The notes beneath the pieces were generated by a model, which was not told where the DNA came from, did no database searches, and was given only the letters and a program-made list of their open reading frames with translations. From contig NW_022985574.1 in NCBI RefSeq assembly GCF_010093815.1, forward strand, positions 220,656 to 284,374: a stretch of 63,719 nucleotides of DNA, read 5' to 3'. The stretch's first letter is position 1; each line of letters begins with the position of its first letter. The position numbers were made by a program, and so were the translations under genes. Source of the stretch: Pseudovirgaria hyperparasitica (Eukaryota; Ascomycota; Dothideomycetes; Acrospermales; Acrospermaceae). Of this stretch, positions 1 through 63,719 are shown in pieces.

Positions 1-450
1 CAAAACCTACAGATTTCGCGAATTGATTTCGAAGTGGAAGAACTATCTTGTTGTAGACTACACTCAGTCCGAATTGAAAGTCTTTGGAGACGTTGCAAGA
101 CTCGGGTTGTTTGACTCAGCCCCCGGGGACTCCTCGGCTCTGCCGAAACTACAAGACTTTCTCGCAGCTTAGATTCGTGTTTCCTCGAGATTTTCACTGC
201 GATATTACAGAAGCTCCATATTCATCAACACGCTCTCAATTTTTCTCTCACTGCTCGTTTGATTGGTCTTCCAATGAATTCTTCTGTGTCGCATGCGTGT
301 ACATCCGTTTCAACGCGACTTGTTTCGTCGTAGCTCGCACTCCATTGCACGCACATAGCCGTCGATGAACCACGAGAATGGCACAGGAATCGATGCGTCA
401 CAGCTCTCAGTCTTCAGCAATACTTCCAAAGACAAAAAATAGTAGCTCGA
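1..450. other. No supported gene
   Basis: Several short open frames overlap here, but none shows a recognisable domain, splice pattern or good initiation context. I see no repeat shared with the rest of the window. Confidence 0.3.
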
Positions 451-454
451 TAGA

Positions 455-972
455 GCAGAGACCGGTACGATCTTGGGTACATCTGCTTGCTGGCGCGTAA
501 GTCACGAACAGCCTTGATTGCTTAAAGCAATGGAGGATTAGCCACAGCGCTTGTTACATCCCCGCTTGATGGTCTGCGAACTCGACTCCAATCAGATTAC
601 CACCGCCCTTCTCTCGTTCCTGCGTCTCCCGTCCAGTCCAGGCTTACTTTTCTTGGTCCATCGAAGGACCACATTCGCGGCACCTTCCAGATCATTGGCT
701 CCATCTCCCATACCGAAGGCTAGCGCGACTTCTATCGAGGTCTCGGGCCAAGCCTTGCAGGCGTAGTCCCTGCAACTGCAATTAAATTCTACGTATACGG
801 CAACTGTAAATATCTTGGAGCGCAGATGCTAGGGTGCGGAGAAGACGCGGCCATAGTTCACGCCTACGCTGCCGTTGCCGCTGGGATACCAACAGCGACT
901 GCTACAAATCCAATCTGGCTTGTTAAAACAAGACTGCAGCTTGATACCTCAACAGTTGAAACACTGACGTAA
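455..972 (+). pseudogene. Mitochondrial carrier (RIM2/pyrimidine nucleotide carrier-like) relic
   Basis: Fragments of a mitochondrial carrier (SLC25) protein most like RIM2-type pyrimidine nucleotide carriers of the inner membrane. Visible pieces in order: a SWVHLLAGA-like helix start near 463, TALVTSPLDGLRTRLQSDY (the P-x-D-x-x-[RK]-x-[RK] carrier signature) at about 544-600, then from 673 a run with RGLGPSLAGVVPATAIKFY and a second signature NPIWLVKTRLQLD ending near 945. The pieces lie in different frames, so at least one indel separates them. A TAG at 721-723 sits where family members have Trp, consistent with RIP on the opposite strand. The third carrier repeat is not recognisable downstream. 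Family calls rest on motif memory; a functional paralogue presumably lies elsewhere. Confidence 0.72.
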
Positions 973-2115
973 AGAAGTGACTGAGAACGTATGCCGGTAA
1001 TCTGGAAAGGCATGGAGGCCTATCATCCAAGCGTCGTCTGTGTGCGGCGTAGCGGGAGAGCTTGGATCCGAAGTCCTTCTAGAAGTCCATCGAAACGCTT
1101 TACCAGGTCGCCCTCGAATCCGTGCCTTCACGCGCTCAAACAAAGTGCTCAATGGTCTGGCTGAGGAGACAGATACGATGAATGCTTGTAGTGATTTTCC
1201 CACAACCGGGGCTTTTCCAGCAAGATCGATTTTACGTTATGGAAGCGCTCCTGATCAGATACATGTCAAGACAAAGGATCGCAGTTCGAGCATTTCTACG
1301 GAGATTTCTGGATTTGATGTATCCCTGCAAGACTTCGAGCTCGCGAGGTGGGCACTTTTGCTCAGCTTCAATATCCTGTTGGAGCATATCGCCGAACCAT
1401 AAACTTCCAGTGATAATACTATATATTTTGTACTGGGATGAATACTCTATTGCTGATACTCGGTAACTCTTTCTCCCCTACGCTCTTTTCGCCCACCGCA
1501 CAATCGCAAAAGATGACACCCTTGTACATTCCGCCTAGATATGATATAGAGGCTACGGCACCGAGCATCTTGCTATCAACAACACCTTTGTTCGTCGTTT
1601 CTTGACACGTCTAGCGTTGCACACTACAGCGAAGTTCTACACCGCAGTTGGTCTCTGCATCCCGATCTCAAAACATAAAATTGTCAAGACAGGGCGTCGA
1701 GTTCACCTAACAGAAGGTGCAGCAACCCTGAAACTTATGTACCACCGCCCCGCCTGAAGATCTATAAGGCGGATTAGAAGCCTAACATATGATAGAGCCT
1801 GAAAAGCTCAAGCACTCACAGCACCTCAACATCCACAATGTTCAGCCAAATGAGGCTACAAACACGCTTGGATTAACGGAAAGTGGTTAAGTTGTAGTAT
1901 CCTGGTACTTGCTTACATATCCTTGCAAAACATAGCGGATCATGGGATCATCATGGGATCATCATGGTACCACACCGGGTCACGGACTTCCAGGCGTGTC
2001 GGTGAGAGTGACAAGAGTTAAAACTGCCATTTTGATGCTATTTCACGCCACATGATATGAGTCTTAAACAATGTACTAGCTATGATGATCAGGTGTGCTC
2101 TTCTGGAGAGTACAT
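973..2115. other. No supported gene
   Basis: Open frames of 84-120 codons at 949-1466 overlap on both strands and none looks like a conserved family; part may be decayed carrier sequence. From 1480 to 2115 I see only AT-rich spacer, with a short direct repeat of ATCATGGG near 1940-1970. Confidence 0.3.
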
Positions 2116-4952
2116 CTAATACGTGCTGGATGCTCTCAATCCTCTGATGTTATCTGAAGCTTGGCGTAAAATCTGATAATCTCTGACAAGAGCTGGTGCG
2201 AGGTTTGAGTATGTTTTGCATTTGTGCATTGTTTCTTCAAGGAGTTCGGGGATTTCATGGATCGGGGCAAACCCGTCAAGGTCTTTAAACCATACAGACT
2301 CGCAGCACTGTGCAAGAACCAAGCAATTTCCGAATTGACTGTCGTCTCATGTTAGGTGTTTCATATCGTGTGTTTGATATCTTATGTAATAATGAAGGAT
2401 ACTCACGCATGGATTGTGCCAAAAATATTCGTTACCTTTAGACGTTGGAATACCGTCGAAAGCTTTCGTACTCCGGATCGAGGACCACATACAAGTATGA
2501 CTAAGCAGCATGCTCCTGATGGCTTTGGTACTAATGCCATCCCAAGACTGAGTTGGACCACTATCAAGAAGATCTTCAAGTGAATTCCCCCATTCCGCTT
2601 CCCGGAGCTTTGAAGCCGTCAAGCTCGCTTTTCGAGATCTGATGTAAGTCCATGCTCGCTTAAGTACATCTCGGTCGGCTTCTGGGCAATGGTATACGTA
2701 GTGTAGGTATGGTCGAGTAATGATTGTTTCTGCTCCATAGTATTCCGCCCGTAGCCTAGCAATATTCAGATCGGGGGAAGGATCGTCATAATCATCCCAA
2801 TCCACGCCCATCGCTTTACTCACGTTTCGCCAGTTATATAGCCAATTGAGAAACGAAGGTATGCCTGTTGACGCCTCTCTACCGAATGGAGGCTCGTAGA
2901 CGCCAGCTGGGAAGCTGTCTGGTGGATGGTCCCATAAGGTGGATAGATGCATAGGGACCTGGTTGAGTATCTTACGGAACTGTATCTGTGCCAAAAACAA
3001 CACTATGATAATGTCACGCTGGTTATCGACTTGTCCCGTTTCGCCAGACACTGGTTGATCTTTCGGATAGGCAACTCGATCTTCCCAAAGTGTTATATGA
3101 CTTGTTGGTAGTGGCAAATATGCAAGGATATCACTGCTATAGTTCAGTTTTACTATTTAATGGTGCCTCATCGTTTTAGACTAACCTTTCAAGCTGTACT
3201 GCTGACCAATATACGAACTTGAGGAGATTCATCTTGATTTTAAACTTGGCTACCTCACCAGGAGGTAGATTATCGGGATGCTGCTGGCGATTATATTTAG
3301 AAGGGTCCGTAGGGTCAGGCTTCACATATACGTGATTTCTACAGCGAGTCAGCGTTCTGCATGATTCATATAGCTAGGAAGTAAGATACATTCTAAGGTT
3401 GAACCTAATAACCCGGGCTGCAGCATTAATCCAGCTATAGCTCTCTAAGCCACGACCAAGTTGGTTCATGTAGAGGCTCGCTAGTAGAAACGCCTGGGCA
3501 TGGTAAACTTCGTTACCACCGTACAGATTCCCAAGGATATTGGACGCATACGCATACGCATAGTAGTGTAGACCAGGAATAACGTCCAGATTCATGAGTT
3601 CCTTGTTTAAACGTGCTGGGCTGCCTGGATCCTTGTCTTCGACAGGCGACCGAAGACCTATTGAGGTTACAGGTGAATATCGCATTCGTGTCGAAGGAGA
3701 GTGGATTGACTCGGCAATTTTATTGCGAGGGTTGAGAGAACCCCTGATCAGTCTATCTTCCTGCAGAACTGCGCCCAATGCAAGGACAAGTAGGATGATT
3801 GCATCTGTTATGGTCCCTCCAGTCTTTGGAGGCCGAACATGGCTTTGTGCAGGTCGTGCGTAGATCGGAACGGCTGTGGGCTCGCCCTCATCGACATCCG
3901 TTCTCTGTCTTTTCGTCGGTCGATGATGATCTCAAAGGTGCTGAGGAATAGGTAGAGGAGATTTTGTACTGGCCGGAGGGTTCATTCTGCCTACAAATGC
4001 GTCCACCTGTTTCTTTAGCCGTGCTTTATCGAGGAAAGGATGGAAGACATGCATGTGATCCAGATAACTCGCGAGAAGTCTGTTAACCGTGCATGGCGTG
4101 AAATCGAGGCGATTCACCTTGTCATTAAAACCATAGGAAGCTTGGCCGCTGTCCGACGTAGAACACATGGACAGAGTTTCGCTGTAGGTTTTGCTGCTAG
4201 CGTGACTACCGACTTGCTGGGCCTCGTCTTCGTGTGTCAGACCATCACCCCAACCGTATATCTGTAAACTACCCCGTTCCTCTTCAATCTTAAGGGGGTA
4301 ATTCTCCGAGAGAGGCACAATGGAATTGAAATACTTTGCCATGGCTGGCCATGTTTCAAAAGGTAATGAGCAGCGGTTCTATGCTCATCGAATTCATTTA
4401 GCTCTCGCCGGTACTGGTGTTGTTGCTGGTGTTGATACTGTTGCGGATGATGGTTGGTTTCTGGTTGAAGATGAGTGCCATTGGCGCGCGAACCGTTTTC
4501 GATACGAGTTAATCTACGGTTCAAGTGTTCCTCTATAGTATTCAACTTCTCCGTGAGGAGTTGAAATGATTTGTCGGCCCTTTGCTTGTTACTCAGCGAT
4601 CGCCACGCTTGCTTTGCATACTTACTTTGAAGGGGGAACCTCCGCGTATTCACACTCGATATTCTTCTCTCTACAGAACAAGCAGGGTCGATTTCCAACA
4701 CACTTCCGTCTTTGAAGACGACAATTTTTGCAAGCCAACGAATGTTTTAGCCTCCCAAGTCTGGAATAATCTGAATACGAATGCATGACGCACCTGTTGA
4801 GCGCGAGATGAGCGCTTCTTGGTGCGTGAAGTAGTATTCCAGTATGGAATTGGACCCGCAAGAGGTATCGAGGTAGCAGATTGTCTTGTAGGCGGCTGAT
4901 ATTCAATAGGTTGCGAACCAGCCCAGGTCGGGGTTCCGACGACGAAGGACAT
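2116..4952 (-). pseudogene. Zn2Cys6 transcription regulator, frame-broken
   Basis: A fungal binuclear zinc cluster regulator reading right to left. The N-terminal piece starts at 4952; the cluster ACKNCRLQRRKC..CLFCREKNIEC lies at about 4640-4735. A linker rich in Gln/His follows, then the fungal_trans middle homology region in several exons: about 4342-3932, 3778-3374, about 3353-3186 (ending VYWSAVQLER before a GTTAGT donor), 3117-2347 and 2322-2116. Introns with GT..AG ends are visible near 3185-3130. The frame changes inside a C5 run near 4631-4635 and inside a T4 run near 4366, and a stop follows the IPQHL segment at about 3932 where the 33.5-kb copy stays open. I therefore call it a pseudogene, although two of the breaks are homopolymer indels that could be sequencing errors. 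It is the apparent source, or a sister, of the fragments at 33.5 and 43.9 kb. Confidence 0.75.
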
Positions 4953-5035
4953 ACGGTAAAAGCAGGAGCTCTATGTCCTGGTGGTGGTGATAGTATTAAG
5001 GTTATTGATCCAATTGTAGGCACAATTAAAGGCAA

Positions 5036-6057
5036 AGATGAAGAGGAGATTTAAGTTATGCAAGTTGCGGATTTGGAGCTAAAGATTATGGAGAATGTTT
5101 TCATGGCTTCGGTGATCGGTGGGTTTTGCGACCCCCGGTTGGTAGTGTTTTTTTCCGCGAAAACAAGAAATCTATCAGCTATACAGGTACGAGCCGGGGG
5201 TTGGTGCACATCCAATCATGTCGTTGTCGCGAGAATGTTGTAATAATATGCACTCTCGACATGTACGGATTCACGATTGCGCCATGGTCCCGTTGTGCTC
5301 GCACATTCTTGCTGCGGGTGAAGGCGTTCTAGAGAGGGATTTTAAGTCTTTGAGACTTCGTCAAGTGCATGCGTAAGCTGTGGCGATTTCCTAAGCGAAG
5401 TCAGCACCTCGATGATGTTGCCGCCTACCTGATGCTGATCTTATGCCCACGCCTATCGGAAGAGTGCAAGATACCTAGGTCCAATTAATTATGCCACAAT
5501 AAACATGGCACAAAAGATCTCCTAAACTCAAAACCAAGAAGACCACTGGCAGGGCTCCTTTCACGCCGCCCCCGTGGGATATGGTCCCCCCACAGCCTTA
5601 CAGGCATGGTTGGTTGGACGAGTGCGTAGGAGAGCTGCACTTAGTTAGGGAGGCTTGATGTACGGCAAACTCTTTGACAGCACAACTCAATATCTGTCTT
5701 GTCCCTTCATGCTTGCAAAAGGCTAATGTGATAATGTCTAGGATAGACACCTCATTTGAGGAAGCAGTTGCTGCCAGAAAAGCAGGAGTTGGTGTCGACG
5801 TTGAGTCATAATGCGATATCCTACAACAGTATTACCGGCAACTTCTTGAATCTGAAAATCATTGGGCTCTAGAATTATTAATTCTAGACTCTCTTAAGAT
5901 CGTTCAGAACCTTGGTACCATAAGGAGGATACTTGATCAACATTTCTATAAGACCTGCTCATATCTTCTGAAGAGAATGTGTTTGTTGTGCGCGCGACAC
6001 GTGCCAAGAGTTGCGCTGAAAAAGTTACGGATGGATTACAGAGCTCTTCCTCCTTCA
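5036..6057. other. Intergenic, no supported gene
   Basis: Short overlapping frames on both strands only. No domain, splice structure or repeat recognised. Confidence 0.3.
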
Positions 6058-6092
6058 GCCGCTCTTGGCAACATATTGTTGCCAAGAGCGGC
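6058..6092. repeat. 35-nt perfect palindrome, copy 1
   Basis: A 16-nt arm GCCGCTCTTGGCAACA, a 3-nt centre TAT, and the exact reverse complement of the arm. It is followed by TTTACCC. A second copy with a single arm mismatch lies at 27144-27178. The shared downstream TTTACCC suggests the repeat unit is longer on that side. Could be a hairpin end or fold-back element; I cannot assign a family. Confidence 0.8.
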
Positions 6093-6389
6093 TTTACCCC
6101 GGGCTAGCGTGTCTGTACCCTTGTAGGATCAAGTTTCTACTGCCTTCGTGCTATCTGTATGCATTACTGTTTCTTTCCCAATGCGAGCAGGGATCCTGTC
6201 CTAACTCACCGCTCAGCAACAGCTACTACGGGCACCAATCACAGTACAGCAGCTTTACAGTATGTCACGAAAGTACACACAGGGAGAAGTATGGACCAGG
6301 AGACATGTTATAGTACTTCTCCTTGGTCGTTAATATGGTTCTGCGACCCAATCCCATCTTCGCAGATCAGGAGGAATATCAGAGGAACG

Positions 6390-6780
6390 ACCTGGCACTT
6401 CCGCCCTACTTGCTTCGCATAGCCGAACTTCACTCGCCGGTCAATTCTGCCCGGCCGAATCAGTGCTTTATCGAGCTTCTCGGGATGGTTAGTTGCCCTT
6501 CCTACACCTCCAACTTTAGAACCTCCTCGATCAAAGCTCTCATCTCATGGCCATCAGAATCTGGCAAGCGCCGCTGCGCAGCCTTGTTGGCATCGACATC
6601 CTCCAGGAGCACAATACAACGACCTGGAAGATCGTCGAAGAGCTTCCTGAGCTGACTATCACCCACACTGCCGGCGAGATTCAACTTGTATACATCGAGA
6701 CCGAAGTAGATAACCCCGACGGTACGGTATATTCACATCATTCCGGAATATCCATACAGCTTCTTTATTTCTTATATCAT
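6390..6780 (-). pseudogene. BCS1-type AAA ATPase relic lacking Walker A
   Basis: On the minus strand the order matches mitochondrial BCS1-like AAA ATPases: IPYRRGYL (the segment just before the P-loop), then in another frame FGLDVYKLNLAGSVGD, then the Walker B region RCIVLLEDVDAN, and after a stop the sensor/arginine-finger segment TNHPEKLDKALIRPGRIDRR. The GPPGTGKS Walker A that should follow IPYRRGYL is absent, and the stretch between Walker B and NHPEKLD is shortened, so two internal deletions are inferred. It cannot encode an active ATPase. Family members insert the Rieske protein into complex III, or in many fungi have unknown roles. Confidence 0.75.
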
Positions 6781-6942
6781 TATTGCTAGTCTTGGGACCT
6801 TCTTTGGTACACCGAAATTTAAAGCATTGGAGGATTGATAAATTGGGTGGCTGTCAGTTGAGTGTTCGGTCCATAGATGATGGCTCGGATCGCAAAGATT
6901 CGTATGTACCTTATCTAAGTGTGACGGAGCTAAGAAGGGGGT

Positions 6943-6987
6943 TTCAGTGGAATCTAGGGGTTGGTCGTCCCGCTATACTGACTCAGT
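6943..6987. repeat. 45-bp dispersed repeat, copy 1
   Basis: Shares about 43 of 45 bases, including GTCGTCCCGCTATACTGACT, with 53785-53829. No coding meaning seen; possibly the end of a transposable element. Confidence 0.6.
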
Positions 6988-7268
6988 TCTTTGAAGGCCT
7001 ATATTACCACCATTCCACGTATTACTTCCAAAGAGCCCTCCTGATGCTACCCTCAAGCACGCGACGTACAGTTTACTGAGGCGCCACTCGTCCTCATACA
7101 TCTTCAACGCAACCACACTTCCTATCAATCAGTTCAGTTCAACTTTGGGCCTCTAGTTGAACTGGACTGAAGTACTTCAATTCTAGCCGTCGTAGAATTG
7201 GATTGAACTGTCAATCCTAGTAGTAGAATTGAAGTTGAACTGGACTGGACTGAAGTGTATCCGTAGAA

Positions 7269-7654
7269 GTGGCTAAAAGTCTTAAAAATAGGTATAATTT
7301 GCTTATCCCGGGTGCGTCCGTCCGAACGGCCACATACCCGATCATGGTCCACGCAGTATCTGTCCGCGGACAGGTCATTGGTAACGACGACGTCGAGAGA
7401 ATGGAACAGGCCAACGAGAAGAAATACCCGGGGATAAAGATCGAGAAGGCATGGTGGAAGAACACGCAGGGCGTGAAAACAGGGATGAAGAGACACTCCA
7501 CCATAATAGTGGAGCTAAGGGACCCCGCCCTTGCTCTTCGGATTACACAGGAAGGTTTTCTAGCCGAAGGGGAACTACTCATGGCCGAACCACGGCATGG
7601 GCACTAACACAGTGCTTCAACTGCCAAGGATATGGACACACCGGCCAGAGATGC
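7269..7654 (+). mobile_element. Tad-clade LINE ORF1 fragment with CCHC knuckle
   Basis: The translation resembles the ORF1 (gag-like) protein of fungal Tad-type non-LTR retrotransposons: a stretch with YPIMVHAVSV, a TTIIVEL-like strand and a C-terminal zinc knuckle CFNCQGYGHTGQRC. The knuckle is in a different frame from the body, with the shift near 7600. The coding match stops at 7654 directly after the last knuckle Cys codon, where an LTR begins, so a later element cut it. ORF1 of these elements binds RNA during target-primed reverse transcription. Dead copy. Confidence 0.7.
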
Positions 7655-7950
7655 TGTTGGAGATTGTGGGAAGATTGTTCCTTGATTGATCTGATTTCCT
7701 CCTTTCATGGAGAAGTCGGCTTCTTTTATAGACATGATTTCAGACTTCAAGGCCTCAATTCAACCCTGAAGTCTTATCCGCCGATATACAGTTATCAGCT
7801 TGCTTACATAATACACTGTGGTCGAGGATTGCTCGGCCAACTTCTTCATGCCTTATATTTGGGCTGATATTCTGACAGTTGTGCGCCGCAGCTGGTAACT
7901 TCAGACAAACTCAGTCCTTGCCCGCAAGTCAAACCACCGCCATACTAACA
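7655..7950. mobile_element. LTR (solo), copy 1
   Basis: Begins TGTTGGAGAT and ends CATACTAACA, giving TGTT..AACA termini as expected for an LTR. It matches 30771-31096 over nearly its whole length and 25210-25354 over its first half. No 5-bp target duplication is seen (GATGC left, GTACT right), so the locus has recombined, or the true right end lies a few bases further, because both long copies are followed by GTAC. Confidence 0.7.
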
Positions 7951-8592
7951 GTACTAGGTCCTCGCTGTCATTGATATCGGACTATGAATCTGTACTTCAC
8001 ATCTTCATTTATCCTCTTACCGCTCAGCCCCGCCATTAGCGGCGGTGAAGTCGGCAAGATGATGGTTGTCTTCATCGTCGGGTATGTGGCGCAATATGTT
8101 GTCACGGCATATACCTCACGGCTGTTGCAGCTTGGCATGGAAAAGGTGCGACGAAGCGAATTTGTGGCGACTGAAGATGAGGCTGAGTCTGAGACTGCAT
8201 CTGAGCGCATGGCTGAGGACGACGAGAAGAGGGCTAGCGAGTCGAGTCAAGCGCCTATGTTGAGTGAGCTGGGTCCTCAAGCTTTGAGGGTGCTTAGTGT
8301 GGAGAAGGGTGCGAAGAGGAAGGTCCAGCGTACGTGTCTCGCGCGGATGCAACCACGAGATAAGTCTTTAGCATAGGTGATGTTGGACTTTGTGAAGGGC
8401 TGGGAGGCGCATACATGGGCGTACCTGTTCTTCTTTGTGTTTATCAGCATACCCATCTACTATGCGACAGGATATACGATGCCGATCTTCCTGTCGCTGA
8501 CGGTGCTTTGCTTTTTGATGGCAGATGCTGGCTCGGTAGTCTGCAAGGTTAATCATATTCTGTACACATATGTCGTGTCTCGACTGTACTAA
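7951..8592 (+). pseudogene. LrgB/CidB-like membrane protein, truncated
   Basis: Two exon-like frames (7984-8329 and about 8376-8592) together resemble the fungal LrgB-like family, related to bacterial LrgB/CidB and plant plastidic glycolate/glycerate translocator. Motifs: LSPAISGGEVG followed by a hydrophobic helix, an acidic Ser-rich loop, then a helix ending IPIYYATGY and a further hydrophobic strand. A GTACGT donor lies at 8330, but the two frames do not join cleanly. The N-terminal half is missing, cut by the LTR at 7950, and the C-terminus runs into unrelated sequence after about 8520. Intact relatives have around ten membrane segments. Confidence 0.6.
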
Positions 8593-9500
8593 TGGCGACC
8601 CAGACTGTACCTAAACACACAGTTGCGGCGGGCAACCCGGCCCAAGTTCTTCGCGGAGTCTGGGGCCCTGAAGAAAGGCCGTCCCTGAGGGGAGCAGTCG
8701 TAGTCAGAGGCACCTCATCGACCACCAGGATACTACGCATTGATCACCTACTCAGCCACCGCTTTTGCCTCTGTCTATCTGCGACGCCAACATTAAAGCC
8801 AAGGAGCCAAGAGCTCTTTACGCTCCTCACACGCGTCCGAATATTGAATTGAATCGTATCGCCCAGTCGAGGTGCAGCTGGCATGTTTACGATTCTGCAC
8901 CCACCTAATCGACCATCGTGTGGGGCGTGAATATAAAAGCCCACTGATATGTGGCCTTGCTGTGCTGGGGGTGAAAGAGTGTGGCTGGAAGTATGCTAAT
9001 GGCCGCGTGTCCCCTCGCACAACATATCGAGAATCACACCATGGAAGGTGTTGTACAGCTACCGTTGAAACTGGTAGGTACTCTGTAGACGTTCTACTCT
9101 TCACCTGTACTCCATCGAAATCACAGCAAGCAGATCCTGAACCAATGGTAATTACGACGTAACTTTATCGGCTATAAATTGTCTGACAGAATACAAGTCG
9201 ACTGACTTGTTAGTTGGTATAGTTGTCAGATGTGATGGTTGCACATCGACATATTCCGCAATATTGATTAATTGTTTGGTTAACTTAGTTGGTTGGATTT
9301 CCATTTGGCTTTGTAGGGTCGTGGTCCTATATAGCCCCACTTCTAGCTAAGCGAATCTACCAAACTGCTTCCTGATTGAAACCAGACCTCTTCTGCCCTC
9401 ATGGCATTCCCTCTATTTCGTTCATGCTAACCTCCCCGTTTTGAGTGCGAACCTAATCACCGCGTACTATATCCAGCTTTGGTCTCTATTAGCAGTCCGT
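8593..9500. other. No supported gene
   Basis: Overlapping short frames on both strands, no domain seen. Confidence 0.3.
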
Positions 9501-9509
9501 CGTACGTCT

Positions 9510-9850
9510 CTTTCCCTTCCTTGATCATGTCCGCGCGAAGGTGTTCGTACATAGAAGAACATGATCACACCTTGTCCATCGGTAAACAAGCATGGCACCC
9601 CCTCAACCACGGTGTACCCTAGCTCGGTGGCTGCCTTTAGAGTCTTATATCATAAGAGAGGGCTTGGTTTGAGTCCGTACAGGGCCTTTTTTAGTCTCAG
9701 AAGGTATCCAGATTGTTGTAGCCAACGTTGAGGCCCTTTTGTCGAGCGCTGTGAAGTGGAGGTCTAGCTTTATACCGATCGAGATAGCCAATGACGTCGT
9801 CTTTATTGTCCCGCACCCACTTCAATGTTCCCTTGAGTATCACCTTTCCG
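9510..9850 (-). mobile_element. Ty1/copia reverse transcriptase fragment
   Basis: Minus-strand frames contain LKWVRDNKDDVIGYLDRYKA, the start of the copia RT domain, and further on KALYGLK followed by a stretch ending VIMFFYV just where the catalytic YVDD box should come. Frames change between these blocks and the DD box itself is replaced. Heavily decayed internal fragment; no LTRs are attached. Confidence 0.7.
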
Positions 9851-10589
9851 TCTGCTTCGAGAATTTAATAGTCTCGAGGGGTCTCAAAGCATGCAGGATT
9901 TTACATTCACCTGAATCCGCTTCTTTTCTGAGCGTATGGACATGTTCCGTCAAGAAAACTAGTCTATTTCTCATCTGGTTTCATGGTATCACGTGCACAG
10001 TGTGCTAAGCCTTTGTAGCATCAAACGTATGATCACGAAGTTCAACAACTCCCATGAAGCTTTTTTCCCCGTGAAGCAAGATCATCCAATCAGAACTTCG
10101 ATCTCTCAGTCGATATTAGGACCGGATATCTGTGCTTGGTAACGCTGTACTTACGCCAGAAGCACTCTTATATCCTGATTGGCGGCGCTGCCTCCGTTGA
10201 TCTCTGCACGATATTCGATGATGGTTTCGCAGTATTACTTGATCTATCCTGGCCTACCAATCATAGCATTTCACTACGGACTCCAATGACTAGTGTCCGA
10301 ACATTCTCTGTCCTACTATTATCAGGCTGCAATACTTCCGTATCTTATATATTATGCCTAGGCTGCGAAGTCTCACGAACCGCGTCCACGTCGTCGCAGC
10401 TGGGCAATGCCTCCTCGGAGGTAGCAAGAGGTTCGGAGCGGCGTTGATGGCGACCTCGTCGTCGCTGGGTGGGTGGTTGCAGAGTTTTCGCGACGCGTCA
10501 CTCTACAGGGACCACACCGCAACAAACCAGCTGGGACAGCATACACTTCCATCCTGTTCTCAATCAACGCGTCAAGAGGAGTCCACGAG
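9851..10589. other. Unassigned, possibly decayed LINE
   Basis: Frames at 10136-10602 are open but unrecognised. The stretch could be the RT part of the LINE whose 3' end follows, but I see no RT motif. Confidence 0.25.
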
Positions 10590-12434
10590 GATACCGGGAT
10601 AAGAAAACCACCCGACGCGCTGCTGCTGTGTCGAAAGCAGGCCTGAATCTACCATACCATATGGGTAGAGAAAGCGGAAGTCCCAGCAGCGCGACAGGAC
10701 ACCTCGAGGCTTGAATGGCTCTGGGTGCGTGAGGATCAGCGAGAAATCACGTCGAGGGCAACTACAGACTGCTGCTGATGAACTTGCTAAGGCTGACTCT
10801 CCTGCAGTGTTAAACTACGTTTGTTAAGCTGCCCAGCGCGACCACCAGCAGCGCGACTCTGTTAAGACCTTTCGCTCGATACGAGATACCACTTACACCG
10901 TAGATAGGTAGAGTGGCTCCCGCGCACGAGAGATGTCACAGTCTACCGTGGGAGGCAGGATACTAGTGCACACAGACAATGGTACACGGACACAGGCAAG
11001 AGGCGGCTACAGGGACCCATCAAAAAGCAGTGGAAACAAGTCGGGTTAGTAGGTAGAGGATGCTTGAGTCGCCTAGGCGCGTCACGCGAGTGTACACGTA
11101 TGGGATTCAAAGGATGCTCGCCTGCAAGACACGGTCGGCCCATCGTGGAGAGATCCTCATGGGCAACGCGAAACCGGATAGCAGCCATGCTTGAAGGCGG
11201 GGCGTGGTATATAGTAGTGACTGCTGGCTCCAAGGACCTCACCCCTTCAATGGGCTCTGACCTTTGGTGTACCTAGAAGTAGGCGGGATCACGTCCTGGC
11301 CGGGGAGACTACTATATGGCCCGAGAGAACGGATGCGCGTGTCGATTCATGAAGAGACAGAACGTGTCGCTAGGCACGCACGCTGGTGACATGGGTTTAA
11401 GGAGCAAACCTCGCAGTTTCCTGGCTGGAGGAGGCGTCGTGCCCCTCTTCTAGTAGAGCCGGATGTATAAGCCCAGAGGGGATGAGATAAGGCGAAAACA
11501 GGAGCAGGGCCTGATGGTATAGGGCACGTCGAACCTGCAGAAGTCATCCGACTTCGAACTGGAGGCGCCGAGTTGCGCACGCGAATTCGCATACACTGCC
11601 AGGCACTTCCACGAACAGGCCGAACAAGACTACGGTACCAGTGCTCCGTGGAGATAGACTCAAATACAACCGCGCGAGAAATCAGGAATAACCCAGACGT
11701 CCTCCTAAGCCTGAGATCGTGGATATATGACAAACAGAGGGAGGTGCTACGCTCCCAATGGGCCTCCCAACAGGACAGGTATCCACAATGGATCCAAGGA
11801 CCATGGAAGGAGCCAAGTAAATGGATGTACAAAGGGCTTACAAAGGCCCAGGCATCTATACTCCATCAAGCCCGTATGGGTGTCATGGGGCTTCCACACT
11901 ACTTACACCTAAGAGGCGTTCCAAACGCGTCCCCGTGGTGCGAAGGGTGTGGGCGGAGAGGTACCATACGACACTACCTCGCAATATGCCCCGATCTATA
12001 CACTCAAAGACAATCACTTATCCACACGACTAAGACCTCTGACATCACACGATGGCTTAACGAATACCCTAGGAACGTCGCCCAGTGGATGCTAGCGCAT
12101 CTCCCTCTCCCCCAGTACCAATGGACGAGGACATATATACCGGAAGAAGCCCGGTACACGCCGGGAAGACCCCGAGAAAACTCCGATTATTAGTCAAGGG
12201 CTGCCCTTGACTAATAATCCCCGCACCTGCACGTGCTGCCTGAGGGCAAAACCACGGTAACACAGGCTGTAGGCCTATGGGTTACTCCTATGGCTGTATA
12301 CATATATAGGCAAAGTTTTTCCTACATGTAGGTTTCTTCTTATATAATAGCTTAGACTAGAGGAGGCATACGCCTGTAGAGTATTACTCTACCTAGTTAT
12401 ACAATATTATTATATTATTATTATTATTATTATT
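10590..12434 (+). mobile_element. Tad-type LINE, 3' portion with ATT tail
   Basis: The open frame 11573-12193 (206 codons) carries the C-terminal zinc-binding segment of Tad-like LINE ORF2 proteins, CEGCGRRGTIRHYLAICPD, preceded by QARMGVMGLPHYLH. Upstream frames to about 10590 look like decayed ORF2/RNase H sequence with stops. After the stop comes a 3' UTR and a terminal run of ATT/TTA triplets at about 12406-12434, typical of the simple-repeat tail of this clade. 5'-truncated, as LINE insertions commonly are. Same orientation as the ORF1 fragment at 7269, but not shown to be the same copy. Confidence 0.7.
12406..12434. repeat. (ATT)n tail of the LINE
   Basis: About nine to ten ATT/TTA units, the last bases of the LINE copy. 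Confidence 0.85.
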
Positions 12435-12508
12435 AGCTGCCTTAATGCTTCAAGCAATGGAAACGCTCGACATGAGCAGGGATATGTATATCGTTATCTG
12501 TGGGAGTA

Positions 12509-12674
12509 CAGTGTGGTCTCGTTATAATGATGCCAAGAAAGCCTCATTACGGCACGTGCGCGAGTTGAAGTTAAGGCCGCATTGACCACTTTTCACCAAA
12601 ATTTCACTCGTTATAACGCTATATTGCTAGAAAATTGATCAAAAATACCATATCGTTATGGCGAGACCGCACTG
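12509..12674. mobile_element. 166-bp MITE of Tc1/mariner-pogo type
   Basis: Left end CAGTGTGGTCTCGTTATAAT and right end, read inward, CAGTGCGGTCTCGCCATAAC: 19 of the first 23 bases match and all four differences are C/T. TA flanks both sides (12507-12508 and 12675-12676), the expected target duplication for pogo/Fot-like elements whose ends begin CAGT. No coding capacity; internal sequence is AT-rich. A non-autonomous element. Confidence 0.88.
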
Positions 12675-13001
12675 TACATCTGTACAGGTTCCGCGCACGC
12701 CATACGGCACAATGAAGCATTTCCAAGCGTGCGGATTGCCCCGCTTTCTGTGTCACACTGGCAAGGCTGTAAAAGATATGCTGTGCCACACCACGACCAA
12801 CCCTCGCTTCCACCTCCGAGCCCATCTATCTTCCCACGCTCAAAGTCCGGCCAACTTCAATATTAAGAAAACATCGAAGAAGCGTGACGTACTGGACAAC
12901 CACTCCGGCATTTTGTTCACTGACTTCATCATCCGGATGTTCTCGGCGCCTTTCACGGGCTTCCATTGCACACTTGAGCAGTCCTATGTCACAGTTCGAA
13001 G

Positions 13002-13980
13002 ATGTACGACGAATATGAGTGCGAAACATGCGAGCGAGAATTCGTCAGCCAACATGCTGCAAACCAGCATATGGATGCGCTTAGTCACTGGGCGCCACGG
13101 TTTGAATGCGAAACATGCGATCGCGAATTCGATACTCAACGGTCCGCCAACCAGCACACGGACGATAGCAAACACTGGACACCTCAATTCGAATGCGAGA
13201 CTTGTGATCGGAGGTTCCATAGTCAGAATGCTGCCACTCAGCATATGAACGATAAGGGCCATTGGGCTCCACAGATCAAATGCGAGATATGTGATCGAAG
13301 GTTCCATAATCAAAATTCTGCTAATCAGCATATGGATGCCTTAAATCACTGGAAAAGCAAATATTGTGGTGCTTGTGACAGAGGTTTTACGAACGAGAAC
13401 AACCTCGAGATGGTTAGCTCCTCATGCTGCTCGCAGAGATCGCTTGTTGCTATTTCCACTATTCACTAACACTATTAAGCATCTCAGCTCGAGCATCCAC
13501 CGCGGGACTCAGGTACAGTGCCATTTTTGCAAGGGGCCTTTCACCTCAGCCAGCGGGCTATCCCACCTTGAATCTGCTTCATGCTCCAGAGCCAACAATC
13601 TTAATCGAGAAAAGATTTACCGGGCAATTAGGAACCGCGATTCCGGAGGTATAATAACGATGGAAATCATTGAGTATCCTGAGTTCGAGACTCAGAATAT
13701 TGCGACAGGTGCCACGTGGAATGGGTTTAGCTATGAATGCTATCTTTGCCATCGAGAATTCGACACTGTTCGACAGCTTAATCAGCATCTGGGCTCGCCA
13801 GCTCATAGCCAAAAGCTGTATCATTGTTCAAACGGTAAGTGTGGCAGTGAATTTGTCAGCCTCGCCGCACTTTTCAATCACCTCGAAAGCGAGAGCTGTA
13901 ATCTTGTGCGTTTTGAGAAGGTCCAACAGAATTTCCATAGTCTTATTACAGGACGACAGAAACTTCTGGGTTTTACATGA
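13002..13980 (+). CDS. Multi-C2H2 zinc finger protein (two exons)
   Basis: Coding parts 13002-13412 and 13480-13980, 303 aa. The 67-bp intron has a GTTAGC donor, a CTAAC branch site at 13466-13470 and an AAG acceptor; splicing rebuilds a perfect finger across the junction (CGACDRGF..NLEM/HLSSSIH). Fingers follow C-x2-C-x12-H-x5-H with repeated CETCDREF/CDRRFHSQ units, four in tandem, then the spliced one, then two or three more divergent ones (CHFCKGPF, CYLCHREFDTVRQLNQHL, CGSEF). The wide His spacing is that of the U1/matrin-like C2H2 type, which binds RNA or DNA. It ends with the short GRQKLLGF tail common in fungal homologues. The MITE at 12509-12674 lies 330 bp upstream. One of the few intact-looking genes here; target unknown. 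Confidence 0.78.
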
Positions 13981-14191
13981 TTCAGGAATGACGATGTTAT
14001 GCAAAAGGTAGAGCTTGAGCTCGGAGATATGAATACCCACTCCTTTCACCCTTTCCAATACTCTTTATTGTATGTGACCTATGCCATACTCTCCTGATAT
14101 ATTCATCTTCATTGCCCGTATAGCTTGAGTTCACATATACACCCGGCTGCTTAACCTCATCCTATTCGTAATAAAGACATTGAGCATGTTA

Positions 14192-14986
14192 TTATGTCTT
14201 CCTCTCGTCTCTTCTCAGTGGTGTCTCCTCGTTAATTCTTTCCGCCTCTTCTCTTCCTACAGACTCCCCCCCCCCCCCAGCCTCGACATTGCCCACTCTT
14301 TCGCCTCGACCCATTATTCTCCGGAATTCATGCGCCTGCGATTTCCGCATCCGTCTATAGCGTACATACATCGCTGGAGAAATCTTCTTAACCAGCCAAT
14401 GCACAAGTGGTAGTAGCACAGTCGCACTCCAGATCACCATCGGCATTATGGCCTGGAAGCTCGCAAAGGCACTCTGCCGGTCGAGAGACAGCAGACCCGT
14501 AATGACCAAAAAATCGTAACCGTCAAAAAGGTCGAAGTCTTCTGTGTGCAGGGAGTTGAATGCGAATATGCCGAACAAGAAGGAGATGAGGTAAAGGACG
14601 AAGGAGAACGTATCAGGACAAAGAACAATGTAAGGTGCTATTGCCTACAGTCGAGGTTATCAGTAACTTATGCTCCTTTCATCGGCAGAGTAAGTTACAG
14701 TAAGACATGAGGAGTAAAGTTGAGCTTACAACTAGCACAGCACCAAGATCTACGGTGTCTTCACTTGTCCCGGTCATGCAGGGATGTGATAGTGTCGAAT
14801 TGGCACCGGTTAGCGAAGGTCTTGCAGCTGAGGTGAGGATGGAATTGCCCTAGGGGCGGTAACAAGTGATTGCGATTGCGCAGTAGAAGGTTAAAATGGC
14901 GATGATGAACTGGAAGAGGCAAATATCAATCCTGAGACGTCGTTGCAGCGTAGCCGCGCTGGCTCTGAAGCCCTCGTCCTGTGACA
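14192..14986 (-). pseudogene. Membrane protein with one premature TAG
   Basis: Exon 1 starts at an ATG at 14986 (MSQDEGFRASAATLQRRLRI, then a hydrophobic helix) and runs to about 14731, where a GTAAGC donor opens an intron ending CTGTAG near 14650; exon 2 runs to 14192. Exon 2 has a hydrophobic stretch, the segment HTEDFDLFDGYDFL, a second hydrophobic stretch (MPMVIWSATVLLPLVHWLV) and a basic then Gly/Glu-rich tail. The only break is a TAG at 14852-14850, a CAG-to-TAG change of the RIP type. A C12 run at about 14266-14278 encodes four Gly in the tail. I do not recognise the family. Confidence 0.55.
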
Positions 14987-15474
14987 TTTAATATAACATA
15001 TGAGCTCGTAAGATGGCCTAAATAGAAAATGCAAAGCTGTACAAAGTAATCGTAACACTTATGACACAGGATATTTGAGGTTGTGCAGATTTAAAGCCTG
15101 AAAGGAGATCCTGGACTTTGGGAAAGGCTGCAGCCTCCGCCAAGACCAGCCTAGGTGACGGGCTTGCAACGCCTCCGGCAAACGACGGAAAGCCTTTGCA
15201 CAGGCTGCACAAATGATCTCGTTCAGAGACATAATAATAACGGACAAACTTAGCCTACGCGTCATCGCTTGTGGCACTGCAATGGATTTTCGCAATCTGA
15301 AAGTCACGATAGGACGTTAGGACTCACGCACGTCATGGAGTACGTGGGAGTCTATTGGGGCTTGCTCCTACCGTGTCAGGTGCCCGCTGTGACACCGGCG
15401 CTTCCGGGCCTTACCCCGCGTTCAAGAAGAGTACTTTCACCACGATGTTGGTCGTCAGTCCATCTTCGACACCC
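14987..15474. other. Intergenic
   Basis: Short frames only; nothing recognised. It separates the divergent membrane-protein relic and the 466-aa gene and may hold both promoters. Confidence 0.3.
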
Positions 15475-15518
15475 ATGGCGGTGAATCATGATCCGGAAAT
15501 GATATCGCCGGCAGAGAC

Positions 15519-16919
15519 GTGCCGCAGACTGTCAGATATACAATGGATTACGGTCGATCCGCTGAGAGCCTGGCTCCCCAAGGACCGATCTCATTGATCA
15601 AACTCATTCGTATATTGCTTTCGGTCGAAGAAGCAGAGCAAATACAGCGTCAATTTGACCATGAGTGCCGTAAAGACTCGCAAGTGTTGTGGACTGGCAT
15701 ACCACGCGAAAAGGCCCAAGCATGGGCCGACAAGAGGAATCTTCAAACCTTGACAACAGTAATGGGCCCACTGATGGATGAGCGACACTCGTCTTGCTTG
15801 AAACCGAAAAAATCGGCCCGTCAATGGACCATCTACGTGAAAGGCGCATCCGCCCTGTTCGCATGCCACATACTAAAGAGCTCAAAAGTTACCGTCCTGT
15901 CACCCCCTCCGCCGGAGAAGCTTAATCCAAGTGGATATACGAATTACCAGCTCATCGAGGAACCCATCTTGAAGGGTGTGATCGGTGGCCGCTGTGTGAA
16001 GTCTATTCATATGATACATCCAACTGTCAAAGGGGCCGAAGAGTTCAGCTACCAAAGTTGGCCGATCGATAGGACTCAAGAGTGGGCCGAAAAATTCCCA
16101 TCACCAGAGATAGTGCGGATTCCATGGAGACTTGTCAAGATCTTGCCAGAAATGCAGCACATCAGGGCGATAGTGACCATTGCTGGCAACGACAATTTCG
16201 TTGATCCTAGGTCACACCTCCCATCACAAGCTCTTGATTTCGCAACAGTGACTACCCTAGAGGCGGTTTGTGAAGTCAGATTTTACCTGACGCTACATGT
16301 TGATCACGTAAATGCTGATTCCCTACAGTGCTCTAAACCTGATGGTTCACATGTCCAGAAAGTGACCTGTGATATCGCGGCGACGAGGCTCACAGAAGAG
16401 ATTGCAATGAGAAAGAGAAAGGTTGATAAGGAAATAATGACAACCAGTAAGCCAAAGCGCAAGAAAGAGAATGAGGAGAAGGAAAGGAAAGCAAGAGAGG
16501 ATAAGGCGAAGAGGAAGATGGAAAATATGGAGAAGGAGAAGAAGGCTAAGGAACAAAAGGTAAAGAGAGAGAGGCAAAAGGCACAGCAGAAGATAGAGAA
16601 CAAGGAGAAGGAAAAGAAAGCACGGGAAGAGAAAGCGAGGAGGAAGATGGAAAGCAAGGAGAAGGAGAAGAAGGCCAAGGAAGACAAATTGAAAAAAGAG
16701 AAGATCAGGGCTCAGCGGAAGAAAGAAAACGAAGAAAAGGTAAAAAGAGCAAAGGAAGCTAAAGTGAAGAGGAAGATGGAGAACAGGGAGAAGGAGAAGC
16801 GCGCCAGGGAAGAAAAGCTGAGGAGAGACAATGCAAAGGCACAGCAGAAGAAAGAGAATGAGGACAAGCAAACACGTACAACGAAAGACAAAGCGGGGAA
16901 AGCAGGCCAAAAACGATAA
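15519..16919 (+). CDS. Hypothetical 466-aa protein with Lys/Glu-rich coiled-coil tail
   Basis: A long open frame of unknown family. Residues 1-295 look globular; residues about 300-466 are repeated blocks of the kind KRKMENxEKEKKAREEK with very high Lys/Glu, predicted as a long charged coiled coil or single alpha helix. An intron could be hidden at about 16273-16327 (GTCAGA..CTACAG, with CTGAC inside), which would remove 18 residues without breaking the frame. The other frame just upstream (ATG at 15475) encodes MAVNHDPEMISPAETCRRLS and then WITVDPLRAWLPKDRS, which reads naturally into residue 25 of this frame, so the true start may be 15475 with an indel near 15590. The minus-strand Leu/Phe-rich frames under the tail are shadows. 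Confidence 0.6.
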   Translation: MPQTVRYTMDYGRSAESLAPQGPISLIKLIRILLSVEEAEQIQRQFDHECRKDSQVLWTGIPREKAQAWADKRNLQTLTTVMGPLMDERHSSCLKPKKSARQWTIYVKGASALFACHILKSSKVTVLSPPPPEKLNPSGYTNYQLIEEPILKGVIGGRCVKSIHMIHPTVKGAEEFSYQSWPIDRTQEWAEKFPSPEIVRIPWRLVKILPEMQHIRAIVTIAGNDNFVDPRSHLPSQALDFATVTTLEAVCEVRFYLTLHVDHVNADSLQCSKPDGSHVQKVTCDIAATRLTEEIAMRKRKVDKEIMTTSKPKRKKENEEKERKAREDKAKRKMENMEKEKKAKEQKVKRERQKAQQKIENKEKEKKAREEKARRKMESKEKEKKAKEDKLKKEKIRAQRKKENEEKVKRAKEAKVKRKMENREKEKRAREEKLRRDNAKAQQKKENEDKQTRTTKDKAGKAGQKR

Positions 16920-17479
16920 CAAGCAGCATTGAGAATGGAAATTCAAGAAGCAAAGGATTAAAAAGCTGTGGTGAACAAGGCGACAGTATGCCGCTTGAGC
17001 TGCATACTACGAAGGAAGTCCGTTATCATTGGTACAGGTTGCATACAGAATTGACTTCCGCGCAGACAGCGGCAAGAAAAAGTTTCTGGAGCCAGTCACC
17101 CAGGACCTTGGACTGAGCATTCACTATTCAGTCAGCTTATCGGCCTCATCTGAGCCTCTCTTAGCAGCCGGTCGATATTGTGTACTTACCGTTAGCCGTA
17201 TGGGTGTTCATTTAATGCTGTACTGCTAGTGTTGAATATTTACAGCTTAGACACCCCAATGAAAGCGACAAATGCAAACGTAGCTGCAGGCACGTGACAG
17301 CTGAGTCAGACGCCAAGGCTGACGTTTGTGGGGTATCTCAACGAAGCCTCACTTGTGTGCCCATTGCCATCACGTACTTGAAAACGCTATACAAAAGCTA
17401 CACATGGCCTTAAGAAAGAGATTTCATCGAGGCGTATTACGTCCCTGTATAGTACACCACAATGGGGTTTTTCGCTCAC

Positions 17480-18054
17480 AAACACGGCTGTAAAGAAAGT
17501 CGCGGGAGCAGCTGCAGCCCAGGCGCTTTTTCAATCCTTTCAAGAGTAAGTTAATATGTTCATTTCTGATATACCATGTATAGCGTGAGCAAGCTTACAT
17601 CTCATAGATTGGCAATTGATGGAGAGTTCTCCGATTTAATGATCGTATGCCCCGGGCGATACTTCCCAACTCATCGGATAGTGTGTTTTGCACATTCGAA
17701 GGTCTTTCGAAAAATGTGCATGTCAGGATTTGAGGTAAAGTACGCGGACTTGTTGAGGTTCAGATACCTACTTATCATCAACAGGAGCAAGATACAAGAA
17801 CCATAAGATTGATAGACGATGATCCTGAAATCGTTGCCAAGATGATTGGATTTATGTATCAGCTCGATTATAACGATAAGTCGTATGAGGAGGATTGGAT
17901 GCGAGGATCTGTTTTAGGTGTGCTTCTGTTGGTCGAACAGCAGAGTGCTACAAGTGAACAAGAGACTGGGATCAGACCTACGACTGAAGCAGCGGGCGGG
18001 TACGACACGCAAAACAATCAGGAGACGCGAACACTATTGCAAGCTTTGCAATGA
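17480..18054 (+). pseudogene. BTB/POZ domain protein, 5' end uncertain
   Basis: Exon pieces: about 17490-17545, 17608-17734 and 17785-18054, split by introns of 62 bp (17546-17607) and 50 bp (17735-17784) with good GT..AG ends. The spliced reading gives VKKVAGAAAAQALFQSF, then the BTB core GEFSDLMIVCPGRYFPTHRI, VFRKMCMSGF, and after the second junction TRTIRLIDDDPEIVAKMIGF, then MYQLDY. This is the usual fungal BTB/POZ protein, a dimerisation or Cullin-3 adaptor module. The well-placed ATG at 17464 (CACAATGG) is in another frame from the conserved start, so the N-terminus is probably frameshifted. After the BTB core the tail is Gln/Thr-rich and lacks the usual C-terminal helices. Confidence 0.68.
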
Positions 18055-19027
18055 GCAATTCTAAACGACAAATAATCTGATCAAACACCAGCAAAGTAGA
18101 CACGCTGACTTGCGGTTTCGGTGCGAAATATGTAGAGAGTGTGTCTACACTAGCCGCGGGAACATAGTGAAGCATTAGAGATTGTATCATAAGACTTCGT
18201 AGAGGGCATGACGCTAAGGTTTCGGAGGTACTACACCCGTAGAAGTACTACTTGTTGTTCGAGGGTGTTGTTGGCGAGATGTCGAATATTATTCATACGT
18301 AAACGACGAAATCTTAAGGCTTAGATGACCGAGGTCTGTAGACTGGTGTTGTCGCCTTGGAGATCCTGGCGAGAAACATAATCAAGGAAACATTGAAAGG
18401 AGCTATGCAGCTTCTCTAAAGGACTAGAACAATTTATGCAACAGATAAGCACCGAGGCTCAAATTAGGGTCTCGTTTCTCTAGAAATGGATTTTTCATAA
18501 GATGTCTGGAAGTGTGGGTACATGCAAAATTGCGATGCGTAATGTGTCAAGCTACTTTATTTTGTCATACTGTCCTGTGACGTCCAGATATCCTGTTGTC
18601 CAATTGTTCTGTCCCTATGGTGACCAAGTGTCCCGAAGCGGGCGCTTGAGAGATCAACAACAGATTGTTGAATACAGCGACATTGGAGGAAATGTCACGA
18701 TACCAACATGGTGTTGAGCTATTGGGCTTTGGCATGTGGTCTTGGCTCATGTGATAGCGCGACCCCTTTATCCAAAGGCGTCGCCTACGTTTCTTCCACT
18801 TCTTTTTGGTGTACTATGTTTTGTATCTTAACTTGAATACTTCTAGAGGCCCAATGCACGGGTTCTCCTTTCTCAAGCGTCACTGCTGACTTCCCTCGCA
18901 CGTGAACTTTAACAGGAAACAGGATTTGCACGTAATGGGGCAGCATACTGCATGTAGGCTGGCCCCTGCACGTTTGGCTGCGTGCAACTGTGATTGGTCT
19001 GCAAGGTCGAAGCTAGGAAGGTTAGGG
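18055..19027. other. No supported gene
   Basis: Short frames without recognisable content. A GTGATTGGTCTG segment near 18990 recurs at about 19106, on either side of the minisatellite. Confidence 0.3.
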
Positions 19028-19099
19028 TCCTCTGCACGCAGCCAGTCCTCTGCACGCAGCCAGCCCTCTGCACGCAGCCCATCCTGGTGTACGCAGCCA
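19028..19099. repeat. Minisatellite, 18-bp unit x 4
   Basis: Four tandem copies of TCCTCTGCACGCAGCCAG with increasing divergence to the right. A reverse-oriented TTGGCTGCGTGCA lies just upstream at about 18975, so a copy has inverted. Confidence 0.85.
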
Positions 19100-19992
19100 A
19101 GCGTGGTGATTGGTCTGAAATTGAAAACCAGGAAAGTAGTTTTGATATGGTCATTGAAAGTAGTGCGGCACAGTACAGCCTACGGGAACAGCTTCCTCTA
19201 ATAATAGTCTGCCCAACTGAGTACCACACTATATCCAGTTATCGCGACAAATCATAAGTAAGATGAAAATGCTAAGCACTGTGCCGCTTAGTATTCTGTT
19301 CGAATATTGCACTATTTGCCTAGGATATAAGCAGGAGTAGATGCTACCCTGGTGTCTTAGGCATGTTACCGTGCTTCATCATAATACAGCTGCTATCTTT
19401 AAATCCTATTGGTCCAGTGCTTGTTGTTGGCGCTACTTTAGAGATTTTTCTGATACCAATTACAGTCCTAACTGGTCAGATCGCTTAGATCAAAAAAGAA
19501 AGAATGCTCGTCAACGTTACAATTGATCTAAGAAGCTTGGCACATTCGGGAGGAGGTACAAAAATGCGACTGACTTGGCCTTTTGCGCCGTTAGGTTACA
19601 GGCGCGTGCTAGAGTCTTAGTCAATCCTCACCAAGAAAGCTCTGTCGCCTAGATACGAAGACCTCCAACCACACACCAGCGGCACTTAAGATTGATCAAT
19701 GGCATTCTGAAAATTTGGTTGGACGCAAAGAAACCGGTAGAAAGAATTGGGATAACAGCTCTACCTACAAGTCCCCGACTCGCCGCAGTTTCGGCTCTAG
19801 ATGTAGTTTGTAGAAGCCCTGCGGCCATGTTCGCAGCGACAGAAATCTACTGATCTCTCAACGCCTCGGTCGATGATCAGCAAATCCATTGACAGGTGTA
19901 TCAGCTAGCGTACTCTGTGAAGGTTCCTAGATCATTAAGCACCTCTCAAGCTACTCGGTCATTAGATCTCGTCAGATCAATCTTGTGAGCGT
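19100..19992. other. No supported gene
   Basis: No recognisable coding. A short inverted pair CTTAGATCAA / TTGATCTAAG lies at about 19484 and 19525. Confidence 0.3.
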
Positions 19993-20782
19993 CTAATACA
20001 GAATTGCTGGAGATTGAGCCCTATGTGGGCGACTTTGTTCACCACGCGTAGGAACAAAGCTATTGATGAGGAGCTGTGGACCACTACCTACGACCCCGCC
20101 CGGCGTCGATATATGAGACTGGAGTGTACTATACACTTGCGGGCAGTTGGTCTGACGGCCTTCGGCGCCAGTACGTCCATCCTCCACTCGAAGCCGTTCT
20201 TCTTTTTTCTTGTTCTTGGCTTTCCCTTCTTCGCGAATCTCTTTGAACTCTGATTCAAATTAGCAGAATGCTATGCAGCTGCATGAAGCTACGCGCGCTT
20301 TGTGAGTGTAACGTAGCATCATTGTCATCCATCTAAGTGAGTCTTAAGACGTACCTTCCGCCGTACGCTTCATGCCATGCGAATGTGTCGTGACATGCAC
20401 GTTCAAATGGCTCAGGGTTCCGTACGCCTTCTCACAGCCGTTCCAACTGCAATTGTATATGCGCTCGATTTCGTCATAGCGCCTGCGTGGGCGTTTATGA
20501 TGTTGAACGCCTCCATGGGGCACTGGTGGGTAGATATTCGACATCAGGTGGTTTTCCTAACCGTGAAATGAGTAGATAACATCATGTGTAAGCGGGTGCA
20601 TATGTCATTGCAGGCGTCCTTGGTGCCGATGATGCAGGGTATGGACTGAACCGATGAGGACCAGGCGACCACTGTCCACCGAAATCAAATTGACTACCCC
20701 CATGATCACCCATATTTGGGTGAGGTGTATAAGGAGAATACCTCTGATACGGAGGGAAGGTGGGTCTGACTGAGGAACCCAT
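19993..20782 (-). pseudogene. Con7-like C2H2 transcription factor paralogue
   Basis: Minus-strand exons: about 20782-20582, about 20545-20355 and 20249-19993. The middle exon holds KRPRRRYDEIERIYNCSWNG followed by CEKAYGTLSHLNVHVTTHSH, the zinc finger of the Con7 family, C-x4-C-x12-H-x6-H. A 105-bp intron (20354-20250, GTACGT..AATCAG) joins to EFKEIREEGKAKNKKKEERL, exactly continuing the conserved basic helix. Con7 controls conidium shape and infection-related growth in rice blast and relatives and is normally single-copy. The N-terminal exon is Pro/Tyr-rich as in Con7, but its frame ends in TGA just before the expected junction at 20582, so this extra copy looks decayed at its 5' end. Confidence 0.72.
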
Positions 20783-21433
20783 TGATACTCAGTAGTCAGA
20801 GTCTCTGTTCTCTGTGTGATGGCTCGGACGGGATGATTCGAACTAAAGCAGTATTTACATGCTGGACGTTGTTCTGAGCTTATCTTCATAGAGAGAGGAA
20901 AGAGAGACAGCGTGCCGTAGGGGATTCTATTGCATGTGGCACTTTTAACGTGCCGCAAGGTCGTGCACCGTGTTCCGCCAGAAGCCAGTTAGGAATTAGC
21001 TCCAATAACTTGCGGGTAATTTAGGAAGTGTGCATATTCGATCATTGAAAATATCTACGCGTAATGAACAGACTCTACGGGCCATTGATACACGCTACCA
21101 GCTGGTCTGTAGTACAGTCCAATCTATTATTCTCGAGACCGTGATCAGACATCCTCCAGGGGCAATGAAGCCCTGTGCCGCTGGCAGCCTGAAGCCTTGC
21201 TCTCCCATTCGGCGCTGCGCTATTTCGCCCACAATCACAAGTCGCTCTACTTTTGTGAGATCATGTATTAAAGTTATATCGAGAACCCCTAAGTCCATTG
21301 TGTCCGTCTAGTACAATATGTAGCGGCAACTGCCCAAACATCTCGATGAAGCATCCGAGTTTGGAAGCGTTCTGAGGGCCAAATGTGAGCATGGATGGTC
21401 ACAGCCAGTGTTGTAATAGCGGCAGAGCAGCGT
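20783..21433. other. No supported gene
   Basis: Overlapping frames on both strands, none recognised. Part of 20783-20958 may be lost N-terminal sequence of the Con7-like relic. Confidence 0.3.
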
Positions 21434-22445
21434 TCACCCAGCTTGCAGCGCTCTCAGGACTTTCGTCCGTTCCTGAGAGTAAACTTGGATGTTTGGCAGT
21501 TTGATTCCCCCTTTCTTTGTACCAGGCCGCTTCCGTTTCCGGTTCGGAGATAGGTCGCCGAGGACTGTCCGTGCCCCTCGCAGTTCTGCTCTCTCAAAAT
21601 CTATCATCGATACTCGTTTCGTGCTCGGATCCCAGAGCATATTTCGAGGCATCGCGTCTCGGTGCAACACGCCAAGCGCGTGTATAGCGTCGATTGACCG
21701 ACCGGCTTCCGCTATCAGAGCTTCACTGATCTCTTGGGTGGCGTGCCGTGCCAGGCAGGTGCCACTGTAGCCCATTAGCAGGAAATGGACAAGTTCCACA
21801 ATACCATCATAGTGGTAGGGCTGGACGAGATCAAGACTGCCAAGATAACCGGCACATACTGTCCCTGGATCGATCGTAGATGGTCGTGGACCCTTGCTTC
21901 ATGTTGCAGATGCTTCTTGAAGTGGGCTGGAGTGGCCTTGGCGACAACAGTGTATCCGTGCGATGACAGTCGGATGCGAAAGAGCACGCCGCGTGCACCG
22001 TGTGCTCTCAAGCAGTCCACGTTATAATCGAGGCTCCGGCTGAGTTGCAGAAACTGTGTTGATCGGAAGTGCCGCTCGAACGCAAAGGTCGAGCTGATCA
22101 GATCCGCCCATATCTCTTCCTGTTCTTTCCCAAAACCGTTCCACCGTTGTATTCGATCCGGTCAGGTCTTCCGGTCTGCATTGCCGGCGTCACCTTGAGT
22201 CGAAAGCGAGGAAGCGGTCTGGACGGTCAGGCCGAGCGACAGGTGGATGTGACAGCTGTGAAGCAGTTCTGGGAGGGTAGTCTGGCGAGTTCGTTGTTCG
22301 ACATCGTCTCGTGCGCGCTCTGCCTCCTCTTGTGCGCGTTCATCCTCCTCTTGTTCGCGTTCAGCCTCTTCTTATGGGCGCTCTGCTTGCCTTCGTCGTT
22401 GCTGTTCCTCTTCGTAGAGCTTCTTGTAGTCTGGAGACTGCTTCA
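21434..22445 (-). pseudogene. Fungal-type protein kinase-like relic
   Basis: Reads right to left. The 5' part (about 22445-22250) has an Arg/Glu-rich helix and a QRTRQTTLPELLHSCH-like start as in the large fungal kinase-like family often found next to transposons and NLRs. Then an N-lobe (GVLFRIRLSSHGYTVVAKAT) to about 21850, and a C-lobe with the catalytic loop VLHRDAMPRNMLWDP and the metal-binding MIDFERAE at about 21640-21570, ending in a Lys/Arg-rich tail. A single-nt shift separates N- and C-lobe near 21850-21840, and two stops interrupt the helical region near 22375. HRD and DFE are present, so the ancestor was probably a kinase or small-molecule phosphotransferase. Confidence 0.68.
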
Positions 22446-22729
22446 TCGCGCGTTACGAGGGCGGCATAGCCACGTTCTGTGACGTAGTTTGGTCAGTGTA
22501 CGGTCAAAGTCAAATGTTGTCACCAAGTCCCTCTTCCGAAGCTTTGCCGTTTCTGATCAGCACGCTAGCACACGTGCGCTACCTCGAGACCCACCGCGCC
22601 ACTCTAACGTCCACACGACCAAATTAAGATGGGACCCCCATGTACCTACCTAGCTAGAGCCGACGTTTAAAAGGAAAAAAGAAAAACGGAAGTCGAATCG
22701 AACCTCGGAACCACCAGCGGCTGCCTGCA

Positions 22730-23155
22730 ATGGCAGTCGCGTCAACGAACGCGCGCGACGCGTCAAGCACCCCTTCACCAACACCACGGCAAACAAGCAG
22801 CCGTACAGTGACAACAACTACACGCGGCATCGAAGCAAACAAAACTCTCGGTACCTCTCTAGGAGCGCCGCGCAAACCCTTGACGTCTGTCCAGTCACGT
22901 ACAACCGCGTTTGAAGAACATCTCGCACCGCAGAATGGAGGATCAAAGGGAATGGTCGCCAAGTTAGACACGCTGCTGAGGTTGGCCACCCCGGAAGAGA
23001 ACGCAAGAGTGGCAGATACTCAGAAGACTCAGGAGTATTTTGATCGGAAGCTGGACGAGCTGTTGCGGTTTTGGCACGATAGATTTGAAGAGCGTAAGAG
23101 CGGTTGTCGCACGGGCCCTCTTCTAGCGCTCGCTTCTCCCGGAAGCCGCGCCTGA
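22730..23155 (+). CDS. Hypothetical 141-aa protein
   Basis: Open frame starting with an ATG at 22730 in an acceptable context (GCAATGGC). The N-terminal third is Ser/Thr/Pro-rich and probably disordered; residues about 72-120 form a charged helical segment (AKLDTLLRLATPEENARVAD). No family recognised. The minus-strand frame of 113 codons over the same DNA is less natural. Could be an exon of a larger gene, since the reading becomes poor after residue 122. Confidence 0.4.
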   Translation: MAVASTNARDASSTPSPTPRQTSSRTVTTTTRGIEANKTLGTSLGAPRKPLTSVQSRTTAFEEHLAPQNGGSKGMVAKLDTLLRLATPEENARVADTQKTQEYFDRKLDELLRFWHDRFEERKSGCRTGPLLALASPGSRA

Positions 23156-23345
23156 ACAAGCGAAAGCATACAGTTGAATCTCCTCGCTGAAGTTTTATGA
23201 GGAGCAGCTTCTACAGTTTTTGTTCAAGACAGCAGAGTCACAGGACTCCTCAATAACGTTTTTGGTTTTATATTGCGAATACTCTGCACATCGTACGCGT
23301 CTTACGTATGTCCATATCTGGTGCCATACATTTCATCAATACTAA

Positions 23346-23702
23346 TATTAGAGTAACAGGGCTGACTCGATACGTGCTAGAGACCGTATGGTCAATGGCT
23401 GTAGATATCCGTGTCTCTCATATCCCGAGATCTATATATTAGACGGTGGTTACAGCTTATTCTTCACTTTGCATCAGGAACGATGTCTTCCACAGTGCTA
23501 TATAAAGATGGACTCTGAGGAGTATGAAGCAGCCTGTGAAAGGGGTATTGACAAGCTCTGCGATAGCCATAAACTACACTGCGCCTGGGTCTTTAAACCT
23601 GGTAAAGCTGGCTTTCAAGACAGTCTGACGAAAGGGGAAAAACCACGAGAGAAGTTTGTTAAGGTCCTGCTCTCGCCTGGGCTCACAGATCTAAGTCAAT
23701 AG
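23346..23702 (+). pseudogene. CDC25 (Mih1/NimT) phosphatase 3' fragment
   Basis: The frame contains SNRADSIRARDRMVN, YPCLSYPEIYILDGGYSLFF, a Cys-Pro-Gln segment (RCLPQCYIKM) and YEAACERGIDKL, which is the C-terminal half of the CDC25 rhodanese-fold catalytic domain, the phosphatase that activates Cdc2 at mitosis. The H-C-x5-R active loop should lie directly before this; the bases there (about 23330-23350) give stops instead, so the catalytic Cys is lost. The last 40 residues are not conserved. CDC25 is normally a single essential gene, so this is a stray fragment. Confidence 0.7.
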
Positions 23703-24711
23703 TGCTGCTCGTCCCAAGTTACATAAGCCGTCGAAGCAGACTAGGCGTGTACTTACCTGCCAGATTTTACTATAGACTGACTAGCTGAGACAGTCTACTC
23801 ACAAAAGCCATGTCTGTTCAAAGACAGTCAAGTATAACCCTAAACTGGAGGTTCTGGCAGACGAGCAGATCTGACATATAACAGAATCGACCAGTACCGC
23901 GTACGATATGACAATTGGGGCTGGAGTAGAAGGGCTAAATATAGCACTGGCGACCCGAAATACTGTACAACTATCTCGAGAACTATAGGAGATAGAATAT
24001 AAATTCTAGACTTGAAAGGAGATCCTTGTTACGACTACTCTTACATCTCTACCACGCATACAATCTCCATGTTCTACCTAGTGCAAGGTTCAGCACATGC
24101 AGCTAGCTCGAGCTAGATAAAATTATATGTGCCGACGTCTAGCAAAGCTTCATCGCCAGGCTAGTCGTTCAGTCGGTGGGCTATATAATACGCTTCTTAT
24201 AACCTATAGGTCGCTGACGTGAGCAGATCCCTCGATTCAAGTAGCCAAGACGTAGGGGCTAGATTCGCACAGCCCGCAGATTCCCCGATGAGGCTTGCGC
24301 TGTCTAAAACGGTATATTACACCCTGGGAAGCTCAACTCAAGAAATTCGTAGGCTCTGGCTTTGAATTAGGATTTGAGCACCGCGAAGACAGACCTTGGA
24401 CTGCAGCTCTCGGGATAGACTGTTCATACGCCAATCTACTGTGCATTGTAATCCTAAGTAAACTGCTTAAATACAGTGGATGTTATCGGTCTCTAAAAGT
24501 AAGCCGTCGGTAGTCACAATTCCTTAATTTAGAGATTATAGGCTACGCAGAAGGTTTACGCAGCTAAGATTAAGCGTGAGTATAGCTTAGACCCTTAGCT
24601 GCCTATCCCGAGGGTGTCATGTTCAGGCTGATGTTGTGGAATTTATTATCTGGTGTTGAAATTCTACATCTCGTTATACAGGGAATCTCGCGACGTAGGG
24701 AGGGACGTTAG
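23703..24711. other. Decayed AT-rich DNA
   Basis: Dense stops in all frames and many TA-containing tetranucleotides, as in RIP-treated repeats. No element family recognised. Confidence 0.35.
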
Positions 24712-25063
24712 TAAGATGAAGGCGCTGATCATCTGGGAGAATGTACTAACAAGGCCAACAGGACCAGAATTACCCCATTCCGATTCGCGTAACGCCAAAA
24801 CTATTCGAGACTTGCCCCCGTTCCAAGAAGTTGAAATTGGTTCAGAGAAGAGATAGGGTAGCCGATGATGTGATTGTGACAGAGGGATGATAGGCTATGT
24901 ACAATACAGATCATTCCACGAACAGTACGCGAGTAGTCCGCGTGACGTACATGACATACCATTTGAGGTCCGCATCACCATGAATTTGGGAAACAAATGT
25001 ATGAGCAGCAAGATCTCCGAGAGATTTCGCACAGCCCGTCATAGCTATAAAGCCCAGGGCATC
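24712..25063 (-). repeat. Kinase-tail segment, inverted copy of 44268-44634
   Basis: About 350 bp nearly identical, in reverse orientation, to 44268-44634. In the minus frame the first part reads LAAHTFVSQIHGDADL and YVMYVTRTTRVL, which parallels the C-terminal end of the kinase-like relic at 58795-59818 (GHSFVSQIQENAEIGWCVMY). It is thus a piece of a kinase-like gene C-lobe plus its 3' flank, duplicated within the region. Confidence 0.75.
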
Positions 25064-25209
25064 CGGATCCTATCCTGCCAAGTTGAGGGGCTTGTAAGGC
25101 CGTTGTGGCTTATCTTGAGATGTCAAGACAGGAGACCATCAAGCGACTAGACCACCCTCGAAGATTTTCTACTTCATTACTACCAGGAGGTCTTAATCTT
25201 CATGCAAGA

Positions 25210-25354
25210 TGTTGGAAATCGTGGTAAGATCGTTCGTTGATTGATTGCCCCTCCTTTCACGTAGAAGTTGGCTTTATTTTATAGACATGATCTCAGGCTC
25301 CAAGGCCTCAATCCAATTCTCAAGTCTTATCCGCCGATGTCCAGTATCAGCTTG
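25210..25354. mobile_element. LTR fragment, copy 2
   Basis: Starts TGTTGGAAATCGTGG and matches the first half of the LTRs at 7655 and 30771, ending abruptly near the CAGTATCAGCTTGCT segment. 3'-truncated. Confidence 0.7.
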
Positions 25355-25784
25355 CTAGCCTGGAATGACTTCTCACACACCCAATCAACATCATTGAGGG
25401 GCTACATAGCCTATCCTCGGCCTGCACGCAGTGAAAAGAGACCAGCTGCATCAAGGCACCGTACATTAGATCCTGGCTGCATAAAAATCCCAAATCGCAG
25501 GAGATGTCCAGAAACGTGAATTAGAGGCCAGTTCTCTTTTGTTATGCCCTCTCGACAGATACGGCGATTGTAGATATAGGGCAGGGAAAGGTCTAGAAGT
25601 ACACCTTCGTTCGCAAGATAACGAACGCCAATGCCAGCTGAGATGCGAGAGAGAAGCCGGTACGAGAATCCAGGACGGTGTTTGGATGGAAGACGCAGGC
25701 ATTGTATCGAAAGGGTCAGAGGAAAGATGTAAATCGTAAAGAAGCAACATCCTTGTCAGTCGCAAGTGTTTCAGGTCCATGCAT

Positions 25785-26740
25785 TCACTCGTCAGCAGCG
25801 TACACATGTCGGCTGAGAATCTTGTTCATAGTGCACATTTGTACTCGCTTAGTCTTGAAGACAGCGTGCATACGACCATCACAGCGTATCTGGCGCTTAT
25901 CACTGGGATCCTGTAGTTCACGCTCTCGGACATATGCCCATATCTGCTTCACAACCTGTGGACTTGAGAGCTGAGTTTCGCCCAAAAGCTCAGAGAGAGG
26001 TTGGGAGAGGTTAAGAGGCTTCTGCTGGGCTGTTAGTATTGGTTTATTGTATGTAACCATTTCTATGCGTGTCACTAACATGGAAGCCTCCTGTACGTTT
26101 CACCGACTTTTTATCGCCTGAAGCTACATCGCTGTCGTCGTCGCTGTTCACTTTGGCAGCACTCTTTTTCTTGGCCTTTTTTGCAACCGGTTTCGGCTTC
26201 TTGCGATCATTTCCTCTTCTAGTGGAGCAGCCTTGGCCCGATTTAGCTCCGCTTGCAGGCGCGCCGCGTATGCTGCATCGTCTTCTTCCTGAGACTGAGA
26301 TATCCTCTTAATCTTCTTCTTCGGTGGAGGTAACTGCTCCGTTGATGGCGTCGGGTCTTGTTCGTCGCAGTCATGGGGTTTCGAGCGCTTCTTAGGCAGC
26401 GGGCTAGGTTGCTTCCTGTTTTCAGTCTTGATGCAATTCGTAGCGGGCGGTGGCACCTCGATGCTTGGGGCGGCTATCCATGGCTTCGTTCCGCTCGTTT
26501 TGTTTGTCAAACCGCGCGTATATTAAGGCATTGATCGCTTCCTATGATAGAAGAGCCTGTCGCCAAACTACAGGCATGCCCAGGCGCGTTGCTATACCTT
26601 CTGGTCACTTATGTCATATTCGAGCTGAGCCTGGAGCCCTTTCCGAATTCGCTTGGCAGAGATGGTATTTAGATCAGCGCCTTTGAGGATGCTATCAATG
26701 ATAGTCACATAGGACGCTTGGGCTTCTGGAGGTATTGGGC
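25785..26740 (-). pseudogene. TRI1-like SWIB/MDM2 domain protein, frameshifted
   Basis: Minus strand. The N-terminal DEK_C-like part reads ASYVTIIDSILKGADLNTIS then AKRIRKGLQAQLEY (about 26735-26600), followed by a GTATAG donor. The middle is Lys/Pro-rich with AAYAARLQAELNRAKA. The SWIB domain, KPLNLSQPLSELLGETQLSS to SDKRQIRCDGRMHAVFKT and MNKILSRHVY, is intact at 26040-25785 after an intron that opens GTTAGT and closes CAGCAG. TRI1/UAF30 relatives act in RNA polymerase I or chromatin functions in the nucleus. Frames change near 26490 and near 26200, and no in-frame ATG precedes the first exon. Introns are kept, so this is a genomic duplicate, now decayed. Confidence 0.78.
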
Positions 26741-27010
26741 TACTTGCAAGTCATGATATAGGTGGTGAACGATCAAGGTTGTGTAGAGGGTAAATGCAGG
26801 GACGGGTTGGGATTGCGACTCAAGAACGCTCCAATGTAAAGCGCTGGTAAGTTTATGCCCACGAGATGATGATGGTGGGGAGGTATGTAGCAAGCCTTCG
26901 TTCGGTGTAGTCGACGTAAGCGGTAGAAGGTATGGTCTATATCGGGGGAACGACCGACCGAACCATGCCCAGTGCCAGAGCTTGGGATTTTGCGGGCTGG
27001 CTTCTTTCTT

Positions 27011-27044
27011 GTATGAGGATGAATCATTGATGGTACTGGCTCCC
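27011..27044. repeat. Short dispersed repeat, copy 1
   Basis: ATGAGGATGAATCATTGATG and the bases after it recur at 54885-54918 with one or two changes. A second shared piece (ACCGGACATACACGCTGTAG near 27640, and near 55010) keeps the same order but at different spacing. Confidence 0.55.
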
Positions 27045-27143
27045 CTCGATGCGTGTGGTTACTGAGTATATGTGTCCGAGAGAGAAGGCAAGCGGCGAGT
27101 CTCATTACGGCAGACACGTTCCGGTGAGGGATCGCATTGGGAG

Positions 27144-27178
27144 GCCGCTCTTGGCACCACATTGTTGCCAAGAGCGGC
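27144..27178. repeat. 35-nt palindrome, copy 2
   Basis: Same sequence as 6058-6092 with one arm mismatch (CACCA for CAACA) and a CAT centre, again followed by TTTACCC. Confidence 0.8.
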
Positions 27179-28248
27179 TTTACCCTGGCTGAAGAGCGTC
27201 CCGATACAACGCAGCTTCTCTTTCTCCCCCTTTAGTCCAATCATGCTTGTAACACGACCATCTTTTGATACTGTTAGGCGGTAGCAATGACCTGTGAAGC
27301 TCAACTATCTAAATCATTCGGTGGATGAGATGATGTCAGACATTCACTGAGATTTGATTACGATGTTATGCTTGGTAAGAATACTATAAATTTGGGTTAC
27401 GAAGCAGAAATCAGCATCGATTGTAGCAATCAACTATGCCGAAGCCATCAATCACAGATTTCAGACTGAAATATTGTATACTTTTGAACCCTAAGTGAAC
27501 CCTTTCGCCCAGCAGCTCTTCATATAGCTCAAGGGGGGGGTTCCGGTGATAGTAGATGGGGTTAGGGACAAACACCACGATCGCTGACTGCACCCATGGC
27601 CGCTGCCAGGGCAAGGTCGACTCTTACTTGATACCGGACATACACGCTGTAGTGATGACCTGACGAGCCTCAAAACCCGAACAGAAAGTAGTCTCACACT
27701 ATGCCACTACTGTATACGAACTGTATACCGTGATGAAGTTAAGGAGTGGTAAATGCACCGATATCGAACGAAGGGCAGTAGCATCTGAGTAGCCGCACGT
27801 CCAAGCCCTCAACGCTGGGCCGTCAAGAGCCCACAAATTACAGGTGATTGAATTGGCCCCATCTCAACCCTTACCGAAAGCTGAGAGGTCTATGCAGTGA
27901 TACGGATGACACTCTCTTGGCCCCGTAATCCCATCCGCTTATTATAACACAAGTATTATCGGCCCTCATGCGCCATAACCATCGCCAACCCTGCGACGCA
28001 GCGAGCATAGTAACTTAGTAGCCAGCCTGATTATGCGTGCTCGCCACTCCTAGTCTTTGCGGTTCACATCAGCACTGGCGAGGCTTACCCCAGGCCGATT
28101 GTCGAGATAATTCTTAATCTCCGGTCTTACACCGTGACGGTTCCTGTCTTCAGATCTAGAGGTGAGAAGATAACCAGACCGCAATTGCACTGAGATAGCA
28201 CTGACCTGACCCTGGACATAGACACATCATTTTCGGAAACATCTCGCC
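27179..28248. other. No supported gene
   Basis: Short frames only, with a G8 run at about 27533. Nothing recognised apart from the ACCGGACATACACGCTGTAG piece near 27640 noted above. Confidence 0.3.
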
Positions 28249-28659
28249 ATGGAGGATATAACAGCGTCAAATAAGCTCTGTGGACTGAATTTCGAGGACA
28301 CGACTCGAGAAACCCACCTGAAAACTGCTCATCAGCAGGATTCTTGCCCTCCTTATCTATCAGAACTTCTTATCACCCTGCTTGGGCATACCGATCGGAC
28401 GCATAAGCTGCTGGATTTACTCTCTACCAATTTGGCAGAAAGTCAGTCTATGCCCCCTTCTCTCCTACGCCGGGTACAAGTGTGGAAGGAAGCCCTAATT
28501 CTTAGTCTCTACGATCAATGGAAGGAAGCGGAGACTCTAATAATAGAGCTGAATGGATATGTAGGACTATACGAGACGTAAGTCGCTCTTATTTGGCTCA
28601 CATCCCAGCTATGTCATTACAGGTTGAGGATACAAGATAATGTATGCATTAGTGCCTAG
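28249..28659 (+). CDS. Small hypothetical protein, two exons
   Basis: ATG at 28249 in a good context (GCCATGGAG). Exon 1 28249-28577, intron 28578-28622 (45 bp, GTAAGT..ACAG), exon 2 28623-28659; 121 aa. Without splicing the frame stops three bases into the intron, so the product is nearly the same either way. Mostly helical, with PYLSELLITLLGHTD and RRVQVWKEALILSLYDQWKE; no signal peptide or membrane segment. Family not recognised. Confidence 0.45.
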
Positions 28660-29175
28660 CGTCTAGAGACTCGCGACTCATCAAGGGCGGCGGAAATATA
28701 TCTGGTGCTTGGGCTGGAGCACTGACCCGGGTCATAGGAATTGGTAGCAGATATGATAAAGATCTCTATGTGTCGTTGACCATAAACCTATTCACGAGGT
28801 AGATATCTCGTCAATAAAATTACATAGCACCAGAAACGTTCCAAGCCGACCACGGTATAGTATGGGCCGCAATCATACAAGAATCCTTGCCGAAAGGAAC
28901 AGTGCAATTCCGGACTCGCTCAAGTAGATACGTCATATCATGAAAACCCGCACGAAGACTGCATCCCGATCAATCAGAACTCTTCTCGGAGCCTGACCCA
29001 CCAGTCGTTTGCGCACTGTACAACAAAAAATGGATGTGGATCCATACACTGAAGGCCTGTGCCGCTTCCGAGCCCGAACACATAACGATCGATCAAGACC
29101 GCTTCTGTCTGACCGGTCGCAGCAAGCCACACATGCATCCTTGATACACAACCCCCTCTGAGCACTCACTCCTTG

Positions 29176-29364
29176 TCAATCTTGCACGTTGGTCTCGTTT
29201 ATTGTAGAGAGTGTGTTGAGAATGGTGAGAAGGCCATCCAGCCCGCTTAATAGTATTCTTAGAGTCTTAGCACGCTCTTTGTAGCGTTGGACAATCTTGT
29301 ATAGCGATTTTGTTGATGCGATGGCAGCTGTGGCTATTGCAACTATCGAAGATCCAGAGCGCAA
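29176..29364 (-). pseudogene. Fungal_N (STAND protein N-terminal) fragment
   Basis: The 62-codon frame GSSIVAIATAAIASTKSLYK followed by a Lys/Arg-rich turn and LLSGLDGLLTILNTL matches the start of the helical Fungal_N domain found at the N-terminus of fungal NLR/STAND and ankyrin proteins. It begins with TTG rather than ATG at this position and ends in a stop 62 codons on, with no clear continuation. A truncated remnant of an innate-immunity-like gene family. Confidence 0.55.
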
Positions 29365-29530
29365 GGCATGCCGTCAAGATCTAAAGCAGTAGCGAGAGTC
29401 TCACGGTAGTAATGAACTAGATAGTAGCCGGCAGATAGGGACGAGCGGATTATTAGTCAAGAGACACAGAAGACACAGAAGACACTGACCAAGATACTAT
29501 CGAGAATTCGTCCATCGGGAAAGACGATGC

Positions 29531-30316
29531 TTATATAGTCATGATACGATCGAATGTAACCTTGATAAAGGGGCGCCATTCGTGTATGAAGGTCTTTAAT
29601 GCTGAGAGATCTTCAGTTTCGCTCGCTTTACTGATGACTCTAAGCTTGGTAGTGAAAGTAGCGTAAATAAAGATCGTCCAATCCTTCACAGCTCTGCTAC
29701 TCTCTGGAAAACTCCAGACAATCTCGCTCCAGATTTCTCTTTCAGGACCATCGATCCGCGCGTGACAATAGTACTTGTAATGTCTCTGGGCAGTTTGCAC
29801 TGCATCTAGTGTCAAGAGTCTTTTAGCTATTTGCGTCGAGAACTCGGTTTTATCGACGGTGTTTCGAAATTTGTAATCCGTCACTAAGAGTAGGTTGGCG
29901 AGAGTCAGCGCTTGATTTAGTAAGCTTTCAGCCCCGAGAAAGTCTGCGGTCGGTATGATTCGGAGAATCTCAAAGTCCTCTCGTGATTGCCAGAATTTGA
30001 GTTTTGGAGGAAGGGTAATCCCGTCCACGTAGTGGCCCAGAGCCCATTCCAAGATGATAGACATAGTATTATGATCAACCTAGTGCTATCAGTGAGTCGT
30101 ACGAGGGAATTGTCGATTTTGGGTACATGGGAGAGCACAAATGGCTCACTAGTCAAGCCTAGGTCATCTAGGAAGTCTCGAAATAAGAGGGCAAAACCAA
30201 GACGGTCGGGCGCTACAATTCAAACTGTGTAGTTCTAGCATTTACAGAGCATATTATGAGAACGTACCGACTTCAAAAGACTTTTCATCGCTAGTCAAGA
30301 TAATACATTTATCCAT
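29531..30316 (-). pseudogene. SKP1-like protein with C-terminal extension
   Basis: ATG at 30316 gives MDKCIILTSDEKSFEV, then an intron 30267-30213 (GTACGT..TTGTAG) joins to APDRLGFALLFRDFLDDLG and EPFVLSHVPKIDN, the order of SKP1 strands and first helices. A +1 shift near 30070 leads to SIILEWALGHYVDGI, FEILRIIPTADFLGAESLLN, again SKP1/BTB-like. SKP1 links F-box proteins to Cullin-1 in SCF ubiquitin ligases. About 100 further residues (to 29531) extend beyond the normal C-terminus and resemble nothing I know. Very divergent from canonical SKP1, so an additional fungal SKP1-like paralogue; the shift suggests decay, or an unrecognised intron. Confidence 0.5.
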
Positions 30317-30770
30317 ATTGTAAGTATTTGCGACAAAGCTGGAGGTGATTTATCGGTAGTCGAAGCGGGGAAAAATCTCTCCGTTATCCTATGGGCGGTC
30401 AAGTTTTAAGGCGACTCTTGGCATTTCGACTATGGATGCAGGATCCGTCTGTAACAGATCCTCTATAAGAAATTTACTATAAGAAGCTTTTCCTGGGATA
30501 ACTACTTCAATTCTTTGATTTAGAACCCAAGAGTATGAACAGACCAAGCTGCCGCTCGGCCTCCATCGTCGTTTGTCCTTTCCTTGTGGTGGGAAAATAT
30601 TTTCTTGACGGGTCAGTCAAGTATTTTTTCTGAAAGTTGTACAGCCGAAGTTAGATCGTATGCTCCGGGTGCATGCTTCAAAATTCCTTGAGAGAATCTC
30701 CGCCGTGTAGGTTACAACACAACACGCGCCATCCAAGCTGTCCTTGGATCCACGTTTTCGATATCTGAGA

Positions 30771-31096
30771 TGTTGGAAATCGTGGGAAGAGCGTTCATTG
30801 ATTGATTGCTCTTCCTTTCGAGGAGAAGTTGGCTTATTTAATAGACATGATCCCAGGTTCTTAGGCCTCAATCCAACTCTCAAGTCTTATCCGCCGATAT
30901 GCAGTTATCAGCTTGCTTACATGATATAATGTGGTCGAAGATTGATCGGCCAACATCTTCATGCCTTATATTTGGGCTGGTATTCTGACAATTGTGCGCC
31001 GCAGCTGGTAACTTCAGACAAATTCAATCCGCCTATTTAGAACAATGGTGCTCTGAGTAGAGTTCATTCATCAATCTTCCAATGTAGTATCTAACA
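30771..31096. mobile_element. LTR (solo), copy 3
   Basis: TGTTGGAAAT at the left and ATCTAACA at the right; longest of the three related LTRs (326 bp). Left flank TGAGA, right flank GTACC: no target duplication. No internal region adjoins, so it is a solo or recombined LTR. Confidence 0.72.
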
Positions 31097-31163
31097 GTAC
31101 CTCATCTTCGGCACGCAAGTATGCGTACTATTCTACTTGCAATCGATACTTCTCCACAATCTA

Positions 31164-31505
31164 CTACATCATCAATGCAGCGGTCGCGTGGGTAGTAGAT
31201 CCATCCACTTGCAATTGATGTTTTGTTGCCCCAAATCTAGGAATAATATACAGAATGATCGTACTGTTGTATTTGCTACGCATTCTTCCTCTGCACGAGG
31301 GGAGACTACTCCGTTTGCCTCTCCACCGACTCTTCTCCGCCCTCCAATTCCTGGTGCGCTCGCGCTCTCGTTCGGCATATCTTTCATCATCTTTGCCGCT
31401 TTGTGTTAGCAGATTTGTCAGAACATTGGTGGCAAGGGAGGAGAAGCTGGTGGTACCCTCAGAGATGTCGTTACATGGCTCGAACGGGGGGTGCTTGGGG
31501 GGCAT
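31164..31505 (-). CDS. Hypothetical 113-aa frame
   Basis: Minus-strand frame beginning MPPKHPPFEPCNDISEG with mostly C-ending codons in the first 40 residues, then an Arg/Glu-rich helix (ERERERTRNWRAEKSRW). No family recognised; the last 35 residues look non-coding. Possibly an exon or fragment. Confidence 0.25.
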   Translation of the reverse strand: MPPKHPPFEPCNDISEGTTSFSSLATNVLTNLLTQSGKDDERYAERERERTRNWRAEKSRWRGKRSSLPSCRGRMRSKYNSTIILYIIPRFGATKHQLQVDGSTTHATAALMM

Positions 31506-31590
31506 GCCAGGCCTATTCAGAGTTGAATAGCATCAAAACTGGCCTGGATGCTTCCATATTCCCGGGATTGGCGCAAAACGACCGATGCAA

Positions 31591-31785
31591 TGTGTGAGCT
31601 GCCGTATGATTGACGGAGTTAGGGGTATGGCTGGAGGTTTTCGTCCTTGAATGTGTGGGATTCCTATTAGGTAATCCCCATTACTCAAATCTTACTCAGC
31701 GTTAGGCTAGTATATATAGTATGTAGACAGACTAGATAGGAACGTCAATCAAATTTGCCACGTCAAATCTACCTAAGTTCCCACA
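31591..31785 (+). mobile_element. Probable 5' LTR of Ty3/gypsy remnant
   Basis: Begins TGTGTGAGCTGCC and ends GTTCCCACA, followed by TCTGGTAGCTGAAGC, which has the form of a primer-binding site. Lies 440 bp before the gag-like ATG. Its last 90 bases resemble 48276-48345, a possible second LTR scrap. The exact left end is uncertain by a few bases. Confidence 0.5.
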
Positions 31786-32228
31786 TCTGGTAGCTGAAGC
31801 TGGTTTTTGTCCTCCTAGGAAGGCCGTCACCTCGGCGATGCTTCCTAAGGGGTAGCTATATCTCCCCTTACACAAAGGAACTTGTCAAAAGCATTTGACA
31901 CTCACGATATCTGAACACCTTCGCCAAAACCAACGACAAAGGAACCTGTAGCCCAACAGGAAAAACACTACCACGAAGGGACACACCACAGTCCCGGAAA
32001 AAGAAATTACGGCAACAAACTTTGACGACTACCCGTCCCAATAGTCTCAACGGATAGTGGCATATCACAAGACAAGCAAAGACCAAGGAAACGAAAATTC
32101 TTCATTGACGCTCCCCGTACCCGCAATGGACCTCCCAGCCACTTGTCAATATAAGTTGACGACCTAACTCCAACTCGGAAGATAATCACCACCTCAGAAC
32201 TCCCCTTTCCCTAACAAGTTATACCGAG

Positions 32229-33400
32229 ATGTCTCTTCCCCAGAACCCCGATCGCGACGGCGACGTCCCTATGGACGGAGCAACCGCTCCCCAAAGTACG
32301 GGACGCGCCCGTAACGCTCCGTCAATGAATGTTGACGTGCTTACCGCACTTCTCAGTGCTGATCCGGCCACGAGAGACCTCACTGGAGACGCTCGTACGA
32401 TGGCACTTATTAACATATGTACCAACCGACTCGAGTCTTCCCTACGTGCCTTCGGCCAGTCAACAGTGTTTACCAAGATGGACTTAACCACAGGATTCTG
32501 GCAAGTACGTATTAACAATGAAGACGTCCCGAAAACCGCTTTCAACACGGTCTACGGCAAATACGAGTTTAAGGTAATGCCGTTCGGTCTGTCAAGCGCA
32601 CCTGCCACATTCCAAAAGATGATGAACAGAGTCCTTCAACCTCTATTACACAAATCCGTGGTTGTGTACTTGGACGATATCATTATCTTTTCCGAAACCA
32701 TGGAAGAACATGTGAGAGTGCTGTCAAAAGTACTTGTCTTACTCCGCGAATATCGTTTGCTTGCCAATCCGGAGAAATTTAGCTTCGGCCAGGCTGAAGT
32801 TGACTTCTGCGGACACCACGTCTCGCAAGGACAACTTCGTCCTATGAAAGATAAGTTTCAGGCTATCCGCGAATGGCCGGAACCCACGAACGTTAGCGAA
32901 GTTCGACAGTTCCTTGGCCTAGCAAACTACTACCGAAGGTACATTAGGGGATTTACAAGCATCGCAGCACCTTTGACAGACCTTCTCAAAGAAGCAGACC
33001 CGCTCATCCGAAAGCAGAAGTACAGGCCCATCAGATGGACGCTGTCAACAGCGTTTGCCTTCAAAACCCTTAAGAATGCCCTATGTTCTGAGCCAGTCCT
33101 TGCTCAGCCAGAAGAAACGAAACCCTTCTGCATTGAAACGGACGCAAGCAACTACGCGATCGGCATGGTGATCTGCCAAGAAGATGCCGACAGCCAATCG
33201 CGTTTGACGGGAGAAATCTCAATGGCGCCGAGCTCAATTACCCAGTACACGAAAAAGAACTTCTTGCCTTCAAACACGCCCTACGAACTTGGGGATACTT
33301 GCTAGGAACGAAGAAGACCACGATCCTCACCGATCACCACAGCCTACAGTTCCTTAAGACCGCCAAGGACAAGGAGGCCGTGTATCCAAGGCAGTAGTAC
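32229..33400 (+). mobile_element. Ty3/gypsy remnant: gag start fused to RT palm
   Basis: One 358-codon frame (32229-33305). Residues 1-75 look like the start of a gypsy gag (MSLPQNPDRDGDVPMDG, then TNRLESSLRAFGQ). Without a break it continues at RT motif A, STVFTKMDLTTGFWQVRI, through GLSSAPATFQKMMN, the catalytic VVYLDDIIIF, and FLGLANYYRRYIRGF to the RNase H start CIETDASNYAIG. So the rest of gag, the protease and the RT fingers are deleted in frame. Near 33215 a shift moves RNase H to another frame (NYPVHEKELLAFKHAL, LTDHHSLQF) until about 33400, where the element ends at regulator-derived DNA. Few RIP-type stops, so younger than the hAT relic. No integrase or 3' LTR seen. Confidence 0.85.
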
Positions 33401-33457
33401 CTAACGCGATCAGTAGGAGGCCAGACTTTCAAGGCGAGATCTCCGCAATGCCGTCAA

Positions 33458-33780
33458 CTAAGGTTGACGAACTTCCTTGCGAGGGTTAAGGGCACCCCTA
33501 ATCGGATTATCTCCATGCGAAACTGCACCCAATGCAAGGACGAGCATGATGATTGCATTTGGTATGGTCCTTTTTGCCTTTAGAGGCTGAACATGGCTTC
33601 GTGCAGGCCGTGCGTAGATCGGGACTGTGGGCTTGCCCTCGTCAACATCCGTTCTCTGTCTTTTCTTCGGTCGACGATGGTCTAAGGGGTTCTCGGGAAC
33701 AGGGAGTGGAGATTTTGTACTGGCCAGAGGGTTCATTCTGTCGATGAATACGTCCACTTGTTTCTTCAGCCGCCCTAAGA
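33458..33780 (-). repeat. Regulator fragment, copy 2
   Basis: Corresponds to 3717-4020 of the Zn2Cys6 gene. The minus frame reads GRLKKQVDVFIDRMNPLAST, PLPVPENPLDHRRPKKRQRT and LVLALGAVSHGDNPIRGALN. Here the frame is open across the point where the 2.1-4.9 kb copy has a stop, so this copy preserves the older state there. It abuts the gypsy remnant on its left. Confidence 0.8.
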
Positions 33781-34000
33781 GGGGAACGAGGTTGGGGCGT
33801 GCATTAAGACTGCGCGGTGCAGGTGTTCGGAATGTATGACACCTCATCATCCCTTAGGAGATAGACAGGGGCGCAACATGTGCACTGTGCAGCGTCTTGA
33901 GCGCCCTTCCACATTACGGCTATTTTTAGTACCAGGAAGAAACATGGGCCGGACCACAACCAGTGCAGTGTATTTATGTCTGCTATCATTATGAGACACG
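33781..34000. repeat. Duplicated segment, pair of 57732-57943
   Basis: About 210 bp matching 57732-57943 in the same orientation, including GCGCCCTTCCACATTA, GGCTATTTTT and CATGGGCCGGACC. It has a 20-bp insertion relative to the other copy near 33865. In both copies it ends at ATTATGAGAC. Coding content not recognised. Confidence 0.8.
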
Positions 34001-34034
34001 AACGATCCTGCGAACAACAGTATCGCCCTGAAAG

Positions 34035-34304
34035 ATGCTGCGGAAAGCAACAGACATCGAGCGCATCATCTCCGAGATAGACTCCTGTCGAGAACAGCTG
34101 CATACGACGACCCTAGAGAGGCTGGTAGAGGAAAACATGAACTTGGCGCAGCAGATCCGCATGTATCGTACGTATTGCGACTCGATCCAGCGAGCATCAG
34201 ACATTGCAGTAGCTAGCATGGAACGATTGCAGAACGCTCACAGCTACTGCGGAGAACGGACTCGAATTCCTCGGCGTGAATCCATTAGATTTAGCTGGAT
34301 ATAA
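34035..34304 (+). CDS. Small coiled-coil hypothetical
   Basis: ATG at 34035; 89 codons. Residues 5-70 form a heptad-like helix (DIERIISEIDSCREQL, TLERLVEENMNLAQQIRMY). No family recognised. It may be the 5' exon of a truncated gene, since reading decays after residue 78. Confidence 0.35.
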   Translation: MLRKATDIERIISEIDSCREQLHTTTLERLVEENMNLAQQIRMYRTYCDSIQRASDIAVASMERLQNAHSYCGERTRIPRRESIRFSWI

Positions 34305-35556
34305 ATAAAAATCCATGTTACTGCCTGCCTTTAGTAAGTGCTAAAATGGAGAAGCAGCTTAACCAGACAGAAGACTAACCAAGGCGAGAAAAGAATACAT
34401 GTGGTGTCAGATCGTTGTTAGCAGGCATGATCATGGGAAGTGAGCATTCTTTCCATGCCAATGGACTCAACTTTTTATTAGACTGCCAAATATTACTAAA
34501 AGATTGACTAAAAGATAATCCCTTACGGAATTAAACTTGTAGCATAGAAAATTTACCTTAAAAGTATCGAAACTCATATGCTGAGCCATGCCCTTACTGA
34601 GCCATGCCCTTACTGAGCCATGCCCTTACTGAGCCATGATCTTACCGAGGCGTAGTCTTAGTTTACTAAAAATAGCCAACGAAGCAGTCTCTATCCAGCC
34701 TGGTCGGTCTATGTCGAATCCTCACTTTCGGTTGGAATGATACTACTTTTAGATTGCGCGATTGTATCTAAGCAATCGTCGTGCTGAGCTTTGAAGTAGG
34801 TTGAACATATAACCACACTCTTCTCGATACCAGTCCGCAAGCATGTGTCCTGTCGTCTGGATCTCCCCAACAACTCCTTCTCGTCGTGGGAGTAAGTGGA
34901 GAAGTTGTTTCGAGAGTCTTCGGTCCCACATATTTGGTCGTCACAGGCCTGCCGACCACGACAGCTGCGAATCGCTCCTAGAGCCACCAACATTTGAGAC
35001 TGCGAGCATCGCCCGCCAATACAACAGAGCTCTCAAGGTAGACACCCGGATCAATCGCAAGGCTGTGGCAGATCAAGATGAAGAACACGGTATGGGCAGA
35101 CACTATCAAATATGAGGAGAGCTTCAAAAGTGAGGTCACTCTGACCGCCTTGCACTCTTTCACGCTGCGATAAGAACGGGGAGCATCAGTATGGTGTAGA
35201 CAGAGTACATTTTGCTCACACAGGTATCCTGTTCGAGCTAACACACATTCTTTTGAAGCTTGACATTAGAGGCCGAGTTATACACGTGTGACTTGTCGAT
35301 ACATGATACTATTCCTCATCGTATGCTCAGGAGCCTCCATACTTAGACACACGTCATAATGACTGTGTTCTTCAGAGGTCTGTCTCTTGATGGAAGAGAG
35401 CGAGCCTATTGACCTGGCGTTTTCGCTGGGCCACTTGGCCTCGCGGGTGATTCTGCAAGAGCTTTTGCGTGACATACGATCCACGTAATGAACCAGTCTT
35501 GGCACATTGAATGAATAGCACACCCTAGACGTACATTTGCCACAACGAGGATAGCT
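34305..35556. other. Mostly unassigned, contains minisatellite
   Basis: Apart from the tandem repeat at 34582-34661, only short opposing frames (for example 34709-34993 minus and 34843-35115 plus) are seen, with no conserved look. Confidence 0.3.
34582..34661. repeat. Minisatellite, 16-bp unit x 5
   Basis: Units of CTGAGCCATGCCCTTA: three identical, then two diverged. Shares the CTGAGCC..CTTA core with 44879-44961. Confidence 0.9.
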
Positions 35557-36042
35557 CTACAAAAATCCACCAAGTGTGAGCGACGTAGGTCGAGAAGTAG
35601 GTTTTGACCTAAGGCGTGGCGGCTCCGGCAAAAACGACTTGGCCATTTTTGCTATAGCCCGACTCTTCCTCCTAATCATAACCTTCTCGTTGCTAAGTCG
35701 AGGTGGGGTTGCAAAGCTGGCTCTCGCGAGCTTGGTGCCGGCGCTGGCTGTCTCCAGGTCTTCCAGGAGGACATTTCTTGCAGTTGGGCGCAGAAGCTAG
35801 ATATGTTGCATTAGTCGACTCTATTAGATTAAGAACGCTCAAACACGACTTACCAAGGTCTCTAAGTCTGCCGGAGGAAAGTCTCTCCGCGAGCGGTAGC
35901 TATAGAGCTCTTTAGTGGTTGGGCTCATCACGAACAGCGCTACGTCGCTACCAAGTTTGGCATACGCGTGGACTTTGCTTTCCAGGCCATGAAGTCTTCT
36001 TCTTAGCTGCTTTTTGGGGTTCTTCACGTCTTTCAGGGCCAT
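35557..36042 (-). CDS. MADS-like small fungal protein (two exons)
   Basis: Exon 1 36042-35854 and exon 2 35796-35557, 142 aa, joined over a 57-bp intron (GTAAGT..TCTAG) in phase 0. Exon 1 has a basic helix and then YAKLGSDVALFVMSPTTKEL and YSYRS..DFPP, the pattern of a MADS/SRF-type domain (basic helix, hydrophobic strand with DVAL, aromatic strand, then WPP or FPP) seen in many small fungal proteins. Exon 2 is basic and Ser/Pro-rich (PTARNVLLEDLETASAG, RRKSRAIAKMAKS), with no domain. No frame breaks. Likely a nuclear DNA-binding-like protein of unknown role; the MADS assignment is from motif shape only. Confidence 0.55.
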
Positions 36043-36394
36043 GTTTGCATCTGTTACCCGGCTCGAAGTGGGCAGCGTTCGCTTTTTAGTCCAAGGGGAC
36101 GTCTAAATATATCGACTGCGGTCCTAATATCGGCCTGTAAGGTACTGCTTCGCCCCCCGCCCCGCCGCTCTTTATCCTGCGCATGAGGTAGCCCTCGCTC
36201 TAAAAATAGTATAGATATGTACAGCCCAACGTTACTCTTCCTTATAAAATTGATAGAAGCAACACCAACCACTCCGTATGGGATGTTCTAACATGCCGCA
36301 AGATGTCTCAATACTGTTCGGCCCGCTCTTTCTATGTTCTGTGTTCGATTGTATGGTATATTCTTCTCTATTTCTCTTACTGCTTCTCCAGTGT

Positions 36395-37745
36395 GGAATG
36401 GCTCTCATCCTTCGATTCCGACACGCAGCGACCAGTCAGCTGAAAAAGGTGCAGCCAATGCTTAATATGTCACTTAATATTATTACACCTGTGAAGACAC
36501 GATGGAATAGCCATATCTCCGCGATTAAGAGAGCAATTGAGCTTAGAGAAGCCCTCCACCAATTCTCCCAGTACTATATTACCCAGGTTGTACAACGTGA
36601 GAGAGCAAAAGAGGTGGAGATGAAGCGTAAGGAAGCTACGCGCGTTAGGATAGCCCGTGAGAGAAACAAGTACACTCAATCAAGCTACCAACCTGGTGGT
36701 TCAAGGAAGCGTTCAAGACGCGCGCTCGAGACTTAGGCTGCTGATGAAGATGAGGTGATGACAATTGAGTCTATAACTCCACTAGTCAAGACTCATACGA
36801 AGAGAGTCAATACTCGGAATCAGGAGCCTCTATTTATCCAGACTAGTAACCTTACTAACTACGACAAGGACGTCATAGGATAATATCTCGAGTTACTTCT
36901 ACCACTCCGAGTTACTACTCGTCGCCTAGAGGGTCGTAAGCCTAATAGTAAGTTCGGGGCTATCTAGCAAGTTATCCCTATTATTACCTATCTGATGGAG
37001 CACTTTGAGAGGCTCAAAATACGGCATATGGTACCTAATTCGGTAAATGAAGACGAGATAACAGCGGAGACGCTCGCTGACGGTGATCACATGATTATTA
37101 CTATCAATAATGGTTGGTCAAAGATGAACAAATACTTCATCGCACTCAACGAGTCTCCTGCGTACTACGCCGCTATAAACCTTCATCCAAACCTTAAAAC
37201 GTTCTGTCGAAGCGCGTGGGACGACTACGAGGACTCCGAGTCTATCTTCAGGCAATACTAGTAGTAGCACAAGAAACAGATAGGCGAAGAGATGTCTATA
37301 CAGACTTCGACGACGACGAATACAATATCAAGAGTGGTATATCCCGACTCTACTACCACGGATATCGATAGTTTCATTTCTTAGCACTCTGAACTACCAG
37401 AAGAAGTACAATATAAAGTCATTAAGGATGAGCTTATCCGCTAGCGACGTGAACCTCCCGTCGGCCACGATAGCAAATAGGCTAACGCGCCAATAGCCTT
37501 CTGGATAGCTCGTTAGGATGACTATCCTTAACTTAGTTAACTAGCGATAGACGTCTTGAGTATCCCAGCCTTAAGTTACGAGTGTGAGCGTGCTTTTAGT
37601 AAGGCTAGAGATATAATTACTACTCGCCGAGCAAAGCTTCATCCTATAATAGTTCGGCTAGCACTCTGCTTAAAGTCGTGGGTAGGTAAAGGACTTATTA
37701 ATTTATAGTCTACCTGAGTCATAAGGCCAATAATGTAAAAGTCAC
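36395..37745 (+). mobile_element. hAT transposase relic, RIP-mutated
   Basis: One frame can be followed from 36395 to about 37700 through at least twelve stops. It shows VKTRWNSHISAIKRAIELRE near 36490, a Lys/Arg-rich stretch, YLMEHFERLKI and YYAAINLHPNLKTF, then the C-terminal hAT dimerisation domain with APIAFWIAR..DDYP and IPALSYECERAFSKARDIIT, ending LHPIIVRLALCLKSW. Every stop I find after 36734 is TAG or TAA, none TGA, and those I can compare fall where Gln is expected, i.e. C-to-T at CpA. The N-terminal BED finger and RNase H start are missing, and I could not find inverted ends. Confidence 0.85.
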
Positions 37746-37992
37746 GGATTTGGGCTATTTCCTCGGATTTTGACTCAAAGTCGTATATGAGCGACTATAT
37801 ATACCATTCTAATAGACATATTCATCTCTCGGTCTCCCTATCTCCTTCCTATTCGGGTAATTATTATACACTTAACTTAATTTAACACAAGCAATCTCAA
37901 TCCCTTGGCGTAGATTCCAAGCTCAATCCGTACTTTTAGGGTGACTAATCATACAATCCTAATCTAGGACCTCAGATTGTATCCGATTGTAG

Positions 37993-38560
37993 ATGGTCAT
38001 GTCTGTGGGTGGGCTTGGCTGCGATACGTTTGCCCTGGAAGACAACCAAGGAGCAGATACCTTTCAATCCGGCTCCATGACTTTCGGAATGAAGAACACG
38101 TTAGACGTCCCTCAGAGCTTCTCTGTGCCGGATGGTGGTCGCTGCGGCCCTGGTACTGGAGCCAAATGTAGTCCGGGCTTCTGCTGCTCCAGCGAGGGCT
38201 GGTGGTGTGTACGACGCCGTTTTTAATGCTCTAGAGAACTAACTCAAGTTCTAGTGGCGACACTCCCGAGCACTGTGGCTATGGTAGATGCAATCCTCCA
38301 TATAGCGGCTCCGACAGCTGCCAAGGTCCTGACCTCTGGAAATCCTGGAAAGCCGCGCTCGCGGATCCTATAGACGACAGTCATGCTGGTGGATACACCT
38401 ACTTTGATCCGACTGATGCTCTATTCTGGACGTGGGACCCAATAAAGTATGTGCAGCTAAAGATAGATCTCATAGTAAAAGACAAATGCTTAGGTGGCGC
38501 GATGGCGTGGAGTTTTGGAGAAGAGAATGCAAGTCTACCGGACCATATCTCGGCCCTAAG
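37993..38560 (+). pseudogene. GH18 chitinase with CBM18 (hevein) module, 3' relic
   Basis: First frame (37993-38226): QSGSMTFGMKN and a hevein-like chitin-binding start CGPGTGAKCSPGFCCSSEGW. After a break the next piece (from about 38250) reads GDTPEHCGYGRCNPPYSGSD, then HAGGYTYFDPTDALFWTWD and KDKCLGGAMAWSFGEENASL, which is the end of a GH18 TIM barrel as in fungal killer-toxin-like secreted chitinases. Frame changes near 38200. The catalytic DxxDxDxE part is absent. After about 38560 the frame goes on with unrelated residues to 38750. Confidence 0.68.
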
Positions 38561-38750
38561 CACGGGAATTCAAACCATCGATCTAACAGGCTGCAAACGA
38601 CTGACGATCGCCTTCCCCGTCGAAAGAGTCCCCGCCAGATGGTGGAATCGTAAACTTGGTGGTTACCCTAACAGCAGATTTTACGCCGCCTCCTGTAGTC
38701 ACGATCGTAACTTTGCATCGTTGGGCCCTGATTCCCCCAGACATTATTGA

Positions 38751-39287
38751 AAGTCACATGGAATAGAAATGACGTGTTTTGATAGCTAGATCTTGGCGTG
38801 TGCGGAGCAAGCTACTCATAGGCCCATCAGAAGCGGCTTGCAGCTAATACATGCGGATGCTCTCGAATGAGAAAACCCCGCAGATTCGCGGTACTTGTCT
38901 GCAGTATTCTATCCTCGTATCTGTATCCAGTCAAAAATCAGGCAGTTACTGACAAGGACCCTCACCGCTATTGTTGGTTCCTATTACGAATTCCATGAAC
39001 TATATATGTTGCCTGCTGACTTTAGTATGAACATTGTCCAAGCCATATCCCAAACTACAATTTTTGTTCTTGGAGGTTGTCTAGCATAGATCATTGGCTA
39101 CGACAAATAGCTCTAATCAATCAATTATCGGCACTTTGATACATTCTTCGAACTTTTGCTACTCAAGAGCATTCCTATTAATGTGGAGTGGTTTTGGTCA
39201 GTTGGATCTCAAGAAGTGTGATCTCTTTCGCTCACAGGGATATCTCGAAGCCTTGTCCATCGACGCTCTCCATTTTTTAACTCTATT
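38751..39287. other. Upstream of collagen-like gene
   Basis: Short frames, none convincing. This stretch should contain the promoter and 5' UTR of the gene starting at 39288. Confidence 0.3.
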
Positions 39288-39884
39288 ATGCTTCAATCAC
39301 GCGACAATACCTCCGACTCAGCAAAGATAGGCGTCATAATTACTTTCAGTCTTGTCTTCGGCATACTGATTTTGGTGTTATGCTGCGTATCTCAAAAATC
39401 TAAAAATGTGTACCACTCGGATGTTGAAAGCATCTCAATCATTCCGATGAGGAGACTCCGTATAATTCGCGGCGCAGCTGGCGCTGATGGGGCCCCTGGT
39501 CCTCCAGGACCTCAGGCTAGACCTGGCACATGTGGTCCACAAGGGATACCTGGACCTCAGGGAGTACCCGGACCTAATGGAATGCCTGGACCTCAAGGAA
39601 TGCTTGGACCTCAGGGGGTACCCGGAGCTCAAGGGATATCTGGGCGTCAAGGACCAGCTGGCGAGCGTGGTGAAACGGGATCGCCAGGACGTGACGGCTT
39701 AGCAGGTAGGTCCGGGTCGCCCGGTCTAGAGGGTCAAAGGGGTAGAGATGGCAGAGATGGCAAAGACGGTAGAGATGGTAGAGATGGAAGGGATGGCATA
39801 CCTGGTGCACAAGATGAACAGGGACCCCAGGGTACACAGGGACTTCCAGGAGAGCCAACTTCTCCTCCTCAAGTTCCTGCTTAG
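39288..39884 (+). CDS. Membrane-anchored collagen-like protein
   Basis: 198 aa. Residues 1-12 polar, 13-34 a single hydrophobic helix ([20 protein letters not shown]), a basic linker with PMRRLRIIR to about residue 61, then about 43 Gly-X-Y triplets to residue 192, and a short Pro-rich end. Pro is frequent in X or Y ([16 protein letters not shown]) and the second half has charged triplets ([12 protein letters not shown]). Two interruptions: Gly to Ala at ARP and Gly to Asp at DEQ. The layout predicts a type II single-pass protein with the triple helix outside the cell, like fungal collagen-like surface proteins. Minus-strand frames over the repeat are shadows. No cysteine knot; one Cys (GTC) within the repeat might link chains. 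The start could lie in an upstream exon. Confidence 0.8.
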
Positions 39885-41639
39885 ATCCGCAGATTGGGAC
39901 GCGTATTGGGCGGGGTCAACAGAGCGTTAATGTAATTTTGACAGGCTAAGTTGCGAGCAGGCTGCATGTAGAGTACCACAAATGACGAAGACACCTGTAT
40001 ATGCGGTTATGCAGTTGCCTCACTTCCAAATCTCAAGCGCCGTGGGGAAATGCCCACCTTGACGGGAAATGATGCTACCTAATCATGCATCAAAGAGATG
40101 ACGTGGCATCTGACAGTACGTCAATTCAATTGTCTGGGCGAAGAGAACAATAGATCACCTTACAAGCGAACATCCGCGCCATTTCCGTCGATCTTGAAAT
40201 CGTATATTGTTGTTCGTCAAATTGCAGGGCGAGCGCATGATAGTGGATTGGGTTTGATAAAGATTTAAGCTTGATCTAGTTCATATCCTGTACCATATCA
40301 ATGGCTCCAGAGACTATAGCGGTGTGGGAGATGGATCACAGCCGTTCTTGAGCTCGACGAGGCCGAGAGGACCAGTGATACTTGATGTTGGCCTTCAATG
40401 ACGAGGAGTTCCTCCACTTGCTCATCCACATCCCACACGGTTTGTGCCCCCACTTTCGATGATAGGCGCCTTTGCCTTCACACGAAGAACAGTAAACCTG
40501 CTACTGCTTGATGTGCCCATGTGACAGGTATGCATCCACATTCAGCCCAAGCTATGTTCCCGAGCCTATTCGCCACAGAATCACAGCATCTCGCATCCGC
40601 CCCTGATCCTTACCATCTCTTGAACCAAATTTTGTACGTAATGGCAATACGATGCTCACAACCTCGGATACATGGAAGAATGGAGTGCAGATGAACATTG
40701 CCGCCAGCGAAGGTTGGAGGTGGAAGCTCTCATCTTGCATTTTCTCAGTGGTCGCATTATTTGGAAAGCCGTCATGGGCGAAGCATCGATAAGAAAGTGA
40801 GGAGGACGTCGTATTTGCTGGCAAAGAGTTGTCGATCATATTCGTCAGAGGATGGCCTGTAATTATTCATCAGGCTGAGCTGAAAGAGGTGTTAAGACGT
40901 GCACTGCCAAGAGGAAAGACGGGAAATATGGTTGCTAGCGACACATCTCAACAGACTGCACTGAGTAAACATCGCAGCTGCTGATTGGTGGTTACCAGTT
41001 CCGTGCAGGTTGTAGTAAGCTAAGCTGTGGTAGATTTAAAGAGGTGGGCTGGCAATGTAAGGGACCAGCTGAGGTGGAGTAAGGCAATGGTGAAGTAGCC
41101 TTGCGTAGGTACCTTACCATGTTTAATGGGACACGTAAGCATCTCAAGAATATAAGCGGAGGCGATGGACCGCACTCGCAGACAAATTATGCTTATAAAA
41201 TATAGAATTCTTCTGATAAGGTAGAGGAAAGAGAGCCTTTGCGGGACGATTGTCTCATGTCTTTCTTTGTAAGGGAACGACTGGCCGTGCCGATGCGCTG
41301 TATCTTCTGACTGCAGGCTCTAGCGCGTGCAAATAATGGACCTCCCGCTCCCCCGCTCCCCCGCTGCCTCGATATCACGTACATGAATGGTCTTAACTCT
41401 GCATCAGCTGGATGGAAGGAGGCGCTTCCTAATTGATCGCGTAAATAGGCCCTTTATTCTACTGAAAGTCAATATCTGTTTTCCAGCCAGTCCTCATAAC
41501 CCTTTGGCAGTCTCCTCCTGTGACGTCTTGGCCACCTTTCTACATCCCACCACTGTGATTTACTGGAAAGAAATTCGCTATTCGACAAAAGTGAGAAGGT
41601 ACTTTGCGAGTCTACAATATAACAGAACAAAAAAGGGCG
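39885..41639. other. No supported gene
   Basis: A frame of 95 codons at 40552-40839 (minus) and several shorter ones lack conserved features. A CCGCTCC triplication lies at about 41343-41366. The end of this stretch (41591-41625, GTGAGA..AACAG) may be a 5' intron of the next gene. Confidence 0.3.
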
Positions 41640-42635
41640 ATGACATTTCCCAATAATTATTCATATGATCACCAAATTCCCCCAGTTTTAACTGATCCGC
41701 GATGCATTGCTCCAGTCAAAGGGCCGAAGCGTTGTGGCGGCAATATCAGCACGAATGATCTTGAAGAAAGCCAGAAGCTAGGCAAAGTGATCGAGACTAT
41801 GGGTCAGGATAAGAGAAAATCCGTTCTGAAAGATATCATTCTGCTTCATGTTTGTAAAAACACCCATCGCCAGAAACTTGAAGAAGAGAGCGAATGTTTG
41901 GGCAGACTCGTACAGAAATACGATGCGTCACTCCTACCAGAACTTTCAGGCCCAAAGTCGCTCATCAAAGAATCTATCGTAACCGATCCTCAACTATTTA
42001 TACCACGGTTCGGTCCATGTTCGTCAGATCTATCAAATACGGTCAAAGAAGTTCTTCGGAAGCAGATAAATCCAAATCAGGCTAAGTCAGGAACGGTCTA
42101 TGTGTTTGCTTGCCCATCTGCTCCGGGATATGTGAAGATCGGATATGTCAAAGAATCTATAAAGAAAAGAATGGCAAAGTGGAATAAATGCCATCCTCAG
42201 GCTAGCCTACTGTATGAAGAAGCTTTCGCATTCCCAGAGCGTATGGAGAAGTTGATCCATCTCGAGCTGGCTTCTCAAAGACGTTGTCTCCTAGGATGCA
42301 AATCGTGCGGAAAAGATCATATCGAATGGTTTCAAGTATCAATCGAGGAGGTTCGTCGGTTGATTCAAGACTGGAAGTTGATCACACAAGAATCTGAACT
42401 GTACAGTCGTGATGGGCGCTTGTCGAGCTATTGGATCGAAAGGCTTGCGGTTAGTGGTAAGTTTATAACTGCCAAAGGACTTTTGCGCGTTTCAAAAATA
42501 GATTTGATGACGTCGAACCCTGTGCTGGCCTATTTTGAAGACTCTGCCATCTTCGATACCTGGCAAAGTCCTGACTCGAGGAAGAATGAAGATATCTTGG
42601 CAGAATCATTCGCGAAGCTGGGACTTGCAGGCTAA
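41640..42635 (+). CDS. T5orf172/GIY-YIG-like domain protein
   Basis: 331 aa from the ATG at 41640; the frame is open further 5', but only non-ATG codons lie there. The N-terminal third has a Cys/His cluster (RCIAPVKGPKRCGG..LLHVCKNTH) as in fungal members. Residues about 155-260 carry the T5orf172 (DUF1766, GIY-YIG superfamily) core: GTVYVFACPSAPGYVKIGYV, KRMAKWNKCHPQ, AFPERMEKLIHLELASQRR and HIEWFQVSIEEVRRLI, where GTVYVF..VKIG replaces GIY..YIG. The family binds DNA and may act as a nuclease; in fungi the role is unknown. No breaks, good codon use, so likely functional. Very common as an expanded family in Pezizomycotina accessory regions. Confidence 0.85.
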   Translation: MTFPNNYSYDHQIPPVLTDPRCIAPVKGPKRCGGNISTNDLEESQKLGKVIETMGQDKRKSVLKDIILLHVCKNTHRQKLEEESECLGRLVQKYDASLLPELSGPKSLIKESIVTDPQLFIPRFGPCSSDLSNTVKEVLRKQINPNQAKSGTVYVFACPSAPGYVKIGYVKESIKKRMAKWNKCHPQASLLYEEAFAFPERMEKLIHLELASQRRCLLGCKSCGKDHIEWFQVSIEEVRRLIQDWKLITQESELYSRDGRLSSYWIERLAVSGKFITAKGLLRVSKIDLMTSNPVLAYFEDSAIFDTWQSPDSRKNEDILAESFAKLGLAG

Positions 42636-43217
42636 CAGGCAGCCCAGTGGAGTAGAGAGGGGTGCGATCAAGATATGCAACCCCGTGATTCAGGAAAAGT
42701 TGCTGAAAGGGATTGTGATGATCAGACCAGATATGTGAGATGCGTAGTGGTGTGGCGCGAAGTGGTCTGCGCGTTGACGATGAAATATGTAGTTAACAGT
42801 CGTTTGTACGTATAACATGGAACTAAAGGGCTGATCCTTTCTGAGATGTCACTCAGCAACTTCGAATGGCACTTGCTGAGGAGTCCCCTACTGAGGAAAG
42901 ACCATGCGATGGCGATATACACAGTAAGATCGGCGAGAGTATGAGCGTCAGGGTGATGCGTCTCTTAAAATCCACTGGAAAGCTCGCTTAGCCGATTTCA
43001 GAAGAAGAGGGCTCGAGCAATATACTAGATAAAGGAATGTAGAGCTTGCCACCGTCTTCGATAGACTTTTAACAATCCCCGGTCTGTGGCCTGGGATGAG
43101 ATTAAGCGTTATCCTAGATCTTATTAGCATGAAATGTGATGAAGTGAGGTTTCCAATGGAACCACCAGACGTGATCATATACAATCCGTTGGCAGCGCAC
43201 AAACGGCCACAGGCAAC
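42636..43217. other. Intergenic or lost 5' exon
   Basis: No clear gene. The 3' part (about 43130-43217) reads in frame with the membrane protein that follows, but an ATG and first membrane segment are not found. Confidence 0.3.
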
Positions 43218-43799
43218 GTGATTGATGAGGTTCAAAACACGGCCGGTAATATCATTGACAAAGCAAAAAACCCGACCAACATCGCTTTACCACGGAATAT
43301 CACCATTGGCATTCAGAGCTACTGTGTCAACTTAGACAATAATACGACTTGTCGAGATCTTCCCCTGGACTTGTCCTCTCTACTACCCGCGAACACACTC
43401 CATGTCCTCGAGTCTGTTATGCCAGGCTTTTCATCACTAGCCGAGAAGCTAAATCGGTTTACAGTCCCGATCTTCTTGTACATACTCATTGCCGGGATCA
43501 TGTGCTCATTCAGTCTCTGGCTGGCTTGTATTGTTTTCATATTCCAAGGCACTTTGATCTATGTCCCAGGTCTAGACTCGAAGAAGGTCAGAGGGGGGAT
43601 GGCGCTCCTTTTCAGTTTGCTTTGCCTTATGATCTTCGCGGTGATACTCGGCTTTTTATCGAAGCTTGTTAGCATTTCGGATTTGCTCCCGTCATGGATT
43701 GACTTGAGGTACGGTAGTTTGAAGGATTTAAGCATTGGCGCACTCATACCGGTAATTTTCACGGTAATGACAAGTACAGCGATTCTTCGTTGGGGCTGA
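43218..43799 (+). CDS. SUR7/PalI-like membrane protein, 5' end not found
   Basis: 193 codons from a GTG, so the real start is upstream or lost. A predicted outer segment has NNTTC..DLPLDL with two Cys spaced nine apart and N-glycosylation sites (NIT, NNTT), followed by hydrophobic segments at about residues 82-112, 126-148 and 172-192. This is the order of SUR7/PalI-like fungal proteins (one N-terminal membrane segment, an outer loop with Cys pair, three more segments), which act at eisosomes or in pH sensing. The first membrane segment is missing here. The family call is by layout only. Confidence 0.45.
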   Translation: MIDEVQNTAGNIIDKAKNPTNIALPRNITIGIQSYCVNLDNNTTCRDLPLDLSSLLPANTLHVLESVMPGFSSLAEKLNRFTVPIFLYILIAGIMCSFSLWLACIVFIFQGTLIYVPGLDSKKVRGGMALLFSLLCLMIFAVILGFLSKLVSISDLLPSWIDLRYGSLKDLSIGALIPVIFTVMTSTAILRWG

Positions 43800-43920
43800 G
43801 GAATTTTCCCCACTTGTGACCCCAAACCCACTGCTACCTCCATAGGATAACCAAGGACCAGTTTGAGAGGAATGCTCACCACACTTCCGCGTTTGCCGGG
43901 GCAGCAAAGCGCAAAAGTCA

Positions 43921-44262
43921 TTCACGTATTTGCCTCGTAGCCTAGCAATGTTCAGATCGGGGGAAGGATCGTCATAATCATCCGAGTCCAAGGACGTCGT
44001 ACGCATACGCATAGGCAGCTTCCTTGCGAGGGTTAATGACACCCCTAATCGGTTTATCTTCATGCAGAACTGCACTCAATGCAATGATTGCATCTGTTAT
44101 GGTCCCTGCAGCCTTTGGTGGCCGAACATGGCTTTGTGCAGGCCGTGCGTAGATCAGGACGGCTGTGGGCTTGCCCTCGTCAACATTCGTTCTCTGTCTT
44201 TTCTTCGGTCGATGATGATATAAGGGGTTCTAAGGAATAGGTAGTGGAGGTTTTGTATTGGC
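43921..44262 (-). repeat. Regulator fragment, copy 3, rearranged
   Basis: Minus strand: first PLPIP..PLYHHRPKKRQRTNVDEG and the following part equivalent to 3717-3960, then a short ACGCATACGCATA piece equivalent to about 3548-3560, then a piece equivalent to 2744-2800 (DDYDDPSPDLNIARL). So about 150 bp and about 750 bp present in the 2.1-4.9 kb gene are deleted here. It abuts the kinase-tail duplicate at 44263. Confidence 0.8.
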
Positions 44263-44640
44263 GGAATATCCGGATGCCTTTGGGCTTTATATCTATGACG
44301 GACTGTGCGACATCTCTCGGAGATCTTGCTGCTCATACATTTGTTTCCCAAATTCATGGTGATGCTGACCTCGAATGGTATGTCATGTACGTCACGCGGA
44401 CTACTCGCGTACTGTTGTGGAATGATCTGTATTGTACATAGCCTATCATCCCTCTGTCGCAATCACATCATCGGCTACCCTATCTCTTCTCTGAACCAAT
44501 TTCAACTTCTTGGAACGGGGGCAAGTCTCGAATGGTTTTGGCGTTACGCGAATCGGAATGGGGTAGTTCTGGTCCTGTTGGCCTTGTTAGTACATTCTCC
44601 CAGATGGTCAGCGCCTTCATCTTACTAGCATCTTCAGATC
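44263..44640 (+). repeat. Kinase-tail segment, copy of 24712-25063
   Basis: Plus-strand copy of the segment described at 24712-25063. The frame reads LAAHTFVSQIHGDADLEWYV then MYVTRTTRVLLW, and the non-coding flank continues to about 44634 in both copies. Joined directly to the rearranged regulator fragment at its left. Confidence 0.75.
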
Positions 44641-44878
44641 TGTCAGCCAAGAGACACCGTCCTCGGAGTCACATATATAAATCTTTTGACCGCGCCTTAT
44701 GACGATGAAGATATCTGCGCCATAGCCTTGCGGAACTTTTCATTGACCAATTTTTGGCCCATGGCTACGAGTCAGGTAGGGCTATTTCACATAAAGTATC
44801 AAGTTGCGAAGTATACCCCAGGTAAAGAGCTCATACGAAGTGACTTACGGTAATGTATGCTCAGTCACTAAGGCTTTA

Positions 44879-44961
44879 CTGAGCCGCAGACTTTACTGAG
44901 CCGTCACACTTTACTGAGCCGTCACACTTTACTGAGCCGTCACACTTTACTGAGCCACTAC
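44879..44961. repeat. Minisatellite, 17-18-bp unit x 4-5
   Basis: Units of CTGAGCCGTCACACTTTA: one 17-bp variant, three identical, and a partial. Core CTGAGCC..CTTTA shared with 34582-34661; a stray ACTGAGCCGTGAG follows at about 44994. Confidence 0.9.
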
Positions 44962-45194
44962 AATATTCAACGCTAATATCGTTACGATTGAAACTGAGCC
45001 GTGAGAGATTCTGTCCTGGTGACTAGTCGCCAGCTGATCATGAAACCACATCGGCTTCCACCTGCCCTTTCCAGCGAAGAATTTCAGAAGTGGACTTGCC
45101 GAGGCTTCATATTGAAGTCCTGCCCCAAAGTAGACTGGCCTTTGGACTGTCGACAAGCCTTACCAAATCTGCGACTCGGTACTCATACTTGATA

Positions 45195-45440
45195 ACGAGG
45201 AAGTCCAGAGTATGGACAGCCCAGATCTTTTGGCGTTTACAGACAGCTTGCAGAAATCAAGTGCATCGCAAGACGCGCACAGATTCAACACGGCTTGGCT
45301 GCAATGGCAGGCGTTCATTAATGATGTTCGAAAAGTCAAGGTTATCACAAGTGTGTTGAAGCATTAGTTGGAAAGGACGAGCACTCGAAAGAAGATGGTA
45401 ACAGTCAAGTACCAGTTCAATATGGGCTACTATCTTCTCG
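45195..45440 (+). repeat. Duplicated segment, longer copy (pair of 47890-48045)
   Basis: Contains SPDLLAFTDSLQKSSASQDA then WLQWQAFINDVRKVKVIT in one frame, ending at a TAG. The other copy has the two flanks of this stretch joined with the middle 90 bp deleted. Family not recognised. The 206-codon minus frame over this DNA looks like a shadow. Confidence 0.6.
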
Positions 45441-46228
45441 CAAGAACTGGAGTCACCTGCGGCGAAGCCCAGCCCCCATTCGTCCTTCTCACTGTACCTG
45501 GCGGGCATATGATCAATTTGTCCCAGGTCTTTGGACTGACTTAAGATATCCTCGGGCGCAACGAGTATATCGAAGTCGGCCAGTATACCAGAAGCGCTCT
45601 CGCTCCCATTGCAACTCTTCTCTGAACTCGAGACTCTCAGACAACCAGACTTAACAGGTTGAGGGTGCGAGATTGGCGGAAAGTCGACTCCCTTTTCCGA
45701 ACGGATTAGCCCCATACTGGATAGGTAGGGATACACTTCTAGGCATACCGACAGTGAAAGCCCCTTAAGTATAGTAGAAAAGCAGCTATAAATAGAAGAG
45801 GCACGGAGTGAAAGTGACAAGATCCGGTCCGAGATCCGAAGCGGGCCGTCATTACAGCTGATCTCTTTACATTTCATTTCTAGTTAGTACTCTCGATACA
45901 GCATTGAACAGACTTTTGTGCGTGTGCGAGATAGACAGATCGTCCGACACCCGAGATTCCGTTACCGGTCGTGCAAAGGAAGTCCTCAGCCGTCTGCTTG
46001 ATCCTAGTATACGCCTGGATCCCCGAAACTGGGCCAAGTTTGCTAAATATAGCATCATACTGTATTGCACCCGGACGCCTTTGAAATCGTAATCTTTTTT
46101 TGGTAGCACATCGTTAGCATAGCCCATGAAACATGTTTGATGATACACAGGGATGATTCTAAGCAATGTATAGTATAAAACCTGTTTGGTCAAGCTAGAG
46201 GGCTGCTTGGGAGATACTTCGTACAACG

Positions 46229-47138
46229 ATGGATGACCAGTCTTGCCGTCCAAATATGAGTATCTACAGCATCACGCCTCCAGACAGCGAAGTTGCGCTC
46301 TGTGCTGGTGGCCCTGACAACCTTAATGCCACTTGGGAGAATTGGACCTTTCCTTCGAGCTCTCCACCGGCGATCTTATATCGAAACAACCTAGGGTCTG
46401 GACACATGACAGCTGATTCCTCCGACTTGTTCGCTGACGTCAATGAATACTCCTTTGAGCCGGACTTGAATCTTCTGAGGGCACAATGTCAATCTCCGTG
46501 GCCAATCGAGTTCCAACAAGAAAACTGGGAGTCGCTGCAGGAGACGACCGCAACATGGAACACCACGTCAGAAGATATCTCTTGGAGAGAATGTGAGCCT
46601 CGGGTCGTCCAGACAGACCCATATCATGGACTCCCTGAGCAGGTAGCATTGCTCGAGCTTCGTATGACCCAGGAAGAGTATTGGACAGATCAGCTCCAGC
46701 TCTGTTCTACTCGGCTGGATGCTCGAGCATTTGACTTGGAAAAGAAGTCAGGTTCCTATCAAGGCAGGATTGACTGCCTGGAGGAGAAAGTAATTGCACT
46801 AGAGGGAAGCAGAGAGTTGCTACAGCAAAGCAACGCACAACTCGAAAAGCAGATGAATTCTGCATCAAAGCAGATTGACCGGCTCACGGAGCAGAACACG
46901 GCGCTCCGGTGGTAAGTTGACTGTGCTCTACCTGTCCCCGCATGAGGTCTCATGGGCTGATGGTACACGAAGGGATCTCGATAGCGTAAAAACGTATCTC
47001 GAGCAGTTCCAGGACTGGTCCTTTGAACTCAAAAACTCTGTCGACTCGATCGCGAGCAGTTGCAAGCAGCAAGAGGACGACGGTTCGGAACGGAGACTAA
47101 TAGCTCTGCGACCAAGAAGCGAGACAGCATCGGTTTAA
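46229..47138 (+). CDS. Hypothetical coiled-coil protein (two exons)
   Basis: Coding 46229-46911 and 46973-47138, 282 aa, with a 61-bp intron (GTAAGT..CGAAG; CTGAT branch). ATG in good context (ACGATGGA). Residues 1-140 are acidic, Ser/Thr/Trp-rich, probably disordered; residues about 145-230 form a long coiled coil (VALLELRMTQEEYWTDQLQL, CLEEKVIALEGSRELLQQSN, KQIDRLTEQNTALR) continued after splicing (DSVKTYLEQFQDWSFELKNS). No frame breaks. Family not recognised. It sits between the two copies of the 45.2/47.9-kb duplicated segment. Confidence 0.6.
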
Positions 47139-47889
47139 CCTCGGGCTTATCTGAGACTGTCGGTGATGGCATTCATAGTTATCTACAGACAGGTCCCTAT
47201 CGTAATTATCTGAGAGCTGTATAGCTGCATAATATAGTTCAGCCTAAGATAGCCTGTTGCATTGTGCTTTGACGCCTTATGTATCCGAATTCGACGTAGG
47301 TTTCCGAATTCAGCTAGGTCTCGTGCCCATCCAGAAACCGCTTCATCGGCAACGTTAACTAAGTGAACGTCAAGTCATGATATAGGACGTCCGACTAGGA
47401 GCTTATACGTGTTTCAGCTCGATATGAGCAACTTCAATATTATTTGTTTCATATGCCAATTATCTCATGATCAAATTGTAAATTTATCGATATATGACAT
47501 AGCTAACGCAGATCTTATATTACCTTCGAAAGAAATCAATGCTCAGACAGAGTGAAACTCCACACAGCAGTAGGGACAGTGATGTTGACAAGTCATGCCC
47601 GGTACTTGTTACGTGGACAGGATCGCCTAGCATTACTGTTGGGAAAGCCGTGCCCCCGACAAAAGACCCTGTTCCAGTGCCCCAAAGAACACTCTGCGTC
47701 GAGTTTGGGTATGGATATGGAACTTTGTTTGACAAGGGTGGCGCAGGTGAGAGTGGAGAGAAGCGAGCGACATCAGAAGTGTCGAGGACAGAGCTTGGCA
47801 TCAATGGGTCATCGATCTGTGAGCTTCCGTCCTCTGCTCCTCTCCAAGTGGTTTGACGAAGCTCCGATGACGATGACGTCAGGGTTGGC
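47139..47889. other. No supported gene
   Basis: AT-rich to about 47520, then overlapping frames of 105-152 codons on both strands (47520-48010) with no conserved look. Confidence 0.3.
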
Positions 47890-48045
47890 AAATTTTTCAG
47901 AAGTGGACAACCCAGATCTTTTGGCGTTTATAGACAGTCAAGGTTATCACAAGTGTGTTCAAGCATTGGGTGGAAAGGACGAGTACTCGAAAGAAGATGG
48001 CAACAGCTAAGTACCAGTTCAATACGGGCTACTATCTTCTCGCCG
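47890..48045 (+). repeat. Duplicated segment, deleted copy (pair of 45195-45440)
   Basis: Frame NPDLLAFIDSQGYHKCVQAL corresponds to the left end of the longer copy joined to its right end. The next 60 bases (CCTGGCGGGCATATGATCAA near 48088) are also shared, with 45494 onward. Confidence 0.65.
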
Positions 48046-48275
48046 TTATGACTGCGTCATCACAAGCTCACATTCGTATTTATCTTTGTACCTGGCGGGC
48101 ATATGATCAAACGTTTCTCTTTCTAGTCACCATGCCTGTTATATGTAGGACTCCTGTTACATCTCTATAACTTACATTTCATCGCAGCCAGCCTAGAGAC
48201 TTGCCTCGGAGTGAGAGCAATGAATGGGAACACGGACTAAATTAAGCTGATCAGACTACATGTACATTGCTCAGG

Positions 48276-48345
48276 TCTTACTTAGCTAGACTAGACAGGA
48301 CTGTCAATCAACTTTGTCACGCTTTACTCTACCGAAGTTCCCAGA
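48276..48345. mobile_element. Possible gypsy LTR scrap
   Basis: Resembles the last part of the candidate LTR at 31591-31785 (TCTTACT..AGACTAGA..TGTCAATCAA..GAAGTTCCCA) with a deletion. Weak. Confidence 0.35.
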
Positions 48346-48661
48346 TTGAGAGGGCGCAGGCTCCACGTGCCTAACGTTGCGTGGCATTTCGCTGATAAAC
48401 TGCATTATACCTTGCAGTGATGAGGGCGCGCAGGAAGCTCTCTGCATATCCACGTACTCTGGTAGGAGGCTCAGCAAGTTCTTGGCAGCGTCAATTCCGT
48501 AGCGGCTTAGTCGTTGGTAGCTTCGCCCCTCAGGCATGTTAGGAATAAATGAAAACCCCCTTCCATAAGAAATTATATTCTCTTTGATAACTCTAGAATT
48601 AAGACTCCAGAAAGCTTTCTAACTGTATCTAAAAGTATATTTAGATATTATTAAGAAAACT

Positions 48662-49578
48662 TCCAATAAGAAGATCGTCATCGGCGCAGCCCTCACCGCC
48701 CTCGGTGCCGCCAACATCAGCCACGTCACCGTTGCCTTCCTCGGCGCCCTGAGCACCGTCATCGCAGGCCTGGTCACCTATCTGCGCTCTCGCGGCCAGT
48801 CAATGCGCGCTCGCATGTTCCGCGACGACCTCGAGCGCGTCGTAGATGAGATAGAAAACAGCGAAATCATGTGGCTGGGCATACAGAAGGGTGTACATGG
48901 CTACGACGAGATCGACGTCGACGAGGTCAGCGTGCGCAGCGAGGTCGCCCGCCTCACGCGTCTGTACGATCGCGCTATCAAGAACCACCTGCAGAGCAAC
49001 CCTGAGGGGGTTTTTGAAACCTCAGTTGACCTTCGATTTTTGACGTTTCTGACCTCCAATTCCCGTTTTTCCGCCGAGTATTTGAAACCGTATCTCACCT
49101 CCAGCTTAAAACCCGAGCTGATGACCAGGGTTTAAAGACGGCGTGGTACTAAAGGAAGACGGCGTGGAACTAAAGGAATGTGGCTTCGGGATGGCTAAAC
49201 TTACCTATATTAGGTATAGTTAGAGGTCAAAAATCGACGTTTTTGAGCAGCAAGTATTTTTCGCACGTCGAAAAACTCGAATCTATTCGATTTCGCCTAT
49301 ACTTCGGTAAATTAAGAGAAGCCTAAGAGAAACCATGGATTTAGTATAGACGGACGCCGTCTAAGCGCTTAAAAATAAGGTTATTCTGGAGGTCAAAAAT
49401 CGACCTGAGGTTTCAAAAACCCCCTGAGCTGCACCAGGGTGGTGGTGCCATGGACGCCACCATGGCCATGAGGGCTCGTCCGGTAGGATCGTCGCCTGCT
49501 GCCGCCCCGACGGCCCCTGGGCCCGAGGCTGCAGATGTGGGCGCTGTCGCCGCGCCCACAGGCCCTGTGCCCCCGTAA
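48662..49578 (+). pseudogene. SLATT (2TM effector) domain gene, split by an insertion
   Basis: Left part 48662-49006 and right part 49429-49578, with a 417-bp element between. The left part reads KIVIGAALTALGAANISHVT, FLGALSTVIAGLVTYLRSRG and MRARMFRDDLERVVDEIENS, then VRSEVARLTRLYDRAIKNHL: the fungal SMODS-and-SLOG-associating 2TM effector (SLATT) domain, two helices followed by a basic coil. The right part continues in the same frame with HQGGGAMDATMAMRARPVG and a Pro/Ala-rich end. SLATT domains are predicted membrane-perturbing effectors of bacterial nucleotide-signalling defence; in fungi they are common and of unknown role. The coding block is GC-rich and starts abruptly against AT-rich DNA at about 48660, so the first helix and ATG are missing. 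The gene is inactive twice over. Confidence 0.75.
49007..49423. mobile_element. 417-bp inverted-repeat DNA element
   Basis: Ends are a 19-bp perfect inverted repeat, GGGGTTTTTGAAACCTCAG, with a further shared inner TCGATTTTTGAC block. CTGAG flanks both sides (49002-49006 and 49424-49428). Because the terminal G runs are ambiguous, the target duplication may be 3 bp (TGA, ends GGGGG) to 5 bp. No transposase frame. A related GGTCAAAAATCGACG block occurs inside at about 49227. Non-autonomous element of undetermined superfamily. Confidence 0.82.
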
Positions 49579-49919
49579 GATCTTTGTCCTTCTCGGGAAT
49601 TTTACCCCACGGGAATGAAGCGACTTCAGAGGTGTACATGGAAAGATGACTTGACTGTCTCAATTCAAGGGGGTCGCCTTTTTGACACGGTGTCATCAAT
49701 TCTACGTCGCTCTCAAGAGTTAGATTCATTCATTCAAAATACAGGAAAAGATCTGTATACATAGTCTGAGCCTGACTATCTAAGAGATCGCGCAATCTGT
49801 CAGAGACAACGCTTTGAACGTGCCTCAATCATAATACTGACTGAGAACAAAAGTCTGTGTGTGGGTCTCAATTATCCAAGCAGGGACAAAGCGCTCAGTG
49901 AAAACAAAAGTACCGAGGT
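49579..49919. other. Intergenic
   Basis: No recognisable feature. Confidence 0.3.
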
Positions 49920-50250
49920 CTACCAAACTGTGGTCTTGTTGTGCACCTCCGTCAACGGCGGTTGACGAGGTACTATTTCCACCAGCTTTGAAGGGTCATG
50001 CCATTCAACAGCGTAAACAAAGTGTATGTGCTCGCCTTCTTCCTTAACCCGATACCCAATCTTGAACATATCTGTAATTAAATCCACAGTCCATCCTGTA
50101 AAGCCCGCCCCATCTTGAAAATGTAGTTTGCATACTGAGCCTTCCATCTCTTCAACAAGTAATGGGTTCTCTCTCTCTTTGAAGTAGGGAGTTTTATTCT
50201 GAAGCCCGGTTTTAAGCCACATGTCTTCGAGCTTGGTGAGATCTTCAAAG
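49920..50250 (-). CDS. Conserved-looking exon, family unknown
   Basis: The minus frame reads FEDLTKLEDMWLKTGLQ, KTPYFKERENPLL, MEGSVCKLHFQDGAGFTGWT, VDLITDMFKIGYRVKEEGEH, then HFVYAVEWHDPSKLVEIVPR and ends VHNKTTVW. The composition is that of a folded, conserved protein exon. Before it (about 50250-50330) the frame WDDPFREVVLV is followed by stops, so an intron or decay lies there. I do not recognise the family. Confidence 0.45.
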
Positions 50251-50330
50251 ACTACTCACTCATGCCTTACTTTCTAGACCAAGACCACTTCACGGAATGG
50301 GTCGTCCCATTTGCTTTTAGTTATGCTTCT

Positions 50331-51156
50331 TACGAGAGCTATAATGGACAGGTTTGCTTCTACTATTATCGTCTTGCCTTTAGGGAGAGTAAAATTAGAG
50401 TTATTTATCCTAAGAAGAGTAGTTTATCGTTACCGTAATTGAGTCGTCGAAAGTCAAGGTAGCTAAGACAGAGCACATGACTCGGCTCGCGATTACTGTA
50501 GCACTACTGCCTTAAAGTAAAGAAATCGGCGAAGATACCACGAATATGACAGCACCCTCCCATCCACGCTGATGCACTCCACCGCAGTCACCATTGTCCG
50601 TTTCTCGCCGGCGCCTCGATGCTCGGAACCAAATCTGTGCTTTTCTTGCTTCAGCTATACCTCTTAGAGATACCGACATCGTAGTGCATATCATGACCAC
50701 GTGACTCCCGAAAGATGCGTAGCAGATTTACGAGGGAAATATTTGTTAGCTCTCTGCCGCAATGCATTCATCTGCAACCAAATCAGCGCCCCTGGTCGTC
50801 CCTCACTCGAAAGCTGGACACGAGGGCACGGTACTCTGCCACACTACCCAGCAATCACTGTATTTGAAGAAGACATAGACAAAGAGGACAGGTCTAATAT
50901 TATTTTTGATCAAGAAAATCCAAAAGCCAAAGGCAAATCTTTCCGTCAAGCTCTCGTCTCTGTGTGCTCTCTAATTTCGCGGCCTCGGCGTCCTCCTTGC
51001 TCTCTTCGCCGTCGGCTCCCTTCTCGAGTGAGTCTGCATCCGGTCTGCCTGGGAGAAGAAGGAGAAGAAGGAGAAGCCCTGGACTCGAACAGATATTACA
51101 TAAAGCCTCCTGTAGTCCTCATCATGAGCGGTGGAGCTCATTATGTAATCTTCGAA
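50331..51156. other. Weak frames only
   Basis: A plus frame at 50701-51162 (153 codons) contains LESWTRGHGTLPHYPAITVF but has no clear family and ends in low-complexity Arg/Glu. Could be a fragment; evidence is too thin to call a gene. Confidence 0.25.
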
Positions 51157-52680
51157 TTATAGAAAAGACAGCAAAAATCTTGCTGTAATGCGGCTTGTGT
51201 ATTGTCGCCAGTTGTGCATGGAAACGGCCACGCGTGTCCGCTCTTCAAGAAAATTCCCTGGAGAAATTAGCAAAGATCCAGTGACCAAGGGGGGAATGAA
51301 ATTTGTACTTTTGTCTTGGATGAGCGAACTTAGTTTCTGGAGGCATGTGATCATTCCCGGTTGAGTGATCTTCGCGCTCCAGTCATTTTTACAATCTTTG
51401 ATCGGATTACAGCTGCGAGCATACTTCTTTTGGAAAAGCTCTATGATAATGTCGAAGCATCCGTCAATTCTTCGGACAGCTTCATTTGCGCTTTCCTCCG
51501 CGAAGCTCCTCTCAAAATCTCCTTGACCCACTCTACCATCCAGAATACTGTTAACATTCTTCTGGATGCCTTCGACAGCAATGGCTAAACCAAGAACGAT
51601 AATGAACGCATCGGTCCATTTATCGTAGCCTTTACTACCCTCCAGCATGTTTTGCAGACGTCCTAGTAGCATCTTCACCATTTCTCTCTGTAATCGTGCG
51701 TAGAAATGTTTGATTTGTCGGTTCGCCAGACGCGGCGAAGTCTTGTCGCCGTAGTCATCTGGTCTATAGTTTGATAGCTTTGAGAGGATGTCAACTTTGT
51801 GTTCGTCAGGTATGGTCAAAATGTGTGCAACAATATAGGTGGTGATTATGAGATAATAAACTTCCGTCAGTAATTTCTCCTCCATGTTATTAGCAAGGTG
51901 TCCAACGACCACGTCACGGGCATGTGCGCTCATACCTATTCGGCTCCCTGAGTAGGGTAGATGTTAACTAGACACTCGAACATCTGTTTCGCGAATTCTT
52001 CCTTTTCACCCACATAGTACTGTCCGACAAAGGTGGGCATGAAATGAGTAGCGATCTGTTTGACGTGAGTGTCATATTTGGTCTCATCCTCAGTAGAATC
52101 AATGCTCTGTAGCCCAAGTGGAGGCGAAGCCTTTTCTACACGAATGTTTTGGCCCGTTTTTGCGTCCTTGAAGTGTTGGAATTGCCGTAACAATACAGGA
52201 TTACTCGGCTTGAATTCATAAACGTCAACTTCAAGCCAGGGCAAGCGCCATCCTGGCATCAATTGGATCTTGATCATAGACTTTCCCCAATCATGGACAT
52301 TCGTTTCGCACAGTTCGATTAACGTCTTTTTGCTGTGGAGGTCGGAAATCCAGGCTATAATCTGTTAGCACTGTTCAGTATACTCATGTTCGGAACATAC
52401 GTGGTAGGGAGAAAAATCATAAGATCAGGAAGTGTATCACGACAGCAGCCTAGTTTCCAATCATGACTTGGATTTTGAGATCGATTTCGCCTGGGTAGCA
52501 CTGAAACGGTCTGCTGAGCTATGGCTCTAGAAGAGTGGACTGCTCCTACTTCATATCTCTGAATCATGCAGGGCCAACAGACAGGTGCTTTCTGGTCTGT
52601 AACGAAATTATCCTTCGAGGCGGAGCTAGCTCCTTGCCATGTAGGACCCGGATCCGAGAACGCCAATGGTAGATGTATAG
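51157..52680 (-). pseudogene. Zn2Cys6-like regulator, degraded
   Basis: Minus strand. Near 52590-52550 the frame reads APVCWPCMIQRYE, the first half of a degraded Cys cluster. An acceptor near 52357 opens WISDLHSKKTLIELCETNVH, WGKSMIKIQLMPGWRLPWLE, FKPSNPVLLRQFQHFKDAKT and FVGQYYVGEKEEFAKQMF to 51936. Then a different frame (51933-51157) gives LLTEVYYLIITTYIVAHILT, RLQREMVKMLLGRLQNMLEG and AFIIVLGLAIAVEGIQKNV, the helical C-terminal half common in this fungal regulator group. The break at 51936/51933 has no convincing intron. Zinc cluster incomplete, so likely non-functional. Confidence 0.55.
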
Positions 52681-53784
52681 CCTCGAAAACAGTCCGTAAA
52701 AAGGTCTCGAAATTTATAGTGCATAATCTATCACGGGTCTAGCTAGGTATATTATATACTACCTTCTCTAAGTCTCTGCTTATAGCTCTATTCATTAATT
52801 CTTCTAAAAAATAATAAGTTAGAAAGATAGAAAGCGTCTATAGCTATAATCTGATACTAATCTCCATTATATATTAGAGGCCCAGAAAAGAGATATAAGA
52901 AATAGGATCGTGTCTCTGTGTAGTGGCAGCATTGCTACTGGATTACCCTCCACGGCAGGCGCCTAAAGATGACTTCGGAGAGAGCAAGGTATTAGACATG
53001 ACTTGTGCATTGAGTTGGAGGAGGGATGGACGAAGTGAGAAATGTGCCTCTGCACATGAAGCTCATTCCGCTCATCCGACGGTCGTTTATTCCGTCGAAA
53101 GAATCCAGAGATTTTTCCTCAGAACCAAGATTCGAATGCTCTTGGTTGGCCTCTCGACCACCGTGCGTTTTGTTCCGTGTGGCATGAATTAACGCAACGG
53201 TCATCTGAATTGCTGGAGGTAACGTCATAAACAAGGTGTTCGTTTTATACAAAGCCAGCAAGATGGTGAGAGATAGTGAGTACGGTATCCCCTGGAACAT
53301 CAGCAACGTTTGATAGCCGTGCGACAGACTTACCTTATTGGTACACACACTGGCTGGTATAATGGCGACAGTAAGGACAGCTAAAATCCCGTGACGAATG
53401 ATACTTCGACTTATGAAATCATTTCCTTTGGATTCCTTATGTGTTGGCCTTCTTTCTCCTAGTCCCTCTCTGCTACTTTGTTGGTTTGAGTGGATCATGA
53501 ACGAGGACACTCTGTGCAAGAAACATGGAAAGCTGACGCCGCACGAGATTCAGCCACAGACATCTCCCAGCCCGGAGAGTGAATCTTCTACCAGTTATCA
53601 ACTATCAAAGGCCCTGGCCGGTAATGGGGTTGACTCGTCCCAACTCAAGATTGCAAAATCAGATTCGAAATCGATCGAAGATAGATACATCACGTTACCG
53701 ATGAGTCACTTTGATCAATTCTTAGAAACCTGAGGTCGGTCTATCCCATGACGCCAATCTAAATACAGCTCCGGCGTGAACCCA
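52681..53784. other. Uncertain frames
   Basis: A 175-codon minus frame (53519-52992) has two hydrophobic stretches (ILAVLTVAIIPASV; IPYSLSLTILLALY) and a 111-codon plus frame (53398-53733) overlaps it. Either could be an exon; neither family is recognised. Confidence 0.3.
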
Positions 53785-53829
53785 TTCAGTCGAATCTAAG
53801 GGTTGGTCGTCCCGCTATACTGACTCAGT
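53785..53829. repeat. 45-bp dispersed repeat, copy 2
   Basis: See 6943-6987; two mismatches in 45. Confidence 0.6.
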
Positions 53830-54486
53830 GCCTTACTTCATTAGCCGATCCGTATATTCTTAGTTACACAGTGATGGGGGATTATGAGTTATACTCCGGA
53901 GTGGCGGAGCACACTCCGGTGACATTCCTTTTACTCCGGAGTTAAATTTTAGAATTAGCTAAGATTTTACAAATAAATTATGAAGAGAAAGAATTTCTTA
54001 CAGACAAAAAAGGAGTGTTCCTGTGACGAAGACACTCCTTCCGGTTTGCCCTCTTTCCCAGCTTCCTAGGCACTGGTAGGGGCGGACTTGCCTAACATGT
54101 GGGTCGAGAAGGATTATCAAATCCAATTACTGGCCATCACAGGGCGGCGTTCGTCTCATTCCATGTCGCCTGCCTCGACCAACCAAGCACGACTTGGTAG
54201 CTGCAGGGGTCAAACTAACAGATGGTATCGTCACAATGGACGTGTCCACCTGGACCGTCGGACGGCTTGACCTAATAGAAAGCGGGTTGAAATAAAGAGG
54301 CACCGATCGAGACACCATTGGCACATGAATTTTGGTTACGGTCGTCGATACCAAAGTCGCGCTGGGAAGACTTCGAGGCAGCCCCACGTATGGCCAATCT
54401 TTATTGGCCGTGCAATCGCCTCATCCTTGGGCACGTCAAGCCATTGAACCCCCCAGACGAGATCATGATGATACCCAGCCAGTTGG
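53830..54486. other. AT-rich spacer with hairpins, then unassigned frames
   Basis: 53890-53945 holds several ACTCCGGAGT palindromic units; 54010-54042 holds a stem AGGAGTGT..ACACTCCT. From 54061 on, opposing frames of 60-100 codons without a known domain. Confidence 0.35.
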
Positions 54487-54563
54487 CTGGAATTCCAATT
54501 CGTTGTGCAGGGATATCCTGCATGGTCTGATTTGGCAGGATAAAGCTGCTCTTGGCGGCAATC
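54487..54563 (-). repeat. Duplicated exon-like segment, copy 1
   Basis: The minus frame reads AAKSSFILPNQTMQDIPAQR IGIP; the copy at 55047-55120 reads MSSFTLANRILPDIPAQR NGVP. The shared frame in two diverged copies argues that this was coding. Family not recognised. Confidence 0.5.
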
Positions 54564-54884
54564 CATGCACCCATACATCGAAGCAATCTCATGCGGGAGG
54601 ACTTACTTTTGATCCCGCATACGACGATCAGTAGTGCCAGTGCCGCTTTGTCGCACACCAGCCGCCCGTATACTGCGTCACCCTGTCAGGGGTGGTGGAG
54701 GAAGACCTACAGTATCTATCATTGTGCTCTCTTGTAATGGTGCTTGATGTGCTGCAATTATCTTTCAACCCCATCATAACGTGTAGGTCAGACAGAACGC
54801 GCAATCGATTTACTGCATGTATCTAGCAGGCTTTCGGAGATGAACTCGCTAGAGAATCAATTCTATAAATTTAGATTCTGGTGT

Positions 54885-54918
54885 GTTATGAGGATGAATC
54901 ACTGATGGTACTGGCTCC
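54885..54918. repeat. Short dispersed repeat, copy 2
   Basis: See 27011-27044. Confidence 0.55.
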
Positions 54919-55046
54919 GTCAACTTTTCTGAGTCTCCAACGACTGAGCTCACGATGGTCCCATGTCAGGTGGCAAGAACCTTAGGCCCACAGAGATCTC
55001 ACTTCTTACCGGACATAGACACGCTGTAGTACCCAGTGGGCGATCA

Positions 55047-55120
55047 GGGCTGGAACTCCATTTCGTTGTGCAGGGATATCCGGAAGGATGCGATTTGCCA
55101 GAGTGAAGCTGCTCATAGCA
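55047..55120 (-). repeat. Duplicated exon-like segment, copy 2
   Basis: See 54487-54563; the two are about 560 bp apart in the same orientation. Confidence 0.5.
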
Positions 55121-55431
55121 TGGACATAGACTGCAGTGATACTGATCGTTCACCAGACTGGACACACAGACTCCGTAGCCACAATCGTTGGTGGCAGGTA
55201 CCAGTGCAACCATTGCGTTGACTACTGCTTTAGCCCAGTCATTGGTGGAAGTCCTTTGATGCTTTCGCCATGACTACTATTCAACAACAACATCCTACAT
55301 CTTTTGTTTCGGTAGACTAAATACGTCTGCAACTATGTGGTATAAAATTATCCTCATGACGATGCGTTCTACCATATACCATACGGACCAGTGATGCTAT
55401 TCGACTCGATTCTTCGATTTTCGGTATCAAA

Positions 55432-55690
55432 GATGTCCCAATATCCAGAGACATATCCTGACATCGAGCCTTCACTCACCGACCCGTCCTTGCAATCGAA
55501 CTACACGAACACAACTCTCCTATCGAGCAAGCCGCGCAACAAGCCGCTCAAGCACAACAGACGGCCCAGCAAGCTCAACAGCAAGCTGGACTCAACATTA
55601 GTAGCACCACAATGACGGACAGAGGCCCCAGAAATCGAATCGACTACGCAAAGCATGCGATTACTGTAGCATTCAAAAGGTGAAGGTAAG
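55432..55690 (+). pseudogene. Zn2Cys6 regulator, first-exon relic
   Basis: Starts MSQYPETYPDIEPSLTDPSL, shifts frame to SPIEQAAQQAAQAQQTAQQA (Gln/Ala-rich) and shifts again to RPQKSNRLRKACDYCSIQKV, followed by a GTAAGC donor at about 55689. This is the start of the conserved fungal regulator group whose cluster reads CDSCSIRKVKCDESGPPC, where the intron splits the cluster. The second exon with the last four Cys is not found downstream. Two frameshifts and a missing 3' part make it a dead fragment. Confidence 0.62.
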
Positions 55691-56175
55691 CTTGTAGTCG
55701 ATGACGGATGCAAATCCTCCAACAGAGTCTTCAGTGCGACGATCAGGCTTGCCTTGCCGCTTGTGCTCTCAATTAGAATTACTATGCAAGTCTCTGAACG
55801 ACAAGTAACATAATGTACGTGTCGTCGTATTGTAACTGACTCGGCTTGGTCTGCACCCGTAGACCGGAGGAGAAGCTCCTGCGAGCCTGATAGCACATAT
55901 ACACTGTCCCAGTATAGTTATCATTAGTATAGCCAAGGCGACTGACATGGTTTGGCTCAGATATAGATTCCGAGATAGCTTAGCGGAATCTGTGGCTCAG
56001 CATGGCCTAGCCGATTGGAGAGCGGCGATGACTTTGTGGATCTCATGGCTCAGTACCGTGGGTTTAACGGCTCACTATCTAGACGGCTCCACTAACCCTG
56101 TAAATCCTGGAGTCTAGTATAGCCTACTACGGTATAGATATAATACAGCATAGTCATAGTGGTATTCTTTCATGG
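55691..56175. other. Spacer with GGCTCAG motifs
   Basis: No gene. GGCTCAG, the reverse complement of the CTGAGCC core of the two minisatellites, occurs at least four times between about 55950 and 56055, irregularly spaced, as a dispersed or collapsed array. Confidence 0.5.
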
Positions 56176-56817
56176 TTGATAGACGTCATGTCAACAATTC
56201 ACCTCTCTGTTTCAGGTCGTGGTGGACGAGACCGGAAGGTGATTCGTACTCTACTGACTATGCAGCTAGGTGAGCAGTTTGGCAGCTCACCTTGCCAGTG
56301 GCCCGAGAATCAACCCTCCAGTCCGTATACTGTCACCTACCGAAACTCGCAGCTTAATCTTGATGGCCGTTCTATTTGTCCATCGCCACATGTTATAGAC
56401 GACATATGTACGGAGGGGCTGGGGATTGCTGTTGGCAGGTCGCACTACTGGTCTGGTGCGACTTTGCACAGGGCTGAATGCAGTCTTAAAGGACCATGTC
56501 GTCAGACTTTCTTGCGACACGACAATTATCTAGCACATTTCCGCACCCATCTCGTTCAAGATACACGAGGACTGTTCTTCCCGCAACTGAACAATACAGA
56601 GCTCTACGCAGACCTGATAGCCCTGGTGCCGGTGTTAAGGTCTGGGGTTGACACGGGAAACATGCACAGGTACCACCGAAACACGCGAGTGTCATGGGAG
56701 AATCTAGTGGAGCGTGTCAGAGAAGCAAAGGGTGCCCTAGTGGCTGATCAGATACTTGTTACCATCTTGCGAGCTTGCTTGAGACATGATGCTCGTGTAG
56801 CGCAGTCGTTTTGCTAG
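56176..56817 (+). CDS. Hypothetical protein with C2H2-like finger
   Basis: 213 codons from 56176. Residues about 107-130 read CSLKGPCRQTFLRHDNYLAHFRTH, here split as CRQTFLRHDNYLAH plus FRTH, a C2H2-like pattern with wide Cys spacing. The C-terminal 70 residues are helical (WENLVERVREAKGALVADQI). An intron may hide at about 56270-56400. Not assigned to a family; may be part of a larger decayed gene. Confidence 0.35.
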   Translation: MIDVMSTIHLSVSGRGGRDRKVIRTLLTMQLGEQFGSSPCQWPENQPSSPYTVTYRNSQLNLDGRSICPSPHVIDDICTEGLGIAVGRSHYWSGATLHRAECSLKGPCRQTFLRHDNYLAHFRTHLVQDTRGLFFPQLNNTELYADLIALVPVLRSGVDTGNMHRYHRNTRVSWENLVERVREAKGALVADQILVTILRACLRHDARVAQSFC

Positions 56818-57731
56818 GTGTGAATGATGCTAAAGGGTCCGCATTCCAGGCGCAAATAACCACAAGCGGGACTTAAAATATCTGACAAGGGCCGAGGCAC
56901 CTTTACTGACGCCCCTACTGTTTGAATCATTTGTATGGCGCACTGTACTGGCTTACTAGCGGACGCTGTGAGTGATGGAGGACAAGCACTGTATTGTTTA
57001 CTGAGTCTTCTGTTGTAGCGTACACTGGCGCCATTGTTTTCTCGCCAAAGTCTTGGCAGTCTAGAATCCTGTATAACAAATTAAAGATAGTCGAAAGGCT
57101 CAGTACTGACCAGCGCGCCCTGTAGTTCTCATCACTGCAGAGATCAAGCAACTCATACCTGTCTTCCATTCGACAGATCGAAGCAGCGTAGCAACGGTGA
57201 AGAGCAGCAAGAGAGGCCGTGTGGCATCAGGCATGATCCATCGATACTTCCCACTGTGTGCATGCTTATTTCTCCATTACAGGGGCGCTCGAAGGATCAC
57301 ATAATTCGCTACGGGTCGTCCACGGTAGATGAGAAAACTCTCTGAGATGGCGTTAGTGTTGAGTAGCTATTAGCTTGCTGCATCTTCCTAGAGCTGTTCT
57401 ACGTCACGATAATTAGCCACTTAGCCTGGTAGCTTAGCATGAACGACAATATAACATGCGTGATTCCTTTGGAACAGATCAAATCTATCGAGGCATCTGG
57501 ATGCCATCTGATGCCCGTTTAGTATCTTGCTCCGCCTAAAGTTGCTTCAGGATATGCTTACTAATCATAGTACATCACCAATCGAGGTGACCGAGCATCT
57601 TGCCAGGACATGCTTGTCGCTATGCCTAAAAAGATCAGAATCACTGGGAGAGCAAACTTTAGCATGACTTTTGAAGATGCTGCAGTGTTACACTTGAGAG
57701 AAGGGGTTTAGATATGGCGCACGAAGCTTAG
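56818..57731. other. No confident gene
   Basis: A minus-strand start at about 57231 (MPDATRPLLLFTVATLL) looks like a signal peptide followed by possible small introns near 57155-57090, but no product could be built with confidence. The rest is AT-rich. Confidence 0.3.
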
Positions 57732-57943
57732 TGGAAGAGGGGAACAAGGTTAAGGCGTGCATTTAGACTGCACGGTGCAGGCATTCTAAATGTGTATGAC
57801 ACCCCATCATCTCTTGGGGCGCAATGTGTGAAGCGTCTTGAGCGCCCTTCCACATTATGGCTATTTTTGGTACCAGGAATAAAAATGGGCCGGACCGCGA
57901 CCAGTGCAGTGTATTCACGTCTGCTACCATTATGAGACTGTCG
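57732..57943. repeat. Duplicated segment, pair of 33781-34000
   Basis: Same orientation as 33781-34000, lacking its 20-bp insertion. Here it is not attached to the regulator fragment, so the segment moved separately or the junction at 33.78 kb is secondary. Confidence 0.8.
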
Positions 57944-58794
57944 CGCCGCGCGAGGACAGATGAAACTGGATGGTGTGGATAACAGTCCACACAAGGAGAG
58001 TGGCGTGGAATGTCAGGATCAATCACGCAAGGGTAGTAGATAGGAAAGCCTGCCTTATATAGATTCGTCTCGCCATGCGCTTCGAGTAGTAACAACGAGT
58101 TACTGACAAGCATGGCTGCTCCCACGGTCCATTTCTTACCTCAAATTGTAAGATCAATTTCTTGAGGGCCTACCGAGTACGAGATATCAATCATTACCCG
58201 TTACGAAGATCATCTTCTAACATGTATGCAATGCAAACCCAGGCGTCTTGTCTTCTGCCCTGGGGGCACAGCCCTGGCTCGCACGCTACTAAAGACCTTT
58301 GACACGGGGGATGGAGAACTTCTTTATCGTATAACTCCAAAGCTAGCACATCATGTCCGAGTCGAACTAGAGCCTGGGTGGATAGAGATCCGTAGACTTT
58401 TCGGTGTTCCCTTCGTGGGGCGACGAAAGAATCAGAGATGGGGCTATCGCTATGTACTTGCAGGGATGGACATTCACAGTCTTCAGTTACCGAATGCGGG
58501 AATTATTCAATGGCTTCCCTGACGCCGATACAGGCGGTCTCAGTCTGTCGCATTGTTAGTAACATGTCATGTGTCCATATTGGCACACAAGTAAGGCAGG
58601 GTCAAGACCCGATTCCAGGCCATTGAGGGCGCACTGCTGTTTTCAAGTCTAAGACTAAATTTGGGTCAGCGCAAAATGTACATGACGAGAATCATATAAG
58701 CTTCATAGACAAAATAACGATATTTTATACGCCAGATACCAAAACCACCTCAACTACAACCCTCGTAGTCACTGGGTCACTCCTGCGATTTGAC
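57944..58794. other. Unassigned
   Basis: A 98-codon plus frame at 58226-58522 and a 120-codon minus frame at 57763-58125 show no known domain. Confidence 0.3.
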
Positions 58795-59818
58795 ATGTCT
58801 ATGCAGGCGGAAACGAAACGACACACTGTCTGGCCTGGAAGCAGCTCAAGCTCGTCTATTAGTGACCACAAGGATGAACAAATCCTAGAGATCACCGAGG
58901 TATCAAGACCAAAACGCATACGCCAACGGAGCTTTGTGTCTGATTCTCGAAACCCGAGGGATTTGCGACTTGTGCCCGAGAAATTCTCTGCCCTTCAGCC
59001 ACGCGGCCAAATCCCCATATCGTCGCTATCACCATGGTCGTCGTACGAGAGTCTCTATCGGGTGGAGCTTTGTGGTGCTGTTGCTGTTGTCCGGAAGCTT
59101 ACAGGATCAAGAGCTTTGTATATGATCAAAAGTACCAGAGACGCAAGTCGTGCTCTGGAAGCCTCGCAGGTACGCAGACACCCGAACATCTGTCAGATAT
59201 ACGAGATCTTCAATCACGACGACGCTTCATATATTGTCCTGGAAAACATGGCTATTTCCCTAGGCCATATGGTCGGGTGCCCCAGGAGTATAAAGGAGAA
59301 GGAGCTGGCCATCATTGCAAAACAGGTTTGGATGACTCTTGATGTCCGTAGCTGCAAAGCTGATACTGGCCATAGACGCTTGATGCTTTGTTATTTCTGC
59401 AATCGCAGAACGTGACATTCCTTGTGACTTGCTCTAATGTTCTCGTGTCTATCCAGGGGGCTTTGAAGCTTAGTAAGACTCCTCCACCTAGATACTGCTC
59501 TCAAGGCTAACCGCTCTAGACATTCTAGAGAGACACCCCGACAGCTCGATCAATGAGCAAGAGTCACCATCTTCGGCACTGGGAATGATGCTGGTGAGCA
59601 TGATGAACAAGCGAGAAAAGCTGCATCGGCCATACACGCTCCTAGACTTGGCCGAGTGGTCAGAGAATGCCGTCGACTTCATATCGATGACAGAGCGCAG
59701 AGAATCTCTCCGCGACCTCGTTGGTCATAGCTTTGTCTCCCAGATACAAGAAAATGCTGAGATTGGGTGGTGTGTCATGTATGTAATGCGCACGACCCGT
59801 GTGTTGGTTGTCGATTGA
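58795..59818 (+). pseudogene. Kinase-like protein, decayed
   Basis: Frame 58795-59415: a Ser-rich start, then a kinase N-lobe pattern: YRVELCGAVAVVRKLTGSRA, ASQVRRHPNICQIYEIFNHD, SYIVLENMAISLGHMV. The Lys-strand reads VVRKL and no Gly-rich loop is clear. After the frame ends, the catalytic-loop equivalent CSNVLVSIQGALKL appears near 59440 in another frame, and the C-lobe end (LGMMLVSMMNKREK, LLDLAEWSENAVDFISM, LVGHSFVSQIQE) lies at 59585-59818. This is the fungal kinase-like group of which 24712-25063 and 44263-44640 are tail fragments. The catalytic HRD and DFG are not visible, so the ancestor may have been a pseudokinase. Confidence 0.6.
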
Positions 59819-60379
59819 TTGGTACTTTATACAACTCAGGATCAACAGCATCAGTCTGGCTATTGTTCGAACCTGAACCTGTTTTCTACTTGGTGGACCG
59901 AATGGGGTCCAGGTGAGTACGTTCCCAGTGGCTGATCTCATCTTCAATCTGGAGCAAGCGACGATATGGGTTTTTGCAACGGTTTTTTCGCAGCAGATGA
60001 AATGGTGCGGGTCAAACGTATTGTGGAGGAGCGAAAAGGGAATGGAATGAAAGGGCGCGATCAGCTCTTTGACGAGTAGTTCTACTAACTGCTTGGCATG
60101 CCTAAGGCCAAAAGCTACCAAGCTTTGGAGCTTTGTCACAATGCCAAGCCCTTGCAGGGTTGCTCTATCACGCCGCTCCAAGGCATCCCGTGTCTCTCGT
60201 CCATACACACTTCACTCTTTCCCGTACACTCTCGCAATCCTCTCGGTACACTCTCTCCTACTTCCGCGCGAACATCCTCTCATTTCTTGTTCCACGATCC
60301 TGCTCATCGAATACGACCCTCTCATCGACCGCGATCTCCCTGTTCTCGACGGCTACAATCCAGCTCGCATCTCAAGCTC
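59819..60379. other. Upstream region of APH gene
   Basis: A 182-codon minus frame (59660-60208) and a plus frame open from 60098 overlap here. I treat the latter as 5' UTR read-through, because the conserved protein starts at 60380. Confidence 0.4.
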
Positions 60380-61817
60380 ATGGACTGGGACAGCTGCACC
60401 GAACTTGAAAATTTGAGCAGGACTCTCAATTGGTCCATTAAATTCCAAGAATGCCGGGGAGAACGGTTGACGAGCTGGGTGTCGAGTTTCCATCAGTCTC
60501 ACCTACCTTGCCACCTGGCCAACGAAGCGATCGCCGAAGAAAAACGTGGCTCGTTCAACTGGACTTGTAAGGTCGTTTTCACGAACGGAGAAGCTTGGAT
60601 GGTGCGATTCCCTATCGACGGGAAGGTGAAGAATCCAGATGAGAAGATCGAAATTGAAGTTGCGACTATGAAAGTCATTCGCGAGCACACTGATATTCCT
60701 GTACCTGAAGTGAAGGCTTGGGGACTGGCTTCGGAAAACAAGCTTGAACTAGGGCCTTTCATCATTACCCCCTTCATCGAAGGTGTCAGTCTCGCCGATT
60801 TTCTCCGCGATCAGAACGACCAAAAGTCCAGAATGCTCCGAGAAGACGTCGAAGATGCAGACATTCAAACTATCTACAAGCAGATCGCCCACTTCATGCT
60901 ACAACTCTCCAAGCTCAATTTCCCCCGGATCGGCAGCTTATCCAATGAGTCGCATAATGACGACGATACCAATTTCGCTGCGACAATATCCTCACGCCCT
61001 ATGACTTGGAAAGCACATGAAATCTTAAATGTTGGCGGAGTCAATGTTTTTTGTGTGTCAATCCACTCGTTACAGAGCTTGGTTTAACGTCCTCATAGGT
61101 CCTGGGAATACAACGTTTTCTTCAACAGCCGAATATCTACAGTACGTTGCAGAACAAGACTGGCGACATCTCATCGAACAATTAAACTCCATTGACGATG
61201 AAGAAGATGCGAGATTGAAGTACACCTTCTGGAGTGTTTTCAAGAAGTTGGTCCCACGATTCGTTTCACACGACTACGACCGAGGCCCGTTCAAACTGAT
61301 TTGCGATGATTTCGGCCCAGCAAATATGATGGTCAATAACACAAAAGACCTCAAGATCGTCGCAGTACTCGACTGGGAGTGGTCTTATGCCGGACCATAC
61401 CAACTCTTCTGTGCTCCGCCACGTTGGCTAGTGATTGATAGACCTAACCAATGGGCGTGCGAAGACGAGAGGCTCCAAAGGTATAGCAAATACCTGGATA
61501 TACTCATTCAGGCGCTGGAGAAGGAAGAGGTGGACACGTCTCAAGATATTGCGCCTATGGAAGAGAGACTCTCAACAATGATGAAGAAGCAAAAGGAAGG
61601 ACAAATGTGGTTCCATCATATCATTTGGGAAGGATTTAATGGCCCAAAATGTGTCCCCTTCCAGAAACTTCGGGCGGCAGTACCTGACTTCGATGAACTT
61701 GCTGCGGCGATTCCAGAAGGCGAGAGAAATGAGTTCGTGAAAACGAAGATGCAGCACCTGAGAGATTATGAGAAGAAATTGGATGGATACGGTGATGCAG
61801 TAAAATTTCTCAAATAA
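60380..61817 (+). CDS. APH-family phosphotransferase-like protein (two exons)
   Basis: Coding 60380-61052 and 61099-61817, 463 aa; 46-bp intron (GTGTGT..CATAG) chosen because it joins GGVNVF to GNTTFSSTAEYLQY as in relatives. ATG at 60380 gives MDWDSCTELENLSRTLNW, the typical start of fungal members. N-lobe: CKVVFTNGEAWMVRFP and the strand around IPVPEVKAWGL. C-lobe: FKLICDDFGPANMMV, equivalent to the Brenner catalytic loop (Asp present; the usual His is Cys, as I recall for this fungal group), and IVAVLDWEWSY, equivalent to the metal-binding Asp. These aminoglycoside/choline-kinase-fold proteins are widely expanded in Pezizomycotina; substrates are unknown. No frame breaks, so one of the best functional candidates in the window. 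Confidence 0.85.
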
Positions 61818-62035
61818 AATCTTGATTCGATTTAATAGTGTTCAGTACATTTGTAGACCGTAATGTGGACTGAATTCGTCAACCGATGTGTCGCGAATCG
61901 CGTACACTGCCCCACCAATACCCACCCTCAAGTTCGAGTGAAGCATGACATGCTAAAGGAACGACTGTCAAAATGTTAGGAGCGACAGCTTCGGTGCTGT
62001 CAACTTGGAAAAGAGTACTGGATCGAATGACGCAC
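61818..62035. other. Intergenic, convergent gene ends
   Basis: Short 3' spacer between the APH gene and the 62-aa gene. Confidence 0.5.
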
Positions 62036-62224
62036 CTATTTGTCATCCTTCATCTCTTTCTCCTCTTTCTCCTTCTTTTCCTTGAGCTCTTGTCTCTTGC
62101 GCTGAGAGGAGAGACCCGCGGCCTGAACGAGTGCTGTGCCCGCCGGGTTATTCATAATATTTTCGTTAACTGCGCGTCTCGCTTTGTCTTGTTCGTCCTT
62201 CGAAGGCGGTGGGTTGTCAGCCAT
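62036..62224 (-). CDS. 62-aa conserved small fungal protein
   Basis: ATG at 62224. MADNPPPSKDEQDKARRAVN, then MNNPAGTALVQAAGLSSQRK and a Lys/Glu tail ending EMKDDK. Highly charged, no signal peptide. The look is that of small, single-domain conserved fungal proteins of unknown function. An upstream exon or intron was not needed. Confidence 0.5.
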   Translation of the reverse strand: MADNPPPSKDEQDKARRAVNENIMNNPAGTALVQAAGLSSQRKRQELKEKKEKEEKEMKDDK

Positions 62225-62674
62225 ACTGCAAGTGACGTTTTAAAGTAATGCTGACGATGCACAATGTGCGAAGTTGGAAATAAGCTTGCAATAAAACTAT
62301 TTCGAAGAGATGTGAATAAGGTGAATATATAGATAGGTCGCAGACGATGTCAACCTAGCGGGACATTTTCGAGTCGTGCATAGTTATACACGATGCAGGT
62401 ATTCCTGGACCATGACTAAAAAAGTCTAGCGCTTAACTTCCCGACGTTCCGATTATCTTTTGGACAGAGGATCATGCTGGCAATGCATAACTGCACAGCG
62501 TTGATGGCCGATTCGTGCGTATCGTTACAATTCTTCGCCAGGATATACACCCTTCACCTACTAACTGCTCCCGGTATTTCTAACATTTGTCACCAATTTG
62601 AGAAATGGGTTATAGAGTGTGAAGGTCTTGAATTGAAAGTGTTTTGATGGGTAAATATTAACCCTTGTCATAGA
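62225..62674. other. Intergenic
   Basis: AT-rich, nothing recognised; contains the presumed promoter of the 62-aa gene. Confidence 0.35.
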
Positions 62675-63719
62675 CTATCCTGACATATCCTGACATCTGC
62701 TAAAGCGAGAAAATTTGAGCGAGGCGAGCCATTCTGGTTCATCCAAATTCAGGTATTGAAGGTTCAGGTGTCGTCTAGCTCGGTTCTTAGCAGTATGCAA
62801 TATGTCCCTTTTGAGCACGTGGTCTACCTTTGTGAGGTTGAGACGGCTTATAATGTCGATCGCAGCAAGTCGATAGAACGAGCCTGCCCGATCTACTCCT
62901 GAGATAGATGCGTGCTGAAAAAGACAATACAGTCCGTGGATGGTAGGAAGCGAAGCCCGTCCGCACTGAAGCTCCAAGTGCTCCTTCACAGCGGCGAGGA
63001 ATCGTTCGCTTAGCTCCCATGTACTTTCAGACGTTGCGTCTGCGGCAGGCTTGTCCATGGACTTGAAGGCCTTGTGGACACTTCTCATTCTATGAGCTCG
63101 TGCGATGCAACTGATGGCTTTGGCAGCACAGATGGCATTGACGAGGAAGGGAGAGCAAAATGTCGCACGCTCTGGATCGCTTGCTTTCATGTCTGCTACG
63201 AAAAGATCTAGTGTGATATACGAAAACAGTGTCGTGTCTTCCCAAGCGAACCAGGCAGTGATCAGCTCCGAGACCACTTCGTCGGTCGCCACACTTGTCC
63301 ACGGCTGGGCAGGGACCCGGATCGCACTCTTGATGACTTTCTCGTCAGCCTTATCAGAGTCCTGGCCCGGCGTGTCGGACCAAGCGAAAGGCAGTTTATG
63401 TTGTCGAAGCTTCTCGATAACACTGAGAGGATCGTCGTGGGATCTGATCATATTGAGTATTGCTTTTGCTTCATCTTCACTCTTCGTCTTCAGGAGTAAT
63501 ACAAGCTCTCTCAAGTCGGCGTTCTCACGCTTCAGATCAACGTTAAAGATCTTCAAGGCAACTTGACGAGAAACACCGGCTCGCAACTCATACTGACAAC
63601 CGGTGTTCTTCTTCTGGCATCTTGTACACACTGGCCGAATTCCATCGCACTAGCACCCGCCTCACATATTAGAGGCGTCCGTCGTCAAAGCTCGATGGTA
63701 ACATACCCGCGACTTCCTG
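62675..63719 (-). CDS. Zn2Cys6 regulator, N-terminal part (runs off the right edge)
   Basis: Minus strand. The end of an exon at 63719-63707 encodes RKSR; a 57-bp intron (63706-63650, GTATGT..GCTAG) splits the zinc cluster, and exon 2 begins CDGIRPVCTRCQKKNTGCQY at 63649. Then a linker helix (KIFNVDLKRENADLRELVLL), and from about residue 115 the fungal_trans region (VVSELITAWFAWEDTTLFSY, FCSPFLVNAICAAKAISC, FYRLAAIDIISRLNLTK). The frame is open to 62675 but stops where the middle homology region should go on, at about 330 residues instead of 600 or more, so the C-terminal half is lost or lies in unseen exons. The exon holding the first Cys residues is outside the window. Confidence 0.78.

What the first reader, a model, noticed from the sequence alone, without database searches (positions are those of the whole stretch)
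48662..49578. SLATT 2TM effector gene cleanly split by a TIR element; excision would leave the frame intact
Seen: coding frame to 49006, a 417-bp element with 19-bp perfect inverted ends and CTGAG on both sides, then the same frame resumes at 49429 to a TAA at 49576-49578. Removing the element plus one CTGAG keeps the frame. Known: SLATT domains are predicted effectors of nucleotide-signalling defence in bacteria and occur widely in fungi. Inference: a fungal immune-like effector was disarmed by transposition, recently enough that both halves have no other break.
Basis: partly seen in the sequence, partly recalled or inferred. Interest (0 to 1): 0.78.

Follow-up and report, generated by a model that had tools for sequence, protein, structure and literature searches.

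The report
Transposon inside a dead gene fragment
In a repeat-rich stretch of a fungal genome, a small cut-and-paste transposon sits inside a leftover piece of a membrane-protein gene whose complete copy survives elsewhere in the same genome, so nothing appears to have been disarmed and the case is close to ordinary.

Summary
In detail: a 417-bp element with 19-bp perfect inverted ends and CTGAG on both sides lies at 49007-49423 inside a SLATT_fungal frame. The coding piece (48672-49582) is an internal fragment, residues 91-254 of 336, of a gene whose complete copy lies on contig C16, 97-98% identical, with one CTGAG and no insert. The fragment has no ATG before its membrane helices, lacks most of helix 1, and differs at two residues invariant in all 20 aligned proteins. 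Its TAA lies at the joint with a piece of a C8 gene. A C6-derived neighbour keeps an intron-like stretch, so at least that piece was copied as DNA. The element is a PHIS-superfamily MITE of NuwaII type; a 3.7-kb relative on C48 encodes a DDE_Tnp_4 transposase and a sub-threshold Myb/SANT match. Flanks of 3 of the 4 elements readable at both ends fit a 3-bp but not a 5-bp duplication; the describing paper could not decide, though it thought 3 bp likelier. Host: Pseudovirgaria hyperparasitica. Interest is low.

The parts
48553..48668 (.). AT-rich short repeat that ends a few bases before the gene fragment; copies on C20, C18, C5, C2 and C3, some as opposed pairs
48672..49006 (+). Left part of an internal fragment of a SLATT_fungal gene; 98% identical over 335 bp to the complete gene at C16:560744-561078 (-)
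   Evidence: Pfam
49003..49005 (.). Target site duplication TGA, left copy (inside CTGAG 49002-49006)
49006..49424 (.).
49007..49025 (+). Left terminal inverted repeat (19 bp perfect)
49405..49423 (-). Right terminal inverted repeat (19 bp perfect)
49425..49427 (.). Target site duplication TGA, right copy (inside CTGAG 49424-49428)
49424..49582 (+). Right part of the same gene fragment; 97% identical to C16:560590-560748 (-)
49576..49578 (+). TAA next to the joint; the parent gene has no stop here
49580..49945 (+). Fragment of a different gene (1932-aa ORF with DUF6606/DUF3638 matches; C8:658691-659050), 93% identical; shares the 3 nt ATC with the end of the SLATT fragment
51054..52592 (-). 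Piece related to C6:1323438 onward, 89-90% identical, with an intron-like GTATGT...GCTAACA...TATAG stretch retained; pieces of it also on C48 and C35
47904..48441 (.). Multi-copy repeat to the left (97% on C54, 89-91% on C38, C39 and C59)

Best explanation
A piece of about 0.5 kb from the middle of a SLATT_fungal gene (complete copy on C16) was copied into a repeat-rich patchwork region of the Pseudovirgaria hyperparasitica genome, next to pieces of unrelated genes and repeats. Shown: the truncation at both ends, the intact parent, two empty sites, and the joints as assembled. Inferred: that the copying was DNA-level, by repair or recombination; the evidence is an intron-like stretch kept in a neighbouring piece and a 3-nt overlap at one joint. 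A PHIS-superfamily (NuwaII-type) MITE inserted at a CTGAG in this copy by cut-and-paste, duplicating TGA. The transposase was probably supplied by a two-ORF relative such as the one on C48 (inferred). As it stands the locus has no ATG from which a protein with both membrane helices could start, so the insertion most likely had no effect on the organism (inferred). Whether the insertion came before or after the truncation is not resolved.
For: C16 gene: 336 aa, full PF18142 match (profile 1-121, 3.5e-33), 97-98% identical to both window halves, without insert. A further piece on C39 also has the CTGAG site uninterrupted. Window frame: no ATG before 48803. It covers parent residues 91-254 of 336, with replacements at two residues invariant in all 20 aligned proteins, the parent included (20 chosen from the 120 listed). 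The model of the parent puts helix 1 at 62-101, so most of it is lost (mean pLDDT 56.5, helix blocks 70-85). Right joint to a C8 gene piece with shared ATC. Intron-like stretch kept in the C6-derived neighbour. 80% of window 45000-52500 (5999 of 7501 bases) has at least one match elsewhere in the genome. Element: 15 matches in the genome including itself, and TNA on both sides in 4 of 4 elements that I could pair end to end. The C48 relative has DDE_Tnp_4 at 5e-29; its presumed D-D-E residues (78, 151, 202; assignment recalled) are invariant in all 13 aligned sequences, itself included.
Against: The intron-like stretch is in a neighbouring piece and is recognised by motifs and a break in the parent's ORFs only; the SLATT parent is one open frame, so intron loss cannot be tested on the SLATT piece. 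Only one joint shows a clear overlap. A full-length duplicate that took the element and later lost both ends is not excluded. Joints were not checked against reads, and repeat-rich regions can be misassembled. The Myb/SANT match on C48 is below Pfam's cut-off (17.5 bits against 23.6), and that element's right end differs from the TIR at 4 of 19 positions. Several silent differences have C or G in the window and T or A on C16, so they may be changes in the C16 gene instead. No transcript data.
Confidence: 0.92

Rival explanations
1. One reading: a working SLATT effector gene at this locus was recently disarmed by the insertion.
For: Clean insertion with perfect 19-bp ends and open frames on both sides; fragment 97-98% identical to the intact gene.
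Against: Fragment lacks residues 1-90 and about 82 C-terminal residues, has no ATG before its membrane segments and carries replacements at two residues invariant in 20 aligned proteins. An intact copy stays on C16. Nearest other full-length element copy found only 80% identical.
Confidence: 0.04
2. A sub-case of the best explanation: a full-length duplicate of the C16 gene arose here, was hit by the MITE, and only later lost both ends in rearrangements.
For: Order of insertion and truncation is not fixed by the sequence; repeats and gene pieces flank both ends.
Against: No trace of the missing 5' or 3' parts next to the fragment: the C16 match stops at 48672 and 49582. The C39 copy is also a truncated piece, so partial copying is seen twice.
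Confidence: 0.15
3. The element is spliced as an intron, so the locus still makes a protein.
For: Frames on both sides are in phase.
Against: The element starts GGGGG and ends CCCCC, not GT...AG. The C16 gene and the C39 piece have nothing at this site. A product spliced at the element's ends would still lack an ATG upstream of the membrane helices.
Confidence: 0.01
4. The gene pieces came in as retrocopies joined by template switching during reverse transcription.
For: A reverse-transcriptase ORF lies at 32160-33305; pieces of unrelated genes lie side by side.
Against: The C6-derived piece keeps an intron-like GTATGT...GCTAACA...TATAG stretch; no poly(A) stretch is visible at the two SLATT joints.
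Confidence: 0.08

Closest known systems
NuwaII group of the PHIS (PIF/Harbinger-ISL2EU-Spy) DNA transposon superfamily, PMC4482050 (passages and section 8 read)
   Same: C|TNA|G target, TIR beginning GG, TIR length within 13-46 bp, and a relative of 3.7 kb with a DDE transposase ORF and a second ORF with a sub-threshold Myb/SANT match.
   Different: The paper lists NuwaII in 12 species whose only fungi are 2 basidiomycetes; this host is an ascomycete. The window copy is a 419-bp non-autonomous element. Three of four elements here have flanks that fit 3 bp and not 5 bp; the paper could not decide from its empty sites and judged 3 bp most likely.
SLATT_fungal family, PF18142
   Same: The fragment matches profile positions 28-121 at 1.2e-25; the C16 parent matches 1-121.
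   Different: The window copy lacks the first part of the domain, a start codon before it and the native C-terminus.
Bacterial SLATT effectors of nucleotide-signalling conflict systems (PMC7159879, passages only)
   Same: Two-membrane-helix domain of the SLATT superfamily (by family name).
   Different: Pore formation is a prediction there; the surroundings of the C16 gene were not examined for such a system.

Membership tests
NuwaII transposons (PHIS superfamily) | Target C|TNA|G with TNA duplication | tested here: met
   3-bp TNA identical on both sides in 4 of 4 elements that could be paired: window TGA, C22 TAA, C48 inner TTA, C21 TAA with its two halves taken as one. These use 8 of the 12 end matches; 4 single ends stayed unpaired. 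C48's inner pair was chosen with its TTA flanks in view, supported by the outer element's halves that abut it. A likely full copy on C11 could not be fetched.
NuwaII transposons (PHIS superfamily) | TIR of 13-46 bp, most beginning GG | tested here: met
   19 bp perfect in the window plus a further outer G/C
NuwaII transposons (PHIS superfamily) | Autonomous members encode a DDE transposase | tested here: met
   The C48 element of 3689 bp holds PF13359 at 5e-29; left TIR exact, right end 4 of 19 mismatches; presumed D78, D151, E202 invariant in all 13 aligned sequences, itself included
NuwaII transposons (PHIS superfamily) | Second ORF with a Myb/SANT domain | tested here: inconclusive
   466-aa ORF in the same element matches PF12776 at E 0.0085, 17.5 bits, below the cut-off of 23.6
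NuwaII transposons (PHIS superfamily) | Transposase falls in the NuwaI/II clade | not tested
   No reference set of named NuwaII transposases was at hand
SLATT_fungal (PF18142) | Profile match above the curated cut-off | tested here: met
   90.3 bits against 26.5 for the left half
SLATT_fungal (PF18142) | Complete domain with both membrane helices and a start codon before them | tested here: not met
   Profile positions 1-27 absent; first in-frame ATG at 48803; starts at parent residue 91 inside the helix predicted at 62-101
Immune-like pore-forming effector | Pore formation or cell-killing in response to a signal | not testable with these tools
   Predicted for bacterial SLATT (passages); 1 paper of the library holds SLATT, fungal and 2TM together, and 9 hold SLATT, domain and effector (listing only)
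Retrocopy | Introns lost | tested here: not met
   Intron-like stretch kept in the C6-derived neighbour; the SLATT parent is one open frame, so its own piece is uninformative

The most novel reading that the evidence does not exclude
The repeat-rich contigs of this fungus take up DNA-level fragments of core genes again and again: SLATT pieces on C26 and C39, pieces of the C6 gene on C26, C48 and C35. They are stitched together at short overlaps into a patchwork that RIP does not erase because the pieces are short, and TIR elements then colonise the pieces. That would make the region a running record of templated DNA repair in a filamentous ascomycete.
Probability: 0.3. Interest if true: 0.45.

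Novelty: new member of a known kind. Interest (0 to 1): 0.2.

Why it matters
It removes a false example of an immune-like fungal gene being disarmed by transposition. It also gives a case of a NuwaII-type element family in an ascomycete whose flanks bear on an open detail (3-bp or 5-bp duplication), and points to a patchwork of core-gene fragments that could be used to study how repeat-rich fungal regions acquire gene pieces.

Tried and rejected
Rejected: 'recently disarmed effector' (fragment cut at both ends, intact parent); 'spliced intron' (no GT...AG at the ends, parent empty at the site); CTGAG as a 5-bp duplication (fits the window copy but not the 3 other elements paired); strong RIP as the cause of decay of the SLATT piece (left part: TA/AT 0.50 and (CA+TG)/(AC+GT) 1.13; the usual RIP thresholds are recalled). 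The window element itself has 1.26 and 0.61, a mild lean towards RIP that I did not follow up. The 'recent' claim is left open.

Led nowhere: tRNA and Rfam scans of the window found nothing. No solved structure matches the SLATT parent by sequence at E up to 1. The AlphaFold model of the parent is of low overall confidence and was used only for helix limits; no fold search was run. Paper searches on fungal MITEs, gene-fragment patchworks and the host species gave papers seen in the listing only. The last 620 bases of the window, which are the contig end, show no telomere-like repeat.

Full report
What is in the sequence. The end sequence occurs twice in the window with up to 3 mismatches, against a mean of 0.05 in 100 shuffles. 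The left half matches PF18142 SLATT_fungal (1.2e-25), but only from profile position 28; the right half matches nothing.

Where it lies. The window is G000:C26:220656-284374 of a 35.0-Mb assembly in 59 contigs, and ends at the contig end, where the last 620 bases show no telomere-like repeat. The C16 gene product is identical over 336 aa to a record named Pseudovirgaria hyperparasitica, on a contig of 905562 bases, the length of C16. That species is in Acrospermales, Dothideomycetes.

The interrupted sequence is a fragment, not a gene. In the same genome C16:560744-561078 matches window 48672-49006 and C16:560590-560748 matches window 49424-49582, at 98% and 97%. On C16 the two parts are continuous through a single CTGAG. 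The C16 gene is one 336-aa ORF with the whole SLATT_fungal domain (profile 1-121, 3.5e-33), and 580 proteins match it at E up to 0.001 among the 7998 candidates that were scored, a capped number. The window piece covers residues 91 to 254 of 336. Its frame opens after a TAA at 48620-48622, and the first ATG in frame is at 48803, after both membrane segments as the parent's model places them: first long helix at residues 62-101, second at 107-130 (mean pLDDT 56.5, about 70-85 in these helices). Most of helix 1 is missing. Of 11 differences from the parent, 6 are silent and 5 are not; of the 5, two change residues invariant in all 20 aligned proteins (the parent and 19 homologues, chosen from the 120 listed) and one makes the TAA at the joint. 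For several silent differences the window has C or G and C16 has T or A, so the change may lie on the C16 side. The TAA appears where the C16 match ends and a match to another gene, C8:658691-659050 (93%), begins, with the three letters ATC shared. The genome holds PF18142 matches at three places: C16, the window, and C9 in two stretches; 0 of 14 control genomes matched.

A second empty site. C39 carries another piece of the same gene (60, 23 and at least 183 bp of it, with two internal deletions), and there too the CTGAG site is uninterrupted.

The surroundings are a patchwork. Left of the fragment lie multi-copy repeats. To the right come the C8 gene piece (49580-49945) and, from 51054, a piece related to C6 at 89-90% whose other pieces lie on C48 and C35. 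The C6-derived piece keeps a stretch that reads as an intron on the gene strand (GTATGT...GCTAACA...TATAG) and falls in a break between the parent's ORFs, so it was most likely copied as DNA. Of 7501 bases between 45000 and 52500, 5999 (80%) have at least one match elsewhere in this genome. That union used 40 of the 47 other-place rows and 3 of the 8, with the matching rows; the rows left out lie inside intervals already counted, save one that would add a single base. The stretch 49946-50932 has no match elsewhere.

The element. The genome has 15 matches to it, itself included, and these are lower bounds; the nearest other full-length match, on C22, is 80% identical, and shorter pieces reach 86%. 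A search for the end pattern with up to 3 mismatches gave 13 sites, against 1 for the reversed control pattern. Four elements could be paired at both ends: window, C22, C48 (a 3689-bp element nested in a relative of the window element) and C21 (two halves about 17.7 kb apart, taken as one). They use 8 of the 12 end matches; the other 4 stayed unpaired. The right end of the C48 inner element differs from the TIR at 4 of 19 positions, and I chose it with its TTA flank in view; support comes from the halves of the outer element, which abut it on both sides. All four share 3 bp, TNA, on both sides. Read as 5 bp, only the window copy has identical flanks (1 of 4). The 3689-bp C48 element encodes a DDE_Tnp_4 transposase (5e-29) and a second ORF with a weak Myb/SANT match (E 0.0085, below cut-off); the presumed D, D and E residues (assignment recalled) are invariant in all 13 aligned sequences, itself and 12 of the 120 listed relatives. 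The family search for PF13359 found 2 places in this genome, C48 and C21; 1 of 14 control genomes also matched. The C21 copy has 8 stops in the transposase stretch and dinucleotide values typical of RIP (TA/AT 1.87, (CA+TG)/(AC+GT) 0.18, taken over 3.7 kb from its left end; the typical range is recalled).

Comparison with the literature. PMC4482050 (passages and section 8 read) describes NuwaII within the PHIS superfamily by a C|TNA|G target, two ORFs (DDE; Myb/SANT) in most autonomous elements and TIRs mostly beginning GG. It says that its paralogous empty sites could not decide between 3 and 5 bp, judges 3 bp most likely, and lists 2 basidiomycetes as the only fungi. The family here fits that group in the features tested, with the Myb/SANT feature inconclusive and the clade not tested. 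A library search for NuwaII found 3 papers, the other two seen in the listing only. SLATT as a nucleotide-responsive pore-forming effector is a prediction made for bacterial systems (PMC7159879, passages only). In the library 1 paper holds SLATT, fungal and 2TM together, and 9 hold SLATT, domain and effector (listing only).

Mechanism and verdict. A gene piece was copied into a repeat patchwork and a NuwaII-type MITE inserted in it. Shown: the fragment, the intact parent, two empty sites, the element family and its TNA flanks. Inferred: repair or recombination as the copying route, transposase supplied in trans by a C48-like element, and lack of effect on the host. Not resolved: whether insertion or truncation came first, and how old either is. 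The finding is close to ordinary; interest 0.2.

Noticed in passing
L036 3262-7335 (C48:10261-14334): A 3689-bp two-ORF PHIS element (TTA on both sides) inserted inside a non-autonomous relative of the window element: nested elements of one family.
   Followed up: partly
L038 4997-6653 and L046 3877-4821 (C21): A second copy of the 3.7-kb element, with stops and dinucleotide values typical of RIP, in two halves about 17.7 kb apart with matching TAA flanks.
   Followed up: partly
window 51054-52592; L052; L053: Pieces related to one C6 stretch occur in three repeat-rich places (C26, C48, C35) with different internal deletions.
   Followed up: partly
window 32160-33305 (+): Reverse transcriptase and RNase H ORF (RVT_1 1e-31), a retrotransposon polyprotein piece.
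   Followed up: no
window 41595-42635 (+): 346-aa ORF with T5orf172/MUG113 domain matches, 1.8e-18.
   Followed up: no
window 39222-39884 (+): ORF with a collagen-like triple-helix repeat match, 3.9e-21.
   Followed up: no
window 15492-16919 (+): 475-aa ORF with no Pfam match at E up to 0.01.
   Followed up: no
L034 4660-5065 (C22): The C22 copy sits in a near-palindromic target: inverted arms of 31 nt extend beyond the TIRs into the flanks.
   Followed up: no
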